This document shows, one piece after another, positions 1-57,992 of a DNA stretch of 57,992 bases. The stretch covers positions 1-57,992 of the forward strand of contig JAJYLT010000025.1 of assembly GCA_021787565.1 (NCBI GenBank). Direction: 5' to 3'. A program made the translations under genes and the position numbers. Positions within the stretch are counted from its first letter, which is position 1. Each line of letters opens with the position of its first letter. Source of the DNA: Acidobacteriota bacterium (lineage in GTDB: Bacteria > Acidobacteriota > UBA4820 > DSQY01). Below the pieces are notes generated by a model, which was given only the letters and a program-made list of their open reading frames with translations, was not told the origin of the DNA and made no database searches.

Positions 1-1955
1 TCGCCATCGTCTCGGGACTTCTGCACGACGTGGTGGAGGACAACCTCTCCGTGAGCCTTCAGGAGATCCAGCGCCGGTTCGGGCCGGAGGTGAGCCACAT
101 CGTGGACGGGGTGACCAAGATCGAGGAGAAGGTCCCCCTTCAGAGCCGCGAAGAGCGCGAATGGGCCACGCTCCGGAAGGTGGTCCTGGCCATGGTGGAC
201 GACATTCGAGTGGTCCTCGTGAAGCTGGCGGACCGCCTCCACAACCTCCGGACCATGCAGGCGCTTCCCGAACACCGGAGGCCTACCAAGGCGCTGGAGA
301 CCCTCCAGATCTACGCCCCCATCGCCTACCGGCTCGGCATGGGCAAGATCAAGACCGAGCTGGAGGACCTGGGGTTCCGGTACGCCTATCCCGAAGAGTA
401 CACCCGCCTAGCCCAGGCCCTCCAGGAGAAGCGCGCCTACAGCGACAACTTCATCGAGGAGACCCAGGCCGAGATCCGGAAGGCCCTGAGTGGCATCTCG
501 GTCGAGGGCGGGGTGCACGGCCGCGTGAAGCACCTCTACAGCATCTGGCAGAAGTTGAAGCATCAGGGCATCGGCGTGGAGCACGTTTACGACTACATGG
601 CCTTCCGCATTCTCGTGGGTTCGGTGAAGGACTGCTACGCCGTGCTCGGCGTGGTCCACAGCCTCTGGAAGCCCATTCCAGGCCGGTTCAAGGACTTCAT
701 CGCCATCCCCAAGGAGAACCACTACCGCTCCCTGCACACCTCCGTCATCGGTCCCAGCGGCCATCCCTTCGAGATCCAGATCCGGACCGAGCGCATGCAC
801 GAGGAGGCGGAGAACGGTCTGGCCGCTCACTGGCAGTACAAGGAGGGGCGGCTCTCCCAGAAGGACCAGAGCGACACCACTCAGTGGCTGCGCCAGCTCC
901 TGGAGTGGAAGCAGGAGGGCCAGGGGGATACGGAGTTCATCCAGAACCTCAAGGTGGACCTCTACCCGAAGGAGGTCTACGTCTTCACTCCCAAGGGACA
1001 GGTGCTCTCCTTCCCACGCGGGGCCACTCCCATCGATTTCGCCTACTCGATCCACACCGAGGTGGGCCACCGCTGCGTGGGCGCCAAGCTCAACAACAAG
1101 CTGGTGCCGCTGAAGACGCCGATGAAAAGCGGGGACGTGGTGGAGATCATCACCAATCCCTCTGGGCGGCCCTCGCGGGACTGGCTCAAGGCGGCCGTGA
1201 CGGGGCGGGCGCTCAGCAAGATCAAGGCCTGGCTGAACGTGCAGGAGAAGGCGAGGGCCGTGGAGCTGGGCAAGGCCCTGCTGGACCGGGAGGTCAAGCG
1301 GCTGAAGACCACCCTGAAGGAGGCCCAGGACTCCGGGCTTCTCGCGGAGGCGCTCAAGAAGGCCTCCCTGCCAGACCTGGACTCGCTTCACGCCGAGATC
1401 GGCTACGGCAAGCTGTCGGCCAAGGTCTTCGCCCGGAAACTGGTGGAGCGGGGCGAGGAACCGGCTGCCGTTCCGGCCAAGGTGGCCGCACCGGACCCTC
1501 GCCAGCCGGCGCTGGTTGTGCGAGGCGCCTCCGACCTCCTCACGACGCTGGCCCGATGCTGCAACCCCATCCGCGGGGACGAGGTGGTGGGATTCATCTC
1601 GAGGGGGAGAGGATTGGTGGTGCACCGCGCCGACTGCCCCAACATCACCCGCCACGCCTACAATCCCGACCGCATCATGGAGGTCCACTGGGACGGGAAG
1701 GAGGCCGGCTCCCCGGGCCATGAGGTCCACGTCACCATCCAGACCGAGGACAAGGCGGGCATCGTGGCCGCCATCACGCAGGTGGTGGCCGATTCAAAGG
1801 CCCCCATCCGCCACATCGATGGGACGGTGACGGACAAGGGCGAGGGACTGGTGCGCCTCTCTCTGCTCATCAAGGACAAGAGCCACCTCAACCAGATCAT
1901 TAGCCGCATCAGCCAGATCCAGGGCATTCTGGCCATCCGGCGGAGCAACCGGTAA
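1..1955 (+). CDS. rel: Bifunctional (p)ppGpp synthetase/hydrolase, RelA/SpoT family (5' partial)
   Basis: The gene is cut by the left edge: its frame is open from the first full codon at position 3, and the upstream part of the HD hydrolase domain is outside the window. RelA/SpoT enzymes make and degrade the stringent-response alarmone (p)ppGpp in the cytoplasm. Visible in order are the HDxxED metal motif (HDVVED) at about 24-41, the synthetase motif RFKD near 684 followed by YRSLHT near 723, a TGS domain at about 960-1160, a CC motif of the zinc-finger-like domain near 1558, and a C-terminal ACT domain from about 1720. RFKD, rather than the acidic ExDD of synthesis-only RelA, and an intact HDxxED motif both suggest a bifunctional Rel/SpoT enzyme. 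The lipid kinase gene follows after 44 bases. Confidence 0.96.
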   Translation, partial: AIVSGLLHDVVEDNLSVSLQEIQRRFGPEVSHIVDGVTKIEEKVPLQSREEREWATLRKVVLAMVDDIRVVLVKLADRLHNLRTMQALPEHRRPTKALETLQIYAPIAYRLGMGKIKTELEDLGFRYAYPEEYTRLAQALQEKRAYSDNFIEETQAEIRKALSGISVEGGVHGRVKHLYSIWQKLKHQGIGVEHVYDYMAFRILVGSVKDCYAVLGVVHSLWKPIPGRFKDFIAIPKENHYRSLHTSVIGPSGHPFEIQIRTERMHEEAENGLAAHWQYKEGRLSQKDQSDTTQWLRQLLEWKQEGQGDTEFIQNLKVDLYPKEVYVFTPKGQVLSFPRGATPIDFAYSIHTEVGHRCVGAKLNNKLVPLKTPMKSGDVVEIITNPSGRPSRDWLKAAVTGRALSKIKAWLNVQEKARAVELGKALLDREVKRLKTTLKEAQDSGLLAEALKKASLPDLDSLHAEIGYGKLSAKVFARKLVERGEEPAAVPAKVAAPDPRQPALVVRGASDLLTTLARCCNPIRGDEVVGFISRGRGLVVHRADCPNITRHAYNPDRIMEVHWDGKEAGSPGHEVHVTIQTEDKAGIVAAITQVVADSKAPIRHIDGTVTDKGEGLVRLSLLIKDKSHLNQIISRISQIQGILAIRRSNR

Positions 1956-1999
1956 GGGGCGAGCCGTCTCCGCGAACCCCAGAGGGAGGAAAAATCCCA

Positions 2000-2905
2000 G
2001 TGGCCAGGGCCATGCTGCTCTATAACCCCGCCGCACGCGCGGCGCCCGAGCCCTCCCTGCGCTCTCACATCGCCGCCGAGTTCGCCCTCCGCGGGTTCTC
2101 CGTGGAAGAGATGGCCTCCCGCGCCGCGGGCGATCTGACCCTCTGCGCGGCCTCGGCCGCGCGGGAAGGCTTTCAGCGGGTGGTGATCTGCGGGGGCGAC
2201 GGCAGCGTCCGCGAGGCCGCCCAGGGACTAGCGGGGAGCGGCGTGGAGCTGGCCATCATCCCGCTGGGCACGGCCAACGTCCTGGCCCGGGAGATGCGTC
2301 TTCCCCTGCACAGGCTCGTCGACTGCGCCGGCATCGCCGCCTCAGGGACCGCACGCGAGGTGGGTCTCGGGGTCATGGGAGGGGACCACGTCTTCACCTT
2401 CTGCGCCTCCGCCGGACTGGACTCCCTCGCCGTAGCCTCCGTGGACCTCGCCATGAAGCGTCAGACCGGAGCGTGGGCCTACGTCTACGCCGCGCTTCTG
2501 CACCTGGTCTCGGGGGATGTCCCTACCCTCCAGGTGGAGCTGGACGACGGACGGCGGCTGGAGGCCTGCCAGCTCTTCATCCTCCACGCCAAACGGTACG
2601 GCGCCGGCTTCTTGAGCGTGTCGCGGCGCACCGGCCTGACGGCGCCGACCTTCAGGGTCGTGGGCCTCGAACCGCCCCTCCTGCGCCATCTGCCGGCCCT
2701 GCTTCCCAGGTTGCTGCACGGCGGCCTGGACCGGGGCCCAGGCGTGTGGGCCGCCGACGCGGCGGCCCTGCGCATCGGTTCCGATTCCGCCGTGCCGATC
2801 GAGGCCGATGGCGACGACGTGGCGAGGACCCCCGTTGACCTGGCCCTCCGCCCGAAAGCCCTCAAGCTGGTCTTCCCGTGCGACGGCGCCTCCAAGGCCC
2901 GCTGA
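2000..2905 (+). CDS. Diacylglycerol/lipid kinase family protein (YegS/DagK-like)
   Basis: This 301-residue protein has the DAGK catalytic fold that phosphorylates diacylglycerol or a related lipid (or a sphingosine-like lipid) with ATP at the inner membrane. The nucleotide-binding GGDGT motif appears as GGDGS at about residues 65-69, followed by the family's PLGTAN segment near residue 90. Length matches the YegS/DgkB family. The GTG start at 2000 is chosen because a strong Shine-Dalgarno (AGGGAGGA, 1983-1990) sits 9 bases upstream. An in-frame ATG four codons later is too far from it. The true lipid substrate cannot be told from sequence. It lies 44 bases after rel in the same direction and may be co-transcribed with it. 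Confidence 0.9.
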   Translation: MARAMLLYNPAARAAPEPSLRSHIAAEFALRGFSVEEMASRAAGDLTLCAASAAREGFQRVVICGGDGSVREAAQGLAGSGVELAIIPLGTANVLAREMRLPLHRLVDCAGIAASGTAREVGLGVMGGDHVFTFCASAGLDSLAVASVDLAMKRQTGAWAYVYAALLHLVSGDVPTLQVELDDGRRLEACQLFILHAKRYGAGFLSVSRRTGLTAPTFRVVGLEPPLLRHLPALLPRLLHGGLDRGPGVWAADAAALRIGSDSAVPIEADGDDVARTPVDLALRPKALKLVFPCDGASKAR

Positions 2906-2981
2906 GGAACACCTGGCGGGAACCGGAGGCCTGCGGTACCATGAACCAGGCCGCACAGCGGAGAAGGAGTCTGGCCGCTCC

Positions 2982-3812
2982 ATGAAACGGGATCCCGGTA
3001 CCCCCTCCCACCTTTTCGCCAACGCCGCCCTCACCCTGGGAGTCCTGAGCCTCCTCCCCCCCCTGGCTCCCCTCTGGGCGGCCCTGGGAGTGGTGGCGGC
3101 CCTCCTCGCCGGCGCCCTCACCGCGCGATCGCCCGAGCGGTACGCCGGGCGCCCGAAGATCTGGGCCGGGGTGGCCCTCTGCGGCCTGGGGGCGATCCTA
3201 TTCATCGGAGAATCGGCCCTCTTCCTTCATTGGAAGGTTCGACAGCAGTACGATCAGCGCGTGGACGTCAGCACCCTCCGGATGGCCGAGGTGAGCCAGG
3301 CCCTGGAGCGCTACCGGCAGGAGCAGGGGGCCTATCCGGACCTGAAAGGCATCGCGGCGGCCAGGACCCTCCTGGAGCCCAATTATGCGCGCGACTGCCC
3401 CGTGACGGACGGATTCGGCGGTCCCCTTTCGGTCACCAGCCGGCCCGACGGCTTCGAGCTGTCCTGTCAGCCGCCGCCCCAACCGGGCAGCCAGCAGCTC
3501 CCCGCGCCGCTCGTTTTGCGAAGCAGCTTCCTGCCCGCCCCGCCGGCGCCGCCCGAGCAGGAGGCCCCGCCCGACCAGACCCCGGCGGGGGCCGCCGCTA
3601 AGAGCCCATCAACGGAAGGCGGGGATGCAACTCCTCCCGCCGCTCCCTCCGCGCCTTCTCGAAGGCCTCCTCGCACCACGGATACCAGTCCATCGGATTA
3701 TGCGCGTGCTGTCGGAGGCAGGGACTTGGCCAGGGTCTCCACGCACCGGAGGGCGTCCACGGCGGAGGAGACGATGCCGCCCGACCAGCCGGACCCCTCT
3801 CCGGCCAGGTAG
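2982..3812 (+). CDS. Membrane protein with DUF4190-like helices and a pseudopilin-like C-terminal domain
   Basis: The 276-residue product begins with hydrophobic stretches at about 12-50 and 62-85, in the style of small DUF4190-type membrane domains. A soluble part follows (about 95-165) that resembles the major-pseudopilin (GspG) fold: an amphipathic helix with [15 protein letters not shown], then a short beta-rich segment. The tail (about 170-276) is Pro/Ala-rich and low in complexity. No prepilin peptidase site is present. ATG 2982 is preferred over upstream starts because the hydrophobic segment follows it directly; GAGAAGGAG lies upstream, and a TACCAT -10-like box is at 2937-2942. The 3' end overlaps the convergent FAD gene by 115 bases, so the last 38 residues are suspect. 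Function is unknown. Confidence 0.65.
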
Positions 3813-5296
3813 AGTCCGGGGAACCCCTCGGCCGATCCGTCTCCCGCGCGGCATAGCTGGAGCGGACCCGAGGTGCGGGTCTCGGGTGCGAGGAGCACCC
3901 CCCTCTCGATGAATCCGGGCATCTTCTCGTCGAAATGCCGGAAGGCGCGAAGCAGCGGCTCCTCCACCCACGGGGGGAAAAATCCCCGGAGGTTGACCGG
4001 CCGCGTTCCCGGCCTGAAGGTGGTGCGGGGCTGGGCCTCGTCGGGGCGTCCTTCCAGGAAGCCTTGCAGGCTCTGAGCGGGCGCGAAGTATCCGCCGCCG
4101 CCCCACTCGTAACCTTTCTTTTCAAGGTCTTCCTGAAAGGCGAGGCCCCCCTCCGCCTCGCCACCGAAGTCCTCGGGGGCGACCGTCACGACGATCCCGG
4201 CGTTGGCCCTGCCGGAGGCCCGGTGGGACATGCTCATGCCGTTGGTCACGAGCCGCTCCGGCTCCGAGGCCGAGTTGACCACGACGCCCCCGGGACACAT
4301 GCAGAAGGAGTAGACGCCCCGGCCCGTGGGGCGGTCCTTGTAGGTCAGGAAGTACTCGGCCGCGGGCAGGTCGTGGTGCCCCGCGGCGGCTCCGTACTGG
4401 CACGCGTCCACCCACTCCTGCGGGTGCTCCACGCGGACCCCCACGGCGAAGCCCTTGGGCCGGAACGGCACGCCGAGGGCCAGGAGCTTCCGGAAGAGAG
4501 GCCGCGCCGAGTGGCCCACGGCCAGAAAGGCCAGGGGCGCCTCCAGAACCTGTCCCGAGGCGGTCTCGATCAGCCATCCGCGCGTGGAGCGCCGAATCCC
4601 AATCAGGGCTTCCTTGAAGAGGAAGCGCGCGCCGAGTCCCTCGACCCTCTCGCGCAGATGGCGCACCACGGCGCGCACGCCGTCCGTGCCGAGGTGGGGG
4701 TGCGCCGTCTCCAGGATCGCTTCTGGGGCGCCCGCCTCCACGAAGAGCTCCAGCACCTCCCGCGCGAGCGGATCCTTGATGCGGGTGGTGAGCTTGCCGT
4801 CCGAGAAGGTGCCGGCCCCTCCCTCCCCGAACTGGACGTTGGCGTCGGGGCTGAGGGCGCCCGAGCGCCAGAGGTCCCGGACGGCGACGACCCTCTTCTC
4901 AAGGCAGGGACCCTGCTCCAGCACCGTCACGGAGGCCCCCCCCTCGGCCAGCGCGAGGGCCGCGAAGAGCCCCGCCGGGCCCGTCCCCACCACTACGGCG
5001 CTCGTTCCCTTGAAAGGCCCGGTGGTCGGGGCGATGCGTGGCCTGCGCTCGGGAACCGGTCCCAGCCGCACCCCTTTCGGGATCCGGCGCGGCCGCATGG
5101 CGAGGCCGACGTCGAGAACGAAGGTCCAGACCGGCTCGCGCCGTCCCTTGCGTGCATCCAGGGAGCGGCGCACCACCGCTAAATCCACGATCGCTTCGAT
5201 GCGAACCTGAAGGGAGCGCGCTAGGGCCTTTCGCAGGAATTCGTCGGAACCCCTGCCCAGCGGTGCTTCGATGCCGGAGACGCGCTGGCGGATCAT
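3698..5296 (-). CDS. FAD-dependent dehydrogenase, COG2509 type
   Basis: The 532-residue flavoprotein belongs to the uncharacterised NAD(FAD)-utilising dehydrogenase family COG2509. A dinucleotide-binding GTGPAG motif lies near residue 100, after a roughly 90-residue N-terminal domain typical of this family. The family signature [14 protein letters not shown] follows about 70 residues later. The C-terminal FAD contact ([13 protein letters not shown]) is near residue 498. Substrate and pathway are not known for the family, and nothing here reveals them. The gene ends 115 bases inside the convergent upstream gene and starts 43 bases downstream of the phosphohexomutase gene, so the two could be co-transcribed. 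The start is the first ATG. No better ribosome binding site was seen. Confidence 0.9.
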
Positions 5297-5339
5297 GGCT
5301 CGCTCCGCCTCTCTTGGAAGGTGCTGCCCGGGCGGAAGC

Positions 5340-6761
5340 TCAGGGCTGGTCCGCTTCGCCCAGGGCCAGCATCCCCGCCTGGATCAACTCATCCAGGTCG
5401 TTCCGCGAGGGCGTTTCGCAGTAGACGCGCAGGATCGGCTCCGTGCCCGACTGCCTGAAGAGGAGCCACGAGCCGTCGGAGAGGAAGAGCTTGGTGCCGT
5501 CCAGGGTGTCGACGCCCTCCAGCTTGCGCCCCAGAATCTCCGCGGGCGGGCGCTCGGCCAGCCGCCCCACCTGGCGGCCGCCCTTCTCGGGGGCGACGGG
5601 GAAGTCCCGCCGCCGGAAGTGGAACTCGCCGAACCGCTCGTGGAGCTCCCGCACCAGCCCCAGCGAGTCCTTGCCGCGCTTGACCATCATCTCGAGCAGC
5701 AGAAGGTTGATGAGGACCCCGTCGCGCTCGGGCAGGAAGCCCTGGATGGTGATCCCGCCGCTCTCCTCCCCGCCGATGAGGAGGTTCTCGCTCTGCATGA
5801 GCTCGGCGATGTGCTTGAACCCCACCGGCTTGTTCGCGTAAGGGACCCCCGCCCACTCGGCGATCCGCTTGAGGTAGAGGGTGTTCGCGTTGGTGGCCGC
5901 GATGACGCCGGTCTGCTTCCGGTCCTCCAGAAGGAATAGCGCCAGCAAGGCGATCATTTCCAGCGGAGTGAAGGTGCTGCCGTCGCCGTGAACGCCACCC
6001 GAGCGGTCGGCGTCCCCGTCCGTGGCCAGCCCGACCTGGGCGTGCTCGGCCAGCACGGCGTTCCTCAGCAGATCGAGGTACTCCTCCTTCGGCTCGGGCG
6101 CCCTCCCTCCGAAGAGCGGGTCTCGCTCGGCCCTCAGCGTGGTCACGCGGCAGCTCCCGCTGGAAACCCATCGCTCCAGCGTCCTCTGGCCCACGCCGTT
6201 CATGGAGTCGGCCACCACCTTGAGGCTGGCCGACCGGATGGCCCTGATGTCGACGAGGGATTCGATGAAGCGGTCGTAGCCCTCGTTCATGGGGGTCTCG
6301 ATGAGCCGACCCGAGGTGCGGCCCTCGCGAAGGGATGCCGTGCGCACCGGGTTCATGCCCAGCATGGACTCAATCTGCCGCGTCGTCTCCGGCGAGGCGC
6401 TCCCGCCGAACCGCTCCTTGATCTTGAGCCCGTTGTAACGGTACGGGTTGTGGCTGGCGGTGATGACCAGGCCCAGGGGCAGGCCGTTCTTGCGGACGAA
6501 GTAGGAGACGTGGGGAGTGGGGCACGCCTCGGGGCTGAGGTAGACGGTGACCCCGTTGGCCATCAGGACCTCCGCCGCCACCCTGGCAAAATCCTCCGAC
6601 ATGAAGCGGAAATCGTAGCCGATGGCCACCCGGCGGTCCTCTGCCTTCTCGTCCAGGTAGTCCGCCAGGGCCTGGGCCACGAACCGCAGGTTCTCGAAGG
6701 TGAAGTCTTCCGCGATGACGCCCCGCCAACCGTCGGTCCCGAAATGGATGCTCCGATTCAC
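5340..6761 (-). CDS. Phosphoglucomutase/phosphomannomutase family protein
   Basis: This 473-residue alpha-D-phosphohexomutase interconverts hexose-1- and hexose-6-phosphates through a phosphoserine. All four family signatures are present: FGTDGWRG at the N terminus, the phosphoserine loop TASHNP near residue 102, the metal-binding DGDADR loop near residue 250, and the phosphate-binding RQSGTEP near residue 438. The motifs do not separate glucose, mannose or glucosamine phosphate specificity, so no symbol is given. It lies between the zinc-ribbon TPR gene (39 bases upstream) and the FAD dehydrogenase gene (43 bases downstream), all on the minus strand and probably one transcript. Confidence 0.94.
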   Translation of the reverse strand: MNRSIHFGTDGWRGVIAEDFTFENLRFVAQALADYLDEKAEDRRVAIGYDFRFMSEDFARVAAEVLMANGVTVYLSPEACPTPHVSYFVRKNGLPLGLVITASHNPYRYNGLKIKERFGGSASPETTRQIESMLGMNPVRTASLREGRTSGRLIETPMNEGYDRFIESLVDIRAIRSASLKVVADSMNGVGQRTLERWVSSGSCRVTTLRAERDPLFGGRAPEPKEEYLDLLRNAVLAEHAQVGLATDGDADRSGGVHGDGSTFTPLEMIALLALFLLEDRKQTGVIAATNANTLYLKRIAEWAGVPYANKPVGFKHIAELMQSENLLIGGEESGGITIQGFLPERDGVLINLLLLEMMVKRGKDSLGLVRELHERFGEFHFRRRDFPVAPEKGGRQVGRLAERPPAEILGRKLEGVDTLDGTKLFLSDGSWLLFRQSGTEPILRVYCETPSRNDLDELIQAGMLALGEADQP

Positions 6762-6800
6762 GGACTCACCTCTCCCTCTCCGTCTTTGGAGGAGGGGTCC

Positions 6801-7997
6801 TCACCCCTCGACCCCCACCTGCAGGAGGTACATGCTCGCCTCCTCCGATGCCCGATCCATGAGTTCCAGGATGCGCTCCGGAATCACCGGAAGCACGCGC
6901 ATCTCCTTCCGACTGGAGGCGCTGGCCCTGCGAAATCGGTCCGGCAGCTCCTTCCCCTCGAAGGAGGGCCTGAGTTCCTTGATTCTATCCAAGACCTCCT
7001 GGGCCCGGCCCCACCATCCGCGCGCCAGGTGGAGCAGGGCCAACTGGTAAAGGGCCTCCTCCGAATCGGGTCTCACGTCCAGCAACTGCGCGAGGAGCGA
7101 CTCCGCGCTGGCGACCCGGCCGCGCCGCACGTGGACCTGCACCAGGAGGTACATGGCGGCCGGGTTGTCCTCCAGCGCCAGCGCCTTCTGGGCGCAACGC
7201 TGGCAGTCGGGCCACCGGTCCTCCTGCGCCCTCACCAGCCCCGTCAGCGTCCAGGCCTCGGGATCCTCCGGATGGAGCTTCAGGATCGCCTGCAGGCGCT
7301 TGGAGGCCTCCCCGAGACGCCCTTGGCGCACGCACAGTTCGGCGTGGGCGAAGGCGGCCGTGGAGGTCTCCGCCTTTCCGGTGACGCGGGAGAGGCACCG
7401 TTCGGCCCGCTCGATCTGCCCGAGTCCCAGGTAAACCTCGCCCAGATAGGCCAGGAGCGGCGTGTTGTTGGGATCGAGAGTTTGGGCTTCCTCGAGGGCT
7501 TCCAGTGCCCTGGACGATTGCAGCGAGTAGAGCAGGTCCTCGGCCCGGCCGATGCGCTCCTCGAAGCGGCGCTGGTTCTTGCCCGAGAAGGTGGCCAGGA
7601 CGTGGGGTTTGGCATCCAGAAAGCGCTCCTTGCGGTAGAGGTCCCGCAGATTGCGGAGGGTCCAGTCGCGCCACCGCCTGTCGAACTCCTTGGGCTCCAA
7701 GAGGCCGCGCTCCCGGAGCATGTTCACCATCACGTTGATGCCGGCCCGATTCACCATGACGTTCCGTTCGAGGAAGTCCACCGCCTGGACGAGCAGATCC
7801 ACGTCCTCGGAGGACCGGTGGGCCTGGCGCTCCACCGTGGAGATCTTGTCGATGAGGTAATCCTCGACGCCGAGGAAGGGCTGCAGGTCCACCGACTCCG
7901 CGCCCCTGTCCGGCTTCAGGACGAGCAGCGGCGCGCTGCAGTACTTGCACGTCTCGAGGTCCGGCTCGTTTCTCTTCCCACAGCGCTGGCAGAACAT
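6801..7997 (-). CDS. Zinc-ribbon protein with tetratricopeptide repeats
   Basis: The 398-residue product starts with a four-cysteine zinc ribbon (CQRC, then CKYC 13 residues later) and has no signal peptide. From about residue 130 it carries helical repeats of the TPR type: runs such as ALEALEEAQTLDPNNTPLL and LYQLALLHLARGWW recur at roughly 34-residue spacing. TPR proteins are usually scaffolds for protein-protein contacts, and the ribbon suggests a nucleic-acid or protein-binding role. No catalytic motif was found. The gene heads the probable minus-strand transcript with the phosphohexomutase and FAD dehydrogenase genes. Its specific function is unknown. Confidence 0.85.
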   Translation of the reverse strand: MFCQRCGKRNEPDLETCKYCSAPLLVLKPDRGAESVDLQPFLGVEDYLIDKISTVERQAHRSSEDVDLLVQAVDFLERNVMVNRAGINVMVNMLRERGLLEPKEFDRRWRDWTLRNLRDLYRKERFLDAKPHVLATFSGKNQRRFEERIGRAEDLLYSLQSSRALEALEEAQTLDPNNTPLLAYLGEVYLGLGQIERAERCLSRVTGKAETSTAAFAHAELCVRQGRLGEASKRLQAILKLHPEDPEAWTLTGLVRAQEDRWPDCQRCAQKALALEDNPAAMYLLVQVHVRRGRVASAESLLAQLLDVRPDSEEALYQLALLHLARGWWGRAQEVLDRIKELRPSFEGKELPDRFRRASASSRKEMRVLPVIPERILELMDRASEEASMYLLQVGVEG

Positions 7998-8080
7998 CTG
8001 CTACCTCGCACCCGATGGGCCGGCCTTCCGGCCCGTCTCCACCGGTTTTCCCTCACCCCGGCGCTATCCTTCTTCGGCGG

Positions 8081-8108
8081 GATGAATGATGAGAGATGAG
8101 AGATGATC
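8081..8108. repeat. 7-bp tandem array (GATGAGA type)
   Basis: Four imperfect heptamers in a row (GATGAAT, GATGAGA, GATGAGA, GATGATC) lie in the 184-base spacer between the TPR gene and the hydroxyacyl-CoA dehydrogenase gene. The same word family recurs at 12874, 15242 and 32368. Confidence 0.7.
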
Positions 8109-8181
8109 AAGCGGCTATTCTCGCAATCCCATCTCTACTCGCCGTCTTTTCATTCCCGCGCCGTCTCCCCGGTTCTCGGTC

Positions 8182-9030
8182 CTAGTACTTATAAAATCCG
8201 CGTCCCGTCTTCCGGCCCAGAAAGCCGGCATCCACCATCTTCACCAGAAGCGGGCACGGGCGGTACTTGGGGTCGCCGAGCCCCTCGTGCAGCACGTTGA
8301 GGATGAACAGGCAGGTATCCAGCCCGATGAGGTCCGCGAGGGTAAGCGGCCCCATGGGGTGGTTCATGCCGAGCTTCATGACCGTGTCGATGGCCTCGGG
8401 CGTGCCCACCCCCTCCATGAGGCAGTAGATCGCCTCGTTGATCATGGGCATGAGCACCCGGTTGCTGACGAAGCCGGGGTAGTCGTTCACCTCCACGGGC
8501 GTCTTGCCCATGGCCTTCGCCAGCGACATGACCTCCTGAAGCACCTCGTCATCCGTGGCGATGCCGCGGATCACCTCCACGAGCTGCATCACCGGCACGG
8601 GGTTCATGAAGTGCATGCCGATGACCTTGCCGGGGCGCTTGGTGCACGCCGCCAGCTTGGTGATGGAGATGGATGAAGTATTGCTGGCCAGCAGGGCAGC
8701 CGGGGCCAGAACGGCATCCAGCTTCTGGAAGACGCCCTTCTTGACCTCGAAGTTCTCCACCACCGCCTCCACCACGATGTCCGCTCCGGCCATGTCTTCC
8801 GGCCGGGTCGTGGTCCTGATGCGGCCGAGTATCTCGGCCTTCTGGTCGGGGCTCATCTTGCCCTTGTCCACGCCGCGCTGGAGGTTCTTGTCGATGGTGC
8901 GGAGGGCCTTGTCGCACAGGGCCTGGTCCACCTCGCACAGGAGGACCCGCAACCCGCTGGCCGCCGCCGCGTGCGCGATCCCGTTGCCCATCGTCCCTCC
9001 CCCGACGACCCCGAACAGTTTCACGTCCAT
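8182..9030 (-). CDS. hbd: 3-hydroxybutyryl-CoA (3-hydroxyacyl-CoA) dehydrogenase
   Basis: This 282-residue enzyme oxidises 3-hydroxyacyl-CoA to 3-ketoacyl-CoA with NAD, or the reverse. The N-terminal Rossmann motif [16 protein letters not shown] is at about residues 6-21. The catalytic histidine is in GMHFMNP near residue 139, and the C-terminal 3HCDH domain carries the typical [10 protein letters not shown] segment. Length matches the stand-alone Hbd/PaaH type, not the multifunctional FadB type. ATG 9030 is chosen because GGAGAAGG lies just upstream. With the glutaryl-CoA dehydrogenase gene about 0.7 kb away it suggests a route glutaryl-CoA to crotonyl-CoA to acetoacetyl-CoA. The hydratase needed in between is not in the window. 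Confidence 0.93.
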
Positions 9031-9093
9031 CGCACCTTCTCCTCTGAATCCGCTGGATGACCCGGCCCACGGCGGGTAGAACTCCGCCGTGGC

Positions 9094-9099
9094 ACTATA
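9094..9099 (-). promoter_or_regulatory. Candidate extended -10 promoter for the 3-hydroxybutyryl-CoA dehydrogenase gene
   Basis: On the minus strand the hexamer TATAGT is preceded by TG and one base, the extended -10 pattern, about 65 bases upstream of ATG 9030. No convincing -35 box was found. Confidence 0.4.
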
Positions 9100-9186
9100 C
9101 CACAGCCTGGAGCGCCACCCGTCGGCACCGCCCGCGCAGCGGGCTTCCACCCCATCACCCCCCCCCGACGCGGCGAGAGGGCAGGC

Positions 9187-9669
9187 TCAGGGCGGATTCG
9201 CGACCAGGTGGCCGTTCTTGACGACTACATCGTCCTGGGTGCCCCATTGCCTGTCGGGTCCCGCGGAGCTCAGCGTGTAGTTGTTGCCCTCTCCATCGTA
9301 GCGCACCTTGCCGCCCCATGGATCTACGGAGGGGATAGACCGGATGCCGTCCTTGAGCAGCACATCCGTGCCCTTGCCTTGCGGAATCTGGCCGTTATCG
9401 ATCTGGTACTGGAGAATCGCATCGTTCGCCGATTCCAAACTGACGATGAAGGCCTTGCGGATGGGCGGCCCGGGATTGAAGGCTGCGGGGGGAGGACCAC
9501 TGGACTTGCCCTCGCAGGCGGCCATCGCGGCCAGTACCGCAACGCCAAGGAGAAGAAGGAGTGGCCTGCGCCCCGGAGCCTGGGCCGCCGCCGAACGAAC
9601 CGGTCGCAAGGAGGGGAGATGCGCTGCCGTCCCATTCGCTTCACTGCCCCGCCGCTTTCTCGCGCCCAT
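9187..9669 (-). CDS. Putative lipoprotein with a GspG-like pseudopilin C-terminal domain
   Basis: The 160-residue product has a long basic N terminus, then a hydrophobic run ending in AVLAAMAAC near residue 52, which looks like a lipobox with Cys as the lipidated residue. The remainder matches the soluble half of type II secretion pseudopilin GspG: an ILQYQIDNGQIPQ helix, then DPWGGKVRYDGEG and SAGPDRQWGTQDD, the loop that binds calcium in GspG proteins. The prepilin motif G/FTLxE is absent, so it should not be processed as a pilin. ATG 9669 is chosen for its GGAGGTG ribosome binding site. It ends 156 bases before the hbd start and begins 22 bases after the glutaryl-CoA dehydrogenase stop. 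Function is unknown. Confidence 0.72.
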   Translation of the reverse strand: MGARKRRGSEANGTAAHLPSLRPVRSAAAQAPGRRPLLLLLGVAVLAAMAACEGKSSGPPPAAFNPGPPIRKAFIVSLESANDAILQYQIDNGQIPQGKGTDVLLKDGIRSIPSVDPWGGKVRYDGEGNNYTLSSAGPDRQWGTQDDVVVKNGHLVANPP

Positions 9670-9691
9670 CTTCACCTCCAGGGCCCGCCGC

Positions 9692-10888
9692 TCACTCGCC
9701 CACCGGGTGGACACCCGCGCGGAAGGCCTCGTACCCGGTCACGTCAGCGCCCACCACGAGCTTGTGGATGTCGTGGGTGCCTTCGTAGGTGTACACGCTC
9801 TCCAGGTTCTGCATGTGCCGCATGGCCACGTACTCGTCCAGAATCCCGTTGGCGCCCTCGATGTCCCTCGCCATTCGGGCGCACTCCCGAGCCATGGCCA
9901 CGCAGTTCATCTTGGCCAGGCTCACCTGCGGGTGACGGAGGGTCCCGGCGTCCTTCATTCCGCCGAGCCTCCACACCATCAACTGGGCCTTGGTGATCTC
10001 GTTCACCATCCAGACGAGTTTATCCTGCACCAATTGGAAGCGCGCGATGGGTCCCTCGAACATGATCCGCTTGCTCGCGTACCTTAGGGCCTCGTCGTAG
10101 CAGGCCATGGCGGCCCCCACGGCGCCCCAGGCGATGCCGAAGCGGGCCTGGTTGAGGCAGGACAGGGGTCCCCGCAGGCCCTTCACGCCCGCGAGACGGT
10201 TCGCGTCGGGCACGAGCACGTCCTCGAAGATCAACTCGGAGGTGACCGATGCCCGGAGGGAGAGCTTTCCCTTCATCTCCGGCGCCGAGAACCCCTTCAT
10301 CCCCTTCTCCACGAGGAACCCCTGGATGCCGTCCTCGGTCTTGGCCCATACGACGGCTACGTCGGCGATGGTGCCGTTCGTGATCCACATCTTGGCGCCG
10401 TTCAGCACCCACTCGGCCCCCCGTCGCGCGGCCCTGGTCTTCATGGAAGAGGGGTCGCTGCCCGCGTCGGGTTCGGTCAGACCGTAGCACCCGATGGATT
10501 CTCCCTTCATCAGGGAGGGCAGCCAGCGATCTCTCTGCTCCTGGGAACCGTAGGTGAAGATCGGATACATGACCAGCGAGCTCTGGACGGAGGCAAAGGA
10601 GCGCAGGGCCGAATCCCCCCGCTCCAGCTCCTGCATGATCAGCCCGGCCGCCACGTTGTCCAGGCCGGCGCAACCGTACCGTTCGGGCAGGGTGGCACCC
10701 AGCAGCCCCATGCCGGCCATCTCGGGCACCAGTTCCAGGGGGAAGGTGCCCTCACGGTAGTGGCCGGCGATGATGGGGAGCACCCGCTCCTCCACCCAGC
10801 CGCGGACCGTGTCGCGGACCATCCTCTGTCCGTCATCCAGCAGGTCGTCCAACCGGTAGTAGTCCAGTCCCTGAAACTTGTTCGGCAT
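9692..10888 (-). CDS. gcdH: Glutaryl-CoA dehydrogenase-like acyl-CoA dehydrogenase
   Basis: This 398-residue flavoenzyme probably converts glutaryl-CoA to crotonyl-CoA and CO2 with FAD, in lysine, tryptophan or aromatic degradation. It carries the family signatures CYGLTEPDAGSDPSSM and NTYEGTHDIH-like TYEGTHDIHKL. The catalytic Glu falls near residue 368, at the same place as in characterised GcdH. The arginine of LRSFASVQSS corresponds to the residue that holds the second carboxylate in known glutaryl-CoA dehydrogenases, which argues for GcdH over a plain acyl-CoA dehydrogenase. ATG 10888 is preferred because GAGGAG lies 6 bases upstream and the family's N terminus begins just after it. The electron acceptor, presumably ETF, is not encoded here. 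Confidence 0.88.
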   Translation of the reverse strand: MPNKFQGLDYYRLDDLLDDGQRMVRDTVRGWVEERVLPIIAGHYREGTFPLELVPEMAGMGLLGATLPERYGCAGLDNVAAGLIMQELERGDSALRSFASVQSSLVMYPIFTYGSQEQRDRWLPSLMKGESIGCYGLTEPDAGSDPSSMKTRAARRGAEWVLNGAKMWITNGTIADVAVVWAKTEDGIQGFLVEKGMKGFSAPEMKGKLSLRASVTSELIFEDVLVPDANRLAGVKGLRGPLSCLNQARFGIAWGAVGAAMACYDEALRYASKRIMFEGPIARFQLVQDKLVWMVNEITKAQLMVWRLGGMKDAGTLRHPQVSLAKMNCVAMARECARMARDIEGANGILDEYVAMRHMQNLESVYTYEGTHDIHKLVVGADVTGYEAFRAGVHPVGE

Positions 10889-11223
10889 GGCGGCTCCTCG
10901 GTCTGCCCGCGCCCGCTGCTCCCGGAGCGCCCATCCGCGCCCTCCGCCGGCACCTGGCGCACGCCAACTAGCGTACCGCATTTCGGAGCGGCTTTCACAC
11001 GGAGCAAGGCGCGCCCGACTCCGCGGTGAAGACGCCTACCCGCCGCGAAACCCGCTGATTCCCTAGGGTTCCTCGGCCAGGAGGGGTATCGCCCGTTCTC
11101 GCACCACGGCCCGCAGATTTTCCGCGTCCAACCGCGAGCGCCTCGGAGGCACTGAAATCTCTCGCGGTGAGCGCTCCACCCGTCGTCACCAGCGGAGATG
11201 GCCCATGGAAGCTCCCTTGAGAC
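10889..11223. other. Intergenic stretch upstream of gcdH
   Basis: These 335 bases between the gcdH start and the terminator of the next gene show no credible coding potential, repeat or RNA gene. A gcdH promoter is expected here, but no clear -35/-10 pair could be picked. Confidence 0.5.
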
Positions 11224-11251
11224 AAAGAGGCCGCCCGGAGGCGGCCTCTTT
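11224..11251 (-). terminator. Rho-independent terminator, possibly bidirectional
   Basis: A perfect 12-bp inverted repeat (11224-11235 and 11240-11251, loop CGGA) with a GC-rich core ends in TTT on either strand. It lies 20 bases after the stop of the basic-tailed protein gene, so it most likely terminates that gene. Confidence 0.75.
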
Positions 11252-11271
11252 CTCAAAGCGAAGGAGTGATT

Positions 11272-11901
11272 CTACAGTTCCTGGGTGCCCATCACCTCCG
11301 CCACGCTCTTGGGGGTCTTGCGGCGCGCCGGACCTTTCCGCTTCGGTCTCTTGGTGGCCACGGCCTCAACGGCTTTGGCCTTTGGCTTGGCCGCCGCCTT
11401 GCCTCCGGCCGCGGCTTTCTTTGCCGCGCCTTTGGCGGCCTTCTCGGCCGGGGCCTTCAGTTTCCAAAGGCCACGCGTGCTCCCCGTCGTGAGCACCCCC
11501 TCATTCCTGAGGGTGCTGAAGTGTTGGCGGCCCGTGGGAGGGATCGACAGGCCATCAGCGAGGAAGCAGGCGTGAATGTGGGCGTCCGACACCTCGTCCA
11601 CGCCTTCCTGCCGCCAGAACTGAACGTACTGCAGGTATCGCTCCTTGTTGCTACGGAGCTCCTTCCCCTCCATGAAGGACTTCAGCGCGGCCTTGTCCAC
11701 CTCAGGAACGGGCCGCTTGCGAAGGGCGGCTTTCTCCCCCGTGGGCTTGGCCGCCCTGGCGCGCTTCTTGACCCGGGCCTCCGGTATGCCGCCCTCGGCA
11801 AGGAAGGCTTCGATATACGACTCCACAAAGCCGCGGTCTCCTTCGACGTCCAATTCGAACTCACCATGGCGGATGTGGATTCGGTACGGCATGGTTGTCA
11901 T
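11272..11901 (-). CDS. Putative DNA-binding protein with histone H1-like Lys/Ala-rich tail
   Basis: The 209-residue product has three parts. Residues 1-35 form a small acidic beta-rich segment (YRIHIRHGEFELDVEGD, then FVESYIEAFL). Residues about 68-150 form a helical domain that could be a winged helix (RYLQYVQFWRQEG through STLRNEGVLTTGSTRGLWKLK). Residues about 150-209 are a Lys/Ala/Pro tail like histone H1 or AlgP-type bacterial proteins. No family was recognised with certainty. ATG 11901 has AGGAGGAG 6 bases upstream, a sigma70-type promoter lies at 11943-11971, and a terminator follows the stop, so the gene is a self-contained transcription unit. A chromatin or nucleoid role is inference from the tail. 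Confidence 0.8.
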   Translation of the reverse strand: MTTMPYRIHIRHGEFELDVEGDRGFVESYIEAFLAEGGIPEARVKKRARAAKPTGEKAALRKRPVPEVDKAALKSFMEGKELRSNKERYLQYVQFWRQEGVDEVSDAHIHACFLADGLSIPPTGRQHFSTLRNEGVLTTGSTRGLWKLKAPAEKAAKGAAKKAAAGGKAAAKPKAKAVEAVATKRPKRKGPARRKTPKSVAEVMGTQEL

Positions 11902-11942
11902 GTTCTCTCCTCCTAAGGAATAGGCCCTCACCTATTTCTTCC

Positions 11943-11971
11943 AATGTAATGGGTTTCGTTCTTCCTGTCAA
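11943..11971 (-). promoter_or_regulatory. Sigma70-type promoter for the basic-tailed protein gene
   Basis: On the minus strand a perfect TTGACA (-35, 11966-11971) and TACATT (-10, 11943-11948) are separated by exactly 17 bases, about 41 bases upstream of ATG 11901. Confidence 0.8.
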
Positions 11972-12173
11972 GTCAATCATGACAACCACCCGGGAACTCC
12001 CGCCGCGCTGAAGTGGACACGAGGCGACGCGGGGATGCCGGATCCAGCGGAGGCGGAGGCGGCGCGATCATCCCCCGGGGGTTAGACGAGAGCGCTGGAC
12101 TCGCTCCGTTCGAAGGCGGACGGCCGGGGAGGCGGTGGTTTTCTGGGGCGTCCTCTTCCTGGGACGCGGAAGG

Positions 12174-12734
12174 TCAGCCTCGCGAGCGGCCCAGCGGCGC
12201 GAGTGCCGAGGCCGCCAGGACCTTGACAACCTCGCCGGGGACGAAGGGGGCAATCCCCAGGAGGAAGGCGCGAGCCGGGTCGAGGTGCAACACGAAGGCC
12301 AGCCAAGCCGCGCCCATCAGGAGGATAATGAGGTCGGCGCCGGCCAGCAGGGCCACCCGGGAAGCCATGCGCTCGCCGGCCCTGCCCCAGAGCCCTCCCA
12401 CCAGGAGGGAGGCTGGAAGGAAGCCCCACAGGTAGCCGGCATCCGGGCCCGCGAGAACGAACGCCCCGGCGGCGGCGCCCGCAAAGACGGCCAGCCCCGA
12501 GGCGCCCACGACCAGATAGGCGGTTTGGACTACCGCGGCCCAGTTCCGCCCAAGCCAGGCACCACCAAGAAGCACGAAGAGCGTCTGGAGGGTGACTGGA
12601 ACGGGAGTGAAGGGAAGGGGGATCCACACGTAGGCCCCCAGCACGGTGCCCAGCAGGAAAAACACGGCCAGCGCGACCCGTTCCGCGGTGGCGCCGCCGA
12701 TTTCGATTCCGAGCGCTCCCTCGATGCGGTCCAT
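12174..12734 (-). CDS. bioY: BioY family biotin transporter, substrate-binding subunit
   Basis: This 186-residue integral membrane protein captures biotin as the S component of an ECF transporter or acts alone. The family signature PFTPVPVTLQTLFVLLGGAW lies at about residues 40-60, GPDAGYLWGF near 95-105 and a PFVPGEVVKVLAA segment near the C terminus, with about six hydrophobic helices throughout. No ATPase (EcfA/BioM) or EcfT/BioN gene is adjacent, so it either shares a module encoded elsewhere or works alone. ATG 12734 is chosen for the AAGGAGGA ribosome binding site. Upstream sequence to 13084 holds repeats and no obvious biotin operator. Confidence 0.92.
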   Translation of the reverse strand: MDRIEGALGIEIGGATAERVALAVFFLLGTVLGAYVWIPLPFTPVPVTLQTLFVLLGGAWLGRNWAAVVQTAYLVVGASGLAVFAGAAAGAFVLAGPDAGYLWGFLPASLLVGGLWGRAGERMASRVALLAGADLIILLMGAAWLAFVLHLDPARAFLLGIAPFVPGEVVKVLAASALAPLGRSRG

Positions 12735-12873
12735 CTCTATCCTCCTTGCCGGCCCGTTTCCCCTGGCGCCCGGTCCATTAGCCGCCCGGCCACGTACCTC
12801 ACCCATCCGTGGGCGGGGAATCGGTGAGCACATTCATGTTAGCGCATCCGGCCCTACCAATGCCATGCCGTCC

Positions 12874-12912
12874 GGTTGGATGATGGATGATGGATGAGGG
12901 ATGAGGGAGCGA
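12874..12912. repeat. 7-bp tandem array (GGATGAT/GGATGAG type)
   Basis: About four heptamers (GGATGAT, GGATGAT, GGATGAG, GGATGAG) follow the word GGTT, in the bioY-exporter spacer. The array at 15242 begins with the same GGTTGGATGAT. Confidence 0.75.
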
Positions 12913-12929
12913 TCACCCGTTCGCGGCCC

Positions 12930-13042
12930 AGTCGCCGTCGGGCGACGGCTCCCACGACGCACGGGGCTTGCCTGTGGGAGCGATTGCTCCATCGCGACGG
13001 GGCGCCGGCGGTTCAGTCGCCGCTGGGAAGCGCCTCCCACAA
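12930..13042. repeat. Cluster of three REP-like palindromic units
   Basis: Three related units each begin GTGGGAG and end with GCGAC-type sequence: minus strand from 12954, plus strand from 12974, minus strand from 13041. Each can fold into an imperfect hairpin. The alternating orientation resembles bacterial interspersed mosaic elements made of REP sequences. Similar units occur at 48336-48427 and 55042-55116. The cluster lies between the end of the exporter gene and bioY. Confidence 0.7.
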
Positions 13043-13084
13043 GGAGAGCCGAAACCCCGGCCCTGATTCCAGCGCCTTCACCGC

Positions 13085-15154
13085 TTACGCCCCAGGCAGC
13101 GCCTCCTGCTGGAGGTTCCGGCCCCCGGCAAGCTGGGTGCGATAGAGATGGGCGTAAAGGCCGCCGGTGGCCAGGAGCTCGGCGTGGGTGCCCTGCTCCA
13201 CGATCCGCCCCTTCTTGAGAACGAGGATCTTGTCGGCGTCCTGGACGGTGGAAAGCCGGTGGGCGACCACCAGGGCCGTCCTCCCTTTCAGGAGGTCCTT
13301 CAGGGCCTGCTGGATCAGCGCCTCGGTCTGGCTGTCCACGCTCGCCGTGGCCTCGTCCAGCACCAGAATCCTCGGGTCGGCCACCAAGGCCCGGGCGAAG
13401 GAGACCAACTGGCGCTCGCCCTGGGAAATCGTGGTGCCGCGCTCGTTCAGGCTGTGGCGGAGGCCATCGGGAAGCTTGTCCAGGATCATCTGCGCCCGGC
13501 TGGCTTCCAGGGCTGCGTGCAGGCGCTCAGGGGGCACCTCCCTGAAAAGGGTGATGTTGTTCTGGAGGCTGCCGGCGAAGAGGAAGAGATCCTGCTGGAC
13601 GAAGGCGAACTGGCGCCGAAGCTCCTGCACGTCCCAATCCTGGATGGGGATCGAGTCCACGAGGATGCTGCCGTGTCCGGGCTGCAGCTCGTAGAACCGG
13701 AGCAGAAGGGAGGTGATGGTGGTCTTGCCCGAGCCGGTGGCCCCGACCAGCGCCACCGTCTTCCCGCACGGGACCTCGAAGGTGACCCGGTCCAAGACGG
13801 GCTGGCCCTCCTCGTAAGCGAAGCTGACGTCCTCGAACTGGATGCTTCCGCAAGGCCGGGCGGGGGAGCGTCCGAGGCCCGGGTCCTCGGCGGCTGTATC
13901 CAGGATTCTAAAGAGGCGCTCGCTCGCCACGACGCTGCTCTGCACGATGTTGAATTTTTCGGCCAGGTCCTGAAGGGGCATGAAGAGCATCCGCAGGTAG
14001 AGCAGGAAGGCCACCATGGTGCCGATGCTGATCTGCTGGCGGAGCGCCTGGCCGCCTCCGGTCCAGACCACGATGGCCACGGCGGAGGTGGCGAAGGCGT
14101 CGATGAGCGGGCGAAACACCGCGAAGATGTAGATGAGGCGCATCTGGGTCTTGTAGTAGGCCACGCCGAGGTCGTTGAAACGGTCAAACGCCTTGCGCTC
14201 GAAGGTGAAGCTCTTGAGGACCGTGATCCCCTGCACGGCCTCCTGAAGGAAGGTGTTGATCTTGGCGAGCTGGACCCGGATCTCCCGGTAGATCTTCTGC
14301 GATACGGCCTTGAACCAGAGCGCCAGCAATACGAGCGGCGGGGCCAGAAGGAGGAGGTGTTCCGTGAGCCCCACGTCCAGGCTCAGGAGGACGGCCAGGA
14401 TCCCAGCGAAGAGGGCCACGTCGCTCACGGCCGTGGCCACCACCTCGGTGAACAGCTCCGAGAGGGTGGCCGTGTCGTTGTTCACCCTCGTCACCAGGCG
14501 TCCCACCGGATTTTCGTCGAAATAGCGGATGGGCAGGCGGTGCAGGTGCGAGAAGAGTTGGCCCCGCATGCGCTGGACCGCCCGCTGGCCCAGCCGGTTC
14601 AGCCCCACCGACACGCCGTAGCTGAGAAAGAAATTGGCCATCAGCAGGACCAGGTACCAGAAGGCCAAGCCGATGATGCCGCTTCGCTGGGGGCCCAGAA
14701 GGCGCCTTCGCTGGGGAGCAGGCAGCCGGTCCAGCGACGAGGCCGACAAGAACTGGCTTGCGTGGCGCCGGCCGGCGTAGGGGAGGCGGTAGTATCGCTC
14801 CTTCGAGGCGAGACCGCGGAGCCCCAGCTCCGTCCGCTGCGCCTTGGTCAGGTCGGCGCTTCTCACGAAGGCCTGGCGGCCGCCCGCTTCGGGCGTGTAG
14901 CTGGGAAGGGAGGCCAACTGCCGCGCGAGGACCGGATCCTTGAGCTCAACGAGCTGGTAGGGAGGAAGGATGTAGGCGTCGATCGCCCGGCGGGTGATCA
15001 GGGGAAGGGCAAGTTCCAGCCCGGCCAGGATCATGGAGCCGGCTATGCAGAGCGCCAGCAGCCATCGCTGGCCGCGCACGTAGGCCATGATCCGGCGAAA
15101 ATGCCGGAACAGCGTGAACGCGCCCAGCCGCTCTTCCTCCCGCTGGATCGCCAT
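13085..15154 (-). CDS. ABC exporter half-transporter with intact catalytic glutamate (YheH/BmrD-like)
   Basis: The 689-residue product fuses a six-helix exporter membrane domain to an ATPase domain. It has a long extra loop between the first two helices (about residues 50-160), as in the larger subunit of heterodimeric exporters. Walker A is GATGSGKT near residue 473 and Walker B ends in LDEATASVD near 601, with the normal catalytic Glu. The ABC signature is altered to ISQGE near 575. In heterodimers of the TM287/288 or BmrCD type, this subunit has the good Glu and the poor signature, and its partner the reverse, exactly as seen with the gene at 15483. The start is uncertain because no ribosome binding site precedes ATG 15154. 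Substrate (lipid or drug) is unknown. Confidence 0.92.
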   Translation of the reverse strand: MAIQREEERLGAFTLFRHFRRIMAYVRGQRWLLALCIAGSMILAGLELALPLITRRAIDAYILPPYQLVELKDPVLARQLASLPSYTPEAGGRQAFVRSADLTKAQRTELGLRGLASKERYYRLPYAGRRHASQFLSASSLDRLPAPQRRRLLGPQRSGIIGLAFWYLVLLMANFFLSYGVSVGLNRLGQRAVQRMRGQLFSHLHRLPIRYFDENPVGRLVTRVNNDTATLSELFTEVVATAVSDVALFAGILAVLLSLDVGLTEHLLLLAPPLVLLALWFKAVSQKIYREIRVQLAKINTFLQEAVQGITVLKSFTFERKAFDRFNDLGVAYYKTQMRLIYIFAVFRPLIDAFATSAVAIVVWTGGGQALRQQISIGTMVAFLLYLRMLFMPLQDLAEKFNIVQSSVVASERLFRILDTAAEDPGLGRSPARPCGSIQFEDVSFAYEEGQPVLDRVTFEVPCGKTVALVGATGSGKTTITSLLLRFYELQPGHGSILVDSIPIQDWDVQELRRQFAFVQQDLFLFAGSLQNNITLFREVPPERLHAALEASRAQMILDKLPDGLRHSLNERGTTISQGERQLVSFARALVADPRILVLDEATASVDSQTEALIQQALKDLLKGRTALVVAHRLSTVQDADKILVLKKGRIVEQGTHAELLATGGLYAHLYRTQLAGGRNLQQEALPGA

Positions 15155-15168
15155 CAGCAGGAGAAAGT

Positions 15169-15203
15169 GAGAAGCGAGAAGTGAAAAGTGAGAAGTGAAA
15201 GAA
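15169..15203. repeat. 7-bp tandem array (GAGAAGT type)
   Basis: Five heptamers (GAGAAGC, GAGAAGT, GAAAAGT, GAGAAGT, GAAAGAA) lie just upstream of the exporter gene start at 15154, where a promoter or ribosome binding site would be expected. Confidence 0.7.
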
Positions 15204-15241
15204 CCGGCATCCGCGGCTCTCCTCTCATCCTAAATCCCTCG

Positions 15242-15276
15242 GGTTGGATGATAGATGATGGATGATGGATGAAAGG
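15242..15276. repeat. 7-bp tandem array (GGATGAT type)
   Basis: Four heptamers (GGATGAT, AGATGAT, GGATGAT, GGATGAA) follow GGTT inside the 328-base spacer between the two exporter genes. Confidence 0.75.
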
Positions 15277-15346
15277 AGCGACGGCGTCCGGGGAGCGTTC
15301 GCATCTGTGGGTGGAGGGTAGAGGGGCCAGGGATGAACCGTTTACT

Positions 15347-15463
15347 AAATCCCACATCCTCTGTGGCTCGGTGTCTCTGTGGTTTGCCTTTTTCAATTTG
15401 CCATTCGCCATTTGCCATCCCAAATCCCAAATCCTTCGTGCCTTGGTGCCTTCGTGGTGAATC
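15347..15463 (-). repeat. Modular word repeat, copy 1
   Basis: Read on the minus strand, the order is: ACCACGAAGGCACCAAGGCAC-like words, GGATTTGGGAT words, GGCAAATGGCGAATGG words, AATTGAAAAAGGCAAACC, ACAGAGACACCGAGCCAC, then GGGATTTAG. The same modules in the same order occur at 32269 and 57808. No coding sense was found. Confidence 0.7.
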
Positions 15464-15482
15464 CTTTTCTTCCGCATTTCCC

Positions 15483-17246
15483 TCACTCCTCCACCTCCTG
15501 CAACTCGACCATCCGCTGGTAGAAGCCCGGAACGGCCGAGAGCTCGTCATGGGTGCCCGACTGGATCACCCTTCCGTCTTCCAGGCATAGGATGCGCATG
15601 AGATCCCGCACCGCGCTGACCCGGTGGCTGATGACGATGAGTGTTCGGTTCTGGACGGTCCCGCTCAGCCCGACGAGAATCCTGCGCTCCGCGTCGGCAT
15701 CCACGGCCGAAAGGGTGTCGTCCAGCACCAGGATGGGGGCCTCCTTGAGCAGCGCCCTGGCCAGGCAGAGACGCTGCTGCTGGCCGCCCGAGAGCGTGAC
15801 CCCCCGCTCGCCCAGCAGGGTTTCGTAGCCCCTGGGGAAGGAGAGGATCTCGCCGTGCAACGAGGCCAGCCTGCAGACCCGCTCCATCTCCTCGTGGGTG
15901 GCGCCGGGCTGGGCGACGCGCAGGTTCTCCGCGATGGTGTCACTGAAGAGGAAGGCCTCCTGTGGGACGTACGCCACGGCGCTTCTCAGGGTCTCCAGCG
16001 GAAGATCGAGCACGTCCTTCCCATCCACCATCAGAGTGCCCGGGGGAGGATCGTGCAGGCGACACACGAGCTGGGCCAGGGCGCTCTTGCCCGCGCCCAC
16101 CTGCCCCACGACGCCGAGGCTCTCCCCCGGCTCAAGGAGGAAGCTGACTCCCGAGAGCGCCGCCCTCTCCTGGTCGGGAAAGGAGAAGGTCAGATTCCTT
16201 GCCTCTACCCGGCCGCGGATCGGAGGGGTCGGGTCGGGAGGGCGCGGACCCCCTCGTTGCTCCGTGTCCCGGATCTGCAGGAGATGGTTGATACGGTCCA
16301 TGGAAGCGGCGGCGCGCTGGACCAGGCTCAACATCCACCCCGCCGCGATCATGGGCCAGGTGAGCATGCCCAGGTAGGAGGTGAAGGCCACGAACGAGCC
16401 GATGGAGGTCTGCCCCTCCATCACGCGCAGACCGCCGGCGCCGAGAAGTATCGCCACGCAGCTCCCCGCGAGAAGCAGGACGGCCGGGTGGAAGAAGGCG
16501 TCGACGGTGACGTAGCGCATGTACTTCCGGAAGTAGTCCTCGTTCCCGCGCTCGAAGTCGGCCGAATCCTCCGCCGCGCGGCCGTAGGCCCGCAGAACGC
16601 GGATGCCGGCGACGGACTCGCGGGTCTTCTCGGTGAGCCCCTCGAAGGCCGCCTGAACGGCATCCCATCGGTTGTAGACCGCCTTGAGGGAGAGGGCCAT
16701 CAGCACCGCCAAGAGCGGCAGGGGCAGGATGGTCAGGAGGGCGAGAACGGGGTCCAACCAGAACATGGCGGCGATCCCGACGAGAGCGTAGACGGAGCCG
16801 TCGAAGCCCGCCACGAACCCCATGGCGATGGCCTGGCGCACGGATTCCACGTCGTTGGTGGCCAGAGCCATGAACTCGCCCGTGCGCGTCTGGTTGAAGA
16901 AGCGGCTCTTCAGGGAGAGCGCGTGGTCGAGGATCCGGTTCCGCAGTTCCAGCTCGGCCGAACGCGCGGTGCTGAAGAAGAAGTGGCGCCAGGCGAAACG
17001 GAAGGCCGCCACGATGGCGGCCAGTGCGCACAGGACCAGGGCCTGCTCTCCGAGCCACGCCCTCGTGGCGCTCCCCCCGGCCAATCGGTCGATGACCGCC
17101 TTCACAACGAGCGGTATGGTCAGCTGGGCCCCGTCGGTGACCAACAGGCAGACCACTCCCAGGGCCACCTTGCCTCGGTGTCTCAGAAAGATCGAAAGAA
17201 TGGACCGCACTCCGCTCTTCACCCCGTGGCTCCCCGAAATCGGCAT
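15483..17246 (-). CDS. ABC exporter half-transporter with degenerate Walker B (YheI/BmrC-like)
   Basis: The 587-residue product has six membrane helices and an ATPase domain. Walker A is GQVGAGKS near residue 382 and the signature is a canonical LSGGQ near 484, but Walker B ends LDDTLSAVD near 508, with Asp in place of the catalytic Glu. That Asp substitution is the known mark of the degenerate site in heterodimeric exporters such as TM287 and BmrC. It pairs naturally with the product of the gene at 13085. The genes are 328 bases apart with repeats between them, rather than overlapping as usual. ATG 17246 has only a weak ribosome binding site. A GTG at 17222, 8 bases after GGGGAG, is an alternative start. 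Confidence 0.92.
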   Translation of the reverse strand: MPISGSHGVKSGVRSILSIFLRHRGKVALGVVCLLVTDGAQLTIPLVVKAVIDRLAGGSATRAWLGEQALVLCALAAIVAAFRFAWRHFFFSTARSAELELRNRILDHALSLKSRFFNQTRTGEFMALATNDVESVRQAIAMGFVAGFDGSVYALVGIAAMFWLDPVLALLTILPLPLLAVLMALSLKAVYNRWDAVQAAFEGLTEKTRESVAGIRVLRAYGRAAEDSADFERGNEDYFRKYMRYVTVDAFFHPAVLLLAGSCVAILLGAGGLRVMEGQTSIGSFVAFTSYLGMLTWPMIAAGWMLSLVQRAAASMDRINHLLQIRDTEQRGGPRPPDPTPPIRGRVEARNLTFSFPDQERAALSGVSFLLEPGESLGVVGQVGAGKSALAQLVCRLHDPPPGTLMVDGKDVLDLPLETLRSAVAYVPQEAFLFSDTIAENLRVAQPGATHEEMERVCRLASLHGEILSFPRGYETLLGERGVTLSGGQQQRLCLARALLKEAPILVLDDTLSAVDADAERRILVGLSGTVQNRTLIVISHRVSAVRDLMRILCLEDGRVIQSGTHDELSAVPGFYQRMVELQEVEE

Positions 17247-17496
17247 TCCACACCGCCCGCCGGCCGCTTCACCAGGCTCAGACTCGGAGCCGGCCGATCC
17301 ATCCGCCGAAGGGCGCGCTGAAAGGGCGCCCCCGGCCAGACGGCCATTCTAACCCAGGGCTCGGGCGCCGGGCAGGACGGTTCAGGCCCCAACGCGCCTT
17401 CGGTTGTCCGAGGCCCGGCCTACTCGTAACGCTCCGGAATGAATTTTCTTTCGAATGTGCCGCGGTGGGATGAGGATTCTCGGCCTTGCGGCCCCA

Positions 17497-18234
17497 TCAC
17501 TTCGGCTTCGGGGGAGTGGTCCCGCCGGGAGGCTGGGTCTGCACTCCCTGGATGCCCACGGGAAGCGGCGGAGGAACGACGAGAGGAGAGAAGAACCACT
17601 GGTCGTAGTAGTCCTTGCCCAGGAATGACCTGAAGGCCTTCTTGTGGTCGTTGCACCAGACGCCCAGAATGGGCTCGCCCTCCTTCCCGTTCAGGCGGAA
17701 GGGCAGGATTTGCGTGGGCTGGGCCGCGGTCCCAGAGGACCCGGTCTCCCCGGTCTGGCCCGTCTGGCTCCCGGTGGGGAGCTTGCCCGTCTGAGTTGGA
17801 ATCACCGGCTGGGTGCTGGGCATGCTGGTGATGCTCCCCGGCGAGCCCGGCACGCTGCCGGTGGGAGGGCCGCCCTCAGATTGATAGTGGACCTTGCCGT
17901 CCTTGTCCACCGTCACGATGGTGGCCCCGGGCGCCAACAAGCCCCACTTCCCGTCGGGGGCGAAGGGGTTGGGGTAGAGCTGCCGAATGTAGCGGTGCTG
18001 TTTGGGCCCCTCCTTCACGAGGTCCTCGAGCTTGTTGGGGAAGGCGCCGCCGTGCTCCTGCTGGTACTCCCGGATGGCCTCGACGTAGGCCCGTCCGCTG
18101 AAGCGCAGCTCGGCCTCGCGCTCGCGCTGCATGATCACGGAGGCGGGCTGGACCGCGGCCATCAGCATGATGGCCATCACGAAGAGGCCCACCAGCACCC
18201 AGATGAAGACGACCCCGGCTTCGCGTCGCTTCAT
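17497..18234 (-). CDS. Pseudopilin-like membrane-anchored protein of the secretion operon
   Basis: The product (245 residues from ATG 18234) has an N-terminal hydrophobic helix (about 8-28) preceded by EAG, then a charged helix like that of type II pseudopilins. The region around residues 50-90 has the GspG-like pattern of a tyrosine-rich helix followed by PNPFAPDGKWG. A Gly/Thr/Pro/Ser-rich linker (about 105-170) and a final domain with WCNDHKKAFRSF follow. The Glu-5 of true prepilins is missing, so assembly like a normal pseudopilin is doubtful. It is the last gene of the operon. The upstream ATG at 18291, with GGAG five bases before it, is an alternative start giving 19 extra residues. An 8-bp tandem array lies just upstream. 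Confidence 0.75.
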   Translation of the reverse strand: MKRREAGVVFIWVLVGLFVMAIMLMAAVQPASVIMQREREAELRFSGRAYVEAIREYQQEHGGAFPNKLEDLVKEGPKQHRYIRQLYPNPFAPDGKWGLLAPGATIVTVDKDGKVHYQSEGGPPTGSVPGSPGSITSMPSTQPVIPTQTGKLPTGSQTGQTGETGSSGTAAQPTQILPFRLNGKEGEPILGVWCNDHKKAFRSFLGKDYYDQWFFSPLVVPPPLPVGIQGVQTQPPGGTTPPKPK

Positions 18235-18312
18235 CGAGCCGCCCGTGTCCGCCACGTGATCAGCGTCCATGCCAGGCGCCGCTCGGTTCATCATCGCTCC
18301 ATCGCCTCACGG

Positions 18313-18360
18313 CTCAATCGCTCAATAGCTCAATCGCCTAATCGCTCAATCGCCTACTAC
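18313..18360. repeat. 8-bp tandem array (CTCAATCG type)
   Basis: Six octamers, the last two or three degenerate (CTCAATCG, CTCAATAG, CTCAATCG, CCTAATCG, CTCAATCG, CCTACTAC), fill most of the spacer between two pseudopilin genes of the secretion operon. Confidence 0.8.
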
Positions 18361-18376
18361 CTCCACCGCCTCGCCC

Positions 18377-18916
18377 CTACCACGTACTGTACTTCGTCCC
18401 ATCGCTCCCCACCGCGTCGGAGGCCGAATGGACGTCCCAGATGCCGCCCGTGCTTTCTCCCTCGGTGGGTTCCATCTGGCCGGGCTCGTTGCCCGAGTAG
18501 GGGACCGTGACCCAATCGGACTTGCCGGTGATGGGATCGATGGGAAGACGGCGCAGGTACCCGGCGGAAACGAGGCTGTCCAGGCTGTCCGGGTACTTGC
18601 CCTTGTCGGCGTAGTACTGGTCGATGACGTCTCGAAGGGTGTAGAGGTTCTCCCGGAGAACGGTCTCCTTGGCCCTCTCGACGATGGTGCGGTAGGTGGG
18701 CACCGCCATGCTGACCAGGATCCCGATGATGGCCACCACCACCATGAGCTCCATCAGGGTGAAGCCCTTCTGCCCGCGCGGCCGAGACCGGTGGAGGGGG
18801 GCGGGAGAAGATGGAGTGGGTGACAGAGAGGCGGAGGAGTCCGCACCCAACGGTTCGCCGGGACGCGCCGGTTGGCCTTCGTGGACATCCGCTCCCCCGC
18901 TTCTTTCCCTCATCAC
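18377..18916 (-). CDS. gspG: Type II secretion major pseudopilin-like protein (GspG family)
   Basis: The 179-residue prepilin has a classic prepilin peptidase site, RGQKG then FTLMELMVVVAIIG, with Glu at +5, near residue 51. The mature part is a GspG-type pseudopilin: helix with DQYYADKGKYPDSLDSL, then PIDPITGKSDW and a C-terminal DGTKYSTW. The leader before the cleavage site is about 50 residues, far longer than the usual 5-15, but no credible start lies closer, since the only other in-frame candidate is a TTG without a ribosome binding site. The start (GTG 18916 or ATG 18913) lies inside an 8-bp repeat that itself supplies GAGGTGAT-type ribosome binding sequence. Pseudopilins form the short periplasmic pseudopilus that pushes cargo through the secretin. 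Confidence 0.88.
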   Translation of the reverse strand: MMRERSGGADVHEGQPARPGEPLGADSSASLSPTPSSPAPLHRSRPRGQKGFTLMELMVVVAIIGILVSMAVPTYRTIVERAKETVLRENLYTLRDVIDQYYADKGKYPDSLDSLVSAGYLRRLPIDPITGKSDWVTVPYSGNEPGQMEPTEGESTGGIWDVHSASDAVGSDGTKYSTW

Positions 18917-18940
18917 CTCATCACCTCATCACCTCATCAC
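18911..18940. repeat. 8-bp tandem array (CATCACCT) covering the start of the gspG-like gene
   Basis: Nearly four perfect copies of CATCACCT (minus strand AGGTGATG) are present. Each unit contains both an AGGTGA-type ribosome binding sequence and an ATG, and the last unit provides the start codon of the pseudopilin gene. Confidence 0.85.
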
Positions 18941-18948
18941 GGCCTTGT

Positions 18949-19428
18949 TCACCATTCGTTGTAGTGGGTCTTCCCGTCCAGGGCGAGAGCGGTACTCTCG
19001 GAATAGACATCATAGACGTTCTCCCCTCCCCACATGGTCGAGTCGGGTTCATCCCGCGTGGATCGCAGGCCCCACTCGTCGCTGCCGGTCATGGGGTCGA
19101 TGGGGATCCTCCGAAGAAAGCGCATCTTGGTATCCGGCGCCTGTCCCGACACCGCCACACCCTTCACCAGCGTCTTCAGGTCCGGCGGGTAGAAATCCTG
19201 AGTTACGTCGGTCTGTTTGATCAGGCCCTGCACGGCGTAGCGGTGGTACTCGTCGATCGCCTCCCTCATCTCGCGCAGGTCATGGCGCAACTCCATCTCT
19301 TTCAGCCGCCGGTTCATGATCTGCGAAGCGGGAACGGCCACGAGGGCCATGATGGCCAGAAGGGCCACCGCCAGGCCCACCTCCATGAGGGAGATTCCCC
19401 TCTCGCCGGTGCGGGTGTGTGCTTTCAC
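18949..19428 (-). CDS. Type II secretion pseudopilin (GspG-like), second copy
   Basis: The 159-residue prepilin has a short 11-residue basic leader and the cleavage site RG then ISLMEVGLAVALLAIMALV, with Glu at +5. The mature domain has the same layout as its neighbour: a DEYHRYAVQG helix, LRRIPIDPMTGSDEWGLRS, and a final LDGKTHYNEW, so the two genes are probably duplicates that have diverged. ATG 19428 leaves only 13 bases after the secretin stop. Prepilin peptidase, which must cleave and methylate this protein, is not encoded in the window. Which of the two copies is the major subunit cannot be told from the sequence. Confidence 0.88.
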   Translation of the reverse strand: MKAHTRTGERGISLMEVGLAVALLAIMALVAVPASQIMNRRLKEMELRHDLREMREAIDEYHRYAVQGLIKQTDVTQDFYPPDLKTLVKGVAVSGQAPDTKMRFLRRIPIDPMTGSDEWGLRSTRDEPDSTMWGGENVYDVYSESTALALDGKTHYNEW

Positions 19429-19441
19429 GGGATGCGGCTCC

Positions 19442-21745
19442 CTAATCTCCCTTGCCAGTGCCGGCAGCCAGCGGCTGGGAGGGAGGTTGCTGAACGGTGA
19501 CGACGGCGAAAACGGGCGGCAGGGAAACGGCCCCGCCCGACACGGCCGTGGCCGTTAGGCCTCCGACGTTGATCCTGGCCTCGCCGGGCTTGGATGCCGT
19601 GAACTTGAGCCGGGCCACCAGGCCCGCCCCCGAGGACCCGCCCGAGTCCGCCCGCCCCGCCTCCAGGGAGACAAGCCCGGGGCCTGACTGCGGAGCGGCG
19701 AAGGTGGTGGGCGCGCCGCCCATCTGGAAGAAGGTCCCCTCGTTGGCCCCCTGGAACTGGAGGGCATCCGCCGGGAAGTTCACGTCGGCGTGGAGGCTCT
19801 TGAGGTCCTTTCCACCGAGCAGAACCAGGTTGAGCACCACCGGATCGCCCGGTTTCACGCTGATGTTGGTGGGGCTCACCAGGAGGCGGGCATTCTCGTT
19901 GGCGCTCTGGTCCTGGCTACCATTGTCGCTGCCCTGCTTCGGCTTTTCGCCTTCCGCGGCCGGCGTGGGAGCGGCCTGGGATTCGGACGGTGAGGGACTG
20001 GGCCCGAAGGGGTTGTCGAAGCCCTGGACCGTGGGCCGGTCGGTGGTGCCGACCCAGAGCGGCTGAAGGTCCCGCTCGGTGATGTTGGGCATGCGAACGA
20101 TGTGGGGCGTCAGGAGCATGACCACGTCAGTGGTGGTATGGGTATCTTGGGTGTTGGAGAAGAGGCGGCGCAGCAGGGGAATCTCCGCGACTCCCGGCAA
20201 CCCCGAAATCGCTCTCTGGTCGTTACGCTGGATGAGGCCGGCGAGCATGCTCGTCTCCCCGTCCTCCAGCCGGATGGTCGTGGAGATCTCCCTCGTCCCG
20301 AGGATCGGCTGGGAGGGAGTCAGCGGGCTCGAGGAGGCGACGTAGCCGGCGATGGAGGAGACATCCGCCTTGAGCTTGATGGTCACCTCCTTGTTGTGGT
20401 GGACGCGCGGCTCCAGCTCGACCTTCACGCCGATGTCCTGGTAGGTGAAGGAGGTGATGGGGGTGTAGCTGGAGGCGCCTCCTGTCGTGTTGAGGTACTG
20501 GTTGGAGGTGGGGATGGGAATCTTCTCGCCGATATGCACGCTGGCCTTCTGTCCCTCCATGACCCGGACCTGGGGCTTGGCGAGGACCCTGCTGTTCGTA
20601 TCCGTCAACAGCATGTTGACAATAATGTTTGGAACCGGAAATACCATGAGTCCGTGCGATAAAGTCCGCCCCAGCTCGTTCAAGGGGATGGGCGGGCCCG
20701 TCCCGATGCCCGTGGCGTTCCCGCTGGAATCTTTGGTCACGTTCATGTTGGGCCCCACCGTGAAGGTGTGGCTGCTCAGGTCGATGCCCAGGTTCCGCAG
20801 CTTATTGTCATCCACCTCCAGGAGCTCCACGTCCACCGCCACCTCGCCCTTGCTCTTGTCGTTGTCCTCGATGATCCGCTGGGCGATGGCGACGTTCTCC
20901 GGGGTATCCTCGATGGTGATGGAGTTCAGGTTCTGGTTCATGGCCATCTTCCGCGCCTGGATGATGGAGCGCACGAGCTGGAAGACGTCCTTGGCGTCCG
21001 CGTTGGAGAGGTAGAAGGTGCGGATGACCTGGTCCTGGTACTCGTCCCGTTTCTGTTTGGTGTCCGGCACGATGATGAGCGTGTGGGCGTCGACCACCTT
21101 GTAGAAGTTCTTGGTCTGCATCATGAGGTAGTCGAGAACCGTTGCGAGGGGCTCCTTCGAGAAGTCCACGGAGATGGGTTTGTTCTGCTCCACCCGGTCG
21201 TCATAGAGGATGTTGATCCCGCTCGCCTTGGAGATGGCGTCTAGAATCGTCTTGAGCGGCGTATTCGTGAACTTGAGGACGATGGGGATGTTGGAGGCCG
21301 GGTCCAGCCGGGGCACGCCCAGGTCCTTGTTGGCCTTCTTCTCCATCTGGTCGATGGAGGGGAGTGCCGCCCGCTCGTTCTCCTGCTTCTTCCGCAAGCT
21401 CTGGATAATGCTGTTCATGGTGTCTTTGGCGTACTGGTTGCCTGGGTCGTATTCCAGGGCTTTTTGAATCTCCCTCACGGCCACGTCGTAATCGCCGTGC
21501 GCCGCCGCCATCTTTCCCCTCTCGAAGTGCCACTGGGAGGCGGCGAGGCGGGCGCGCACAAGGGTCGTCTTGTACTTCACGTTGCGGGGGCTCTCCTTGA
21601 CGGCCTTCTGGAGGTTCGCCACCGCCTCGTCGTAGTTCTGGTGCTCGAAGAGGTAGTCTCCCCGGTGGAAGGCGACCGAGCCGCAGGAGAGGGCCAGGGC
21701 CAGGAGGGCCAGCATCAGGACGGTCTTGAGGATTCTCGCGCGCAC
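19442..21745 (-). CDS. gspD: Outer-membrane secretin (GspD/PilQ-like) with C-terminal cohesin domain
   Basis: The 767-residue lipoprotein (signal ending LALSC near residue 21) forms the outer-membrane channel of a type II secretion or type IV pilus machine. In order it has two or three TPR-like repeats (about 25-120), a secretin short N domain (about 150-225), a NolW-like N1 domain (about 235-300), the secretin beta-barrel domain (about 370-550, ending LLTPHIVRMP), a Ser/Pro/Gln-rich linker, and a cohesin-like domain (about 618-750, LLVSPTNISVKPGDPVVLNL onward). The TPRs may serve as a built-in pilotin, as in PilF-type proteins. The cohesin domain is absent from textbook GspD and PilQ. The gene starts one base after the PilP-like gene stops. 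Confidence 0.93.
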   Translation of the reverse strand: MRARILKTVLMLALLALALSCGSVAFHRGDYLFEHQNYDEAVANLQKAVKESPRNVKYKTTLVRARLAASQWHFERGKMAAAHGDYDVAVREIQKALEYDPGNQYAKDTMNSIIQSLRKKQENERAALPSIDQMEKKANKDLGVPRLDPASNIPIVLKFTNTPLKTILDAISKASGINILYDDRVEQNKPISVDFSKEPLATVLDYLMMQTKNFYKVVDAHTLIIVPDTKQKRDEYQDQVIRTFYLSNADAKDVFQLVRSIIQARKMAMNQNLNSITIEDTPENVAIAQRIIEDNDKSKGEVAVDVELLEVDDNKLRNLGIDLSSHTFTVGPNMNVTKDSSGNATGIGTGPPIPLNELGRTLSHGLMVFPVPNIIVNMLLTDTNSRVLAKPQVRVMEGQKASVHIGEKIPIPTSNQYLNTTGGASSYTPITSFTYQDIGVKVELEPRVHHNKEVTIKLKADVSSIAGYVASSSPLTPSQPILGTREISTTIRLEDGETSMLAGLIQRNDQRAISGLPGVAEIPLLRRLFSNTQDTHTTTDVVMLLTPHIVRMPNITERDLQPLWVGTTDRPTVQGFDNPFGPSPSPSESQAAPTPAAEGEKPKQGSDNGSQDQSANENARLLVSPTNISVKPGDPVVLNLVLLGGKDLKSLHADVNFPADALQFQGANEGTFFQMGGAPTTFAAPQSGPGLVSLEAGRADSGGSSGAGLVARLKFTASKPGEARINVGGLTATAVSGGAVSLPPVFAVVTVQQPPSQPLAAGTGKGD

Positions 21746-21746
21746 C

Positions 21747-22499
21747 TTACTTCCCTCCTCCAGTCAAGGGGATTCGTCTGGTTTCCTTGAAACCCCGGAA
21801 ACCGATCTCGGCGGATTCGTAGCCGATGTCGACCACGCGGAACTGGTTCAGAACCGTCTCTCCCTTGCGGGCCAGCAAGAGCACGTTGGATCCCTGGGTC
21901 TGGAACACGGCGAGGCGATTGTCCGCCGGTCCGAAGTAGCCGATGAAGGTGAAGGGGATGGCCGGAGGTTGAGGCGGAGGCGGAGGCGGAGGCGGCCCGT
22001 AGGTGTGGGCCTTGATCCACTGGGCCTTCTTGGCGGCCTCCGCCGCTTTATCGGCTGCCTCCTGGGCCTGGCGCCGCTGCGCCAGGATCACGGCGGGGTC
22101 CTGTTCGAAGGCGAAGAGGTTCCGCGGTGGCAGCCCGGCCTCGTCGTCCCCGGCGTTCACGGGGACCGGACCCGCAGGCGCCCGCTGAGCTGCCGGCGCG
22201 GGGCTGGAGAGACCCTGTGTTCGCGCCGCCGGAGCCGGCTGGCCCGTCTTTCCAGGTTCCGGAGGACCCTGCTTGCCATCCGCCGCCTGGTCCACCGGCA
22301 GGGAGATGCCGTCGAGGGAGAGGGAAGGAATGTCGGAAACCTGTTGCGCCTGAGGTGCCGCGCGGCGCGGCCGTGGCGCTATCCTCTCCCCCGTCTCGGG
22401 GTCCACGGTGCCGCTCGCGCCGACGGCGCCCGAGCCGCACGACAACGTGAGGGTGATGGCCCCGAGGGCGGCGAGGGCGATGACGAACCGGCTGGTCAC
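21747..22499 (-). CDS. pilP: PilP/GspC-like inner-membrane lipoprotein
   Basis: The 250-residue product has a lipoprotein signal (LTLSCGS near residue 21), a long Pro/Ala/Gln-rich disordered region (about 30-165) ending in a run of prolines, and a small beta domain (about 180-245, FTFIGYFGPADNRLAVF then LLARKGETVLNQF). That layout matches PilP, or the HR domain of GspC, which links the inner-membrane platform to the secretin. The last residues have EIGFRGFKETRRIPL, like the closing strands of PilP. It overlaps the PilO gene by 4 bases and ends one base before the secretin gene, which supports co-translation of interacting partners. Confidence 0.82.
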   Translation of the reverse strand: MTSRFVIALAALGAITLTLSCGSGAVGASGTVDPETGERIAPRPRRAAPQAQQVSDIPSLSLDGISLPVDQAADGKQGPPEPGKTGQPAPAARTQGLSSPAPAAQRAPAGPVPVNAGDDEAGLPPRNLFAFEQDPAVILAQRRQAQEAADKAAEAAKKAQWIKAHTYGPPPPPPPPQPPAIPFTFIGYFGPADNRLAVFQTQGSNVLLLARKGETVLNQFRVVDIGYESAEIGFRGFKETRRIPLTGGGK

Positions 22500-23113
22500 G
22501 ACTTGGCCTCCTTCGGCGGAAAGTCCTCCGGGGTCGCCACGAAGTAGGTGCTGATAGCCACGTTCACGCGGATCGTGCCCGCCGACTGCGGGCTGGACGA
22601 GAGTGACAGGGCATCCACGGTAAAGAAGAGGGGCGACTCCTGAAGGGCCTGAATGAGGGCCTTGATCTCCTGGTAAGGCCCGGTGAGCGGAAGGGTCATG
22701 CGGACCCGGATGTACCGGTGGGACCAGCCCTCTTTCTTATCCGGCGAAGGGATGAACTCGTACCCGTAGGAATAGTTGTCCAGTTGGAGCTGATGGGCAT
22801 CGATCAGGGATTTGAGGCCGGTCTGCAAGTCGACGAAGCGCTGCGGCCGCGTGCGGAAGACCCGCCCGGCCAGTTCGTCCATGACCTTCCGGTCGTTGCT
22901 CACGCGATGGACCGAAAGGGTGAGGGTCCGCTCCTTGTCCTCCAGCGTCTTCAATTCCAGGCGGTTGGATTCGACCTGCTGCCTCGTTGAGCGGGCGTAG
23001 TGATCCAGCCGGGAGACGGCCATCAGATAGACGGCCAGGTTCAGCGCCGCGAGGCCGGCCGCCACCGCCAGCAGGAGACCGAGCTTGCGCCGGATGAGGA
23101 CCTCAAGGCTCAT
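22496..23113 (-). CDS. pilO: PilO-like inner-membrane platform protein
   Basis: The 205-residue product has a short cytoplasmic start, one membrane helix (about 12-33), a coiled-coil region (about 38-90) and a periplasmic ferredoxin-like domain (about 110-195, with LPLTGPYQEIKALIQALQES). This is the PilO/GspM architecture, which pairs with PilN in the periplasm and aligns the motor with the secretin. The helix-turn LTGPYQEI is typical of PilO. Its start overlaps the PilN stop by 11 bases, and its stop overlaps the PilP start by 4 bases. The assignment rests on layout and position more than on strong motifs. Confidence 0.82.
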   Translation of the reverse strand: MSLEVLIRRKLGLLLAVAAGLAALNLAVYLMAVSRLDHYARSTRQQVESNRLELKTLEDKERTLTLSVHRVSNDRKVMDELAGRVFRTRPQRFVDLQTGLKSLIDAHQLQLDNYSYGYEFIPSPDKKEGWSHRYIRVRMTLPLTGPYQEIKALIQALQESPLFFTVDALSLSSSPQSAGTIRVNVAISTYFVATPEDFPPKEAKS

Positions 23114-23681
23114 GGGGCCCCTCCGGAAGGTAGGTGCAGCTGATCTGAAAGTGAATCCACGGGCTGGAGGCGTCCTTCTGCTCGAAATGGAGCTGGGCCG
23201 CCGTGAAGCTCTTGTCGGTCATCAGGTTCTGTTCCAGCTTGAGCAGCTCCGACCGGGGGTTGGCGTCTCCCGTGAGGGCCACCCCGACGGTTCCGTCCGG
23301 ATTGATCTGCGGAACGATGGCCGTGAACATGACCCCGTAGGGCTTGATGCGTTCCAGGTCACCCAGGAAATGAATCCAGGAGAAGCGCTTCTCCTTCAGG
23401 ATCTCCGACACGAACTTGGCCTCCGAGGTCACCGATGCGACCCCGGCCCCTTGCAGGGATTTTTCCTTCTCGGCGACGCTCGCGCGCAGATGCGAGAGGC
23501 GTACCTCCTGGTCCCTCAGGACACCCCGCTGCGTGCGGTAATCCCGCCCCAGGACGAAGAACGACCCGATGTTGAGCGCCGTCAGCAGAAGGGCGATACC
23601 CCAGACCACGGCGAGGGCGACCCCTGGGACGGTCCTGTTGACGAACGGAGTTCCTGCGAGGTTGATGGTCAGCCGCCTCAT
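23103..23681 (-). CDS. pilN: PilN-like inner-membrane platform protein
   Basis: The 192-residue product begins RRLTINLAGTPFVNR, close to the short cytoplasmic NLxP-type motif with which PilN binds PilM. It then has one membrane helix (about 22-45), a coiled coil (about 50-85) and a periplasmic domain (about 90-185). This is the PilN/GspL-periplasmic architecture. It starts one base after the PilM-like gene stops and overlaps the PilO gene by 11 bases. The product is expected to dimerise with PilO. Confidence 0.82.
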   Translation of the reverse strand: MRRLTINLAGTPFVNRTVPGVALAVVWGIALLLTALNIGSFFVLGRDYRTQRGVLRDQEVRLSHLRASVAEKEKSLQGAGVASVTSEAKFVSEILKEKRFSWIHFLGDLERIKPYGVMFTAIVPQINPDGTVGVALTGDANPRSELLKLEQNLMTDKSFTAAQLHFEQKDASSPWIHFQISCTYLPEGPHEP

Positions 23682-23682
23682 C

Positions 23683-24596
23683 TCAATTCCTCTCCAGAAG
23701 CACGTAGAGGGGCATGTACTGGGGCTCTCTCAAGGCCCCGCCGTGCAGGGGCGGCAGGGCCGAGACCATGGTCTCGATGCGGGTGCCCTCGGCCTCGAGC
23801 TCTTCCAGCGGCAGGTCCGCTCCCTCGGGGAACCGGTGGACCAGCACCTTCTCCAGCGGTCCGCCGCCCAGCTTGTCCTTGTAGTAGGCGAGGGTGAGGC
23901 GCACCTCCTGTTGGAGCCGGCCCTCCTCCGCTCCGTCGCCCGAGGCATCGGTCTCCTTGCAGCGGAAGAAGAGGGGGCGGCCGCCTTCGGTGAAGAGGAA
24001 GGAGAGGTAGGCGGGGGTCCGGTGCATGAGGAGGGTGTTCCCCTGGTCGGTTACCACGTCCCGGCTCCGCGCGAGGTTGAAGAGCTCCACGGAGGAGGCC
24101 CCCAGGTGGCCGAGCTGGCACCCCCCTCTCTGGAAGGCCGCCTCGAGAAGCCGCACGGGCGCTTCGGGACAGAGCGCCACCCAGAGCATGGTGCCACCAG
24201 GAGTGCGCCGGATCACCTCGTAGCTCATCCGGAGAGACTCCACGGGGACGTTGAGGGACTTTCTCAGATTCCAGAAGATGACCTGGCGGCGCTCCTCCTC
24301 CTGCCGAGGGAACTCGCCCAGGCTCATGACCTGCATGCGGAAAAAGGAGTCGCCCAGGACCGCGCTGATCCGCTTGGGCTGCCCCAGCCGGGCCAGGAGT
24401 CCGCTCACCTTTACTTCGAGCTCCTCGGCGGCGGGAAGGTACCCCTCTTCGGGTGAGGTGACGCCCTCCTCGTGGCGGACGAGGGGGGTCGTCTCCTTGC
24501 GGCTGGACGCCACCCTGAGAGCGCCCAGGAAGGGCGGGTCCAGGAGCACGGCCACGGGCGGCAAGGAGGGGCGGAACCGGCGGAGAATGTCGTCGA

Positions 24597-24600
<4 letters not shown>
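23683..24600 (-). CDS. pilM: PilM-like (divergent) cytoplasmic platform protein
   Basis: The 305-residue product sits in the PilM slot between the ATPase and PilN. Its fold appears to be the actin-like one of PilM/GspL: SFFRMQVMSLGEFPRQEEERRQVIFWNLRKSLN and VIRRTPGGTMLWVALCPEAPVRLLEAAFQRGG match PilM blocks in order. The glycine-rich phosphate loops that bind ATP in PilM are hard to find, so nucleotide binding may be lost or altered. ATG 24600 overlaps the ATPase stop (ATGA). An upstream extension in the same frame is only the shadow of the ATPase gene. The product should sit under the membrane and tie PilN to the motor. Confidence 0.75.
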
Positions 24601-26243
<1,643 letters not shown>

Positions 26244-26395
26244 CCTCAGCTCCCAGCCTGCGGGCGGAGGCGGGCCGCCCGGATCCGATCGGCGCGGGGC
26301 ACCAGCAGGGGGACCCGCCTTGCCTCGCCGGCGTCCGCCGGCGTGCGCTCAGTCCCTCGTGCCCTGCTTCTCCAAAGTCTCTCCACCCAGACCTC

Positions 26396-27613
26396 CTACT
26401 GCCCGACGTAGTTGTACATGGTGAAGAGCGGCATGTAGACGGACAAGACCACGATGGCGATGATCACCGCCATGACCAGGAGCAGGGCCGGCTCGAGCAG
26501 CGCCACGAAGCGCTCCACGGCGGTGGTGAGCTCCTCGTCGTAGAACTGGCTCACCTGGTCGAGCATCTCCGCGAGCGCCCCCGTGGACTCGCCCACCTCG
26601 ACCATCTCCACGGCCAGGGTGGTCATCATCCGGGTCCTCTCCATGCTCGACCAGAGCGCCTGGCCCTCCAGCACCTCCCGCTTGACCTGCTTGAGCTCCA
26701 CCTTGTAGAGCTCGTTGCCCATGGCATCCGCCACCACTTCCAGGGCGGTCACCACCGGTATGCCTCCGGCCACGAGCGTACCCAGGGTGCGGCACATCTG
26801 GGCGATGTTGTACCGACGGATATTCTCCCCCAGGACCGGGAGCCTCATCCGCAGGGAGGCGAGCCTGAACCTGCCCTCCGGACGCGAGGCGATCAGCCTG
26901 TAGGCGAGCGGAACGGCCACGACGGCGGCCAGAAAGAAGGGCCAGCCGTACTCGAAAACGGTCGCGACGCTCAACACCACGCGAGTCAGCAGGGGAAGCG
27001 GGGCGCCCGTGCCCGTGAAGAGCGTGGCGAACTTGGGGACGATGACCGTGAGCAGGAGGAAGATCAGGCCCACGGAGAGGCAGAGCAGGATGATCGGGTA
27101 GATCATGGCCGAGAGGATCTTCTTTCGGATCGCCTGCATGGTCCGCAGATAAAAGAGGTAGCGCTGGATCACCGCTACGAGTTCGCCGGACCGCTCGCCC
27201 GCGGCCAGGGTGGCCGAGTAGATGGTGGGAAAGGCCTTGCCGCGGTTGGCGAAGGCCTCCGACAGGCTCGCCCCGGACCGGACCTCGTCCCGGACGAGCT
27301 CCAGGTTCTTGGCCAGATCGCCCTTCTTGCGCCTGCCCGACAGGAGATCGAGCGCCGTCAGCACCGGCAGCCCGGCCTTCAACAGCGCCGAGAACTCCTG
27401 ATTGAAGATGACGAAGTCCCGCAGGGGAACCTTTCTCCGGCTCGGCCCCAGTTGAGTGCCGAGATCGGCCCAGATGCGCGCCGGGCGGACGCTGAAGACG
27501 TAGTAGCCCTTGTCCTGCAGGGAGGACTTGAGAGACTGTTCGCTGGCGGCGACGATCTCCTGGACCACCACCTCGCCGCCGGCGGTCCCCAGACGGCACT
27601 TGAACCTCGGCAT
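26396..27613 (-). CDS. gspF: Inner-membrane platform protein (GspF/PilC family)
   Basis: The 405-residue polytopic protein has an N-terminal cytoplasmic segment (MPRFKCRLGTAGGEVVVQEI) and two homologous T2SSF domains (about 70-190 and 275-395). Both show the FPxxYxxxxxAGExSG-type pattern (FPTIYSATLAAGERSGEL in the first, MVEVGESTGALAEML in the second), with three to four membrane helices. GspF/PilC is the rotor or platform on which GspE acts. It starts with a TAATG overlap with the preceding gene, so the two are probably translationally coupled. Length matches the family's usual 400-410 residues. Confidence 0.94.
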   Translation of the reverse strand: MPRFKCRLGTAGGEVVVQEIVAASEQSLKSSLQDKGYYVFSVRPARIWADLGTQLGPSRRKVPLRDFVIFNQEFSALLKAGLPVLTALDLLSGRRKKGDLAKNLELVRDEVRSGASLSEAFANRGKAFPTIYSATLAAGERSGELVAVIQRYLFYLRTMQAIRKKILSAMIYPIILLCLSVGLIFLLLTVIVPKFATLFTGTGAPLPLLTRVVLSVATVFEYGWPFFLAAVVAVPLAYRLIASRPEGRFRLASLRMRLPVLGENIRRYNIAQMCRTLGTLVAGGIPVVTALEVVADAMGNELYKVELKQVKREVLEGQALWSSMERTRMMTTLAVEMVEVGESTGALAEMLDQVSQFYDEELTTAVERFVALLEPALLLVMAVIIAIVVLSVYMPLFTMYNYVGQ

Positions 27614-28296
27614 TAACGCACCTCCGGGTTGGTCACGGAGGGAAGGAGCGTCGGAGTGACCTTGAGGCGGAGGGGCGGGGTGGCGGGTGAGGGATTGACG
27701 AGGAAGACGGTCATGTCACCTTCGGGGAGAACGGCGGCTCCCTGGAGGACGGCCAGCGGGGGCTTACCCTCCTGGAGCCTGTAGAGGTCCAGGTCGGCCA
27801 GCGCCAGACGGCGCCGGCTGGGATCGTACCCCTGCGCCTTGGCTTCGAGCCGGTAGGCCTTGCCCAGCGAACACGAGCCGGACTGCCCTTCGAACAGGTC
27901 CATCACGCCGTTGTACGTTTCCAGGGGAGCGGCGTTCTGTGCCCACGCCGTCATGTCCACGAAGCCGGGAGTTCCCCGAAAGAGACCGTGCTGGACCGGA
28001 GCGGGGAGGACTTCTAGCCGCGTGCCCAGGGCCAGGTGCCGGGCCGGTACGTCGAGCTCCCGGAGCAGGCTCCGGATGGCCTCCACGCGCGGGGTCTCGT
28101 CTTCCACGGTGATCTGATTGGCCGCGCCGTTCACCCAGATCTGCCCCTTGGGGCCCAGCTCCTCCGTGACGCGGGCCAGAACCGACCGCACGTCTCGGTG
28201 CTCCAGCGAATACCGCATGGTCTGCACCTGCTGGGCGAGGAGCAAGAGGGGAAGGGCGATGGCCGCGAGCCAGGCAAGGAGGGTCCGCCGTCTCAT
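27613..28296 (-). CDS. Membrane-anchored protein with a secretin short N-domain-like segment
   Basis: The 227-residue product has an N-terminal hydrophobic anchor or signal (about 5-22). A segment at about 25-95 (LEHRDVRSVLARVTEELGP, VNGAANQITVEDETPRVEAIRSLLRELD) closely follows the N1/NolW domain found before the barrel in secretins. The rest (about 95-227) is a beta-rich region of no recognised family. It is not a secretin, since the barrel is absent. It might dock on the secretin's own N domains. ATG 28296 has AGGAGAAG just upstream and overlaps the previous stop (ATGA). Function is inferred only from the domain and position. Confidence 0.75.
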   Translation of the reverse strand: MRRRTLLAWLAAIALPLLLLAQQVQTMRYSLEHRDVRSVLARVTEELGPKGQIWVNGAANQITVEDETPRVEAIRSLLRELDVPARHLALGTRLEVLPAPVQHGLFRGTPGFVDMTAWAQNAAPLETYNGVMDLFEGQSGSCSLGKAYRLEAKAQGYDPSRRRLALADLDLYRLQEGKPPLAVLQGAAVLPEGDMTVFLVNPSPATPPLRLKVTPTLLPSVTNPEVR

Positions 28297-28595
28297 GTCT
28301 TCTCCTGTGACGGGATCACGAGGATTCCTTCGGCCGTGGCCAGGGCCACGCCGCTCTTCGGCTGAAACAGCGGCGCAGAGGCCGCCGGCACGTCCGCCCG
28401 AAGCATGGGCGCGTGGGATCTGGGCATGCGGTAGAGCCACAACCCGCCCGCCAGCAGGGCCACGAGGGCCACGGCCGCGGCGCGCGCGAGGATGGCCCGT
28501 CGCCGGTCGGCGCGCAGGCGGGAGGAGAAATCCCGCATGAACGGCTCCCATTCGGATCCGGCCCTTCGGCTCCTTCTCAGCTCCTCGATCTTCAT
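28293..28595 (-). CDS. Small single-span membrane protein, candidate anti-sigma factor
   Basis: The 100-residue product has a basic cytoplasmic N terminus (about 1-33, rich in Arg), one membrane helix (about 36-54) and a short outer domain (about 60-100). It lies directly after the ECF sigma factor gene with an ATGA overlap, the usual place of a membrane-bound anti-sigma factor, and ends in another ATGA overlap. No ZAS zinc motif (HxxxCxxC) is visible, and the N terminus is short for an anti-sigma domain, so the role is an inference from position. Confidence 0.7.
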   Translation of the reverse strand: MKIEELRRSRRAGSEWEPFMRDFSSRLRADRRRAILARAAAVALVALLAGGLWLYRMPRSHAPMLRADVPAASAPLFQPKSGVALATAEGILVIPSQEKT

Positions 28596-29143
28596 AGCTC
28601 GATCCCCGCCGCCCGCAGGTAGCGCTGGACCTTCCTGCGCGCCTGCATGACTTGATTGCGTACCGTGCTCTCGGAGACACCCAGGAGGGCCGCCACTTCC
28701 GGATACTCCAGGCCCTCCACGAGTTTCAGGACGAACGCTCCCCGCTCCTGAGGGGGAAGGGCCTGCATGGCCCTCGCCACCACCTCCTCCGCTTCGCGGA
28801 GCCCCAGCTCGACATCGGGGCGCGCCGCCGCCGTCAACTCCTCAAGAAATTCGCCGCCCTCGTGCGGCCTCCGGTTCTCCTCGCGGCGAAGGTAATCGAT
28901 GGCGCGATTCACGCAGAACCTCCTCAGCCACGCCATGGGTTCGCTGGGAAGGCCGGTCTCCGGCAACCCCCAGAGGGCGGCGTAGGCGTCTTGGAGGATC
29001 TCTTCCGCCACCGCGTCCCTTCCCACCATGCGCCTCACCGTCCAGAAGAGGCTGTCCCGCGTCGCCTCGACCACCCGCGTGAAGGCCTCGTCGCTGCCCC
29101 GCCGCGCCCTACGCAGAAGGGCGGCCAAGATGGAGGCCGTCAT
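28592..29143 (-). CDS. ECF-type RNA polymerase sigma factor
   Basis: The 183-residue product contains sigma region 2 (about 10-90, with AEEILQDAYAALW and AWLRRFCVNRAIDYLRR) and region 4 (about 115-178, ALPPQERGAFVLKLVEGLEYPEVAALLGVSESTVRNQVMQARRKVQ). Region 3 is missing, as in all extracytoplasmic-function sigma factors. It directs RNA polymerase to a specific promoter set. It is encoded at the head of the block of secretion genes, with ATGA overlap to the next gene, so it is likely co-transcribed with them and may control them. The upstream DUF2062 gene ends 9 bases before its start. Confidence 0.94.
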   Translation of the reverse strand: MTASILAALLRRARRGSDEAFTRVVEATRDSLFWTVRRMVGRDAVAEEILQDAYAALWGLPETGLPSEPMAWLRRFCVNRAIDYLRREENRRPHEGGEFLEELTAAARPDVELGLREAEEVVARAMQALPPQERGAFVLKLVEGLEYPEVAALLGVSESTVRNQVMQARRKVQRYLRAAGIEL

Positions 29144-29152
29144 CGCCGCTCC

Positions 29153-29578
29153 TTAGGGTATGACGGACGAGCCGCCGTTTTGTCTAGCTCGTCCGGAAAG
29201 CACCGCATAACTCACCAGGGCGCCCAAGGCGCCGACGGCCGTCGAGACCACGAGGCTCCCCGCCACCAGCGGCCGACCGAGAGATCCCCACCAGCCCGCC
29301 GGCGGAGCGACGCCCTCCGGCATCATCCACCGTCCGACGGCATACTCGGCGGCCAGGATGAAGGGGGCCGTGAAGGGCTGCCACACCAGGGTCCCGGCCA
29401 GCGCGGCGACGCGGTTGAGGCGCAGCGGGAAGGCCGCCCCCAACACCAGCAGGGTCTGGAAGGGCGCCACCGGAAGCAACCCCACCCACAGGCCCAGCCC
29501 GACCGCCAGGGCCGTCCTGCCGGGCGCGTCGCCAAGCCCCGCGAGGCGATGGAAAGCTTCACGGAGCGAAGTGGTCAT
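29153..29578 (-). CDS. DUF2062 membrane protein
   Basis: The 141-residue product matches the DUF2062 family (COG3216): a segment GLWVGLLPVAPFQTLLVLGAAFPLRLN (quoted in parts, about residues 28-54), then LVWQPFTAPFILAAEYAVGRW, with three predicted helices. The family's role is unknown. It is often encoded near glycosyltransferase or thiamine genes. ATG 29578 is inside the 3' end of thiL (20-base overlap), so the two are probably translated together. Confidence 0.85.
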   Translation of the reverse strand: MTTSLREAFHRLAGLGDAPGRTALAVGLGLWVGLLPVAPFQTLLVLGAAFPLRLNRVAALAGTLVWQPFTAPFILAAEYAVGRWMMPEGVAPPAGWWGSLGRPLVAGSLVVSTAVGALGALVSYAVLSGRARQNGGSSVIP

Positions 29579-30548
29579 AGCCCGCATCCCCGATCGGCTC
29601 GCGGCGGCCATCGCGCATAACCAGCACGCGCTCCTCGCCCTCGGTGAGCCTTCCGACTCGGTACAGCTCGACCCCGAACCCGCCGAGCGCCTGCTCCCGT
29701 TCGGGCGGAACGGCGAAAAGGAGAACCTGTTCCTCCCCGCCTTCGAGCGCCTTCTGGAACCGCTCCTCCTCTCCCAGCCGGGAAAGGAGGGGATCGACGG
29801 GTAGCGCACCCGCCTGAAGCTCCGCGCCGCAAGCGCTGGCTTCGCAGATCCGGGAAAGGTCCCGGGCCAGGCCGTCCGAAACGTCCATGCAGCAGGAGGC
29901 CGCCCCCGTGTCCGCCAGAAAAAGGCCGAGCGGGATCTGGTCCTGGGGCCGGTAAAATCGGTCCAGAAGCGCCCGCTCGGGATCGGCCGGACCGGCCAGC
30001 GGATCGAACGCCTCCAGGCGCGCGCCGGCCTCAAATCGGCGGAGCGCCTCCGCAGGGCCGCCCAGCGAGCCCGACACGTAGAGCACGTCCCCCGGCCTCC
30101 CCCCCGAACGGAGAAGGGGCCGCCGGCGCTGTTCGCCGATGACCGTCAGGCTCACGAAGAGGCCTCCCGGAGCCCGAGTCAAGTCACCGCCGCACAGCTC
30201 CACGCCGCGGCGGTCCGAGAGGGCGTGCAGCCCCCTGAGCACCCCCTCCACGAAGGCCTCGGGGTACCCCCTGGGAAAGCCCAGGGTCATGAGGAAGAAG
30301 CGGGGGATGGCCCCCATGGCGGCCAGGTCCGACAGGTTGGCCGCCATGGCCTTGTAGCCCAGGGCCTCGGGCGGCGCCCAGTCGCGCCGGAAGTCCACCC
30401 CCTCGACGAGAACATCCGTGGAGAGGGTGTATCGGGCCGGCGGAATGACGCAGCCGTCGTCCCCCAGGCCCACCTCGGCATCCTTGCGGTGCCACGTGGC
30501 CGACAGGAGCCTGATCCAGCCCGCCTCGTCTCGGAGCGGCGAGGTCAC
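29559..30548 (-). CDS. thiL: Thiamine-monophosphate kinase
   Basis: The 329-residue enzyme phosphorylates thiamine monophosphate to thiamine pyrophosphate with ATP, the last step of the cofactor pathway. Family blocks are visible: GLGDDGCVI (magnesium and ATP site, near residue 28), STDVLVEGVDFRRDW, NLSDLAAMGAIPRFF, and GGDLTRAPGGLFVSLTVIG near 120-140. A CCMDVSDGLARDL segment lies near 215. No other thi gene is in the window. Its start overlaps the Fis-type gene stop (ATGA), and its end overlaps the DUF2062 gene. No TPP riboswitch was seen upstream of the run. Confidence 0.94.
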   Translation of the reverse strand: MTSPLRDEAGWIRLLSATWHRKDAEVGLGDDGCVIPPARYTLSTDVLVEGVDFRRDWAPPEALGYKAMAANLSDLAAMGAIPRFFLMTLGFPRGYPEAFVEGVLRGLHALSDRRGVELCGGDLTRAPGGLFVSLTVIGEQRRRPLLRSGGRPGDVLYVSGSLGGPAEALRRFEAGARLEAFDPLAGPADPERALLDRFYRPQDQIPLGLFLADTGAASCCMDVSDGLARDLSRICEASACGAELQAGALPVDPLLSRLGEEERFQKALEGGEEQVLLFAVPPEREQALGGFGVELYRVGRLTEGEERVLVMRDGRREPIGDAGYDHFAP

Positions 30549-30811
30549 GAACCCTCTTCCCCACGAATCCCGTATTGTTCCATCTTTGCGTTCAGAGTAT
30601 TGCGGTGCATGCCGAGCTTCTTGGCCGCCTTGCTTCGGTTGCCGTCACAGGAGAGGAGCGTCCGCTGGATATACAGGCGCTCGATCTCCGCCTGCGTCTC
30701 CTTCAGGGTGATCCCCATCCGGTGCAGGCCGTCCACGAGCTCCTTGAGGTGCCCGTTCAGGCCCTTGTCATCGGCCAACGGGTCCCCGAAAGGCAAGCGA
30801 TCTGCCACCAC
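30545..30811 (-). CDS. Fis-type helix-turn-helix protein
   Basis: The 88-residue product has a C-terminal HTH_8 (Fis) motif at about 48-80 (IQRTLLSCDGNRSKAAKKLGMHRNTLNAKM) that would bind DNA, and a helical N terminus that could dimerise. It is shorter than NtrC-type activators and has no AAA+ or receiver domain, so it resembles Fis or a stand-alone NtrC tail. The start is GTG 30811, with GGGGAGG upstream. The stop overlaps the thiL start. Its target genes are unknown, but the neighbours on both sides in the run are obvious candidates. Confidence 0.85.
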   Translation of the reverse strand: MVADRLPFGDPLADDKGLNGHLKELVDGLHRMGITLKETQAEIERLYIQRTLLSCDGNRSKAAKKLGMHRNTLNAKMEQYGIRGEEGS

Positions 30812-30852
30812 CCCCCGCGCCTCCCCATAATCCCCGCCAGATGGGGTCCCGG

Positions 30853-31089
30853 TCAGGCCATCCCCTCGATTTGCTTCTCGTACTTCTTCGAGATGACCAG
30901 CATCTGGTCCTTGAGGGTCAGCTTCTTCTTCTTGACCTGTGCCACGTAGAGCTCTTCTTCGGAGCTCAGAAAGCCCTTCTTCGCCAGGGCGTCCAGTTCC
31001 TGTTCATACTCCTGGTGCTTCTGGTACAGGCGCCTGAATTCCTCGTCGTTCTTGGCCAGAAATTCGCGTACCTGCTGGGTCAATTGCAT
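30853..31089 (-). CDS. DUF465 (YdcH-like) small helical protein
   Basis: This 78-residue, highly charged, all-helical protein matches the DUF465 pattern: EFRRLYQKHQEYEQELDALA near residues 17-36, and LTLKDQMLVISKKYEKQ, the family's conserved LK-LKD-ML-I signature. DUF465 proteins are widespread in Gram-negative bacteria and lack a settled function. It lies 26 bases downstream of lepB. Confidence 0.85.
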   Translation of the reverse strand: MQLTQQVREFLAKNDEEFRRLYQKHQEYEQELDALAKKGFLSSEEELYVAQVKKKKLTLKDQMLVISKKYEKQIEGMA

Positions 31090-31115
31090 GGGATTCCTCC
31101 CCTAGCGCATGGTCC

Positions 31116-31973
31116 TTAGTGGGGCCGCGTGAGGATGCGGTTCCAACGGGTCTTCCCGAAGAAATGGAAGACCTTGTCGAAAAATCGCCGTGCCACCTGT
31201 CCCGGCGAGTTCTGCAAGTAGTCCAGATCCCCCTCCTTGAATGACCACCAGATCACCCAGGCCCTGCCCAGCACCATGTGCTCGTCCAGGGCCCCCCAGT
31301 ATCGGCTGTCCTCGCTATTGGTCCGGTTGTCGCCCATCACGAAAAGGTGGCCGGGCGGTATGCGGTAAGGCCCGAATGTGCCCCTCCCCATGAGATCGGT
31401 TCCCGCCTCGGCCTTGAGGCTGACCTCGACCCTTCCCGGGAGCACCTCCGTGGAGAAGGCGGACGGGTCCCTCAAGTAGTCGGGCAGGACGGGAATATCC
31501 GTCGCCGGCGGGAGCGCCGGTGGCGGAATGTAGGTGCCCTTGATCGATGCCGGAAGCTTGGTATACCCCTCGATGAGGAGTCTGCCGTTCACGAAGACGT
31601 GCTGGTCCACCACCTGCACGACGTCTCCGCCCTTGGCGATGACCCTCTTGATGAAGGGCACCTGCGGGTTGCCGGGGAACTTGAAAACGACGATGTCGCC
31701 CCGCTCGATGCTCCGGATGGGTAGCAGGGCCCTTTCCCACTTGAAAAGGGTGGGGCCGTAGATGAAGGAGTTGACCAGGAGACGGTCACCCACCAGGAGG
31801 GTGTTCTCCATGGAACCCGAGGGGATGTTGCTGTTCTGGAAGACCCAGGTCCTGGCAAAAAGAACGAAGATCAGGACGATGCAGATGGTTTCCCAGTAAT
31901 CGCGAAGTGTTCCCTTGGAAGGGGGGCCGGCCTCTTGCGCCGGCTTCTGATTTCGCTTGTCGTTAGCCGTCAT
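31116..31973 (-). CDS. lepB: Signal peptidase I
   Basis: The 285-residue membrane enzyme removes signal peptides from exported proteins at the outer face of the inner membrane. After one N-terminal helix (about 28-45) the catalytic serine lies in IPSGSMENTLLVGDRLLVN (near residue 52) and the general-base lysine in GDIVVFKFPGNPQVPFIKRVIA (near 100). A GDNRTNSEDSRYWG box lies near 220. There is an insertion of about 60 residues between boxes D and E, as in other large LepB proteins. ATG 31973 is chosen for the AGGAA ribosome binding site and the normal N terminus. The gene begins a tight 14.5-kb minus-strand run to 17497. Confidence 0.94.
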   Translation of the reverse strand: MTANDKRNQKPAQEAGPPSKGTLRDYWETICIVLIFVLFARTWVFQNSNIPSGSMENTLLVGDRLLVNSFIYGPTLFKWERALLPIRSIERGDIVVFKFPGNPQVPFIKRVIAKGGDVVQVVDQHVFVNGRLLIEGYTKLPASIKGTYIPPPALPPATDIPVLPDYLRDPSAFSTEVLPGRVEVSLKAEAGTDLMGRGTFGPYRIPPGHLFVMGDNRTNSEDSRYWGALDEHMVLGRAWVIWWSFKEGDLDYLQNSPGQVARRFFDKVFHFFGKTRWNRILTRPH

Positions 31974-32205
31974 GAACCATTCCTGTGGAGGTTGTCCAGT
32001 CCGTGAGACGCGCCGCCGCTTCTCCGACATCCGCGGCGATAATGGACGAGTTTAGCAGATCTTGCTCCACGCCGTAGCCGCCGGTGATCACGACGACCCC
32101 CGCCCGGGCCAATAAAGCGCCCATCTGCCGGGCCTGTTCGTAGTCCTCGGATCCTGCCTGAACGTCGGCCCTGCCGAACACAGCAACCCGTCTCACCTGC
32201 CGCAC
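31963..32205 (-). pseudogene. LOG-family-like Rossmann fragment (truncated)
   Basis: The 80-residue frame starts like a LOG-family protein (lysine decarboxylase-like nucleotide monophosphate phosphoribohydrolase): RVAVFGRADVQAGSEDYEQA, then LLARAGVVVITGGYG. It then loses the family: the PGxMEA catalytic region and everything beyond are absent, and the last 35 residues match nothing. Full members are about 180-200 residues. It starts at GTG 32205 and overlaps the lepB start by 11 bases. Either it is a decayed gene, or its remnant now serves as lepB's leader. A small functional protein cannot be excluded. Confidence 0.45.
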
Positions 32206-32268
32206 GGATTCATCTTAGAGCCGCCCCACCACCGAGTCAACCCTCCCGCGCGGAAGGGGTAGTGCTTG

Positions 32269-32350
32269 ATTCCATGGCGAATGGCGAATTGCGAATTGAA
32301 AAGAAAAAAACCACAGGCACTGAGGCACAGAGAATTGGGGATTTAGGGAT
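32269..32350 (+). repeat. Modular word repeat, copy 2
   Basis: The order is GGCGAATGGCGAATTGCGAA words, AATTGAAAAG, AAAAAACCACAGGCACTG words, GAGGCACAGAGA, then GGGGATTTAGGGATGG. It is the same module order as copies at 15347 (minus strand) and 57808, though the ACCAAGRCAC module at the head is missing. Confidence 0.65.
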
Positions 32351-32367
32351 GGATACGGCCAGCGACC

Positions 32368-32407
32368 CATCCATCATCGATCATCTATCATCTTTCATCC
32401 ATCATCC
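32368..32407. repeat. 7-bp tandem array (GGATGAT type, minus strand)
   Basis: Read on the minus strand, about six heptamers of the GGATGAT/AGATGAT/CGATGAT family follow one another. It lies between modular repeat copy 2 and the promoter at 32417. Confidence 0.7.
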
Positions 32408-32416
32408 CCCTGGCGC

Positions 32417-32445
32417 TTGGCAAAGCGAGGCGGGTCCTGTACCAT
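32417..32445 (+). promoter_or_regulatory. Sigma70-type promoter for the DUF4388 gene
   Basis: TTGGCA (-35, 32417-32422) and TACCAT (-10, 32440-32445) are exactly 17 bases apart. The start codon at 32463 would leave a very short leader with GGAGG. Confidence 0.6.
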
Positions 32446-32462
32446 CTGTTTCGGAGGCGCCC

Positions 32463-33566
32463 ATGGCCGACCGCATCCTGGAAGGCTCCCTCCGCGCCAT
32501 CAGCGCGCCGGACCTCTTGACCTTCATCAACATGATCAAGAAGACCGGCATCCTCTCGCTACGGCAGGGAGAGAGGACCCGCCGGATTTACTGGGAGCGC
32601 GGCGACATGATCTTCGCCAGCTCCTCCGACCCCGATGAGTCCCTGGGCAGCTTCCTCGTCCGGCACGGCAAGATCACGCAGGAACAGAACATGAAGTCGG
32701 GCCTCATGGTGGAGCCCGGCAAGCGCCAGGGAAAGGTGCTCGTCCAGATGGGCGTCCTCACGCCCAAGGAACTCTGGTGGGCCGTGAAGAACCAGATCCT
32801 GGAAATCATCTACTCCACCTTCGCCCTCAGGGATGGCTATTTCACCTTCGAGGAATCGGAGGAGTCCCACGAGGAGAAGATCAAGCTCTCCACCTCCACG
32901 ACCAACGTCATCATGGAGGGGATACGCCGCCTGGATGAGTGGCCCATGATCAAGGAGATCATTCCCAACGACCGGCTGGTCCCCGAGCTCGCGCCCGTGG
33001 AGCAGCAGGACAAGGGGGTCCGCTTCCTTGAGGGCGAGAAGGCGGTCCTCGCCCTCATCGACGGTCGGCGCACGGTCCGTGACATCATTCACCGCTCCGC
33101 CCTGGACGAGTTCGAGACCCTGAGGGTCATCGTCTCTCTGGTCAGGGCCCGCTACGCCGTGCTTCCCGAGGCGCCCCTCCCGTCTCACGGAGAGGAGGTG
33201 GATGACGCGCTTGCCATCCAGGAGCTGATCTTCTCCTACAACCAGATCTTTTTCAGGATCCTGTCCAGCCTGGCCGGCTCCCTCTCCAGAGAGAGCCTGG
33301 AGGCACTGGCCCAGAGCTGCCTGGACACCGCCAACAGCAGCATCCTCGAAGGGCTCCGATTCGAAACCTCGGGGCGCCTGGATCCCAAAGTGCTCACCGC
33401 CAACGTGGCCGACCACCACGTGGACCGGCGGTTGGCGGACCTGGATGGGGGCCTCTCGACGGTGCTCTCATTCCTTCTCTTCGAGGCGAGCAAGCACCTC
33501 TCGCCCGAGGAGAAGAGCGCCATCTACCGGATGGTGGAGGAGCGGGTCTCGCCGGCCGTGTCGTGA
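32463..33566 (+). CDS. DUF4388 (PATAN-type) domain protein
   Basis: The 367-residue soluble protein starts with a DUF4388/PATAN domain (about 1-110: LEGSLRAISAPDLLTFINMIKKTGIL, LRQGERTRRIYWERGDMIFA). That domain occurs alone or with response-regulator and type IV pilus-related proteins in delta-proteobacteria and Acidobacteria. A central region (about 135-240) and a helical C terminus (about 265-367) follow. No catalytic or membrane motif was found. The family is thought to act in protein-protein contacts of signalling. ATG 32463 is chosen over longer in-frame extensions because those run through the 7-bp arrays. GGAGG precedes it. It is a single-gene transcript facing the membrane protein gene. 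Confidence 0.82.
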   Translation: MADRILEGSLRAISAPDLLTFINMIKKTGILSLRQGERTRRIYWERGDMIFASSSDPDESLGSFLVRHGKITQEQNMKSGLMVEPGKRQGKVLVQMGVLTPKELWWAVKNQILEIIYSTFALRDGYFTFEESEESHEEKIKLSTSTTNVIMEGIRRLDEWPMIKEIIPNDRLVPELAPVEQQDKGVRFLEGEKAVLALIDGRRTVRDIIHRSALDEFETLRVIVSLVRARYAVLPEAPLPSHGEEVDDALAIQELIFSYNQIFFRILSSLAGSLSRESLEALAQSCLDTANSSILEGLRFETSGRLDPKVLTANVADHHVDRRLADLDGGLSTVLSFLLFEASKHLSPEEKSAIYRMVEERVSPAVS

Positions 33567-33622
33567 TCCCCTCCTCGCCTCTCCGGGCGGACCGAGGGCC
33601 GCGGCGCGCCCTTCTCCCGACG

Positions 33623-34591
33623 TCATGCGCCCGGGATCTCCTCCATCCCTCCCGACTCGAATACTGGAGCGGCGGCCACCGAAGGCTCCTCGTCTTTCCC
33701 CACTGGCATCGGTGCGGCCGCGACGGCAGGCGGCTCCAGAAAGGCGCTCATGTAGGACACCTGGGCGCGCGCCTCGCCCACCCTGAGGTAGGCCGCGAAG
33801 AGGAAGCCCCCCTGAAGCAGAGCCGCCGTGGCGAACCAACTGCCCGTCGTGCCGTACCCAGGGCTCAGCGTGAAGACGGCGAGGATCATGGCCCCGGCGC
33901 GCACCAGGTTGAGGAGCCAGGTCATGAGATTCACCGGAACGAACCGCCGGAAAGTGAACGCCACGCTCCGCATGAAACAGCGCGCCACCCCCTCGCTGCC
34001 GCCGGTCAGGACCCACCGAGCCTGTGAGAAGCCGAGCGAATTCCTGAACAGGTTCACCACGATCAGCGCCGACCACAGCGTGATCCAGAAGAGATGCCAC
34101 GGTCCGGCAGGATCCATGGTGTCGCGGACGCCGTGCCACGCCGCGGCGAAGAAGAGTCCAATGCCGAGACCCACGACGACCCAGAGAAGGAGGTTGAGGA
34201 GCAGCAGGGCGGTGAAGGGCAGGACGTTGGCCGCCGAACCGCGCCAAAATGCCCGCCAGCTCCCGCTTCCTTCCTCCGCCTGCGCGTAGACCCCGGCCAG
34301 GAGGACCAGGCCCACGACAACCGCGAGGAGAATCATGCACGGCAGTATCGCGGTGGCCGCCGACCAGAAGGCCGGCTGATGCATACCGGTGTCGAACAGC
34401 GTATCCAGCCCTCCCCCTCCAAGGAGGGCACGGGAGGCGGGCGCCTTGTCAAACAGCGAATGAAAGCCCCGCCGCATGGGGTTCAGGGCGATGGTGGCGA
34501 GGAGGAATCCGGAGCCCCATATCAGGAGGGTGCCCAAGGCCTTACCCCTGCCGCGAAAGAGACCGTTGCCGATGGCTCGTGCCCATTCCAT
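33623..34591 (-). CDS. Polytopic membrane protein of unknown function
   Basis: The 322-residue product has about six hydrophobic segments (around 18-36, 85-105, 130-152, 170-186, 222-245, 255-272). A conserved-looking FRNSLGFSQARWVLTGG loop lies near residue 190. The C terminus (about 285-322) is Pro/Ala-rich and probably cytoplasmic. It was not assigned to a known family. It is 11 bases downstream of the secreted M1 peptidase gene on the same strand, so they probably form an operon. That neighbour suggests a cell-envelope role, but nothing more can be said. Confidence 0.8.
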   Translation of the reverse strand: MEWARAIGNGLFRGRGKALGTLLIWGSGFLLATIALNPMRRGFHSLFDKAPASRALLGGGGLDTLFDTGMHQPAFWSAATAILPCMILLAVVVGLVLLAGVYAQAEEGSGSWRAFWRGSAANVLPFTALLLLNLLLWVVVGLGIGLFFAAAWHGVRDTMDPAGPWHLFWITLWSALIVVNLFRNSLGFSQARWVLTGGSEGVARCFMRSVAFTFRRFVPVNLMTWLLNLVRAGAMILAVFTLSPGYGTTGSWFATAALLQGGFLFAAYLRVGEARAQVSYMSAFLEPPAVAAAPMPVGKDEEPSVAAAPVFESGGMEEIPGA

Positions 34592-34602
34592 GCCGGATCT
34601 CC

Positions 34603-36573
34603 TCAGAGAACGTTGAACAGGATCGCCACGAGAGACTGGTAGACGACCCGGAATCGCGTCGTCATGGAGCGGGCCACGGCGCCGTCACCTTCGTCCACCC
34701 AGGCGTTGTTGAGCCGATTCAAATCCAGCGGGACAAGGTCCTTCGGATCGGCCACGACGCGGACCACCTTGGGCCCCGAGAAGGTCCAGGTGGTGTACCG
34801 GCCCTCGCCGTTCCAGTGCTCCTGGCGCGTGGTGTCGTCGGAAAAGGTGACGGCCACGTCCACGGGCAGCACCAAACTGCCGCGGCGCTCCACCACCACC
34901 GTCGAGTCGTAGCTCTCTTTGAAGGGGGTCTTGGCGGCTCCTTTGTGCTCCTGGTTCTTGTCCTTTCCCTTGTTGTAGAGCACCGGAGCGGCCCCGGTCA
35001 GGTCGTAGCCTTCGGGAGAGGACCGCGGTGCGTTTCGCACCCGGGCCACCCGGAAATCCACGGTCCCCGTGCCGTAGAGCATGGGTTCGAGCACGGGCGA
35101 GAGGTCCCGTCCCGCGGCCTGCGAGACGATCCGGATGAAGTCGCGCGTGTCCGGATGGGTGAACTTGACCTGCATGAAAAAGGCGCGCATGACCTCGTCC
35201 ATCTTCTTCTGGCCGAGCATGTTCTCCAGGGTCTTGAGGACCAGGGCCGACTTGTCGTAGGTGATGACATCGTAGGAGCCGCTGGAGACGTACTTCCAGG
35301 CATCCAGCACGATGGGGTCCATGTCCGGCATGGAGAGGTACGCCATGCGCTCCTGCGCCCGCTCTCCCAGGTTCCAGCCCCAGAGGTCGTCCACGAAGGA
35401 TCTCTCGGGACCGTACCAGGCGTCCATGATCCGGGCCTCGTAGTAGGAGTTGATGCCCTCGTCGAGCCAGGCGCGCTCGAACTCGTTGTCCGCCTCCATG
35501 CCGTACCAGTACTGGTGGCCGAATTCGTGGACCACGGTCACCTCGGGTATGAGGATGTGCTTTCCCAGGAAGGGGCTCGCACCGGCCGTGATGAGCGTGG
35601 GGTACTCCATTCCTCCAGCGCCCATGCCGTTCATCGGGGGATCGATGACGGTGATCTCCGGGTAGGGGTACTTCCAGATCCACCGGGCGTAATCGGTCAG
35701 GTCCTGCTTCACGGCGGCGAAGTAGCGCGGTATGCTCGCTCGGTTCCCCGGCTGCATGAGGACCCTGATCCTCACGCCCATCCACGATTCCGTCCTGTCC
35801 ACGAAATCGGGTTGGGCCGCCCAGGCGAAATCGTGCACGTCCTCGGCGTGGAAGGAGAGCGTCTTCTCCCCTCCGTGGCGCACCTCCTGCCAGAGGACGC
35901 CCGTGGCTCCCACGGCGTACTCGGTGGGCACGGTGATGGAGACGTCGTACACCCCGAAGTCCGAGAAGAACTCCGTATTCGCGTGGTACTCGTGGCAATT
36001 CCATCCCTTCGCGCCCTGAAAGACGCCCAGCTTGGGAAACCACTGGCCGGCCATGTTGAAGGTCCCGGCGAAGCCGGCGCGAGCGAAGACGTGCGGGAGC
36101 TGGTCCTCGAAGCTGACCTCGATGACCGCCTCTCCGCCGGGCGGAACGGGCGCGGGCAGGACCACGCGCATGACCGTGTGGTCCTCGCGGGGGAAGATCT
36201 GCACGAGCGGCGTGCGGGTCCCGTCGGCGCCCACCTGGGCGATGGATCGCACCACGCAGTATCCCCAGTGGTTCTTGTCGAAGGCGTCGCGCCGGAGCTT
36301 TCCGCCTGACTCGGTCATGAAGACCGTGTGGTCGTTGGCGAAGGCGTTCAGATAGAGGTGGAACCAGGCATCGGTGGCGGGCGTGTCGGTGATGTTGCGC
36401 CAGCGGATCCGCTCCTCGCCCCGCAGAACGTGCTTGGCGGCATCCAGACTGACTTGAATGGAGTAGTTGGCGTCGCGCGGCGACATGGGGGTGGAGAAGA
36501 GGACCGGCGGGCCCTGGGCCGCCACCGCGGCGGCCAGAAGGATGGAGAGAAACGCCAAGCACGTCCTTTTCAA
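34603..36573 (-). CDS. Secreted M1 family metallopeptidase
   Basis: The 656-residue zinc aminopeptidase-type protein has a cleavable signal (LKRTCLAFLSILLAAAVAAQG) and the usual M1 N-terminal beta domain. A GAGGMEYPTLI version of the GAMEN exopeptidase motif precedes the zinc site HEFGHQYW near residue 346, with the third ligand in WLDEGINSYYE near 369. A C-terminal domain follows. All zinc ligands are present. It is likely periplasmic or secreted and degrades peptides. TTG 36573 is preferred because GGGAGG is 8 bases upstream, whereas the ATG 27 bases further upstream has no ribosome binding site. It is the first gene of a two-gene run with the membrane protein at 33623. Confidence 0.9.
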   Translation of the reverse strand: MKRTCLAFLSILLAAAVAAQGPPVLFSTPMSPRDANYSIQVSLDAAKHVLRGEERIRWRNITDTPATDAWFHLYLNAFANDHTVFMTESGGKLRRDAFDKNHWGYCVVRSIAQVGADGTRTPLVQIFPREDHTVMRVVLPAPVPPGGEAVIEVSFEDQLPHVFARAGFAGTFNMAGQWFPKLGVFQGAKGWNCHEYHANTEFFSDFGVYDVSITVPTEYAVGATGVLWQEVRHGGEKTLSFHAEDVHDFAWAAQPDFVDRTESWMGVRIRVLMQPGNRASIPRYFAAVKQDLTDYARWIWKYPYPEITVIDPPMNGMGAGGMEYPTLITAGASPFLGKHILIPEVTVVHEFGHQYWYGMEADNEFERAWLDEGINSYYEARIMDAWYGPERSFVDDLWGWNLGERAQERMAYLSMPDMDPIVLDAWKYVSSGSYDVITYDKSALVLKTLENMLGQKKMDEVMRAFFMQVKFTHPDTRDFIRIVSQAAGRDLSPVLEPMLYGTGTVDFRVARVRNAPRSSPEGYDLTGAAPVLYNKGKDKNQEHKGAAKTPFKESYDSTVVVERRGSLVLPVDVAVTFSDDTTRQEHWNGEGRYTTWTFSGPKVVRVVADPKDLVPLDLNRLNNAWVDEGDGAVARSMTTRFRVVYQSLVAILFNVL

Positions 36574-36859
36574 GGGTTGAACCTCCCTTCCCCCGCGCAT
36601 CGGGGGCCAAGACTGGTCGGCTTTCCGCCGTCCTCGGATAGGATCGTCACGGGACTTCCGCCGGCATTCGTCCGGCGCCGACTGATGGGTACGAGCCCAA
36701 GGGCTCCAAGTTTCCGCCCCTCCTCCGGAGGCAGGGAATAGCTTCGGACGGGGGTTCCGTCACGACCATGAGGACTCCAGCCGACAGCATAGCCGGAGAG
36801 GGGCCGCCGCGGAAGCGGAAAGCACGCGCGCGTCGTGAGGAAGAGGTGAGGAGAAGAGG

Positions 36860-36891
36860 GAGCCGGGGAGCCGGAGAGCTGGGGAGCCGGA
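36860..36891. repeat. 8-bp tandem array (GAGCCGGA type)
   Basis: Four octamers are present: GAGCCGGG, GAGCCGGA, GAGCTGGG, GAGCCGGA. They are part of the non-coding stretch at 36574-37477. Confidence 0.75.
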
Positions 36892-37012
36892 GAATCATGG
36901 CTGTCCAAGACAATTTCAGCTCGCACTCGTGCGGTTTGCCTTCCGGAGCGAAGCGGAGGAAGGCGCGTTCCGGCGCCGATGGGCCTCATGCAAGGAAGGT
37001 GAGGCGGCCGCA

Positions 37013-37046
37013 CCGCAAGCGTACTGAATGTACGCTGAGGATGCGG
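37013..37046. repeat. Structured intergenic element with extended inverted repeat
   Basis: AGCGTAC (37018-37024) and GTACGCT (37030-37036) form a 7-bp stem around TGAAT. Outside it CCGCA (37013-37017) pairs with TGCGG (37042-37046), leaving a 5-base bulge. Flanking GGCGGCCG-type sequence may extend the fold. Repeats of this general design are often seen between genes in GC-rich bacteria, but no named family is claimed. Confidence 0.5.
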
Positions 37047-37477
37047 ACGCTGAAAGCTGACGAAGCAGGAGGTCCGTCGCCGCCGGCGCACCCATGGAGG
37101 GTGGGGGGACCGCGTACACCAGGCAAGGCTGGGCCTGGCGCCCGAAGGGCGGCTGAGGGCCTGCGGCCGGAGCGCGGCCACGCTGGCGTGGACGCGCCCG
37201 GACCAGGTCCCCAGCGCCGCGCCAAAGGCGCGGCCGAGACCCAGCCGTGGTTCGGAGCCGACAAGGCGGCCTATTTTGGACAGGGGTGTTGAGGAATGAA
37301 AAAGAGCGAACTCTGGGACGGGGCCAAACGTCGCCCGGTTCGTTCGGCAGCCGTTACACGCCGTTCGGTGTGCATTACTCACCCCGCCATCGACCATCGC
37401 CCTTCGACCGCCCTCCGCCCTCCTTGGGGCCTTGGTGGTGCTTCTTTCTTTCCGAATTCCGATTTATCCTACCTCCC

Positions 37478-38923
37478 ATGCTGAAGGAGTGGGCTGGCCG
37501 GCCCGTCTACGCGGTCTCGGAAATCGTGAAGCTGCTGGCCTCCGAGCTGGAGCAGGCCTTTCCCGACCTGTGGGTGGAGGGCGAGGTGACGAGCTTCAAA
37601 CGGGCCGCCTCGGGCCACTGCTACTTCACGCTGAAGGACGAGTCAGCCTCCCTCAAGGCCGTCCTCTTCCGCACCCACGCCCTCCGCGTACCCTTCTCGA
37701 TGGAGAACGGCCTGAAGATCCTGGCGCGGGGAAGACTCTCCCTCTACGAAGGCTCCGGCGATCTCCAGCTCTACGTGACGGTCGTGGAACCCTCGGGGCT
37801 GGGCGCGCTCCAGATGGCCTTCGAACAGGCCAAGCGGAGGCTGATGGCGGACGGCATCACGGATCCCGCGCGCAAGCGGCCCCTGCCTCCCTTTCCCGCC
37901 CGCGTGGGCGTGATCACGTCGCTGGAGGGAGCCGCCCTCCGGGATTTCCTTTCGGTGCTCCGCAGGAGGAGGGCGGCCTTCGAGGTCGTAGTGGCCCCCG
38001 CCCTGGTGCAGGGCGCGGGGGCGCCCGAGAGCCTGAGGCGTGCCCTCGCCAGGCTCGCCCGCCGGCCAGGCATGGAGGTCGTGGTCCTCACCAGGGGAGG
38101 CGGCTCCATGGAGGACCTCTGGGCCTTTAACGACGAGGGACTGGCCAGGGACGTGGCGGGCTGCGGAGTCCCAGTCATCTCGGCCGTCGGGCACGAGGTG
38201 GATACGGTGCTTACCGACTTCACCGCGGATCTCCGAGCGCCGACGCCGTCCGTGGCGGCCGAGTTGCTGACCTCGATGAGGGACTCGGTGCTCCAGCACG
38301 CAGGGGCGGCCGAGCGAAGGCTCTTCGATCTCTCCCTCGCCCGCTTGGCCGCCTTCAGACAGACCCTTGCCGCCAATCGACCCGACCGCCTCCGAGGTTC
38401 CCTCGTGAAGGCCCTGGAGCGATCCCAGGAACGGAGCGACAGGGCGGTGGATGCGGCGTCGCGGGCGGTCTCGGTCAAGCTGGCCCAGGGGGCGCACAGA
38501 CTGGAGCTCTGCCGGCGGACGCTGTCGTCCGAGACCCTCCGGCGAACGCTGGCGGCCTTCGGCGCCGAGCACGAGAAGGCGCGGCGAAGGATGCGGACCG
38601 CCGTGGCGGGGGCGCTGGAACGGCGGCGGGAGCGGTTCGGCGGGCTGACGCGCACGCTGAATTCGCTGAGCCCCCTCAACACACTCGGCCGTGGCTACGC
38701 CGCCGCCTTCCTGCAGGGGGGCCGGTCTCTCACGAGCAGCGCGCAGGCCCCCCCGGGAACCCGAGTATCCCTGGCGCTCCGGGAGGGCGGATTGGACTGC
38801 GCCGTGCTCTCCCACCTCGCATCGGCCCTGCCCGAAGTCCTGAGGACGCGATCGGGCCCGGCCGTTGACTCCCCGGCGGGAGCGGCCGTAACATCAGGCT
38901 TTGAGGAGAAACCCGATGAGTGA
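37478..38923 (+). CDS. xseA: Exodeoxyribonuclease VII large subunit
   Basis: The 481-residue product carries an N-terminal OB-fold (about 12-100, YAVSEIVKLLASELEQAFPD and WVEGEVTSFKRAASGHCYFTLKD). The catalytic domain (about 130-310) includes GVITSLEGAALRDFL, VLTRGGGSMEDLWAFNDE and ISAVGHEVDTVLTDFTADLRAPTPS. A coiled-coil region follows, then the LNTLGRGYA motif near residue 405. Exonuclease VII degrades single-stranded DNA from both ends and needs the small subunit XseB, which normally follows xseA. No xseB was found here. ATG 37478 fits the family's N terminus. The stop overlaps the start of the DUF3467 gene by 8 bases. Confidence 0.94.
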   Translation: MLKEWAGRPVYAVSEIVKLLASELEQAFPDLWVEGEVTSFKRAASGHCYFTLKDESASLKAVLFRTHALRVPFSMENGLKILARGRLSLYEGSGDLQLYVTVVEPSGLGALQMAFEQAKRRLMADGITDPARKRPLPPFPARVGVITSLEGAALRDFLSVLRRRRAAFEVVVAPALVQGAGAPESLRRALARLARRPGMEVVVLTRGGGSMEDLWAFNDEGLARDVAGCGVPVISAVGHEVDTVLTDFTADLRAPTPSVAAELLTSMRDSVLQHAGAAERRLFDLSLARLAAFRQTLAANRPDRLRGSLVKALERSQERSDRAVDAASRAVSVKLAQGAHRLELCRRTLSSETLRRTLAAFGAEHEKARRRMRTAVAGALERRRERFGGLTRTLNSLSPLNTLGRGYAAAFLQGGRSLTSSAQAPPGTRVSLALREGGLDCAVLSHLASALPEVLRTRSGPAVDSPAGAAVTSGFEEKPDE

Positions 38924-39224
38924 CAAGAAGGCGGACAAACCACAGAACTTTGAGCTCAAGATCCAGGTGGACGAAAAGGTCGCCGAGGGCACCTACGTGA
39001 ACTTCCTCTCGGTCTTTCACAACCAGGCGGAGTTCGTCATGGACTTCGGCCGCATGATCCCGGGCAAGCCGGAGGTAAAGGTCCTCTCCCGGCTCATGAC
39101 CAATCCCATCGCCCTCAAGCAGATCGTCAGGACGCTGGCGGAGAATCTGGAGCGGTACGAGAAGGCCTTCGGCCCCATCCCGGTGGAACCGCCCATGCCG
39201 GTCCCCAAGGGGCTCATTCAGTGA
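38916..39224 (+). CDS. DUF3467 protein
   Basis: The 102-residue product matches DUF3467: ELKIQVDEKVAEGTYVNFLSVFHN, EFVMDFGRMIPGKPEVKV and LSRLMTNPIALKQIVRTL, with conserved spacing. The family is small, soluble, mostly found in diderm bacteria, and has no settled function. ATG 38916 follows GAGGAGAA by six bases and overlaps the xseA stop. The stop overlaps the DUF4321 gene start (GTGA), so the three genes are likely one transcript. Confidence 0.88.
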   Translation: MSDKKADKPQNFELKIQVDEKVAEGTYVNFLSVFHNQAEFVMDFGRMIPGKPEVKVLSRLMTNPIALKQIVRTLAENLERYEKAFGPIPVEPPMPVPKGLIQ

Positions 39225-39487
39225 AGCTGGGCTGGTTCGGCGCCCTGATGATCCTGCTCGTGGGCGCGGTCATTGGTACCCTTCTTGGCCAGGTCGTGGG
39301 CATGCTGCTTCCGGGGGGGGCGGCGCACAACCTCTTTTTCAAGGGCGTCTCCATCGGCCTGAAGGAGCCGCTCCATCTGGATCTCTCGGTTTTGCAGGTC
39401 ATCTTCGGCATCACCCTCTCGGTGAATCCCCTGACGCTGGTGGGGTTGCTGCTGGCCATCTACCTCGTCGTGAAATTCTGGAAGTGA
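39221..39487 (+). CDS. DUF4321 small membrane protein
   Basis: The 88-residue product has two hydrophobic helices (about 7-30 and 68-86) around a region LDLSVLQVIFGITLSVNPLTLVG characteristic of DUF4321 (quoted here as LSVLQVIFG and LSVNPLTLVG). The family is found in Firmicutes and Acidobacteria-like genomes, often beside maf, as here (maf starts 109 bases downstream). The start is GTG 39221 in a GTGA overlap with the preceding stop. Function is unknown. Confidence 0.83.
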   Translation: MKLGWFGALMILLVGAVIGTLLGQVVGMLLPGGAAHNLFFKGVSIGLKEPLHLDLSVLQVIFGITLSVNPLTLVGLLLAIYLVVKFWK

Positions 39488-39596
39488 GCCTCGCCGTGGC
39501 TGATCCCCCGAACGATTCCCCCGAAGCCTTCCCAGGCGAGCGCCCACGGACTTTCGAGTGGGGGACGGGGGCCGGCGGACCGCCAGGGGCGCCGGC

Positions 39597-40181
39597 ATGG
39601 TGATGGACGTGGTTCTCGCCTCCCGAAGCCCGCGCCGGACCGACCTTCTGGACCTACTCGGCGTGCCGCACCGGGCCGTGCCCTCCGGCATTTCCGAGGA
39701 GCCCATGCCGGGAGAGGGTGCCGAGGCGCAGGTGGTCCGCCTCGCCCGCCGCAAGGCGGAGCACGTGGCCTCCCTGGAACCGAGGGCGGACCTGGTGATC
39801 GGCGCCGACACGCTCGTCGTCCTGGACGGGAGCGCCATGGGGCAGCCCGGTGACGCAGCCGAGGCGGCCGGAATGCTGCGGAGGCTCTCGGGCCGAACCC
39901 ACACGGTCCTCACGGGCATGTGCCTGCTGCGTGACGGTGACAGGGCTGAGGGGGTCAGCAGCACCGGGGTGACCTTTCATCGGCTGTCGGAAGCGGAAAT
40001 CGCCTGGTACGTGGGGAGCGGGGAACCCATGGATAAGGCGGGGGCTTACGCGGCCCAGGGGATCGGCGCGGTCTTCCTCCGGCGGATCGAGGGCTCCTTC
40101 CACAACGTCGTGGGCTTCCCTCTCGATCTGTTCTACCAGCTCTTGCCCCAGATGCGGATCAGCCTGCGGGACCTTCTCTGA
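39597..40181 (+). CDS. maf: Maf/YceF family nucleoside triphosphate pyrophosphatase
   Basis: The 194-residue product hydrolyses non-canonical or pyrimidine nucleoside triphosphates to monophosphates (a house-cleaning enzyme). The diagnostic N-terminal motif LASRSPRR is near residue 6, a metal-binding GADTLVVLDG box lies near residue 62, and DKAGAYAAQGIGAVFLRRIEGS (given in parts) lies near 143. The C terminus HNVVGFPLDLFYQLL closes the family pattern. ATG 39597 has AGGGG seven bases upstream. GTG 39600 and ATG 39603 are also possible. It converges with the receiver gene at 40193, 11 bases away. Confidence 0.93.
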   Translation: MVMDVVLASRSPRRTDLLDLLGVPHRAVPSGISEEPMPGEGAEAQVVRLARRKAEHVASLEPRADLVIGADTLVVLDGSAMGQPGDAAEAAGMLRRLSGRTHTVLTGMCLLRDGDRAEGVSSTGVTFHRLSEAEIAWYVGSGEPMDKAGAYAAQGIGAVFLRRIEGSFHNVVGFPLDLFYQLLPQMRISLRDLL

Positions 40182-40192
40182 GGAGCCCCGCC

Positions 40193-40555
40193 TCACGACT
40201 CTCGAACCGCCAGGCGCACGGCCTCCACGAGCCGGTCGAACGCGAAGGGTTTCCCGAACACCTTCACCACTCCCAGCTCCTTCAGCTGGCGGTCATCCGG
40301 CAGGTTGAAGGCCGCGGAGACCATGATCGCCGGAATGGGCGGGTGCGCGGCGGCGAGGTGGCGGAGCATGGCCAAGCCGTCCATGCGGGGCATCATGGTG
40401 TCCGTGATGATGCAGTCAGGAGCTTCGCTTAGGACCGAGGCGAGCCCTTCGCTTCCGTCCTCCGCCTCCCGCACCTCGAAGCCCTCGTTTTCCAGGAGAG
40501 CGCGGAACATCCGCCGCAGGTGGGCGTCATCCTCCACGATCAGAATCCGCTTCAC
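40193..40555 (-). CDS. Single-domain response regulator (receiver only)
   Basis: The 120-residue product is a CheY-like receiver: acidic pair near residue 8 (VEDD), phosphorylation Asp in IITDTMMPRMDGL near residue 51, a Ser/Thr switch (MVSAAF) near 80 and the Lys of VFGKPF near 102. No output domain is attached, so it should pass phosphate on or act by binding. The start is GTG 40555, overlapping the stop of the kinase-like gene. It is the third gene of an operon with an NtrC-type regulator and a kinase-like protein. Confidence 0.92.
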   Translation of the reverse strand: MKRILIVEDDAHLRRMFRALLENEGFEVREAEDGSEGLASVLSEAPDCIITDTMMPRMDGLAMLRHLAAAHPPIPAIMVSAAFNLPDDRQLKELGVVKVFGKPFAFDRLVEAVRLAVRES

Positions 40556-41205
40556 GGCCTCACCGGCACGAAGCACTCCAGCCGCCAGAGGCCGCTTCGC
40601 CAGCTCAGTTCCAGGCCCCCTCCGAAGGGCTTGAGCAGCGCCTCCAGGTAGGGAAGGCCCGGATCCAGCCAAGCCTCCATGGGTCTTGCGGAGGGCCAGT
40701 ACACCTTGCGGAAGAGCCGCTCCTCGTCCAGGAGGTCCGCGTCGCCCTCCAGGCTGTAGCGGCTTACAACGAGCCCCGGTACCTCCTCCAGCTCCCACCG
40801 CGGAACGGCCTTGGAGGCCGCGAGCAGCGTGATCGCCGCACCGATGAGCCCTACGGCGAGGGACTCCTGGGGCACGTTCAGGAGGGCCTTCCCCACGTGC
40901 TCGTCGGGGGGATCCACGGGAAGCCTCTCCTCATCGAGCCGCTCCCGAATTCCCCGTCCCAGCGTGCTGGCCGGCCAAGGCTCCACGGGCCCAGCCTCCC
41001 GTCCATCGAGAAGCTCCCGCGTGCGCCAGTACCAGCCGAGCATGCGCTCAAGGGTCCGAACGCTGTGGGAGAGGACCTCCATGGCGTCGGCCGACCGGGG
41101 GTCGTTGCCGACCACCATCTTGAGAAGGTAGTGGGCCCCCTGAAGATTGGTCAGGGGCGTGGCCAGGTCGTGCTCGAAGAAGAGGCGCTCGTCTTCCGGT
41201 TTCAC
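40552..41205 (-). CDS. Histidine-kinase-like protein without recognisable ATP site, candidate phosphotransferase
   Basis: The 217-residue product begins with a HisKA-like helical hairpin holding an H box (FEHDLATPLTNLQGAHYLL, His near residue 12). The C-terminal part ends GGGLELSWRSGLWRLECFVPV, like the last strands of an HATPase domain, but the N, G1 and G2 boxes needed for ATP binding are not visible. No sensor domain or membrane helix is present. Size and layout resemble the Spo0B/ChpT type of phosphotransferase, which passes phosphate between response regulators. It sits exactly between two response regulator genes, with GTGA overlaps on both sides. The start is GTG 41205. The upstream frame extension is a shadow of the NtrC gene. 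Confidence 0.72.
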   Translation of the reverse strand: MKPEDERLFFEHDLATPLTNLQGAHYLLKMVVGNDPRSADAMEVLSHSVRTLERMLGWYWRTRELLDGREAGPVEPWPASTLGRGIRERLDEERLPVDPPDEHVGKALLNVPQESLAVGLIGAAITLLAASKAVPRWELEEVPGLVVSRYSLEGDADLLDEERLFRKVYWPSARPMEAWLDPGLPYLEALLKPFGGGLELSWRSGLWRLECFVPVRP

Positions 41206-42581
41206 GCGTGTCCCCTGAACAGGCTCGGATCGATATCCAGCTTCTTGAGCTGCTCGTAGACGCTCTTCCTGCTCAGCCCCGCGTCCGTGGCCACCTGGCG
41301 GATGTTGCCTCGCCGGCGCTCCAGCGCCTGGAGAAAGTAGGAGCGAAGGAATGCCGCGTGCGCGGTGGACAGGTCCGATGGCCCGTCGGGCTTGGGCTGG
41401 GAGACCTCCGGCCCCAGGTGGACGACGTCCTCCGGCGTGATCACATCCGCCCTGCACAGCACGAGGGCCCGGCGGATGGTGTTCTCCAGCTCGCGCACGT
41501 TTCCCGGCCAGTCGTGCTGCACGAGCCGGTGCTGGGCCTCCGGAGAGATGCTCTTGACCGACGGGTTGATGGTCGGTGCGTGGCTGCGGATGAAGTGGTC
41601 GATCAGAAGCGGGATGTCCTCCTTCCGCTCCCGGAGGGGAGGGATCTGAATGGTGACCACGCTCAGGCGGTAGTAGAGGTCCTCCCTGAAGCGCCCCCCG
41701 GACACCTCCTGGTCGAGCTTCCGGTTCGTGGCCACGAGGATGCGCACGTCGAAGGTAGCAGGCGTGTTGCTGCCCAGCCGGCGGATCTGTCCATCCTGCA
41801 AGGCCCTGAGAAGCTTCATCTGGATGGTGAGGGGGGCATCCGCGATCTCGTCCAGGAAGAGGGTTCCGCCGTGGGCCTCCTCGAATAGCCCCTTTCGGGA
41901 GTTCGTCGCCCCGGTGAAGGCGCCCTTCTGGTATCCGAAGAGCTCGCTCTCGAGCAGGGTCTCCGGCACCGCGGCGCAATTGATGGGGACAAAGGGGTGG
42001 GAGCTCCGCGGGCTGAGGTTGTGGATGGCCCTCGCCACCAGCTCCTTGCCGGTGCCGCTCTCCCCGAGCATGACGACCGGCACGTCCCGGCGCGCGACCA
42101 GGCCCATCATCTGGAGGACGCGCTGCATCTGGGGGCTCTCTCCGATCAGATCCGGCGAGCGGACGCTGCGGGCGAGCCTCTCCTTGAGGACGCCCACCTC
42201 CTGACGAAGGGCGAACTGCTCCAGCGCCCTGGTCACTTTGACGTTCAGCTCGTCGGGAATGACCGGTTTGTTGATGTAATCGAAGGCTCCGGCCCTCATG
42301 GCCTGCACCGCCGTCTCGATGGAGGCGAAGGCCGTGACGATCATGACGACGATCTCGGGATTCCGGCGCTTGATTTCCTTGGTGAGTTCAACGCCGTTGG
42401 TGTTGGGCATCATGAGATCGGTCAGGACGAGGTGGACCGGCTCGCGCTCCAGGATCTCCAGGGTCTCCTTGGCGCTCTGCGCCAGGCGGAGCTGATAGCC
42501 CCTGTGCTCCAGGAACTTGGAGAGAAGACGCAAAGCACCTGGATCGTCATCGGTCAGGATGAGCGTGGGTCTCTCCAGCAT
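41202..42581 (-). CDS. NtrC-family sigma54-dependent response regulator
   Basis: The 459-residue product has a receiver domain (about 1-120; acceptor Asp in VLTDLMMPNTNG near 54), an AAA+ domain (about 140-370) and a Fis-type HTH (about 415-455). The AAA+ part has Walker A GESGTGKE, the sigma54-contacting GAFTGA loop (YQKGAFTGATNS) and Walker B GGTLFLDEIADAPL. All are intact, so it should activate sigma54 promoters. ATG 42581 has GGGGAG upstream. The next in-frame ATG upstream has none. Its target promoters are unknown, and no clear -24/-12 site was found in the window. It is the first gene of the phosphorelay-like operon. Confidence 0.95.
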   Translation of the reverse strand: MLERPTLILTDDDPGALRLLSKFLEHRGYQLRLAQSAKETLEILEREPVHLVLTDLMMPNTNGVELTKEIKRRNPEIVVMIVTAFASIETAVQAMRAGAFDYINKPVIPDELNVKVTRALEQFALRQEVGVLKERLARSVRSPDLIGESPQMQRVLQMMGLVARRDVPVVMLGESGTGKELVARAIHNLSPRSSHPFVPINCAAVPETLLESELFGYQKGAFTGATNSRKGLFEEAHGGTLFLDEIADAPLTIQMKLLRALQDGQIRRLGSNTPATFDVRILVATNRKLDQEVSGGRFREDLYYRLSVVTIQIPPLRERKEDIPLLIDHFIRSHAPTINPSVKSISPEAQHRLVQHDWPGNVRELENTIRRALVLCRADVITPEDVVHLGPEVSQPKPDGPSDLSTAHAAFLRSYFLQALERRRGNIRQVATDAGLSRKSVYEQLKKLDIDPSLFRGHA

Positions 42582-42664
42582 GGTCTCCCCTATGCTCTGA
42601 GCCATTCTAGACCGATGCCGCGCCAGTGCACAAGGCCGGAACGATGGATTGCGGTCTTCCCGCC

Positions 42665-42688
42665 CTCATCTCCTCATCTCCTCATCTC
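42665..42688. repeat. 8-bp tandem array (CTCATCTC)
   Basis: Three perfect copies of CTCATCTC lie in the 155-base spacer between ispF and the NtrC-type gene. Confidence 0.8.
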
Positions 42689-42736
42689 GGAGTCGTGGGA
42701 CGCCATGAAGCGGGAGACGAAGAAGAGGCGGACCGG

Positions 42737-43237
42737 TCAGGGCCCGAACCCTGGCCCCTCCTTGGGGATCTCCTCCAGGAGAACCACGGCGTGGCAGGCC
42801 ACCGCCAGACCGGCACCGATGTCCCCCAGTCCCTCCGTCGTCTTGGCCTTGATGTTCACGCACTTGGGATGGAGGTTGAGGTGGCGCGCCACGCTGTCTC
42901 GGAGGGCATCACGGTAGGGGGAAAGCTTGGGCTCCTGCGCGATCACGGTCACGTCGGCGTTCACCGGGGTGAAGCCTGCCCGGTTCACCTTCTCCAGCAC
43001 CTGGTCGCACAGGACGCTGCTGTCGATATCCTTCCACCGGGGGTCCGTATCCGGGAAGTGGAGCCCTATGTCGCCGAACCCCGCCGCACCCAGCAGGGCA
43101 TCCATGAGGGCGTGCAGGAGCACGTCCCCATCCGAATGGCCGAGCGAACCCCGGCTGTGGGGAATGGTGAGTCCCCCGAGCCTGAAGGGCCGTCCGGCCA
43201 CCAAACGATGCAGGTCCCATCCGTGCCCTACGCGCAT
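42737..43237 (-). CDS. ispF: 2-C-methyl-D-erythritol 2,4-cyclodiphosphate synthase
   Basis: The 166-residue enzyme of the MEP isoprenoid pathway cyclises CDP-methylerythritol phosphate with loss of CMP. Zinc and catalytic residues are in the N-terminal GHGWDLHRL (near residue 4) and the SLGHSDGDVLLHALMDALLGA block (near 35-55). The C-terminal block NIKAKTTEGLGDIG near 135 is characteristic. ATG 43237 gives the normal N terminus and overlaps the ispD stop by 10 bases. IspD and IspF are separate proteins here, not the fused IspDF of some proteobacteria. Confidence 0.95.
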   Translation of the reverse strand: MRVGHGWDLHRLVAGRPFRLGGLTIPHSRGSLGHSDGDVLLHALMDALLGAAGFGDIGLHFPDTDPRWKDIDSSVLCDQVLEKVNRAGFTPVNADVTVIAQEPKLSPYRDALRDSVARHLNLHPKCVNIKAKTTEGLGDIGAGLAVACHAVVLLEEIPKEGPGFGP

Positions 43238-43932
43238 CCCTTGCCCTCCAGAATGGATTCCACCAGAGCCACGTCCTCGGGGTAGGTCACCTTGATGTTC
43301 CAGGAGTAGCCCCGCACCCACACCACATCTCCGCCGCAGTGACGCACGAAGGAGGCGTCGTCGGTGCCATCGAACTCCTCCGCGAGCCCCCGGGCGTAGG
43401 CCTCCAGAACCGTGGCGAAGGGGAAAGCCTGGGGCGTGTAAGCGCGAACGAGCTTGCTGCGGTCCATGGCCTCCTGCGCCATCTGCCCTTCCACCTGCCA
43501 CAGCGTGTCCACGGCGGGCGCGCCCAGAAAGGCTCCGTCGTGGCCCGGGAGGGCCGTCAGCAGGGCCTGCACGTCCTCCTCCGCCACCAGGGGGCGGGCC
43601 GCGTCGTGGATCAGCACCACCTCGGGTGCATCGTCCTCCAAGGCCCGGAGGGCCGCCAGGGCCGATTCCGGCCGGGTCGGGCCTCCCGGAACCCACCCCT
43701 TGTAGCAGCGTCGGGGGTAAGGCAGGAGGGCCCGGTCCAGGAGCGGGCCGATGGTCTCGGCGATGGCCACGACGACGGAGGAGACCTCGGGAATCGCCTC
43801 GAACACGCGGAGGCTGTAGTGGATCATGGGGTGTCCGAGGATCGGGGTCAGCGGCTTGGGCGCCGCGCCTCCCAGGCGGGTTCCCATTCCTCCCGCCAGG
43901 ACCGCGACACCGAGCCGCCTGGGAGGATGCAC
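43228..43932 (-). CDS. ispD: 2-C-methyl-D-erythritol 4-phosphate cytidylyltransferase
   Basis: The 234-residue enzyme of the MEP pathway transfers CMP from CTP to methylerythritol phosphate. The nucleotide-binding motif AGGMGTRLGGAAPKPL is near residue 12, VLIHDAARPLV near 105 and the C-terminal EDVALVESILEGKG at the end. The start GTG 43932 lies inside the ribosome binding region at the end of frr (GGAGGTG). No ATG is available without losing the CTP site. It overlaps frr by a few bases only in its leader and ispF by 10 bases. Confidence 0.93.
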   Translation of the reverse strand: MHPPRRLGVAVLAGGMGTRLGGAAPKPLTPILGHPMIHYSLRVFEAIPEVSSVVVAIAETIGPLLDRALLPYPRRCYKGWVPGGPTRPESALAALRALEDDAPEVVLIHDAARPLVAEEDVQALLTALPGHDGAFLGAPAVDTLWQVEGQMAQEAMDRSKLVRAYTPQAFPFATVLEAYARGLAEEFDGTDDASFVRHCGGDVVWVRGYSWNIKVTYPEDVALVESILEGKGCA

Positions 43933-43933
43933 C

Positions 43934-44491
43934 TCACACCTCCATGATGTCCGCCTCCTTGCGGGTGACGGACCGGCTGATCTCCTCGATGTGGGTATCG
44001 TGCAGGTGCTGAATCTTTTCGAACGACTGGTCGCGGTCATCCTCGGAGATGGCCTTGGCCTTCTCCTCCTTTTCCACCTGCCCCCTCCCCTCGTGGCGGA
44101 TGTGGCGGATGGCCACCTTCCCCTTCTCGCCCACCTCGCGGGCCTTCTTGCAGAGGTCCTTCCTGCGCTCTTCGGTGAGGGCCGGGATGGGGATGCGGAT
44201 CACGCGGCCGTCGCTGGATGGGTTGAGGCCGATGTTGGCCTCCAAGATCGCGCGCTCGATGGTCGGGATCTGTTTCGGCTCCCAGGGCTGAACCATGATC
44301 ATGCGGGGTTCCGGCACGGAGAGGGTGGCCACCTGGTTGAGCGGCGCTCTGGACCCGTAGTAGTCCACCTTCACGGGCTCCAGAATGCTCAGGTTGGCCT
44401 TGCCGGTCCGAAGGAGCGACAGCTCGTGCTGGGTCGCCTCGACGGAAGACTTCATCTTTTCTTCCACTTCCCTGAGGATGTCCTTGAGCAT
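43934..44491 (-). CDS. frr: Ribosome recycling factor
   Basis: The 185-residue protein splits post-termination ribosomes with EF-G. It is recognisable by LRTGKANLSILEPVKVDYYGS near residue 28-48 (quoted in parts: LRTGKANLS, VKVDYYGS) and by IPIPALTEERRKDLCKKA near 122. The length is the standard 185 residues. It is encoded between pyrH and ispD, the usual order in many bacteria. ATG 44491 is the only plausible start, and an AGGTGA-type ribosome binding site precedes it. Confidence 0.97.
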   Translation of the reverse strand: MLKDILREVEEKMKSSVEATQHELSLLRTGKANLSILEPVKVDYYGSRAPLNQVATLSVPEPRMIMVQPWEPKQIPTIERAILEANIGLNPSSDGRVIRIPIPALTEERRKDLCKKAREVGEKGKVAIRHIRHEGRGQVEKEEKAKAISEDDRDQSFEKIQHLHDTHIEEISRSVTRKEADIMEV

Positions 44492-44546
44492 GCGTCACCT
44501 CCGCTGGTCTGTCCACGGGCCGCTCGGCGGCCGCTCCTCTCTTCCC

Positions 44547-45260
44547 TCACTGCACGATGGAGCCGATGGGGGCGCCTTCCACGATCCTGCGGATGTTGCC
44601 CTCCTCGAAGAGGTCGAAGACCCTGATCGGGATCCGGTTCTCCATGCAGAGGCTGATGGCCGTGGCATCCATCACCTTCAAACCCATCTCCAGCGCTTTC
44701 AGGTAGGTTAGGCTCTCGTAGCGCTGGGCCGAGGGATCTTTCTTGGGATCGGCCGAGTACACCCCGTCCACCTTGGTGGCCTTGAGGAGGAGCTCCGCCT
44801 TGATCTCGGTGGCCCGCAGCGCGGCGGCGGAGTCGGTGGTGAAGTAGGGGCTTCCCGTACCGGCGGCGAAGATCACGACCCTGCCCTTTTCGAGGTGGCG
44901 GATAGCGCGGCGCCGGATGTAGGGCTCGGCCAGCGCGTGCATGGCGATGGCCGTCATGAGACGCGTGCTCACGCCCCTCTGCTCCAGGGCATCCTGCAGG
45001 GCCAGCCCGTTGATGACCGTGGCGAGCATCCCCATGGAGTCGGCCGTCACGCGATCCAGACCCTGCTCCTGCGCCTGGATCCCGCGAAAGATGTTCCCTC
45101 CCCCCACCACGAGGGCCACGCTGACCCCCATGCCGTGGATCTCCTGGATCTCCGAGGCCACGGTGGAGACGGCATCGGGGTGGATGCCGTAGGGCACCTC
45201 GCCCATCAGGGCTTCGCCGGAGATTTTCAGGAGTATCCGCTTGTAGACGGCTCCCGCCAT
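44547..45260 (-). CDS. pyrH: Uridylate kinase
   Basis: The 237-residue enzyme makes UDP from UMP and ATP. Visible are [14 protein letters not shown] near residue 6, [10 protein letters not shown] near 50, the [37 protein letters not shown] block (in parts) near 118-150, and [15 protein letters not shown] near 160. The bacterial UMP kinase family lacks a classical Walker A. AGGAGG lies 9 bases before ATG 45260 and only 3 before ATG 45266, so 45260 is chosen. It is the first gene after the strong terminator behind tsf, so it needs its own promoter or some read-through. Confidence 0.95.
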
Positions 45261-45298
45261 GGTCATCGACCTCCTCGCCATCTTACAAGGACGCCAGT

Positions 45299-45329
45299 TA
45301 AAACAAAAGGGCGGCCCGCGGCCGCCCTT
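45299..45329 (-). terminator. Rho-independent terminator after tsf
   Basis: On the minus strand AAGGGCGGCC (45320-45329 complement) pairs with GGCCGCCCTT over a 3-base loop, giving a 10-bp GC-rich stem directly followed by TTTTGTTTT (45300-45308). It lies just downstream of the tsf stop. Confidence 0.88.
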
Positions 45330-45341
45330 CGACTGTCCCGG

Positions 45342-46238
45342 TTAGGGGGCGTCGCACCCGGAGGGCTTGAGCCCCTCCCCGAGCACGTAACGCGAGAAGC
45401 GCTTCACCCGTATCTTGTCGCCGGCCACGGAGGCCAGATGCTTCTGGACGCTGACCGAGGGGTCCTTGATGAAGGGTTGCTCCAGGAGGCAGCTCTCCTC
45501 ATAGAACTTGTTCATCTTGCCCTCAACGATCTTATCCACGATGTTGGCGGGCTTGCCCTGGGCCAGCACCTGGGCACGGTAGATCTCGCGTTCGCCCGCG
45601 AGCACTTCCGGGGTGACCTGGTCGCGCCCTACGAATTTCGGTACCGACGCGGCCACCTGCATGCAGAGGTCCTTGACGATCTGGGAGTACTCCTCGCTCT
45701 TCGCCATGCCGGCATCCGAGCAGGAGGCCTCCATGAGCACGCCGATCTTGCTGCCGGGGTGGATGTAGGCGGCCACGGTCCCTTCCGCGGTCTGGTAGCG
45801 GTCGAACCGGCGCACCTGGATGTTCTCGCCAAGCTTGGCCACCTTCGCCACGATCGCGTCCTTCACCTTCTGCGCCGTGTCCGCGTGGAACGGCTGCTCC
45901 AGCAAGGCCTCAGGCGAAGAGGGGGCGCCCTCCTCCACCTGGCGGGCCAGGCCGGCCACCAGGGATTGGAAGTCGTCCGTCTTGGCGACAAAGTCGGTCT
46001 CGCAGTTGACCTCGATGAGCACACCCACCTTGGCGTTCCCGGCCACATGGGCGAACACGAGGCCCTCCGAGGCGGCCCGCATGGCCTTCTTCTCGGCCGT
46101 CGCGACACCCTTCTTGCGGAGGACCTTGACGGCCTCGTCGAGATTGCCGCCCGACTCCTCCAGGGCGCGCTTGCAGTCCATCATGCCGACGCCCGTCTTC
46201 TCTCTCAATTCCTGAACGAGCTTGGGGGAAACAGCCAT
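45342..46238 (-). CDS. tsf: Elongation factor Ts
   Basis: The 298-residue nucleotide-exchange factor for EF-Tu has the N-terminal UBA-like domain with LREKTGVGMMDCKRAL near residue 11 and the core motif VNCETDFVAKTDDF near 78. Two repeats of the dimerisation domain follow, and the C-terminal segment LLEQPFIKDPSVSVQKHL. ATG 46238 has AAGGAG eight bases upstream. The gene follows rpsB, which is the near-universal order, and is closed by a terminator. Confidence 0.96.
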   Translation of the reverse strand: MAVSPKLVQELREKTGVGMMDCKRALEESGGNLDEAVKVLRKKGVATAEKKAMRAASEGLVFAHVAGNAKVGVLIEVNCETDFVAKTDDFQSLVAGLARQVEEGAPSSPEALLEQPFHADTAQKVKDAIVAKVAKLGENIQVRRFDRYQTAEGTVAAYIHPGSKIGVLMEASCSDAGMAKSEEYSQIVKDLCMQVAASVPKFVGRDQVTPEVLAGEREIYRAQVLAQGKPANIVDKIVEGKMNKFYEESCLLEQPFIKDPSVSVQKHLASVAGDKIRVKRFSRYVLGEGLKPSGCDAP

Positions 46239-46243
46239 GGGGA

Positions 46244-47134
46244 TCACTCCTTCGCTTCGCCTGCGGAACGGGGCGGAGCCGCCTTGCGGGACGGGGCACG
46301 GCGAATCTTCCTGTCGGGAGTTTCCTTCTTGTCGTGGGCCTTTCCGCGCTTGGCATCGGGGACGGCCGCCTCGTCCACGATCTCGCCCGTGTCACGGCCG
46401 ATCTTGTCGGCCATGGCCTGGGACTCGGCCTTGGCCTCCTGCTGAGCCTGGTAGATGCCCTTCCCCTCCTCCACCGACTCGGCGATCTTCGAGGCGAAGA
46501 GCTGGATGGCGCGGACCGCGTCGTCGTTGGCGGGAATCGGGAAGTCGGCCTCGTCCGGGTCGCAGTTGGTGTCCACCATGGCCACCACGGGGATCCCCAG
46601 CTTCCTGGCCTCCCGGATGCAGTTCTTCTCCCGCTTCAGGTCCACCACGAAGAGCGCCGCGGGAAGGCGGCTCATCTCCATGATGCCCGATAGCATGGTC
46701 TCCAGCTTCTCCTTCTCCTTGGAGAGGAGGAGCTTCTCCTTCTTGGTGAGGTTTTCGAAGGCGGAGTCGCTCTCCATGCGGGAGAGGTCCTTGAGGCGCT
46801 GGACCCGCGTCATGATGGTGCGAAAGTTCGTGAGGGTGCCGCCCAGCCACCGCTCCGTGACGCACGGCATGTTGACCCTGGCCGCGGCCTCACGGATGGC
46901 CTCCTGGGCCTGGCGCTTGGTCCCGACGAAGAGGACCTTGCCGCCCCGCGCGGCCACCTCGGTCACGAAACCGGAGGCCTGCTTGAACTCGCGCAGGGTG
47001 TGCTGGAGGTCGATGATGTGAATGCCGTTGCGCTGGCCGAAGATGTAACGCTTCATCTTGGGGTTCCACTTCCGGGTGAGGTGGCCGAAGTGGACGCCGG
47101 ATTCGAGCAGTTCTTTCATGGTAACGTTAGCCAA
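46244..47134 (-). CDS. rpsB: Small subunit ribosomal protein S2
   Basis: The 296-residue product matches S2 along its core ([57 protein letters not shown]). It has an extended, charged C-terminal tail (about 225-296) beyond the usual roughly 240-residue length. TTG 47134 is chosen as start because it gives the family's N terminus ([11 protein letters not shown]) and AAGGAGGG lies five bases upstream. The ATG at 47119 would truncate the conserved start. The 216-base spacer towards rpsI could hold an autoregulatory leader. Confidence 0.95.
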
Positions 47135-47183
47135 GGTACCCTCCTTCTGGCTGCCGCAGACGGGGCGGAAAGCCTTATGGCCA

Positions 47184-47203
47184 GGCGGCCCACCGTGGGC
47201 GCC
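47184..47203 (-). other. Hairpin in the rpsB leader
   Basis: A GC-rich imperfect palindrome (GGCGCCCACGGTGGGCCGCC on the minus strand) lies about 50 bases upstream of the rpsB start, in the 216-base spacer after rpsI. S2 autoregulates through its leader in several bacteria, but this hairpin alone does not show that. Confidence 0.35.
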
Positions 47204-47350
47204 TTGCCCGCCCCTTGCCTGTCCGCGGGATGACGGGACCGCGTTCGAACCGGGAGCCCGACCCTCCCCGGACCGAGGAAGGGCCACAGCCCTCCGCGAT
47301 CCAGGACGGCCGGGACGGCCCACCAACGGCGGGGGCCCTCCCGGTGAAGG

Positions 47351-47743
47351 TTAACGCTTGCTGAACTGGAACCGTTTGCGCGCCTTGGGGTGGCCGTACT
47401 TCTTGCGCTCCACCTCTCGCGCGTCGCGGGTCAACATGCCCGCGGCCTTCAGCTTGCCCCTGAGCTCCTGGTTGTACTCCAGGAGGGCACGGCTGATGCC
47501 GTGGCGGACCGCACCCGCCTGCCCCGAGGACCCGCCGCCCTGGACGTTCACGAAGATGTCGAACTTGTCCAGCGTGCTGGTCATGACCAGCGGGCTCTGG
47601 ATGAGCATACGGTGAAGGGGATTCGGAAAGTAGTTCTCGAACTCCCGCTTGTTCACCGAAATGGTGCCCTTCCCCGGCCGCAGGTAGACGCGAGCCACGG
47701 AGGTCTTGCGCCTTCCGGTTCCCTGGTATTGGATCACGCTCAT
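47351..47743 (-). CDS. rpsI: Small subunit ribosomal protein S9
   Basis: The 130-residue product carries S9 blocks: [21 protein letters not shown] near residue 5, [28 protein letters not shown] (in parts) near 60-87, and the C-terminal [11 protein letters not shown] that reaches into the ribosomal P site. It follows rplM after 17 bases, the standard pairing. Confidence 0.97.
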
Positions 47744-47760
47744 GCCTCAGACTCCTGCAT

Positions 47761-48198
47761 TCAGCTCAATTTCACTGGGAAGGGCTCAGGCTTCTGGGCC
47801 TGATGGGGGTGGTGATCCCCGGCGTAGACCTTCATCTTCCGTATGAGGCGATCCCCGATGCGGTTCTTGGGCAGCATGCCCCTCACGGCCTTCTCGATGA
47901 GACGGGTGGGGTGCTTGGCCACGAGGTCCCTGGCCGCCGTCTCCTTCAGGCCTCCGGGGTACATCGAGTGGTGCCGGTAGATCTTGTCGGTCCATTTCGT
48001 TCCCGTGAGTCGCACCTTCTCGGCGTTGACCACCACGACGAAGTCGCCCGTCTGGACGTGGGGCGTATAGCAGGTCTTGTGCTTGCCCATGAGGACGCGG
48101 GCCACTTCGGTCGCCAGCCTGCCCAGGGTCTTTCCGTCGGCATCCACCAAGAACCAGCTCCGCGGAATCTCCCCATTCTTTGGGAAATACGTGCTCAT
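47761..48198 (-). CDS. rplM: Large subunit ribosomal protein L13
   Basis: The 145-residue product shows L13 blocks: WFLVDADGKTLGRLATEVARVLMGKHK near residue 15-40 (in parts), GDFVVVVNAEKVRLTG near 52, KIYRHHSMYPGGLKE near 72 and AVRGMLPKNRIGDRLIRKMKVY near 108. ATG 48198 has GAGGAGAG seven bases upstream. A consensus promoter lies at 48254-48282, so this is the first gene of the rplM-rpsI-rpsB-tsf unit. Confidence 0.97.
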   Translation of the reverse strand: MSTYFPKNGEIPRSWFLVDADGKTLGRLATEVARVLMGKHKTCYTPHVQTGDFVVVVNAEKVRLTGTKWTDKIYRHHSMYPGGLKETAARDLVAKHPTRLIEKAVRGMLPKNRIGDRLIRKMKVYAGDHHPHQAQKPEPFPVKLS

Positions 48199-48253
48199 CT
48201 GAACTCTCCTCAACTCGAACGCCTGGGCGGGCCATACGGCCGCGCAATTATTG

Positions 48254-48282
48254 AGTTTACGATAAAAGGCTTCCAGTGTCAA
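48254..48282 (-). promoter_or_regulatory. Strong sigma70-type promoter for rplM-rpsI
   Basis: On the minus strand a perfect TTGACA (48277-48282) and TAAACT (48254-48259) are separated by 17 bases. The start codon at 48198 lies about 55 bases downstream of the -10 box. Confidence 0.85.
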
Positions 48283-48285
48283 GGC

Positions 48286-48311
48286 TTGGGAGGAACCCTT
48301 GGGAGGAACCC
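48286..48311. repeat. 13-bp tandem direct repeat upstream of the rplM promoter
   Basis: TTGGGAGGAACCC occurs twice head to tail (48286-48298 and 48299-48311), starting three bases upstream of the -35 box of the rplM promoter. The position suits an activator or repressor site, but no known operator is recognised. Confidence 0.7.
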
Positions 48312-48335
48312 AAGTTCCGCGATGGAATTGCACTC

Positions 48336-48427
48336 GTAGGAGCGCCGCCCCCGGCGCGACGGACCGTACGCGGGCACCGCATCCTGGTCGCAGGGTCACC
48401 CGGTTCGCGGCGAGGCGCCGCTCCTAC
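48336..48427. repeat. Inverted pair of REP-like units
   Basis: A plus-strand unit (48336-48362) and a minus-strand unit (48401-48427) both start GTAGGAGCG and carry GCGCGAC or GCCGCGA at the foot of a hairpin, 38 bases apart. GTAG at the head of a GC-rich stem is typical of REP elements mobilised by RAYT transposases. They occupy the spacer between the rplM promoter and the S55 peptidase gene. Confidence 0.75.
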
Positions 48428-48522
48428 GCAGGCGTTGAGCCGCTATCGCGGAATTGGGGTCCCTTCCCCCTCCTGCCCGCATGGGCCGCTCATGTTATCA
48501 TGGAGCGCGTTTTGGAGGTTGA

Positions 48523-50301
48523 ATGGAGTTGAGACTATTCGCCCGCATCTGGTTTCTGCTCCCCCTACTCCTCTCGCTTCCACTTCCGACCCAGTCCCCC
48601 CCCCGTGACGCGCCGTCATTCCCCTTTTCGGAGGTCCACGCCGGCCTCGAGGGTACGGGCTTCACCGTCTTCCACGGGGAGACGGTCTCCCCCTTCCGGG
48701 TCCAGATCCTCGGGACGGTGGACCAGGGCGCGGCCATGACGCGCATGATCGTCTGCCGCCTGGACGGAGACGACCTGACCAAGACCGGCGTCCTGGCCGC
48801 CATGAGCGGCAGCCCCGTCTACGTCGAAGGGAAATTCCTGGGCGCCGTGGCCTACGCGTGGCCCTTCTCCAAGGAGCCCCTCTGCGGCGTCACGCCCGCG
48901 GAGGACCTCCTGAAGGTGAAGACCATGGCCCAGGAAGCGACCGCTCGCGAGGGGGCCGGTCCGATGCAATCGCTCTCGAGCTTCCTGGCCGCTCTCGAAG
49001 GCGCGCAAGGCGGAGATGCCGCGGAGTCGCTGGCCGCCGAGGGGTCTCCGCACCGGCTGCTGGACCAGCTTCAGGATCGGGGGTTCACCTGGTCCGTGGC
49101 GGCCCGCGGGGGATTCAGCACGAGCGGCGATGGGAAGACTCCGCCCGCCCCCGCCCAACCGCCCGGGCCCGGAGGCATGATCGCCGTTCAGCTCGTATCC
49201 GGCGACGTCCAGTACGCCGCCTACGGCACCGTCTCGTGGGTGAAGGGAGATGAGTTTCTCGCCTTCGGCCACCCCTTCCTCAACCTGGGCAACGTCGAGA
49301 TGCCGGTGGTGGCGGCCCGGGTGGTCACCCTCGTGCCGAGCCTCCAGGCCGGCTTCAAGCTGTCCACGCCCCTCGGGCCCGTCGGCGTCGTGACCCAGGA
49401 CAGGAAGACCGGCATCTTCGGCCGGTTCGGAGGGAGAGCCGACACCCTGCCCGTCGAGGTCACCCTCCAGGGGCCTGGAGGAGACGGCCGGCGCTACCAC
49501 TTCGAGCTGATGCGCCACCCCCTCCTCACTCCGGCGCTCCTCACGGGCGCCCTGAATTCGCTGTGGAACTCCGCGGAGGGCCAGGCCGGCGTCCGGACCA
49601 TCCTCGTGAGCGGCCTCACGCTGGAACTTTCGGACGGCCGGTCCCTGCGGCTCAAGGACCAGGCCTTCGCCGGGCCCACCTACTCGCTGGATGCCTTCAA
49701 CTACCTCTCCGCGCTCCTGGGCCTGCTCAGTGGCAACCCTTACGGCGAGGTCCACCTGAAGGGGATCCGCATGACCCTGGAAAAGATGGCCGACAACCGC
49801 TCAGCCACCGTAGAGACCGCCTGGCTGGATCGAGACGTGGTGGCGGCGGGCGAACCCCTCGGCCTGTCGGTCCGGCTGCAGCCCTTTCAGAAGCCCAGCC
49901 GGGTGATCCGGCTTTCGATTCCCACCGGCGGACTTCCGGCAGGACCCATCACCCTCTGGGTGGGAGGCTCCTTCGCCGTGGAGCAGAAGATGGCCGGCGC
50001 CCTCGCCGAGGTGCCCCATTCCGCGACGGACCTCCTCAAGAGGCTCGCGGACCTTCCCTCCGACCAGTACCTGCGGGTGGCCCTGGCGGCGCGCGAGCCT
50101 GGGCTGCTGCTCCAGGACAAGCGCGTGGGCGGGCTTCCGCCCTCGATGGCCGCACTGCTCTCCGCGCAACCCACCGCGAACGCCTCCCCTCCCGAGGCCG
50201 TCAGCCTGCTCTGGGAGGATGCCGTGCCCGCGGACTCGGTTCCCGATGGGATGGTGGAGCTCACCTTCACCGTGAAGGAGACCCGCGATGATGCCAGGTA
50301 A
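48523..50301 (+). CDS. SpoIVB-like (peptidase S55) exported protein
   Basis: The 592-residue product has a signal peptide (about 4-25). The S55 peptidase domain (about 35-260) has GLEGTGFTVF near 42 and the catalytic serine region GVLAAMSGSPVYVEGKFLGAVAYAW near 88-112. VKGDEFLAFGHPFLN near 240 closes it. In SpoIVB this domain cleaves a sporulation regulator in the forespore, but the organism is probably non-sporulating, so the substrate here is unknown. The rest (about 260-592) is beta-rich, with no recognised family. ATG 48523 has GGAGG upstream. Its end overlaps the beta-propeller gene by 14 bases. REP-like units sit upstream. Confidence 0.85.
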   Translation: MELRLFARIWFLLPLLLSLPLPTQSPPRDAPSFPFSEVHAGLEGTGFTVFHGETVSPFRVQILGTVDQGAAMTRMIVCRLDGDDLTKTGVLAAMSGSPVYVEGKFLGAVAYAWPFSKEPLCGVTPAEDLLKVKTMAQEATAREGAGPMQSLSSFLAALEGAQGGDAAESLAAEGSPHRLLDQLQDRGFTWSVAARGGFSTSGDGKTPPAPAQPPGPGGMIAVQLVSGDVQYAAYGTVSWVKGDEFLAFGHPFLNLGNVEMPVVAARVVTLVPSLQAGFKLSTPLGPVGVVTQDRKTGIFGRFGGRADTLPVEVTLQGPGGDGRRYHFELMRHPLLTPALLTGALNSLWNSAEGQAGVRTILVSGLTLELSDGRSLRLKDQAFAGPTYSLDAFNYLSALLGLLSGNPYGEVHLKGIRMTLEKMADNRSATVETAWLDRDVVAAGEPLGLSVRLQPFQKPSRVIRLSIPTGGLPAGPITLWVGGSFAVEQKMAGALAEVPHSATDLLKRLADLPSDQYLRVALAAREPGLLLQDKRVGGLPPSMAALLSAQPTANASPPEAVSLLWEDAVPADSVPDGMVELTFTVKETRDDAR

Positions 50302-52300
50302 GAAGGCCGTTCCGTGGATCGTGCTGACCGCGCTCTCCCTGTTCGCCGCCGCCGGCGCCGGCGCCACCCAAACCAAGATCCTGCTCTCCTCGGCCCAGGA
50401 TCTCTGGCAGGGATACCCCGACGGCGTGCGCGTGAGCCCGAGCGGCAGCTTCGCCCCTGGACCGGCCTTCGGGCCTTCGGTGGACCTGCCCGGACTGCCT
50501 CTCTGCGCCGTTCGCGCGGGGGGAACGCTCTGGGTCGGCACCGCCCCGAGCGGCGATCTGCTGCGGGTGGACGCCGGAGGCAAGGGCCCGAGAGTGGCTC
50601 ACCACTTTGACCAGCCGCTCGTCACGGCCCTCGCGATCTTGCCCGGAGGCGACCTCCTGATCGGGACCTCCACCCCGGCGAAGATCTACCGGTTCGACCC
50701 GGCCACGGGAAAGAGCACCCAGGTGGCCGCCCTGAAGGCCGAGTACGTATGGGCGCTTCTGGCGGAGCCCGGAGGCATCCTCGCCGCCACGGGGAAACCG
50801 GGCCGGGTCTTCAGGATCCCCGAAAATGGCGAGCCGCAGCTCGTGCTCGACGCCTCGGCGGACCACGTGCGGTGTCTGGTTCCATGGAAGGGCGCCGTCT
50901 GGGCCGGCACGAGCGGACCGGCCTCGCTCTTCCGCATCGAGGGCGACAAGGCCTACCTGGCCTTCGGCCTGGACCAGGAGGAGGTGCCCGCCATGGTCGT
51001 CCGCGGCGGCGACCTGTTCGTGGGAGCTAACGACAAGGCGGGGCAACCCGTGGCGGGCGGCGAGAAGGCGGGCGGCGCCAAGCCTTCCGGAAACTCCACG
51101 GTGTACCTGTTGGCGGAGGGCAAACCTCCCACGCCCGTGGAGCGCTTTCAGACCCCCATTCTCTGCGCCGCGTCCTCCGGAGGCGATGGGTTTATGGGGC
51201 TGGCGGACGGCCGCCTGATGGTGACCGACGGGCAGGATGTCGCACTGCTCGCTCACTGGGAGGATGCCCAGGTGACGGCCCTGGCCGGCGGCGAGGGGCC
51301 ACCCGTCGTGCTGACGGGGAATCCCAACGCTTTCCTGAGGCCGTCGACCGCCGCGGGCGAGAGGTACGCCTCACCCGTAGCCGACCTGGGCGGCCCTTCC
51401 AACTTCGGCGTTGTTTCGCTCATGGGTTCCGGCGCCCAGTTGCAGGTGCGCGCGGGGAACACTCCCAAGCCCGGGCCCTTCTGGAGCTCCTGGATGTCCT
51501 CGGAGCGCTCCGGCTCGCTTCCGCTGGCTCGCTACGCCCAGTGGAAGATCGAACTGACGGGAGTCAGCACGCTGCGAGGGGTCTCCCTGGCCTACCGCAA
51601 CGCCAACCGCGCGCCGGTCTTCGTCTCCGCCCAAGTCAACGCGCCCGGCGAGATCTTCGTCCGCTCCCCGAGCCAGCTCGGGGACCGGTTGGTGCGCGAG
51701 ATCCACGACAAGGACAGGATTTTCCCCAGCCTCGCCCTCGCGCCCGGCCAGGACACCCCTCCGCAGAAGTACTTCCTTCAGGGCTTCCGGATGATTACCT
51801 GGAAGGTGGAGGATCCCGACGGGGACGAGGTGGAGATGAAGGTGGAGTTCCGGCCCGAAGGCGGGGCCTCCTGGTACACGCTGGCCCGGCACGTGAAGGA
51901 CTCCTTCTACGACTTCGACGCCCGCGGCCTTCCCGACGGGCTGTACCGAATCCGGCTGACGGCCGACGACGACCTCTCCAACCCGGAGGGACAGGGACTG
52001 AGCACGGTCCTGGAGCTTCCGGACTTCCGCGTGGACAACACGCCGCCTTCGATCGGGCTCAAGCCGGAGGGAACAGGCAAACTGGCGGTGCAGGCGACGG
52101 ACAACACCGCCGTGCAGGCCGTCCGCGCCAGCGTGGACGGGCAGCCCTGGCAGACGCTCGAAGCCGTCGCGGGGGAAGAGGGAGGTCGGTCGAGGAGCTA
52201 CGTCGTGACCTATCCCGCTTCGGGCCGGCACTGGATCGCGGTCCAGGCCGTCGATCCTTTCCGGAACGAGGCCACGGCCTCCTGGCTGACGGGCCCTTGA
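50288..52300 (+). CDS. Exported beta-propeller protein
   Basis: The 670-residue product has a signal peptide (about 7-26). About residues 55-370 form a run of blades of about 45 residues each with the pattern GGDLLIGTSTPAKIYRFD and GAVWAGTSGPASLFRI, a WD40/NHL-like propeller. About 370-670 are beta-sandwich modules: one with WSSWMSSERSGSL, one with DPDGDEVEMKVEFRPEGG-like Fn3/cadherin strands, one with a Big-type end. No catalytic motif is seen, so binding is the likely role. ATG 50288 overlaps the S55 gene by 14 bases. ATG 50291 is an alternative start. The pair with the S55 gene suggests one envelope function. Confidence 0.82.
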   Translation: MMPGKKAVPWIVLTALSLFAAAGAGATQTKILLSSAQDLWQGYPDGVRVSPSGSFAPGPAFGPSVDLPGLPLCAVRAGGTLWVGTAPSGDLLRVDAGGKGPRVAHHFDQPLVTALAILPGGDLLIGTSTPAKIYRFDPATGKSTQVAALKAEYVWALLAEPGGILAATGKPGRVFRIPENGEPQLVLDASADHVRCLVPWKGAVWAGTSGPASLFRIEGDKAYLAFGLDQEEVPAMVVRGGDLFVGANDKAGQPVAGGEKAGGAKPSGNSTVYLLAEGKPPTPVERFQTPILCAASSGGDGFMGLADGRLMVTDGQDVALLAHWEDAQVTALAGGEGPPVVLTGNPNAFLRPSTAAGERYASPVADLGGPSNFGVVSLMGSGAQLQVRAGNTPKPGPFWSSWMSSERSGSLPLARYAQWKIELTGVSTLRGVSLAYRNANRAPVFVSAQVNAPGEIFVRSPSQLGDRLVREIHDKDRIFPSLALAPGQDTPPQKYFLQGFRMITWKVEDPDGDEVEMKVEFRPEGGASWYTLARHVKDSFYDFDARGLPDGLYRIRLTADDDLSNPEGQGLSTVLELPDFRVDNTPPSIGLKPEGTGKLAVQATDNTAVQAVRASVDGQPWQTLEAVAGEEGGRSRSYVVTYPASGRHWIAVQAVDPFRNEATASWLTGP

Positions 52301-52373
52301 CGGACCAGATCGCCAGTTCGTTCGGCGGGGCCTGCCGGCGAAAGGCTCCACCGCCAATCGCTAGGAGGACGAC

Positions 52374-54992
52374 GTGACCATTCTCAGGAAGGGGACCTGG
52401 TTCATCGGCCGGTACACCGGCGAATCCGAGAGCGTCAGGCTGAAGGCCGGCGCCATTCCACCCCCGGAGGGGAGGAGTTACGCCCCCGACAAGCTCGTGG
52501 ATGTACTGCACATCAAGCTCGATGTGTCCTTCGATCTGGCTGGCGGTGCCGTGCACGGCACCGCGACCCACACCATCTCCCCCCTCGGCGACGGTCTCGA
52601 TCACCTCGTGCTCGACTGCGTGGAGCTCACGGTGGGGGGCGTGACCGACGGCAAGGGCAGGGCGCTTCCCTTCGACTGCGACGGGGAGAAACTCACGGTC
52701 GTCTTTCCGAAGCCGCTGAAGGCCGGCCACCCCGTCGAAGTTTCCGTGCGCTACCACGGCACCCCCCGCTCGGGCCTTTATTTCACGGGTCCCTCCGAGG
52801 CCTACCCGGAAACGGCGCTTCAGGTCTGGAGCCAGGGGCAGGACGAGGACAGCCGCCACTGGTTCCCCTGCTTCGATTACCCCAACGAGAAGGCCACCTC
52901 CGAGACGCTCGTGACGGTGCCCGAGACCTGGACCGTCGTGGGCAACGGAGCCCTGGTGGGCGTGACGAGCGACCGCCGAAGAAGGACGAAGACGTGGCAC
53001 CATCGCATGGAGGTGCCCCACGTCAGCTACCTCATCTCCATCGCCTGCGGGGAGTTCGCCAAGATCGAGGACACCTGGCGCGGGACCCCCGTTCAGTGCT
53101 TCGTCAAGCCGGGGAAAGAGAAACAGGCCAGGCGCGCCTTCTCCCTGACGCCCGACATGCTCGAACACTTCTCCGAGACCTTCGGCTACGCCTATCCCTA
53201 CCCCAAGTACAGTCAGGTGGTGGTGGAGGACTTCATCTTCGGCGGCATGGAGAACATCAGCGCCACCACGCTCATTGATCGGTGCCTCCTGGACGAGCGG
53301 GCCTCCCTCGACTACGAGCCGCAGGACCTGGTCAGCCACGAGCTGGCCCACCAGTGGTTCGGGGACCTGGTCACGTGCAAGGACTGGTCCCACGCCTGGC
53401 TGAACGAGGGCTTCGCCACCTTCTCCGAGGTGGTCTACCGCGAGCACTGGCGCGGCGGGGAGGACGCCGGCTACCACAGGCTCCAGCAGATGCAGAGCTA
53501 CTTCGAGCGCGACCGCTCCGAGCGGCGGCCCATCGTCACCAAGGCTTACACGCTCCCCATGGAGCTCTTCGACCAGCACATCTACGAGAAGGGGGGCCTC
53601 GTCCTCCACATGCTCCGTCACGTGCTCGGCGACGGGCCCTTCTGGGCCAGCGTCCAGGCCTACCTGCACGAGTTCGCCGGCCGGAACGTTCAGACCGAGG
53701 ACCTCATCGCGGTCATCAATCGGGTGACGGGAAAGAACCTGGAGTGGTTCTTCGACCAGTGGGTGTTCGGCGCAGGCTTCCCTGAATTCGAGGTGGCCTA
53801 CGCCTGGGACGAGAAGCACAAGACGGCCACCCTCACGGTGGACCAGAAGCAGAAGGTGGACGAGAAGACGCCCGTGTTCCGTGCGCCCGTGACGGTAAGC
53901 TTCCACGGACGCCGGCCCGTCGAGGAACGGATAGAGGTCCGCCAGGCCCACCAGGTCTTCACCTTCCGGCTCGAGGAGAAGCCCGCCTTCGTGAGTTTCG
54001 ATCCGGGCTTTCACATCCTGAAGAAGCTCACCATCAAGAAGCCCCAGGAGATGCTGAAGACCCAGCTCGTCAAGGATCCCGACTGGTTCGGGCGCGTCGA
54101 AGCCGCCCAGGCGCTCTGCCGGGAGGGGAGCCGCGAAGCGTTGGAGGCCGTCGGCCATGCGCTCCAGAGCGACCCCTTCTGGGGCGCGCGGGTGGAGATG
54201 GCCGCCACCCTCGGGGAGAACGGCTCGCTGCGTTCCCGCGACCTCCTCATCGGGGCGCTGGGGACGAAGGACCACAAGGTCCGCCGAGCGGTGGTACGGG
54301 CCCTGGGCCAGTTCCAGGACGAGACCGCGGCGAAGGCTCTGCTGCCGCTGGCCGGGAAAGATCCCTCCTACTTCGTCGAGGGCGAGGCCAACGCGGCCCT
54401 CGGCGCCACGCGCCAATCCCTGGCCTTCGACGCATTGGAAGAGGCCATCCGGAAGGAGAGCCACCTGGACGTGATCCGGGCGGGGGCGCTCTCGGGGCTG
54501 ATGCGGCTGAGGGACGAGCGGGCGTGGCCCCTATTCAGGGCCTGCGCCGCGCCCGGCGGCCGGCCCCAGGGGCGCATAGCCGCCATGCGGGCCATGGCCG
54601 CCATGGCCCGGGGCAGGGAGCCCCAGCGCTTTGACGTGCGCCAGGAGCTGGAACGCTACCTTTACGACGCCAACTTCTTCGCCAAGTTCGGGGCCATGAT
54701 GGCCCTCGAACTCCTCGACGAGTCCGCCGCCGCCCTCGAGCTGGAGAGGATCGGTCAGCGCGAGGTGGACGGGCGCATCCGCATGAACGCCCGCGACATC
54801 GCCAGGACGCTTCGCGAGGGCAAGAGCAAGGGCGAGGAGATCGTCCGGCTCAGGGGCGACCTGGAGAAGCTGCGCGAGGAAAGGCGCGCCCTTGAGGACC
54901 GCGTGGCCAAGCTCGAGGCCCTCGCCTCTCCTAAGAGGGCAAGAGCGAGCGTCCGCCGCGGAGGAAACCCGAAGGGCACACCGAAGAGTTGA
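52374..54992 (+). CDS. M1 family aminopeptidase with C-terminal HEAT repeats
   Basis: The 872-residue metallopeptidase has no clear signal peptide. The N-terminal M1 beta domain leads to the catalytic domain with GGMENISATTL (GAMEN-type motif, near residue 290), HELAHQWFGDL near 321 and LNEGFATFSE near 343, so all zinc ligands are intact. From about residue 555 the protein changes to HEAT-type helical repeats (VEAAQALCREGSREALEAVG, and others to about 815), then a short coiled coil to the end. The HEAT tail is the reason to call it an unusual, longer M1. GTG 52374 is used because it lies after the AGGAGGACGAC ribosome binding site. A 73-base gap separates it from the beta-propeller gene. Confidence 0.92.
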   Translation: MTILRKGTWFIGRYTGESESVRLKAGAIPPPEGRSYAPDKLVDVLHIKLDVSFDLAGGAVHGTATHTISPLGDGLDHLVLDCVELTVGGVTDGKGRALPFDCDGEKLTVVFPKPLKAGHPVEVSVRYHGTPRSGLYFTGPSEAYPETALQVWSQGQDEDSRHWFPCFDYPNEKATSETLVTVPETWTVVGNGALVGVTSDRRRRTKTWHHRMEVPHVSYLISIACGEFAKIEDTWRGTPVQCFVKPGKEKQARRAFSLTPDMLEHFSETFGYAYPYPKYSQVVVEDFIFGGMENISATTLIDRCLLDERASLDYEPQDLVSHELAHQWFGDLVTCKDWSHAWLNEGFATFSEVVYREHWRGGEDAGYHRLQQMQSYFERDRSERRPIVTKAYTLPMELFDQHIYEKGGLVLHMLRHVLGDGPFWASVQAYLHEFAGRNVQTEDLIAVINRVTGKNLEWFFDQWVFGAGFPEFEVAYAWDEKHKTATLTVDQKQKVDEKTPVFRAPVTVSFHGRRPVEERIEVRQAHQVFTFRLEEKPAFVSFDPGFHILKKLTIKKPQEMLKTQLVKDPDWFGRVEAAQALCREGSREALEAVGHALQSDPFWGARVEMAATLGENGSLRSRDLLIGALGTKDHKVRRAVVRALGQFQDETAAKALLPLAGKDPSYFVEGEANAALGATRQSLAFDALEEAIRKESHLDVIRAGALSGLMRLRDERAWPLFRACAAPGGRPQGRIAAMRAMAAMARGREPQRFDVRQELERYLYDANFFAKFGAMMALELLDESAAALELERIGQREVDGRIRMNARDIARTLREGKSKGEEIVRLRGDLEKLREERRALEDRVAKLEALASPKRARASVRRGGNPKGTPKS

Positions 54993-55041
54993 TGAGACGA
55001 AGAAGCGCGGAGAGAGCGGCCATGGGGGCGTGAGAGTCCGC

Positions 55042-55116
55042 CCATCGCGCTCTGGAGAGCGCTCCTACAAACGCACTATCGTCCCACCGTATCATTGCGG
55101 CGAGGCACCGCTCCCA
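55042..55116. repeat. Pair of REP-like units
   Basis: On the minus strand one unit (55068 to 55042) begins GTAGGAGCGC and folds to GAGCGCGATGG. A second (55116 to 55090) begins TGGGAGCGGTGCCTCGCCGC. The latter matches the right-hand unit at 48401-48427 over much of its length. They lie in the gap between the M1-HEAT gene and the methyltransferase gene. Confidence 0.65.
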
Positions 55117-55138
55117 AGGGCCGCACAGCGATTGGGGG

Positions 55139-55951
55139 TCAACAGGGCGGATCGCCTTGGTAATAGCTGGTCTCAAAGAAGCGGCTCTGCAATACCTCGA
55201 GGAACCGGCCCGCCTTGCCGGTCCTCTGACAGCAGAAGAAGAGGCTCACGGCAAAGCCCGGCAACAGGCGGGCGAGCGGTCTGGCGAGGGATTTCGGGAA
55301 GGGGTAGAAGTTGGATCCCCCGACCTCGACGACGCGGAAGTAGCCGTCCTCCTCGATGAAGCGCCGGAACCCCGGCTTCGTGAAGCCGCGCACGTGCGGT
55401 CCCAGCACGTCGATGGGACTCGGCTGCATGCCCAGGCCCAGCATGACGCGGCTGTGGAGCGAGGCCAGATTGGGAACTCCAACGATGAAGAGGCCGCCCG
55501 GCTTCAAGACCCGCGACACCTCCGAGGCGATCCAGAAGATCTCCTTGGTATGCTCCATCATCTGGTTCGCCAGGACTACGTCCAGGAAGCCCGCTTCGAA
55601 GGGGAAGGCGCTGCGCTCCACGTCCGCCTGGCGCACGTCCACGCCCAAGGCCCTCGCCGCTTCCACGTAGGGTGGATGGCTCTCCAGGCCGAAGAGCCTC
55701 GTGCGGCGATGTGCCAGGGACTTCTCCACGTTCAAGAGATCGGCTCCCGTTCCGAGGCCGATGTCCAGAATGTTCAGCTCTCCCTCGGCGGTGTTCCGCG
55801 CATGGCGGCGAGCCATGCCCGCGATCACCTCGCGCCCGTAGTTCAGCTCCACCGTGCGCGCCTTGAGCCTGGCGAACAATTCCCGCATCTTCGCAGCCTT
55901 TCGTGGCACCTCCGGCCCGACGCCTCCCGAGCCATCATGCAGGGCGGTCAT
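55139..55951 (-). CDS. SAM-dependent methyltransferase (class I)
   Basis: The 270-residue product has the methyltransferase I motif LDIGLGTGADLLN near residue 56 and a post-I acidic contact (FGLESHPPYVEAAR). Motif IV is ANQMMEHTKEIFWIASEVSRVLKPGG near 125, followed by FIVGVPNLASLHSR. The C-terminal third (about 180-270) has no known substrate domain. It may methylate a lipid, quinone or sugar. ATG 55951 is chosen for the GGAGGAGGG ribosome binding site and the ATGA overlap with the uvrC stop. Substrate unknown. Confidence 0.87.
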   Translation of the reverse strand: MTALHDGSGGVGPEVPRKAAKMRELFARLKARTVELNYGREVIAGMARRHARNTAEGELNILDIGLGTGADLLNVEKSLAHRRTRLFGLESHPPYVEAARALGVDVRQADVERSAFPFEAGFLDVVLANQMMEHTKEIFWIASEVSRVLKPGGLFIVGVPNLASLHSRVMLGLGMQPSPIDVLGPHVRGFTKPGFRRFIEEDGYFRVVEVGGSNFYPFPKSLARPLARLLPGFAVSLFFCCQRTGKAGRFLEVLQSRFFETSYYQGDPPC

Positions 55952-57750
55952 TCTCCCTCCTCCACGCGCTTCTTCTCCTCGGTCTCCTGCTTCGCCCACG
56001 CCATGACCTTGCGCGCCGCGGCCTTCCCCACCGCCCGGACGAGCTGCTCCCTTGTGGCCTCCTTGACGGCGGCCGTGGTGAGGAAGGCCCTCAGCAGCTT
56101 CTTCGCGGTGATGGGGCCGACCCCAGGGACGGCGAGCAGCGGCGAGGCTATCCGCGCTTTCGCTCGGCGGCGGCGATGCGCGGCGATGGCGAAGCGGTGA
56201 GCCTCGTCCCGGATCTGCTGCAAGAGGTGGAGCGCGGGCGACTCCTTGGGAAGGACGATGGGGGCCGGTTCGTGGGGCCGGAAGAGCCACTCCTCGCGCT
56301 TGGCCAGTCCCGCCATGGGCGGGGGGTCCGGCAGAAGCCGGACCAGCGCGGCGTGGGCCGCGTTGACCTGGCCGGGGCCGCCGTCGATGAGCACCAGGTC
56401 CGGGAGCTCCCCGCCCTCCTCCAGGAGTCGCGTGTAGCGGCGCCCGACCACCTCGGCCATGGAGGCGAAATCATCGATCCCCTCCACCGACTTGATGTTG
56501 AAGTGGCGGTAATCGGACTTCTGCATTCTTCCCTCCTCCCACACGACGCAGGAGGCCACCGTCGCCTCGCCGTGGCTATGGGAGATGTCGAAGCACTCGA
56601 TGCGCCTCGGCGCCCCCTCCAGGCCCAGGCTTTCCACGAGAGGACCAAGGACGGTGGAGGGATCCACGTGCTCGTCGAATTCCAGCCTCGCGTTCTCCAC
56701 GAGCGTGGCGACGAGCGCCGCCCTCTCGCCCCGCTGGGGCCTGAGCACCCGGACCCTTCTCCCTTTGCGTTCGGAGAGGAACCGCTCGAGCAGGGGCAGA
56801 TCCTGGAATTCGTGAGAGACCACCACCCCATCCGGCAGCACCGACGCGTTGCCGTAGAGGCGGGTGAGCATGGCAGCCAGCAGATCCTCGCCCGCAAGCT
56901 CCACCTGGTCGAAACGCCAGCGGCGGCGGTCCACCACCTTGCCGTCCACCACGACGAAGCCGTGGATCACCCAGGCCTCGCCTCCTCCGTAGAGGGCGAA
57001 GTACTCCCAGTGTCCCTCGCCGGGTCTGGCCACCGCTTGGCGCCCACCCAGGAATTCCGCGGCCCGCTCGAGGTCCCGATAGTGCGCGGCCTGCTCGTAG
57101 TCCTGACGCCGCGCGGCGGCCAGCATGCGGCCGTGCAGCTCCTCGCGCAGGTCGGCGGTCCGCCCCTCCAAGAAGAGCCTGGCCTCTTCCACCACGGCGG
57201 CGTATTGGTCGGGCGGCACCCTCCCTTTGATGCAGGGGGCATAGCACTGTCCCATCTCGTAGTAGAGGCAGGGGCGGAGCCGGGAGCCGTCGAGCGGGTC
57301 CTTGCAGGTGACCACGCGAAAGTGCTCCTGGAGGATCCGCAGATTCTTCTTGGCCTGCCAGCCGGGCACAAAGGGTCCGTAGTAGAGCGCTCCGTCCTTC
57401 TCGGGCCGGCGCGTGAAGACCGCCTTGGGGTAGCGGTCCTTCACCGTCAGCTTGACGTAGGGATAGGTCTTGTCGTCCTTGAGGAGCGTGTTGTAGCGGG
57501 GCTTGAACTGCTTGATGAGGTTGTTCTCGAGGAGAAAGGCCTCCCACTCGCTCGCCGTGACGATGAACTCGAGGTCGACCGCCTGCTGTCGGAGGCGGCG
57601 GATCTTGAGAGGCACCTCGGACTGGAAGTAGCTGGATACTCTCGCCCGGAGGTTCTTGGCTTTGCCCACATAGAGCGGGCGCTTCTTCGCGTCTCGAAAA
57701 ATATAGCATCCGGGCCGCGAGGGCGGAGGCTGAGGCGGATGATCCAGCAT
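55948..57750 (-). CDS. uvrC: Excinuclease ABC subunit C
   Basis: The 600-residue endonuclease makes both cuts at DNA damage. The N-terminal GIY-YIG domain is recognisable in GCYIF and LYVGKAKNLRARVSSYF (about residues 14-42). The four cysteines that hold the Fe-S cluster appear as TCKD, PCLYY, QCYA and PC (about 150-176). A UVR domain is near 200-235, the RNase H-like domain has FDISHSHGEATVASCVVW near 395, and the tail holds helix-hairpin-helix LLAVPGVGPITAKKLL. Everything is present and the length is typical. ATG 57750 has AGGTGA upstream. It is the first gene of the pair with the methyltransferase. Confidence 0.97.
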   Translation of the reverse strand: MLDHPPQPPPSRPGCYIFRDAKKRPLYVGKAKNLRARVSSYFQSEVPLKIRRLRQQAVDLEFIVTASEWEAFLLENNLIKQFKPRYNTLLKDDKTYPYVKLTVKDRYPKAVFTRRPEKDGALYYGPFVPGWQAKKNLRILQEHFRVVTCKDPLDGSRLRPCLYYEMGQCYAPCIKGRVPPDQYAAVVEEARLFLEGRTADLREELHGRMLAAARRQDYEQAAHYRDLERAAEFLGGRQAVARPGEGHWEYFALYGGGEAWVIHGFVVVDGKVVDRRRWRFDQVELAGEDLLAAMLTRLYGNASVLPDGVVVSHEFQDLPLLERFLSERKGRRVRVLRPQRGERAALVATLVENARLEFDEHVDPSTVLGPLVESLGLEGAPRRIECFDISHSHGEATVASCVVWEEGRMQKSDYRHFNIKSVEGIDDFASMAEVVGRRYTRLLEEGGELPDLVLIDGGPGQVNAAHAALVRLLPDPPPMAGLAKREEWLFRPHEPAPIVLPKESPALHLLQQIRDEAHRFAIAAHRRRRAKARIASPLLAVPGVGPITAKKLLRAFLTTAAVKEATREQLVRAVGKAAARKVMAWAKQETEEKKRVEEGE

Positions 57751-57807
57751 GCGTCACCTACGTCGGCCCGTGCGCTGATCCCACCGGGCCCTCGAAGCAA
57801 GGACAAG

Positions 57808-57880
57808 ATGCGCCACCAAGACACCAAGACACAAGGGGTGGGGAATGGCGAATTGAAAAAAGCAAACCACAGAGATGGGA
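57808..57880 (+). repeat. Modular word repeat, copy 3
   Basis: The order is CACCAAGACACCAAGACACA words, GGGGTGGGGAATGGCG, AATTGAAAAAAGCAAACC, ACAGAGATGGGATG. It is the same head-to-tail module order as copy 1 (15347) and copy 2 (32269). It lies upstream of the right-edge gene's folded leader. Confidence 0.7.
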
Positions 57881-57886
57881 TGAGGA

Positions 57887-57956
57887 GGCCGACCTCCACG
57901 GAGTCCAGTACACTGGCTCCAGATTTTGGCGGGCTCGAAGCCCAAGGAGGTCGGCC
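57887..57956 (+). promoter_or_regulatory. Folded leader that appears to hide the ribosome binding site
   Basis: A perfect 11-bp inverted repeat (GGCCGACCTCC at 57887-57897 and GGAGGTCGGCC at 57946-57956) closes a loop that holds two smaller hairpins: GGAG-T-CCAG with CTGG-CTCC (57900-57920) and GGGCT with AGCCC (57931-57943). The 3' arm contains the Shine-Dalgarno sequence (AAGGAGG, 57944-57950) and ends directly before the ATG at 57957. The fold would make a three-way junction that sequesters the ribosome binding site. Confidence 0.6.
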
Positions 57957-57992
57957 ATGAAGAAGGGTATCACGAAAGCGGTAGTGGTGGTG
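57957..57992 (+). CDS. Start of an unidentified gene (3' partial)
   Basis: Twelve codons are visible: MKKGITKAVVVV. The frame starts with ATG at 57957 and has AAGGAGG seven bases upstream, with the strongest ribosome binding site of the right end. The rest is outside the window. The start resembles a nucleotidyltransferase such as GalU (xxxTKAVxxxAG), or possibly an IS110-type transposase (VVVG then D). Twelve residues do not allow a decision. Confidence 0.6.
   Translation, partial: MKKGITKAVVVV

What the first reader, a model, noticed from the sequence alone, without database searches (positions are those of the whole stretch)
57887..57992. Three-way-junction leader hiding the ribosome binding site of the right-edge gene
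A perfect 11-bp stem encloses two smaller hairpins and its 3' arm contains the whole AAGGAGG sequence right before the ATG. This design would switch translation off unless the leader refolds, as in riboswitches, RNA thermometers or mobile-element leaders. The gene start (MKKGITKAVVVV) could be a GalU-type sugar nucleotidyltransferase or an IS110-type transposase. In IS110 elements a structured non-coding RNA precedes the transposase. No known riboswitch class was recognised.
Basis: partly seen in the sequence, partly recalled or inferred. Interest (0 to 1): 0.65.

Follow-up and report, generated by a model that had tools for sequence, protein, structure and literature searches.

The report
Self-locking leader of IS1111 transposase gene
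The right edge of this contig is the left end of a multi-copy jumping gene of the IS1111/IS110 kind, and its transposase message begins with a conserved three-way RNA fold, built in part from the element's own end repeat, that covers the ribosome-binding site and so probably keeps transposase production low.

Summary
Window 57887-57956 forms a perfect 11-bp stem (P1) around two hairpins; its 3' arm covers the GGAGG of the Shine-Dalgarno sequence directly before the ATG (z = -4.7, 0 of 200 shuffles). The contig stops there because this is the left end of a multi-copy insertion sequence: the last 127 bp recur at three other contig ends, and four further contig ends carry a matching right end with the same subterminal inverted repeat (sTIR). 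In relatives the same leader stands before full-length DEDD transposases (PF01548+PF02371) in elements with IS1111 geometry: AGATGGG + 15-bp sTIR left, sTIR + 3 bp right, TTGACA beside the right repeat, 229-636 nt non-coding downstream. A covariance model finds the leader in 29 of 396 Acidobacteriota genomes; in 31 distinct sequences 19 of 24 pairs show compensatory changes (140 cells, against 14-27 in slid controls). So it is a real conserved RNA fold. Most likely it is a translational brake on the transposase, as shown by experiment for ISPpu9, another IS110-family element. New here: the conserved three-way-junction class and the double use of the sTIR as DNA end and anti-Shine-Dalgarno arm. 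What opens it is unknown.

The parts
57873..57879 (+). Left-end tip of the insertion sequence (AGATGGG), the 7 bp outside the subterminal inverted repeat
   Evidence: Flanks diverge just upstream in the other G000 copies and in G005/G007; 7-bp left extension matches the IS1111 rule (PMC11187229)
57880..57894 (+). Left subterminal inverted repeat (sTIR) ATGAGGAGGCCGACC
   Evidence: Inverted copy GGTCGGTCTCCTCAT at four other contig ends of the same genome; perfect 15/15 pairs in relatives G155 and G324
57887..57897 (+). P1 5' arm GGCCGACCTCC; its first 8 nt are the inner half of the sTIR
   Evidence: Fold; covariation
57900..57920 (+). P2 hairpin with a one-nucleotide bulge (GGAG-T-CCAG TACA CTGG-CTCC)
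   Evidence: Fold; all 8 pairs show changes on both sides in relatives
57931..57943 (+). P3 hairpin GGGCT CGA AGCCC
   Evidence: Fold; 4 of 5 pairs show changes on both sides
57946..57956 (+). P1 3' arm GGAGGTCGGCC, covering the GGAGG of the Shine-Dalgarno sequence and ending at the start codon
   Evidence: Fold and opening energies
57957..57992 (+). First 12 codons (MKKGITKAVVVV) of the transposase gene, cut by the contig end
   Evidence: Same leader precedes MKKDITKTVAVGI(D) in G007 and PF01548/PF02371 transposases in relatives
57866..57992 (+). 127-bp end overlap shared with other contigs of the genome, i.e. assembly break inside a repeat
   Evidence: Identical or nearly identical at the ends of C69, C70 and C72

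Best explanation
The feature is the left end of a multi-copy IS1111-type insertion sequence together with the 5' untranslated leader of its transposase mRNA. When the element circularises, its abutted ends would place TTGACA (right end) 17-18 bp from GAAGAT (left end), a junction promoter whose transcript would start about nt 11-13 of the element, just before P1. That RNA folds into a three-way junction (P1, P2, P3). P1 pairs the inner half of the left sTIR with the Shine-Dalgarno/start region, so translation of the transposase is kept low both on junction transcripts and on read-through transcripts. The element's end repeat thus serves twice: as DNA end signal and as anti-Shine-Dalgarno arm. 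Shown here: the repeat status, the matching ends, the IS1111 geometry, the conserved fold, the linkage to IS110-family transposases. Inferred: the identity of the truncated gene in this genome, the promoter and start site, the repression of translation. Unknown: what opens the leader.
For: Last 127 bp recur at C69, C70 and C72 ends. Right ends at C15, C34, C53, C74 with matching sTIR; left and right ends occur in the same three genomes of the family. Full relatives: G155, G240, G324, G251 and G187 have left tip (AGATGGG or close variant)-sTIR, a 339-382-aa transposase ORF, 229-636 nt downstream, TTGAC beside the right sTIR, a 3-bp tip, right sTIR matches 12-15 of 15; Pfam PF01548 + PF02371. 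Leader covariance: 10 of 24 pairs in 6 sequences, slid controls 0-3; 19 of 24 pairs and 140 cells in 31 sequences, slid 14-27 cells. Model hits in 29 of 396 and 32 of 395 Acidobacteriota genomes, mostly directly at a transposase start codon, at a contig edge, or at solo/decayed left ends. Precedent: the ISPpu9 5'-UTR hides the RBS and mutations weakening it raise tnp translation (PMC8450116).
Against: The gene is cut after 12 codons here, and no PF01548 or PF02371 match is assembled in this genome. No transcript or translation data. P1 arms could in principle be conserved as DNA sites. Alignment A4 was fitted to the model, which favours its structure. Diverse IS110-family genes as a whole do not show the stem (3 of 22 at p < 0.05), so it belongs to one clade only.
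Confidence: 0.8

Rival explanations
1. The inverted repeat and hairpins are conserved as DNA (transposase or guide-RNA binding sites at the left end, or a cruciform), and covering of the ribosome-binding site is incidental.
For: P1's 5' arm is half of the sTIR, a DNA end signal; solo left ends are kept as short elements; IS ends are protein/RNA binding sites by nature.
Against: P2 and P3 vary freely in sequence but keep pairing, which DNA site recognition does not require; the P1 3' arm sits 0-2 nt from the start codon in nearly all copies.
Confidence: 0.12
2. The leader is a true switch opened by a specific factor: an antisense RNA as in ISPpu9, the transposase-seekRNA complex, or a long-range pairing with the right-end sTIR in the transcript.
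For: A conserved three-way junction is more elaborate than a simple brake needs; ISPpu9 uses an antisense RNA to open its leader (PMC8450116); the right-end sTIR carries nearly the same sequence as part of the P1 3' arm and could compete for the 5' arm.
Against: No antisense promoter, factor or ligand identified here; no Rfam match.
Confidence: 0.3
3. The leader protects specifically against read-through transcription from flanking genes (fold-back inhibition as in IS10/IS50), while the element's own transcript escapes.
For: Read-through RNA contains the whole P1 and keeps the site closed; such protection is established for other IS families (own knowledge).
Against: The predicted junction start site lies upstream of P1's 5' arm, so own transcripts would be locked too.
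Confidence: 0.15
4. A metabolite riboswitch or thermometer of an ordinary housekeeping gene such as a GalU-type nucleotidyltransferase.
Against: Multi-copy element ends, leader found before IS110-family transposases, no Rfam class.
Confidence: 0.02

Closest known systems
IS1111 family / IS1111 subgroup of IS110 (DEDD transposases with seekRNA or bridge RNA)
   Same: sTIR with 7 bp outside on the left and 3 bp on the right, short left end, long downstream non-coding region, repeat-like targets, -35-like TTGACA at the right end (PMC11187229, PMC11208160)
   Different: The descriptions read or searched here do not mention a conserved structured leader that covers the ribosome-binding site
ISPpu9 of Pseudomonas putida (IS110/IS492 type) with its tnp 5'-UTR and sRNAs Asr9 and Ssr9 (PMC8450116)
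   Same: 5'-UTR fold that buries the ribosome-binding site and lowers tnp translation; insertion into intergenic repeats; AG at the insertion site; orphan pieces of the element elsewhere in the genome
   Different: Its family is described there as lacking clear inverted repeats, and it has an antisense activator; here the blocking arm is the sTIR, the fold is a conserved three-way junction, and no antisense RNA is known
IS10/IS50/IS200 leader inhibition of transposase translation
   Same: Structured RNA at the element's end keeps the transposase start site closed (own knowledge)
   Different: Other transposase families, other end structures

Membership tests
IS1111 family | Subterminal inverted repeats of 7-17 bp, 7 bp from the left tip and 3 bp from the right tip | tested here: met
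   Own genome: ATGAGGAGGCCGACC / GGTCGGTCTCCTCAT with AGATGGG and AGA outside; relatives 12-15 of 15 matches, 15/15 in G155 and G324
IS1111 family | DEDD (PF01548) transposase with PF02371 C-terminal domain | tested here: inconclusive
   Not visible in this genome because all contigs break inside the element; met in full relatives with the same leader
IS1111 family | Longer non-coding region downstream of the transposase (seekRNA) | tested here: inconclusive
   229-636 nt in full relatives; in this genome only the last 127 bp of the right end are assembled
IS1111 family | Junction promoter when ends are abutted | tested here: inconclusive
   TTGACA beside the right sTIR and GAAGAT at the left tip with 17-18 bp between, by reading the ends; activity not testable here
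IS1111 family | Insertion at a specific target without target duplication | tested here: inconclusive
   Left and right flanks fit targets like CACAG^AGACACGGAG in G000 and GACGCG^AGACGCGAGACG in G007, but left and right flanks of one copy cannot be paired from the contigs
ISPpu9-type RBS-hiding tnp leader | 5'-UTR fold that pairs the ribosome-binding site | tested here: met
   p(paired) >= 0.998 for GGAGG; covariation
ISPpu9-type RBS-hiding tnp leader | Fold lowers translation and an antisense RNA opens it | not testable with these tools
   Needs reporter fusions and RNA data
Known Rfam riboswitch, thermometer or leader class | Score above a family's gathering threshold | tested here: not met
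   No match in the window end or in five full relatives

The most novel reading that the evidence does not exclude
A new class of conserved transposase leader: a three-way-junction RNA whose locking arm is the element's own subterminal inverted repeat, so that end recognition in DNA and translation control in RNA are tied together, and which is opened by a specific element-encoded factor (transposase-guide RNA complex, antisense RNA, or the right-end repeat in the transcript), giving RNA-guided IS1111 elements feedback control.
Probability: 0.3. Interest if true: 0.75.

Novelty: new variant of a known kind. Interest (0 to 1): 0.55.

Why it matters
IS1111/IS110 elements are RNA-guided recombinases of current interest for genome engineering, yet little is known of how they limit their own transposase. 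A conserved leader with strong covariation gives a directly testable answer for one clade, shows that an IS end repeat can be constrained by two jobs at once, and supplies a covariance model that marks such elements even when contigs break inside them, as here.

Tried and rejected
Own-genome search for PF01548 and PF02371: none, because the element's interior is unassembled. Rfam: nothing above threshold. Pattern scan of viral contigs: none; protein scan of viral contigs: no relative. Plasmid DNA search with the leader: only short chance matches. Generality outside the clade: of 20 plasmid-borne IS110-family genes only a few (Sinorhizobium, Burkholderia, Vibrio, Bosea, weakly IS4321) have a stem onto the start region at p < 0.05, and the model finds only Vibrio weakly; of 22 diverse Acidobacteriota IS110-family genes 3. 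So I rejected the idea that the leader is universal in IS110. GalU-type gene: rejected for lack of any support. The ISEc11 record was not in the collections. A search of another class with the model was not possible.

Full report
What is there. The window is the whole of contig C75 of a draft genome of 77 contigs. Its relatives with the same element are Acidobacteriota metagenome bins such as BP8.bin17 and WY4.bin4. Folding is far better than shuffles (z = -4.74). The GGAGG is paired with p >= 0.998, and opening it costs about 10-13 kcal/mol, against 2.8 without the 5' arm.

Why the contig ends there. The last 127 bp recur at the ends of C69, C70 and C72. Fetching both ends of all 77 contigs showed several repeat groups; one group of four ends (C15, C34, C53, C74) carries the inverted copy of the subterminal repeat, GGTCGGTCTCCTCATAGA, preceded by TTGACAC. 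Left end and this right end occur in exactly the same three genomes of the family. In G007 the two repeats are ATGAAGAGGCCGGCC and GGCCGGCCTCTTCAT, again matched to each other but different from G000. So the two ends change together within an element.

What element it is. Five full relatives fix the anatomy. G155 (one contig of 5.1 Mb): AGATGGG, 15-bp sTIR, leader, 353-aa transposase, 348 nt, TTGACACA, perfect sTIR, GGA. G240, G324, G251 and G187 have the same plan with 229-636 nt downstream. The proteins match PF01548 and PF02371 (for G155, G324, G251, G187 and G233). A left extension of 7 bp, sTIR of 7-17 bp and a downstream non-coding region are the published marks of the IS1111 group (PMC11187229; PMC11208160); the 3-bp right extension is from my own knowledge of that family. 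Targets in G000 look like CACAG^AGACACGGAG, i.e. the short intergenic repeats of this genome. I could not pair left and right flanks of one copy, so absence of target duplication is not shown here.

The leader is a conserved RNA. Six relatives aligned by MAFFT keep 94% of pairs, with 10 of 24 pairs changed on both sides; slid controls give 0-3. A model from these six finds the leader in 29 of 396 Acidobacteriota genomes at E <= 0.01 and a second model in 32 of 395 at E <= 0.001. On 31 distinct sequences 19 of 24 pairs change on both sides, with 140 such cells against 14-27 in slid versions and a shuffled mean of 39 (this alignment is fitted to the structure). P2 and P3 differ freely in sequence but keep pairing. 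The match usually ends at the start codon of an IS110-family open frame such as MKKVSKAQWLEEMGSDRPALTVGLDLGDRYSHY or MDHVAIDLGGRESQ; the others lie at contig edges or are solo or decayed left ends.

How it most likely works. Abutted ends would give TTGACA-17/18 bp-GAAGAT, and a start near nt 11-13 of the element, just before P1 (read). That makes the three-way junction the very 5' end of the transposase message. P1 then hides the ribosome-binding site. The blocking arm overlaps the sTIR by 8 nt, so the end repeat is under two constraints, and where the sTIR differs between elements the start-codon arm generally differs with it (G000, G155, G261; G007 keeps one mismatch). Repression itself is inferred, by analogy with ISPpu9, where the 5'-UTR structure buries the ribosome-binding site, weakening it raised expression up to 26-fold, and an antisense RNA opens it (PMC8450116). 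What opens the present leader is unknown.

Limits. The leader is not universal in IS110: 3 of 22 diverse Acidobacteriota genes and a minority of 20 plasmid genes show a stem onto the start region at p < 0.05. The transposase of this very copy is not assembled. No expression data exist here. The literature search covers open-licence papers only.

Verdict. A real, conserved feature; the mobile-element reading was right; the kind of control is known from one relative; the conserved structure class and its use of the sTIR appear undescribed in what I could search.

Noticed in passing
G000:C44:35075-35170 (L005) and G000:C33:54339-54445 (L006): Two solo copies of the element's first 72 bp, both ending at GCCCA before an AG; in C33 the right flank AGACACGAAGG looks like the target's right half. 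They resemble the orphan pieces of ISPpu9 and may be transposase-made deletions or mini-elements.
   Followed up: partly
G155:C1:1354006-1354126 (L249, 307-427): Solo left end of 121 bp followed by AGTGC, the start of this element's target right half, in an unrelated genome; so solo left ends recur.
   Followed up: partly
G115:C234, L280 410-517: A palindromic short element: left tip and sTIR at both ends in opposite orientation around the leader hairpins, about 110 bp, MITE-like.
   Followed up: partly
Contig ends C1_5, C11_5, C18_3, C21_3, C25_5, C27_5, C40_5, C63_5, C66_5 of G000: Another multi-copy element with ends CTCGTGTTTGGCCTTT lies next to GC-rich hairpins that look like transcription terminators; left and right flanks pair up as the same hairpin (e.g. 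C18_3 with C40_5, C11_5 with C66_5), which suggests a long target duplication of a whole terminator hairpin.
   Followed up: no
G083:C206 and C169 (L328, L329): Copies with a shortened transposase frame (222-226 aa) that keep leader and both ends, probably internal deletion derivatives.
   Followed up: no
Contig ends of G000: At least five other repeat groups of 4-10 contig ends, i.e. the genome is rich in active or recently active insertion sequences.
   Followed up: no
window 55948-57750, - strand: A 600-aa open frame that reads like UvrC (excinuclease ABC subunit C) lies upstream, divergent from the element.
   Followed up: no
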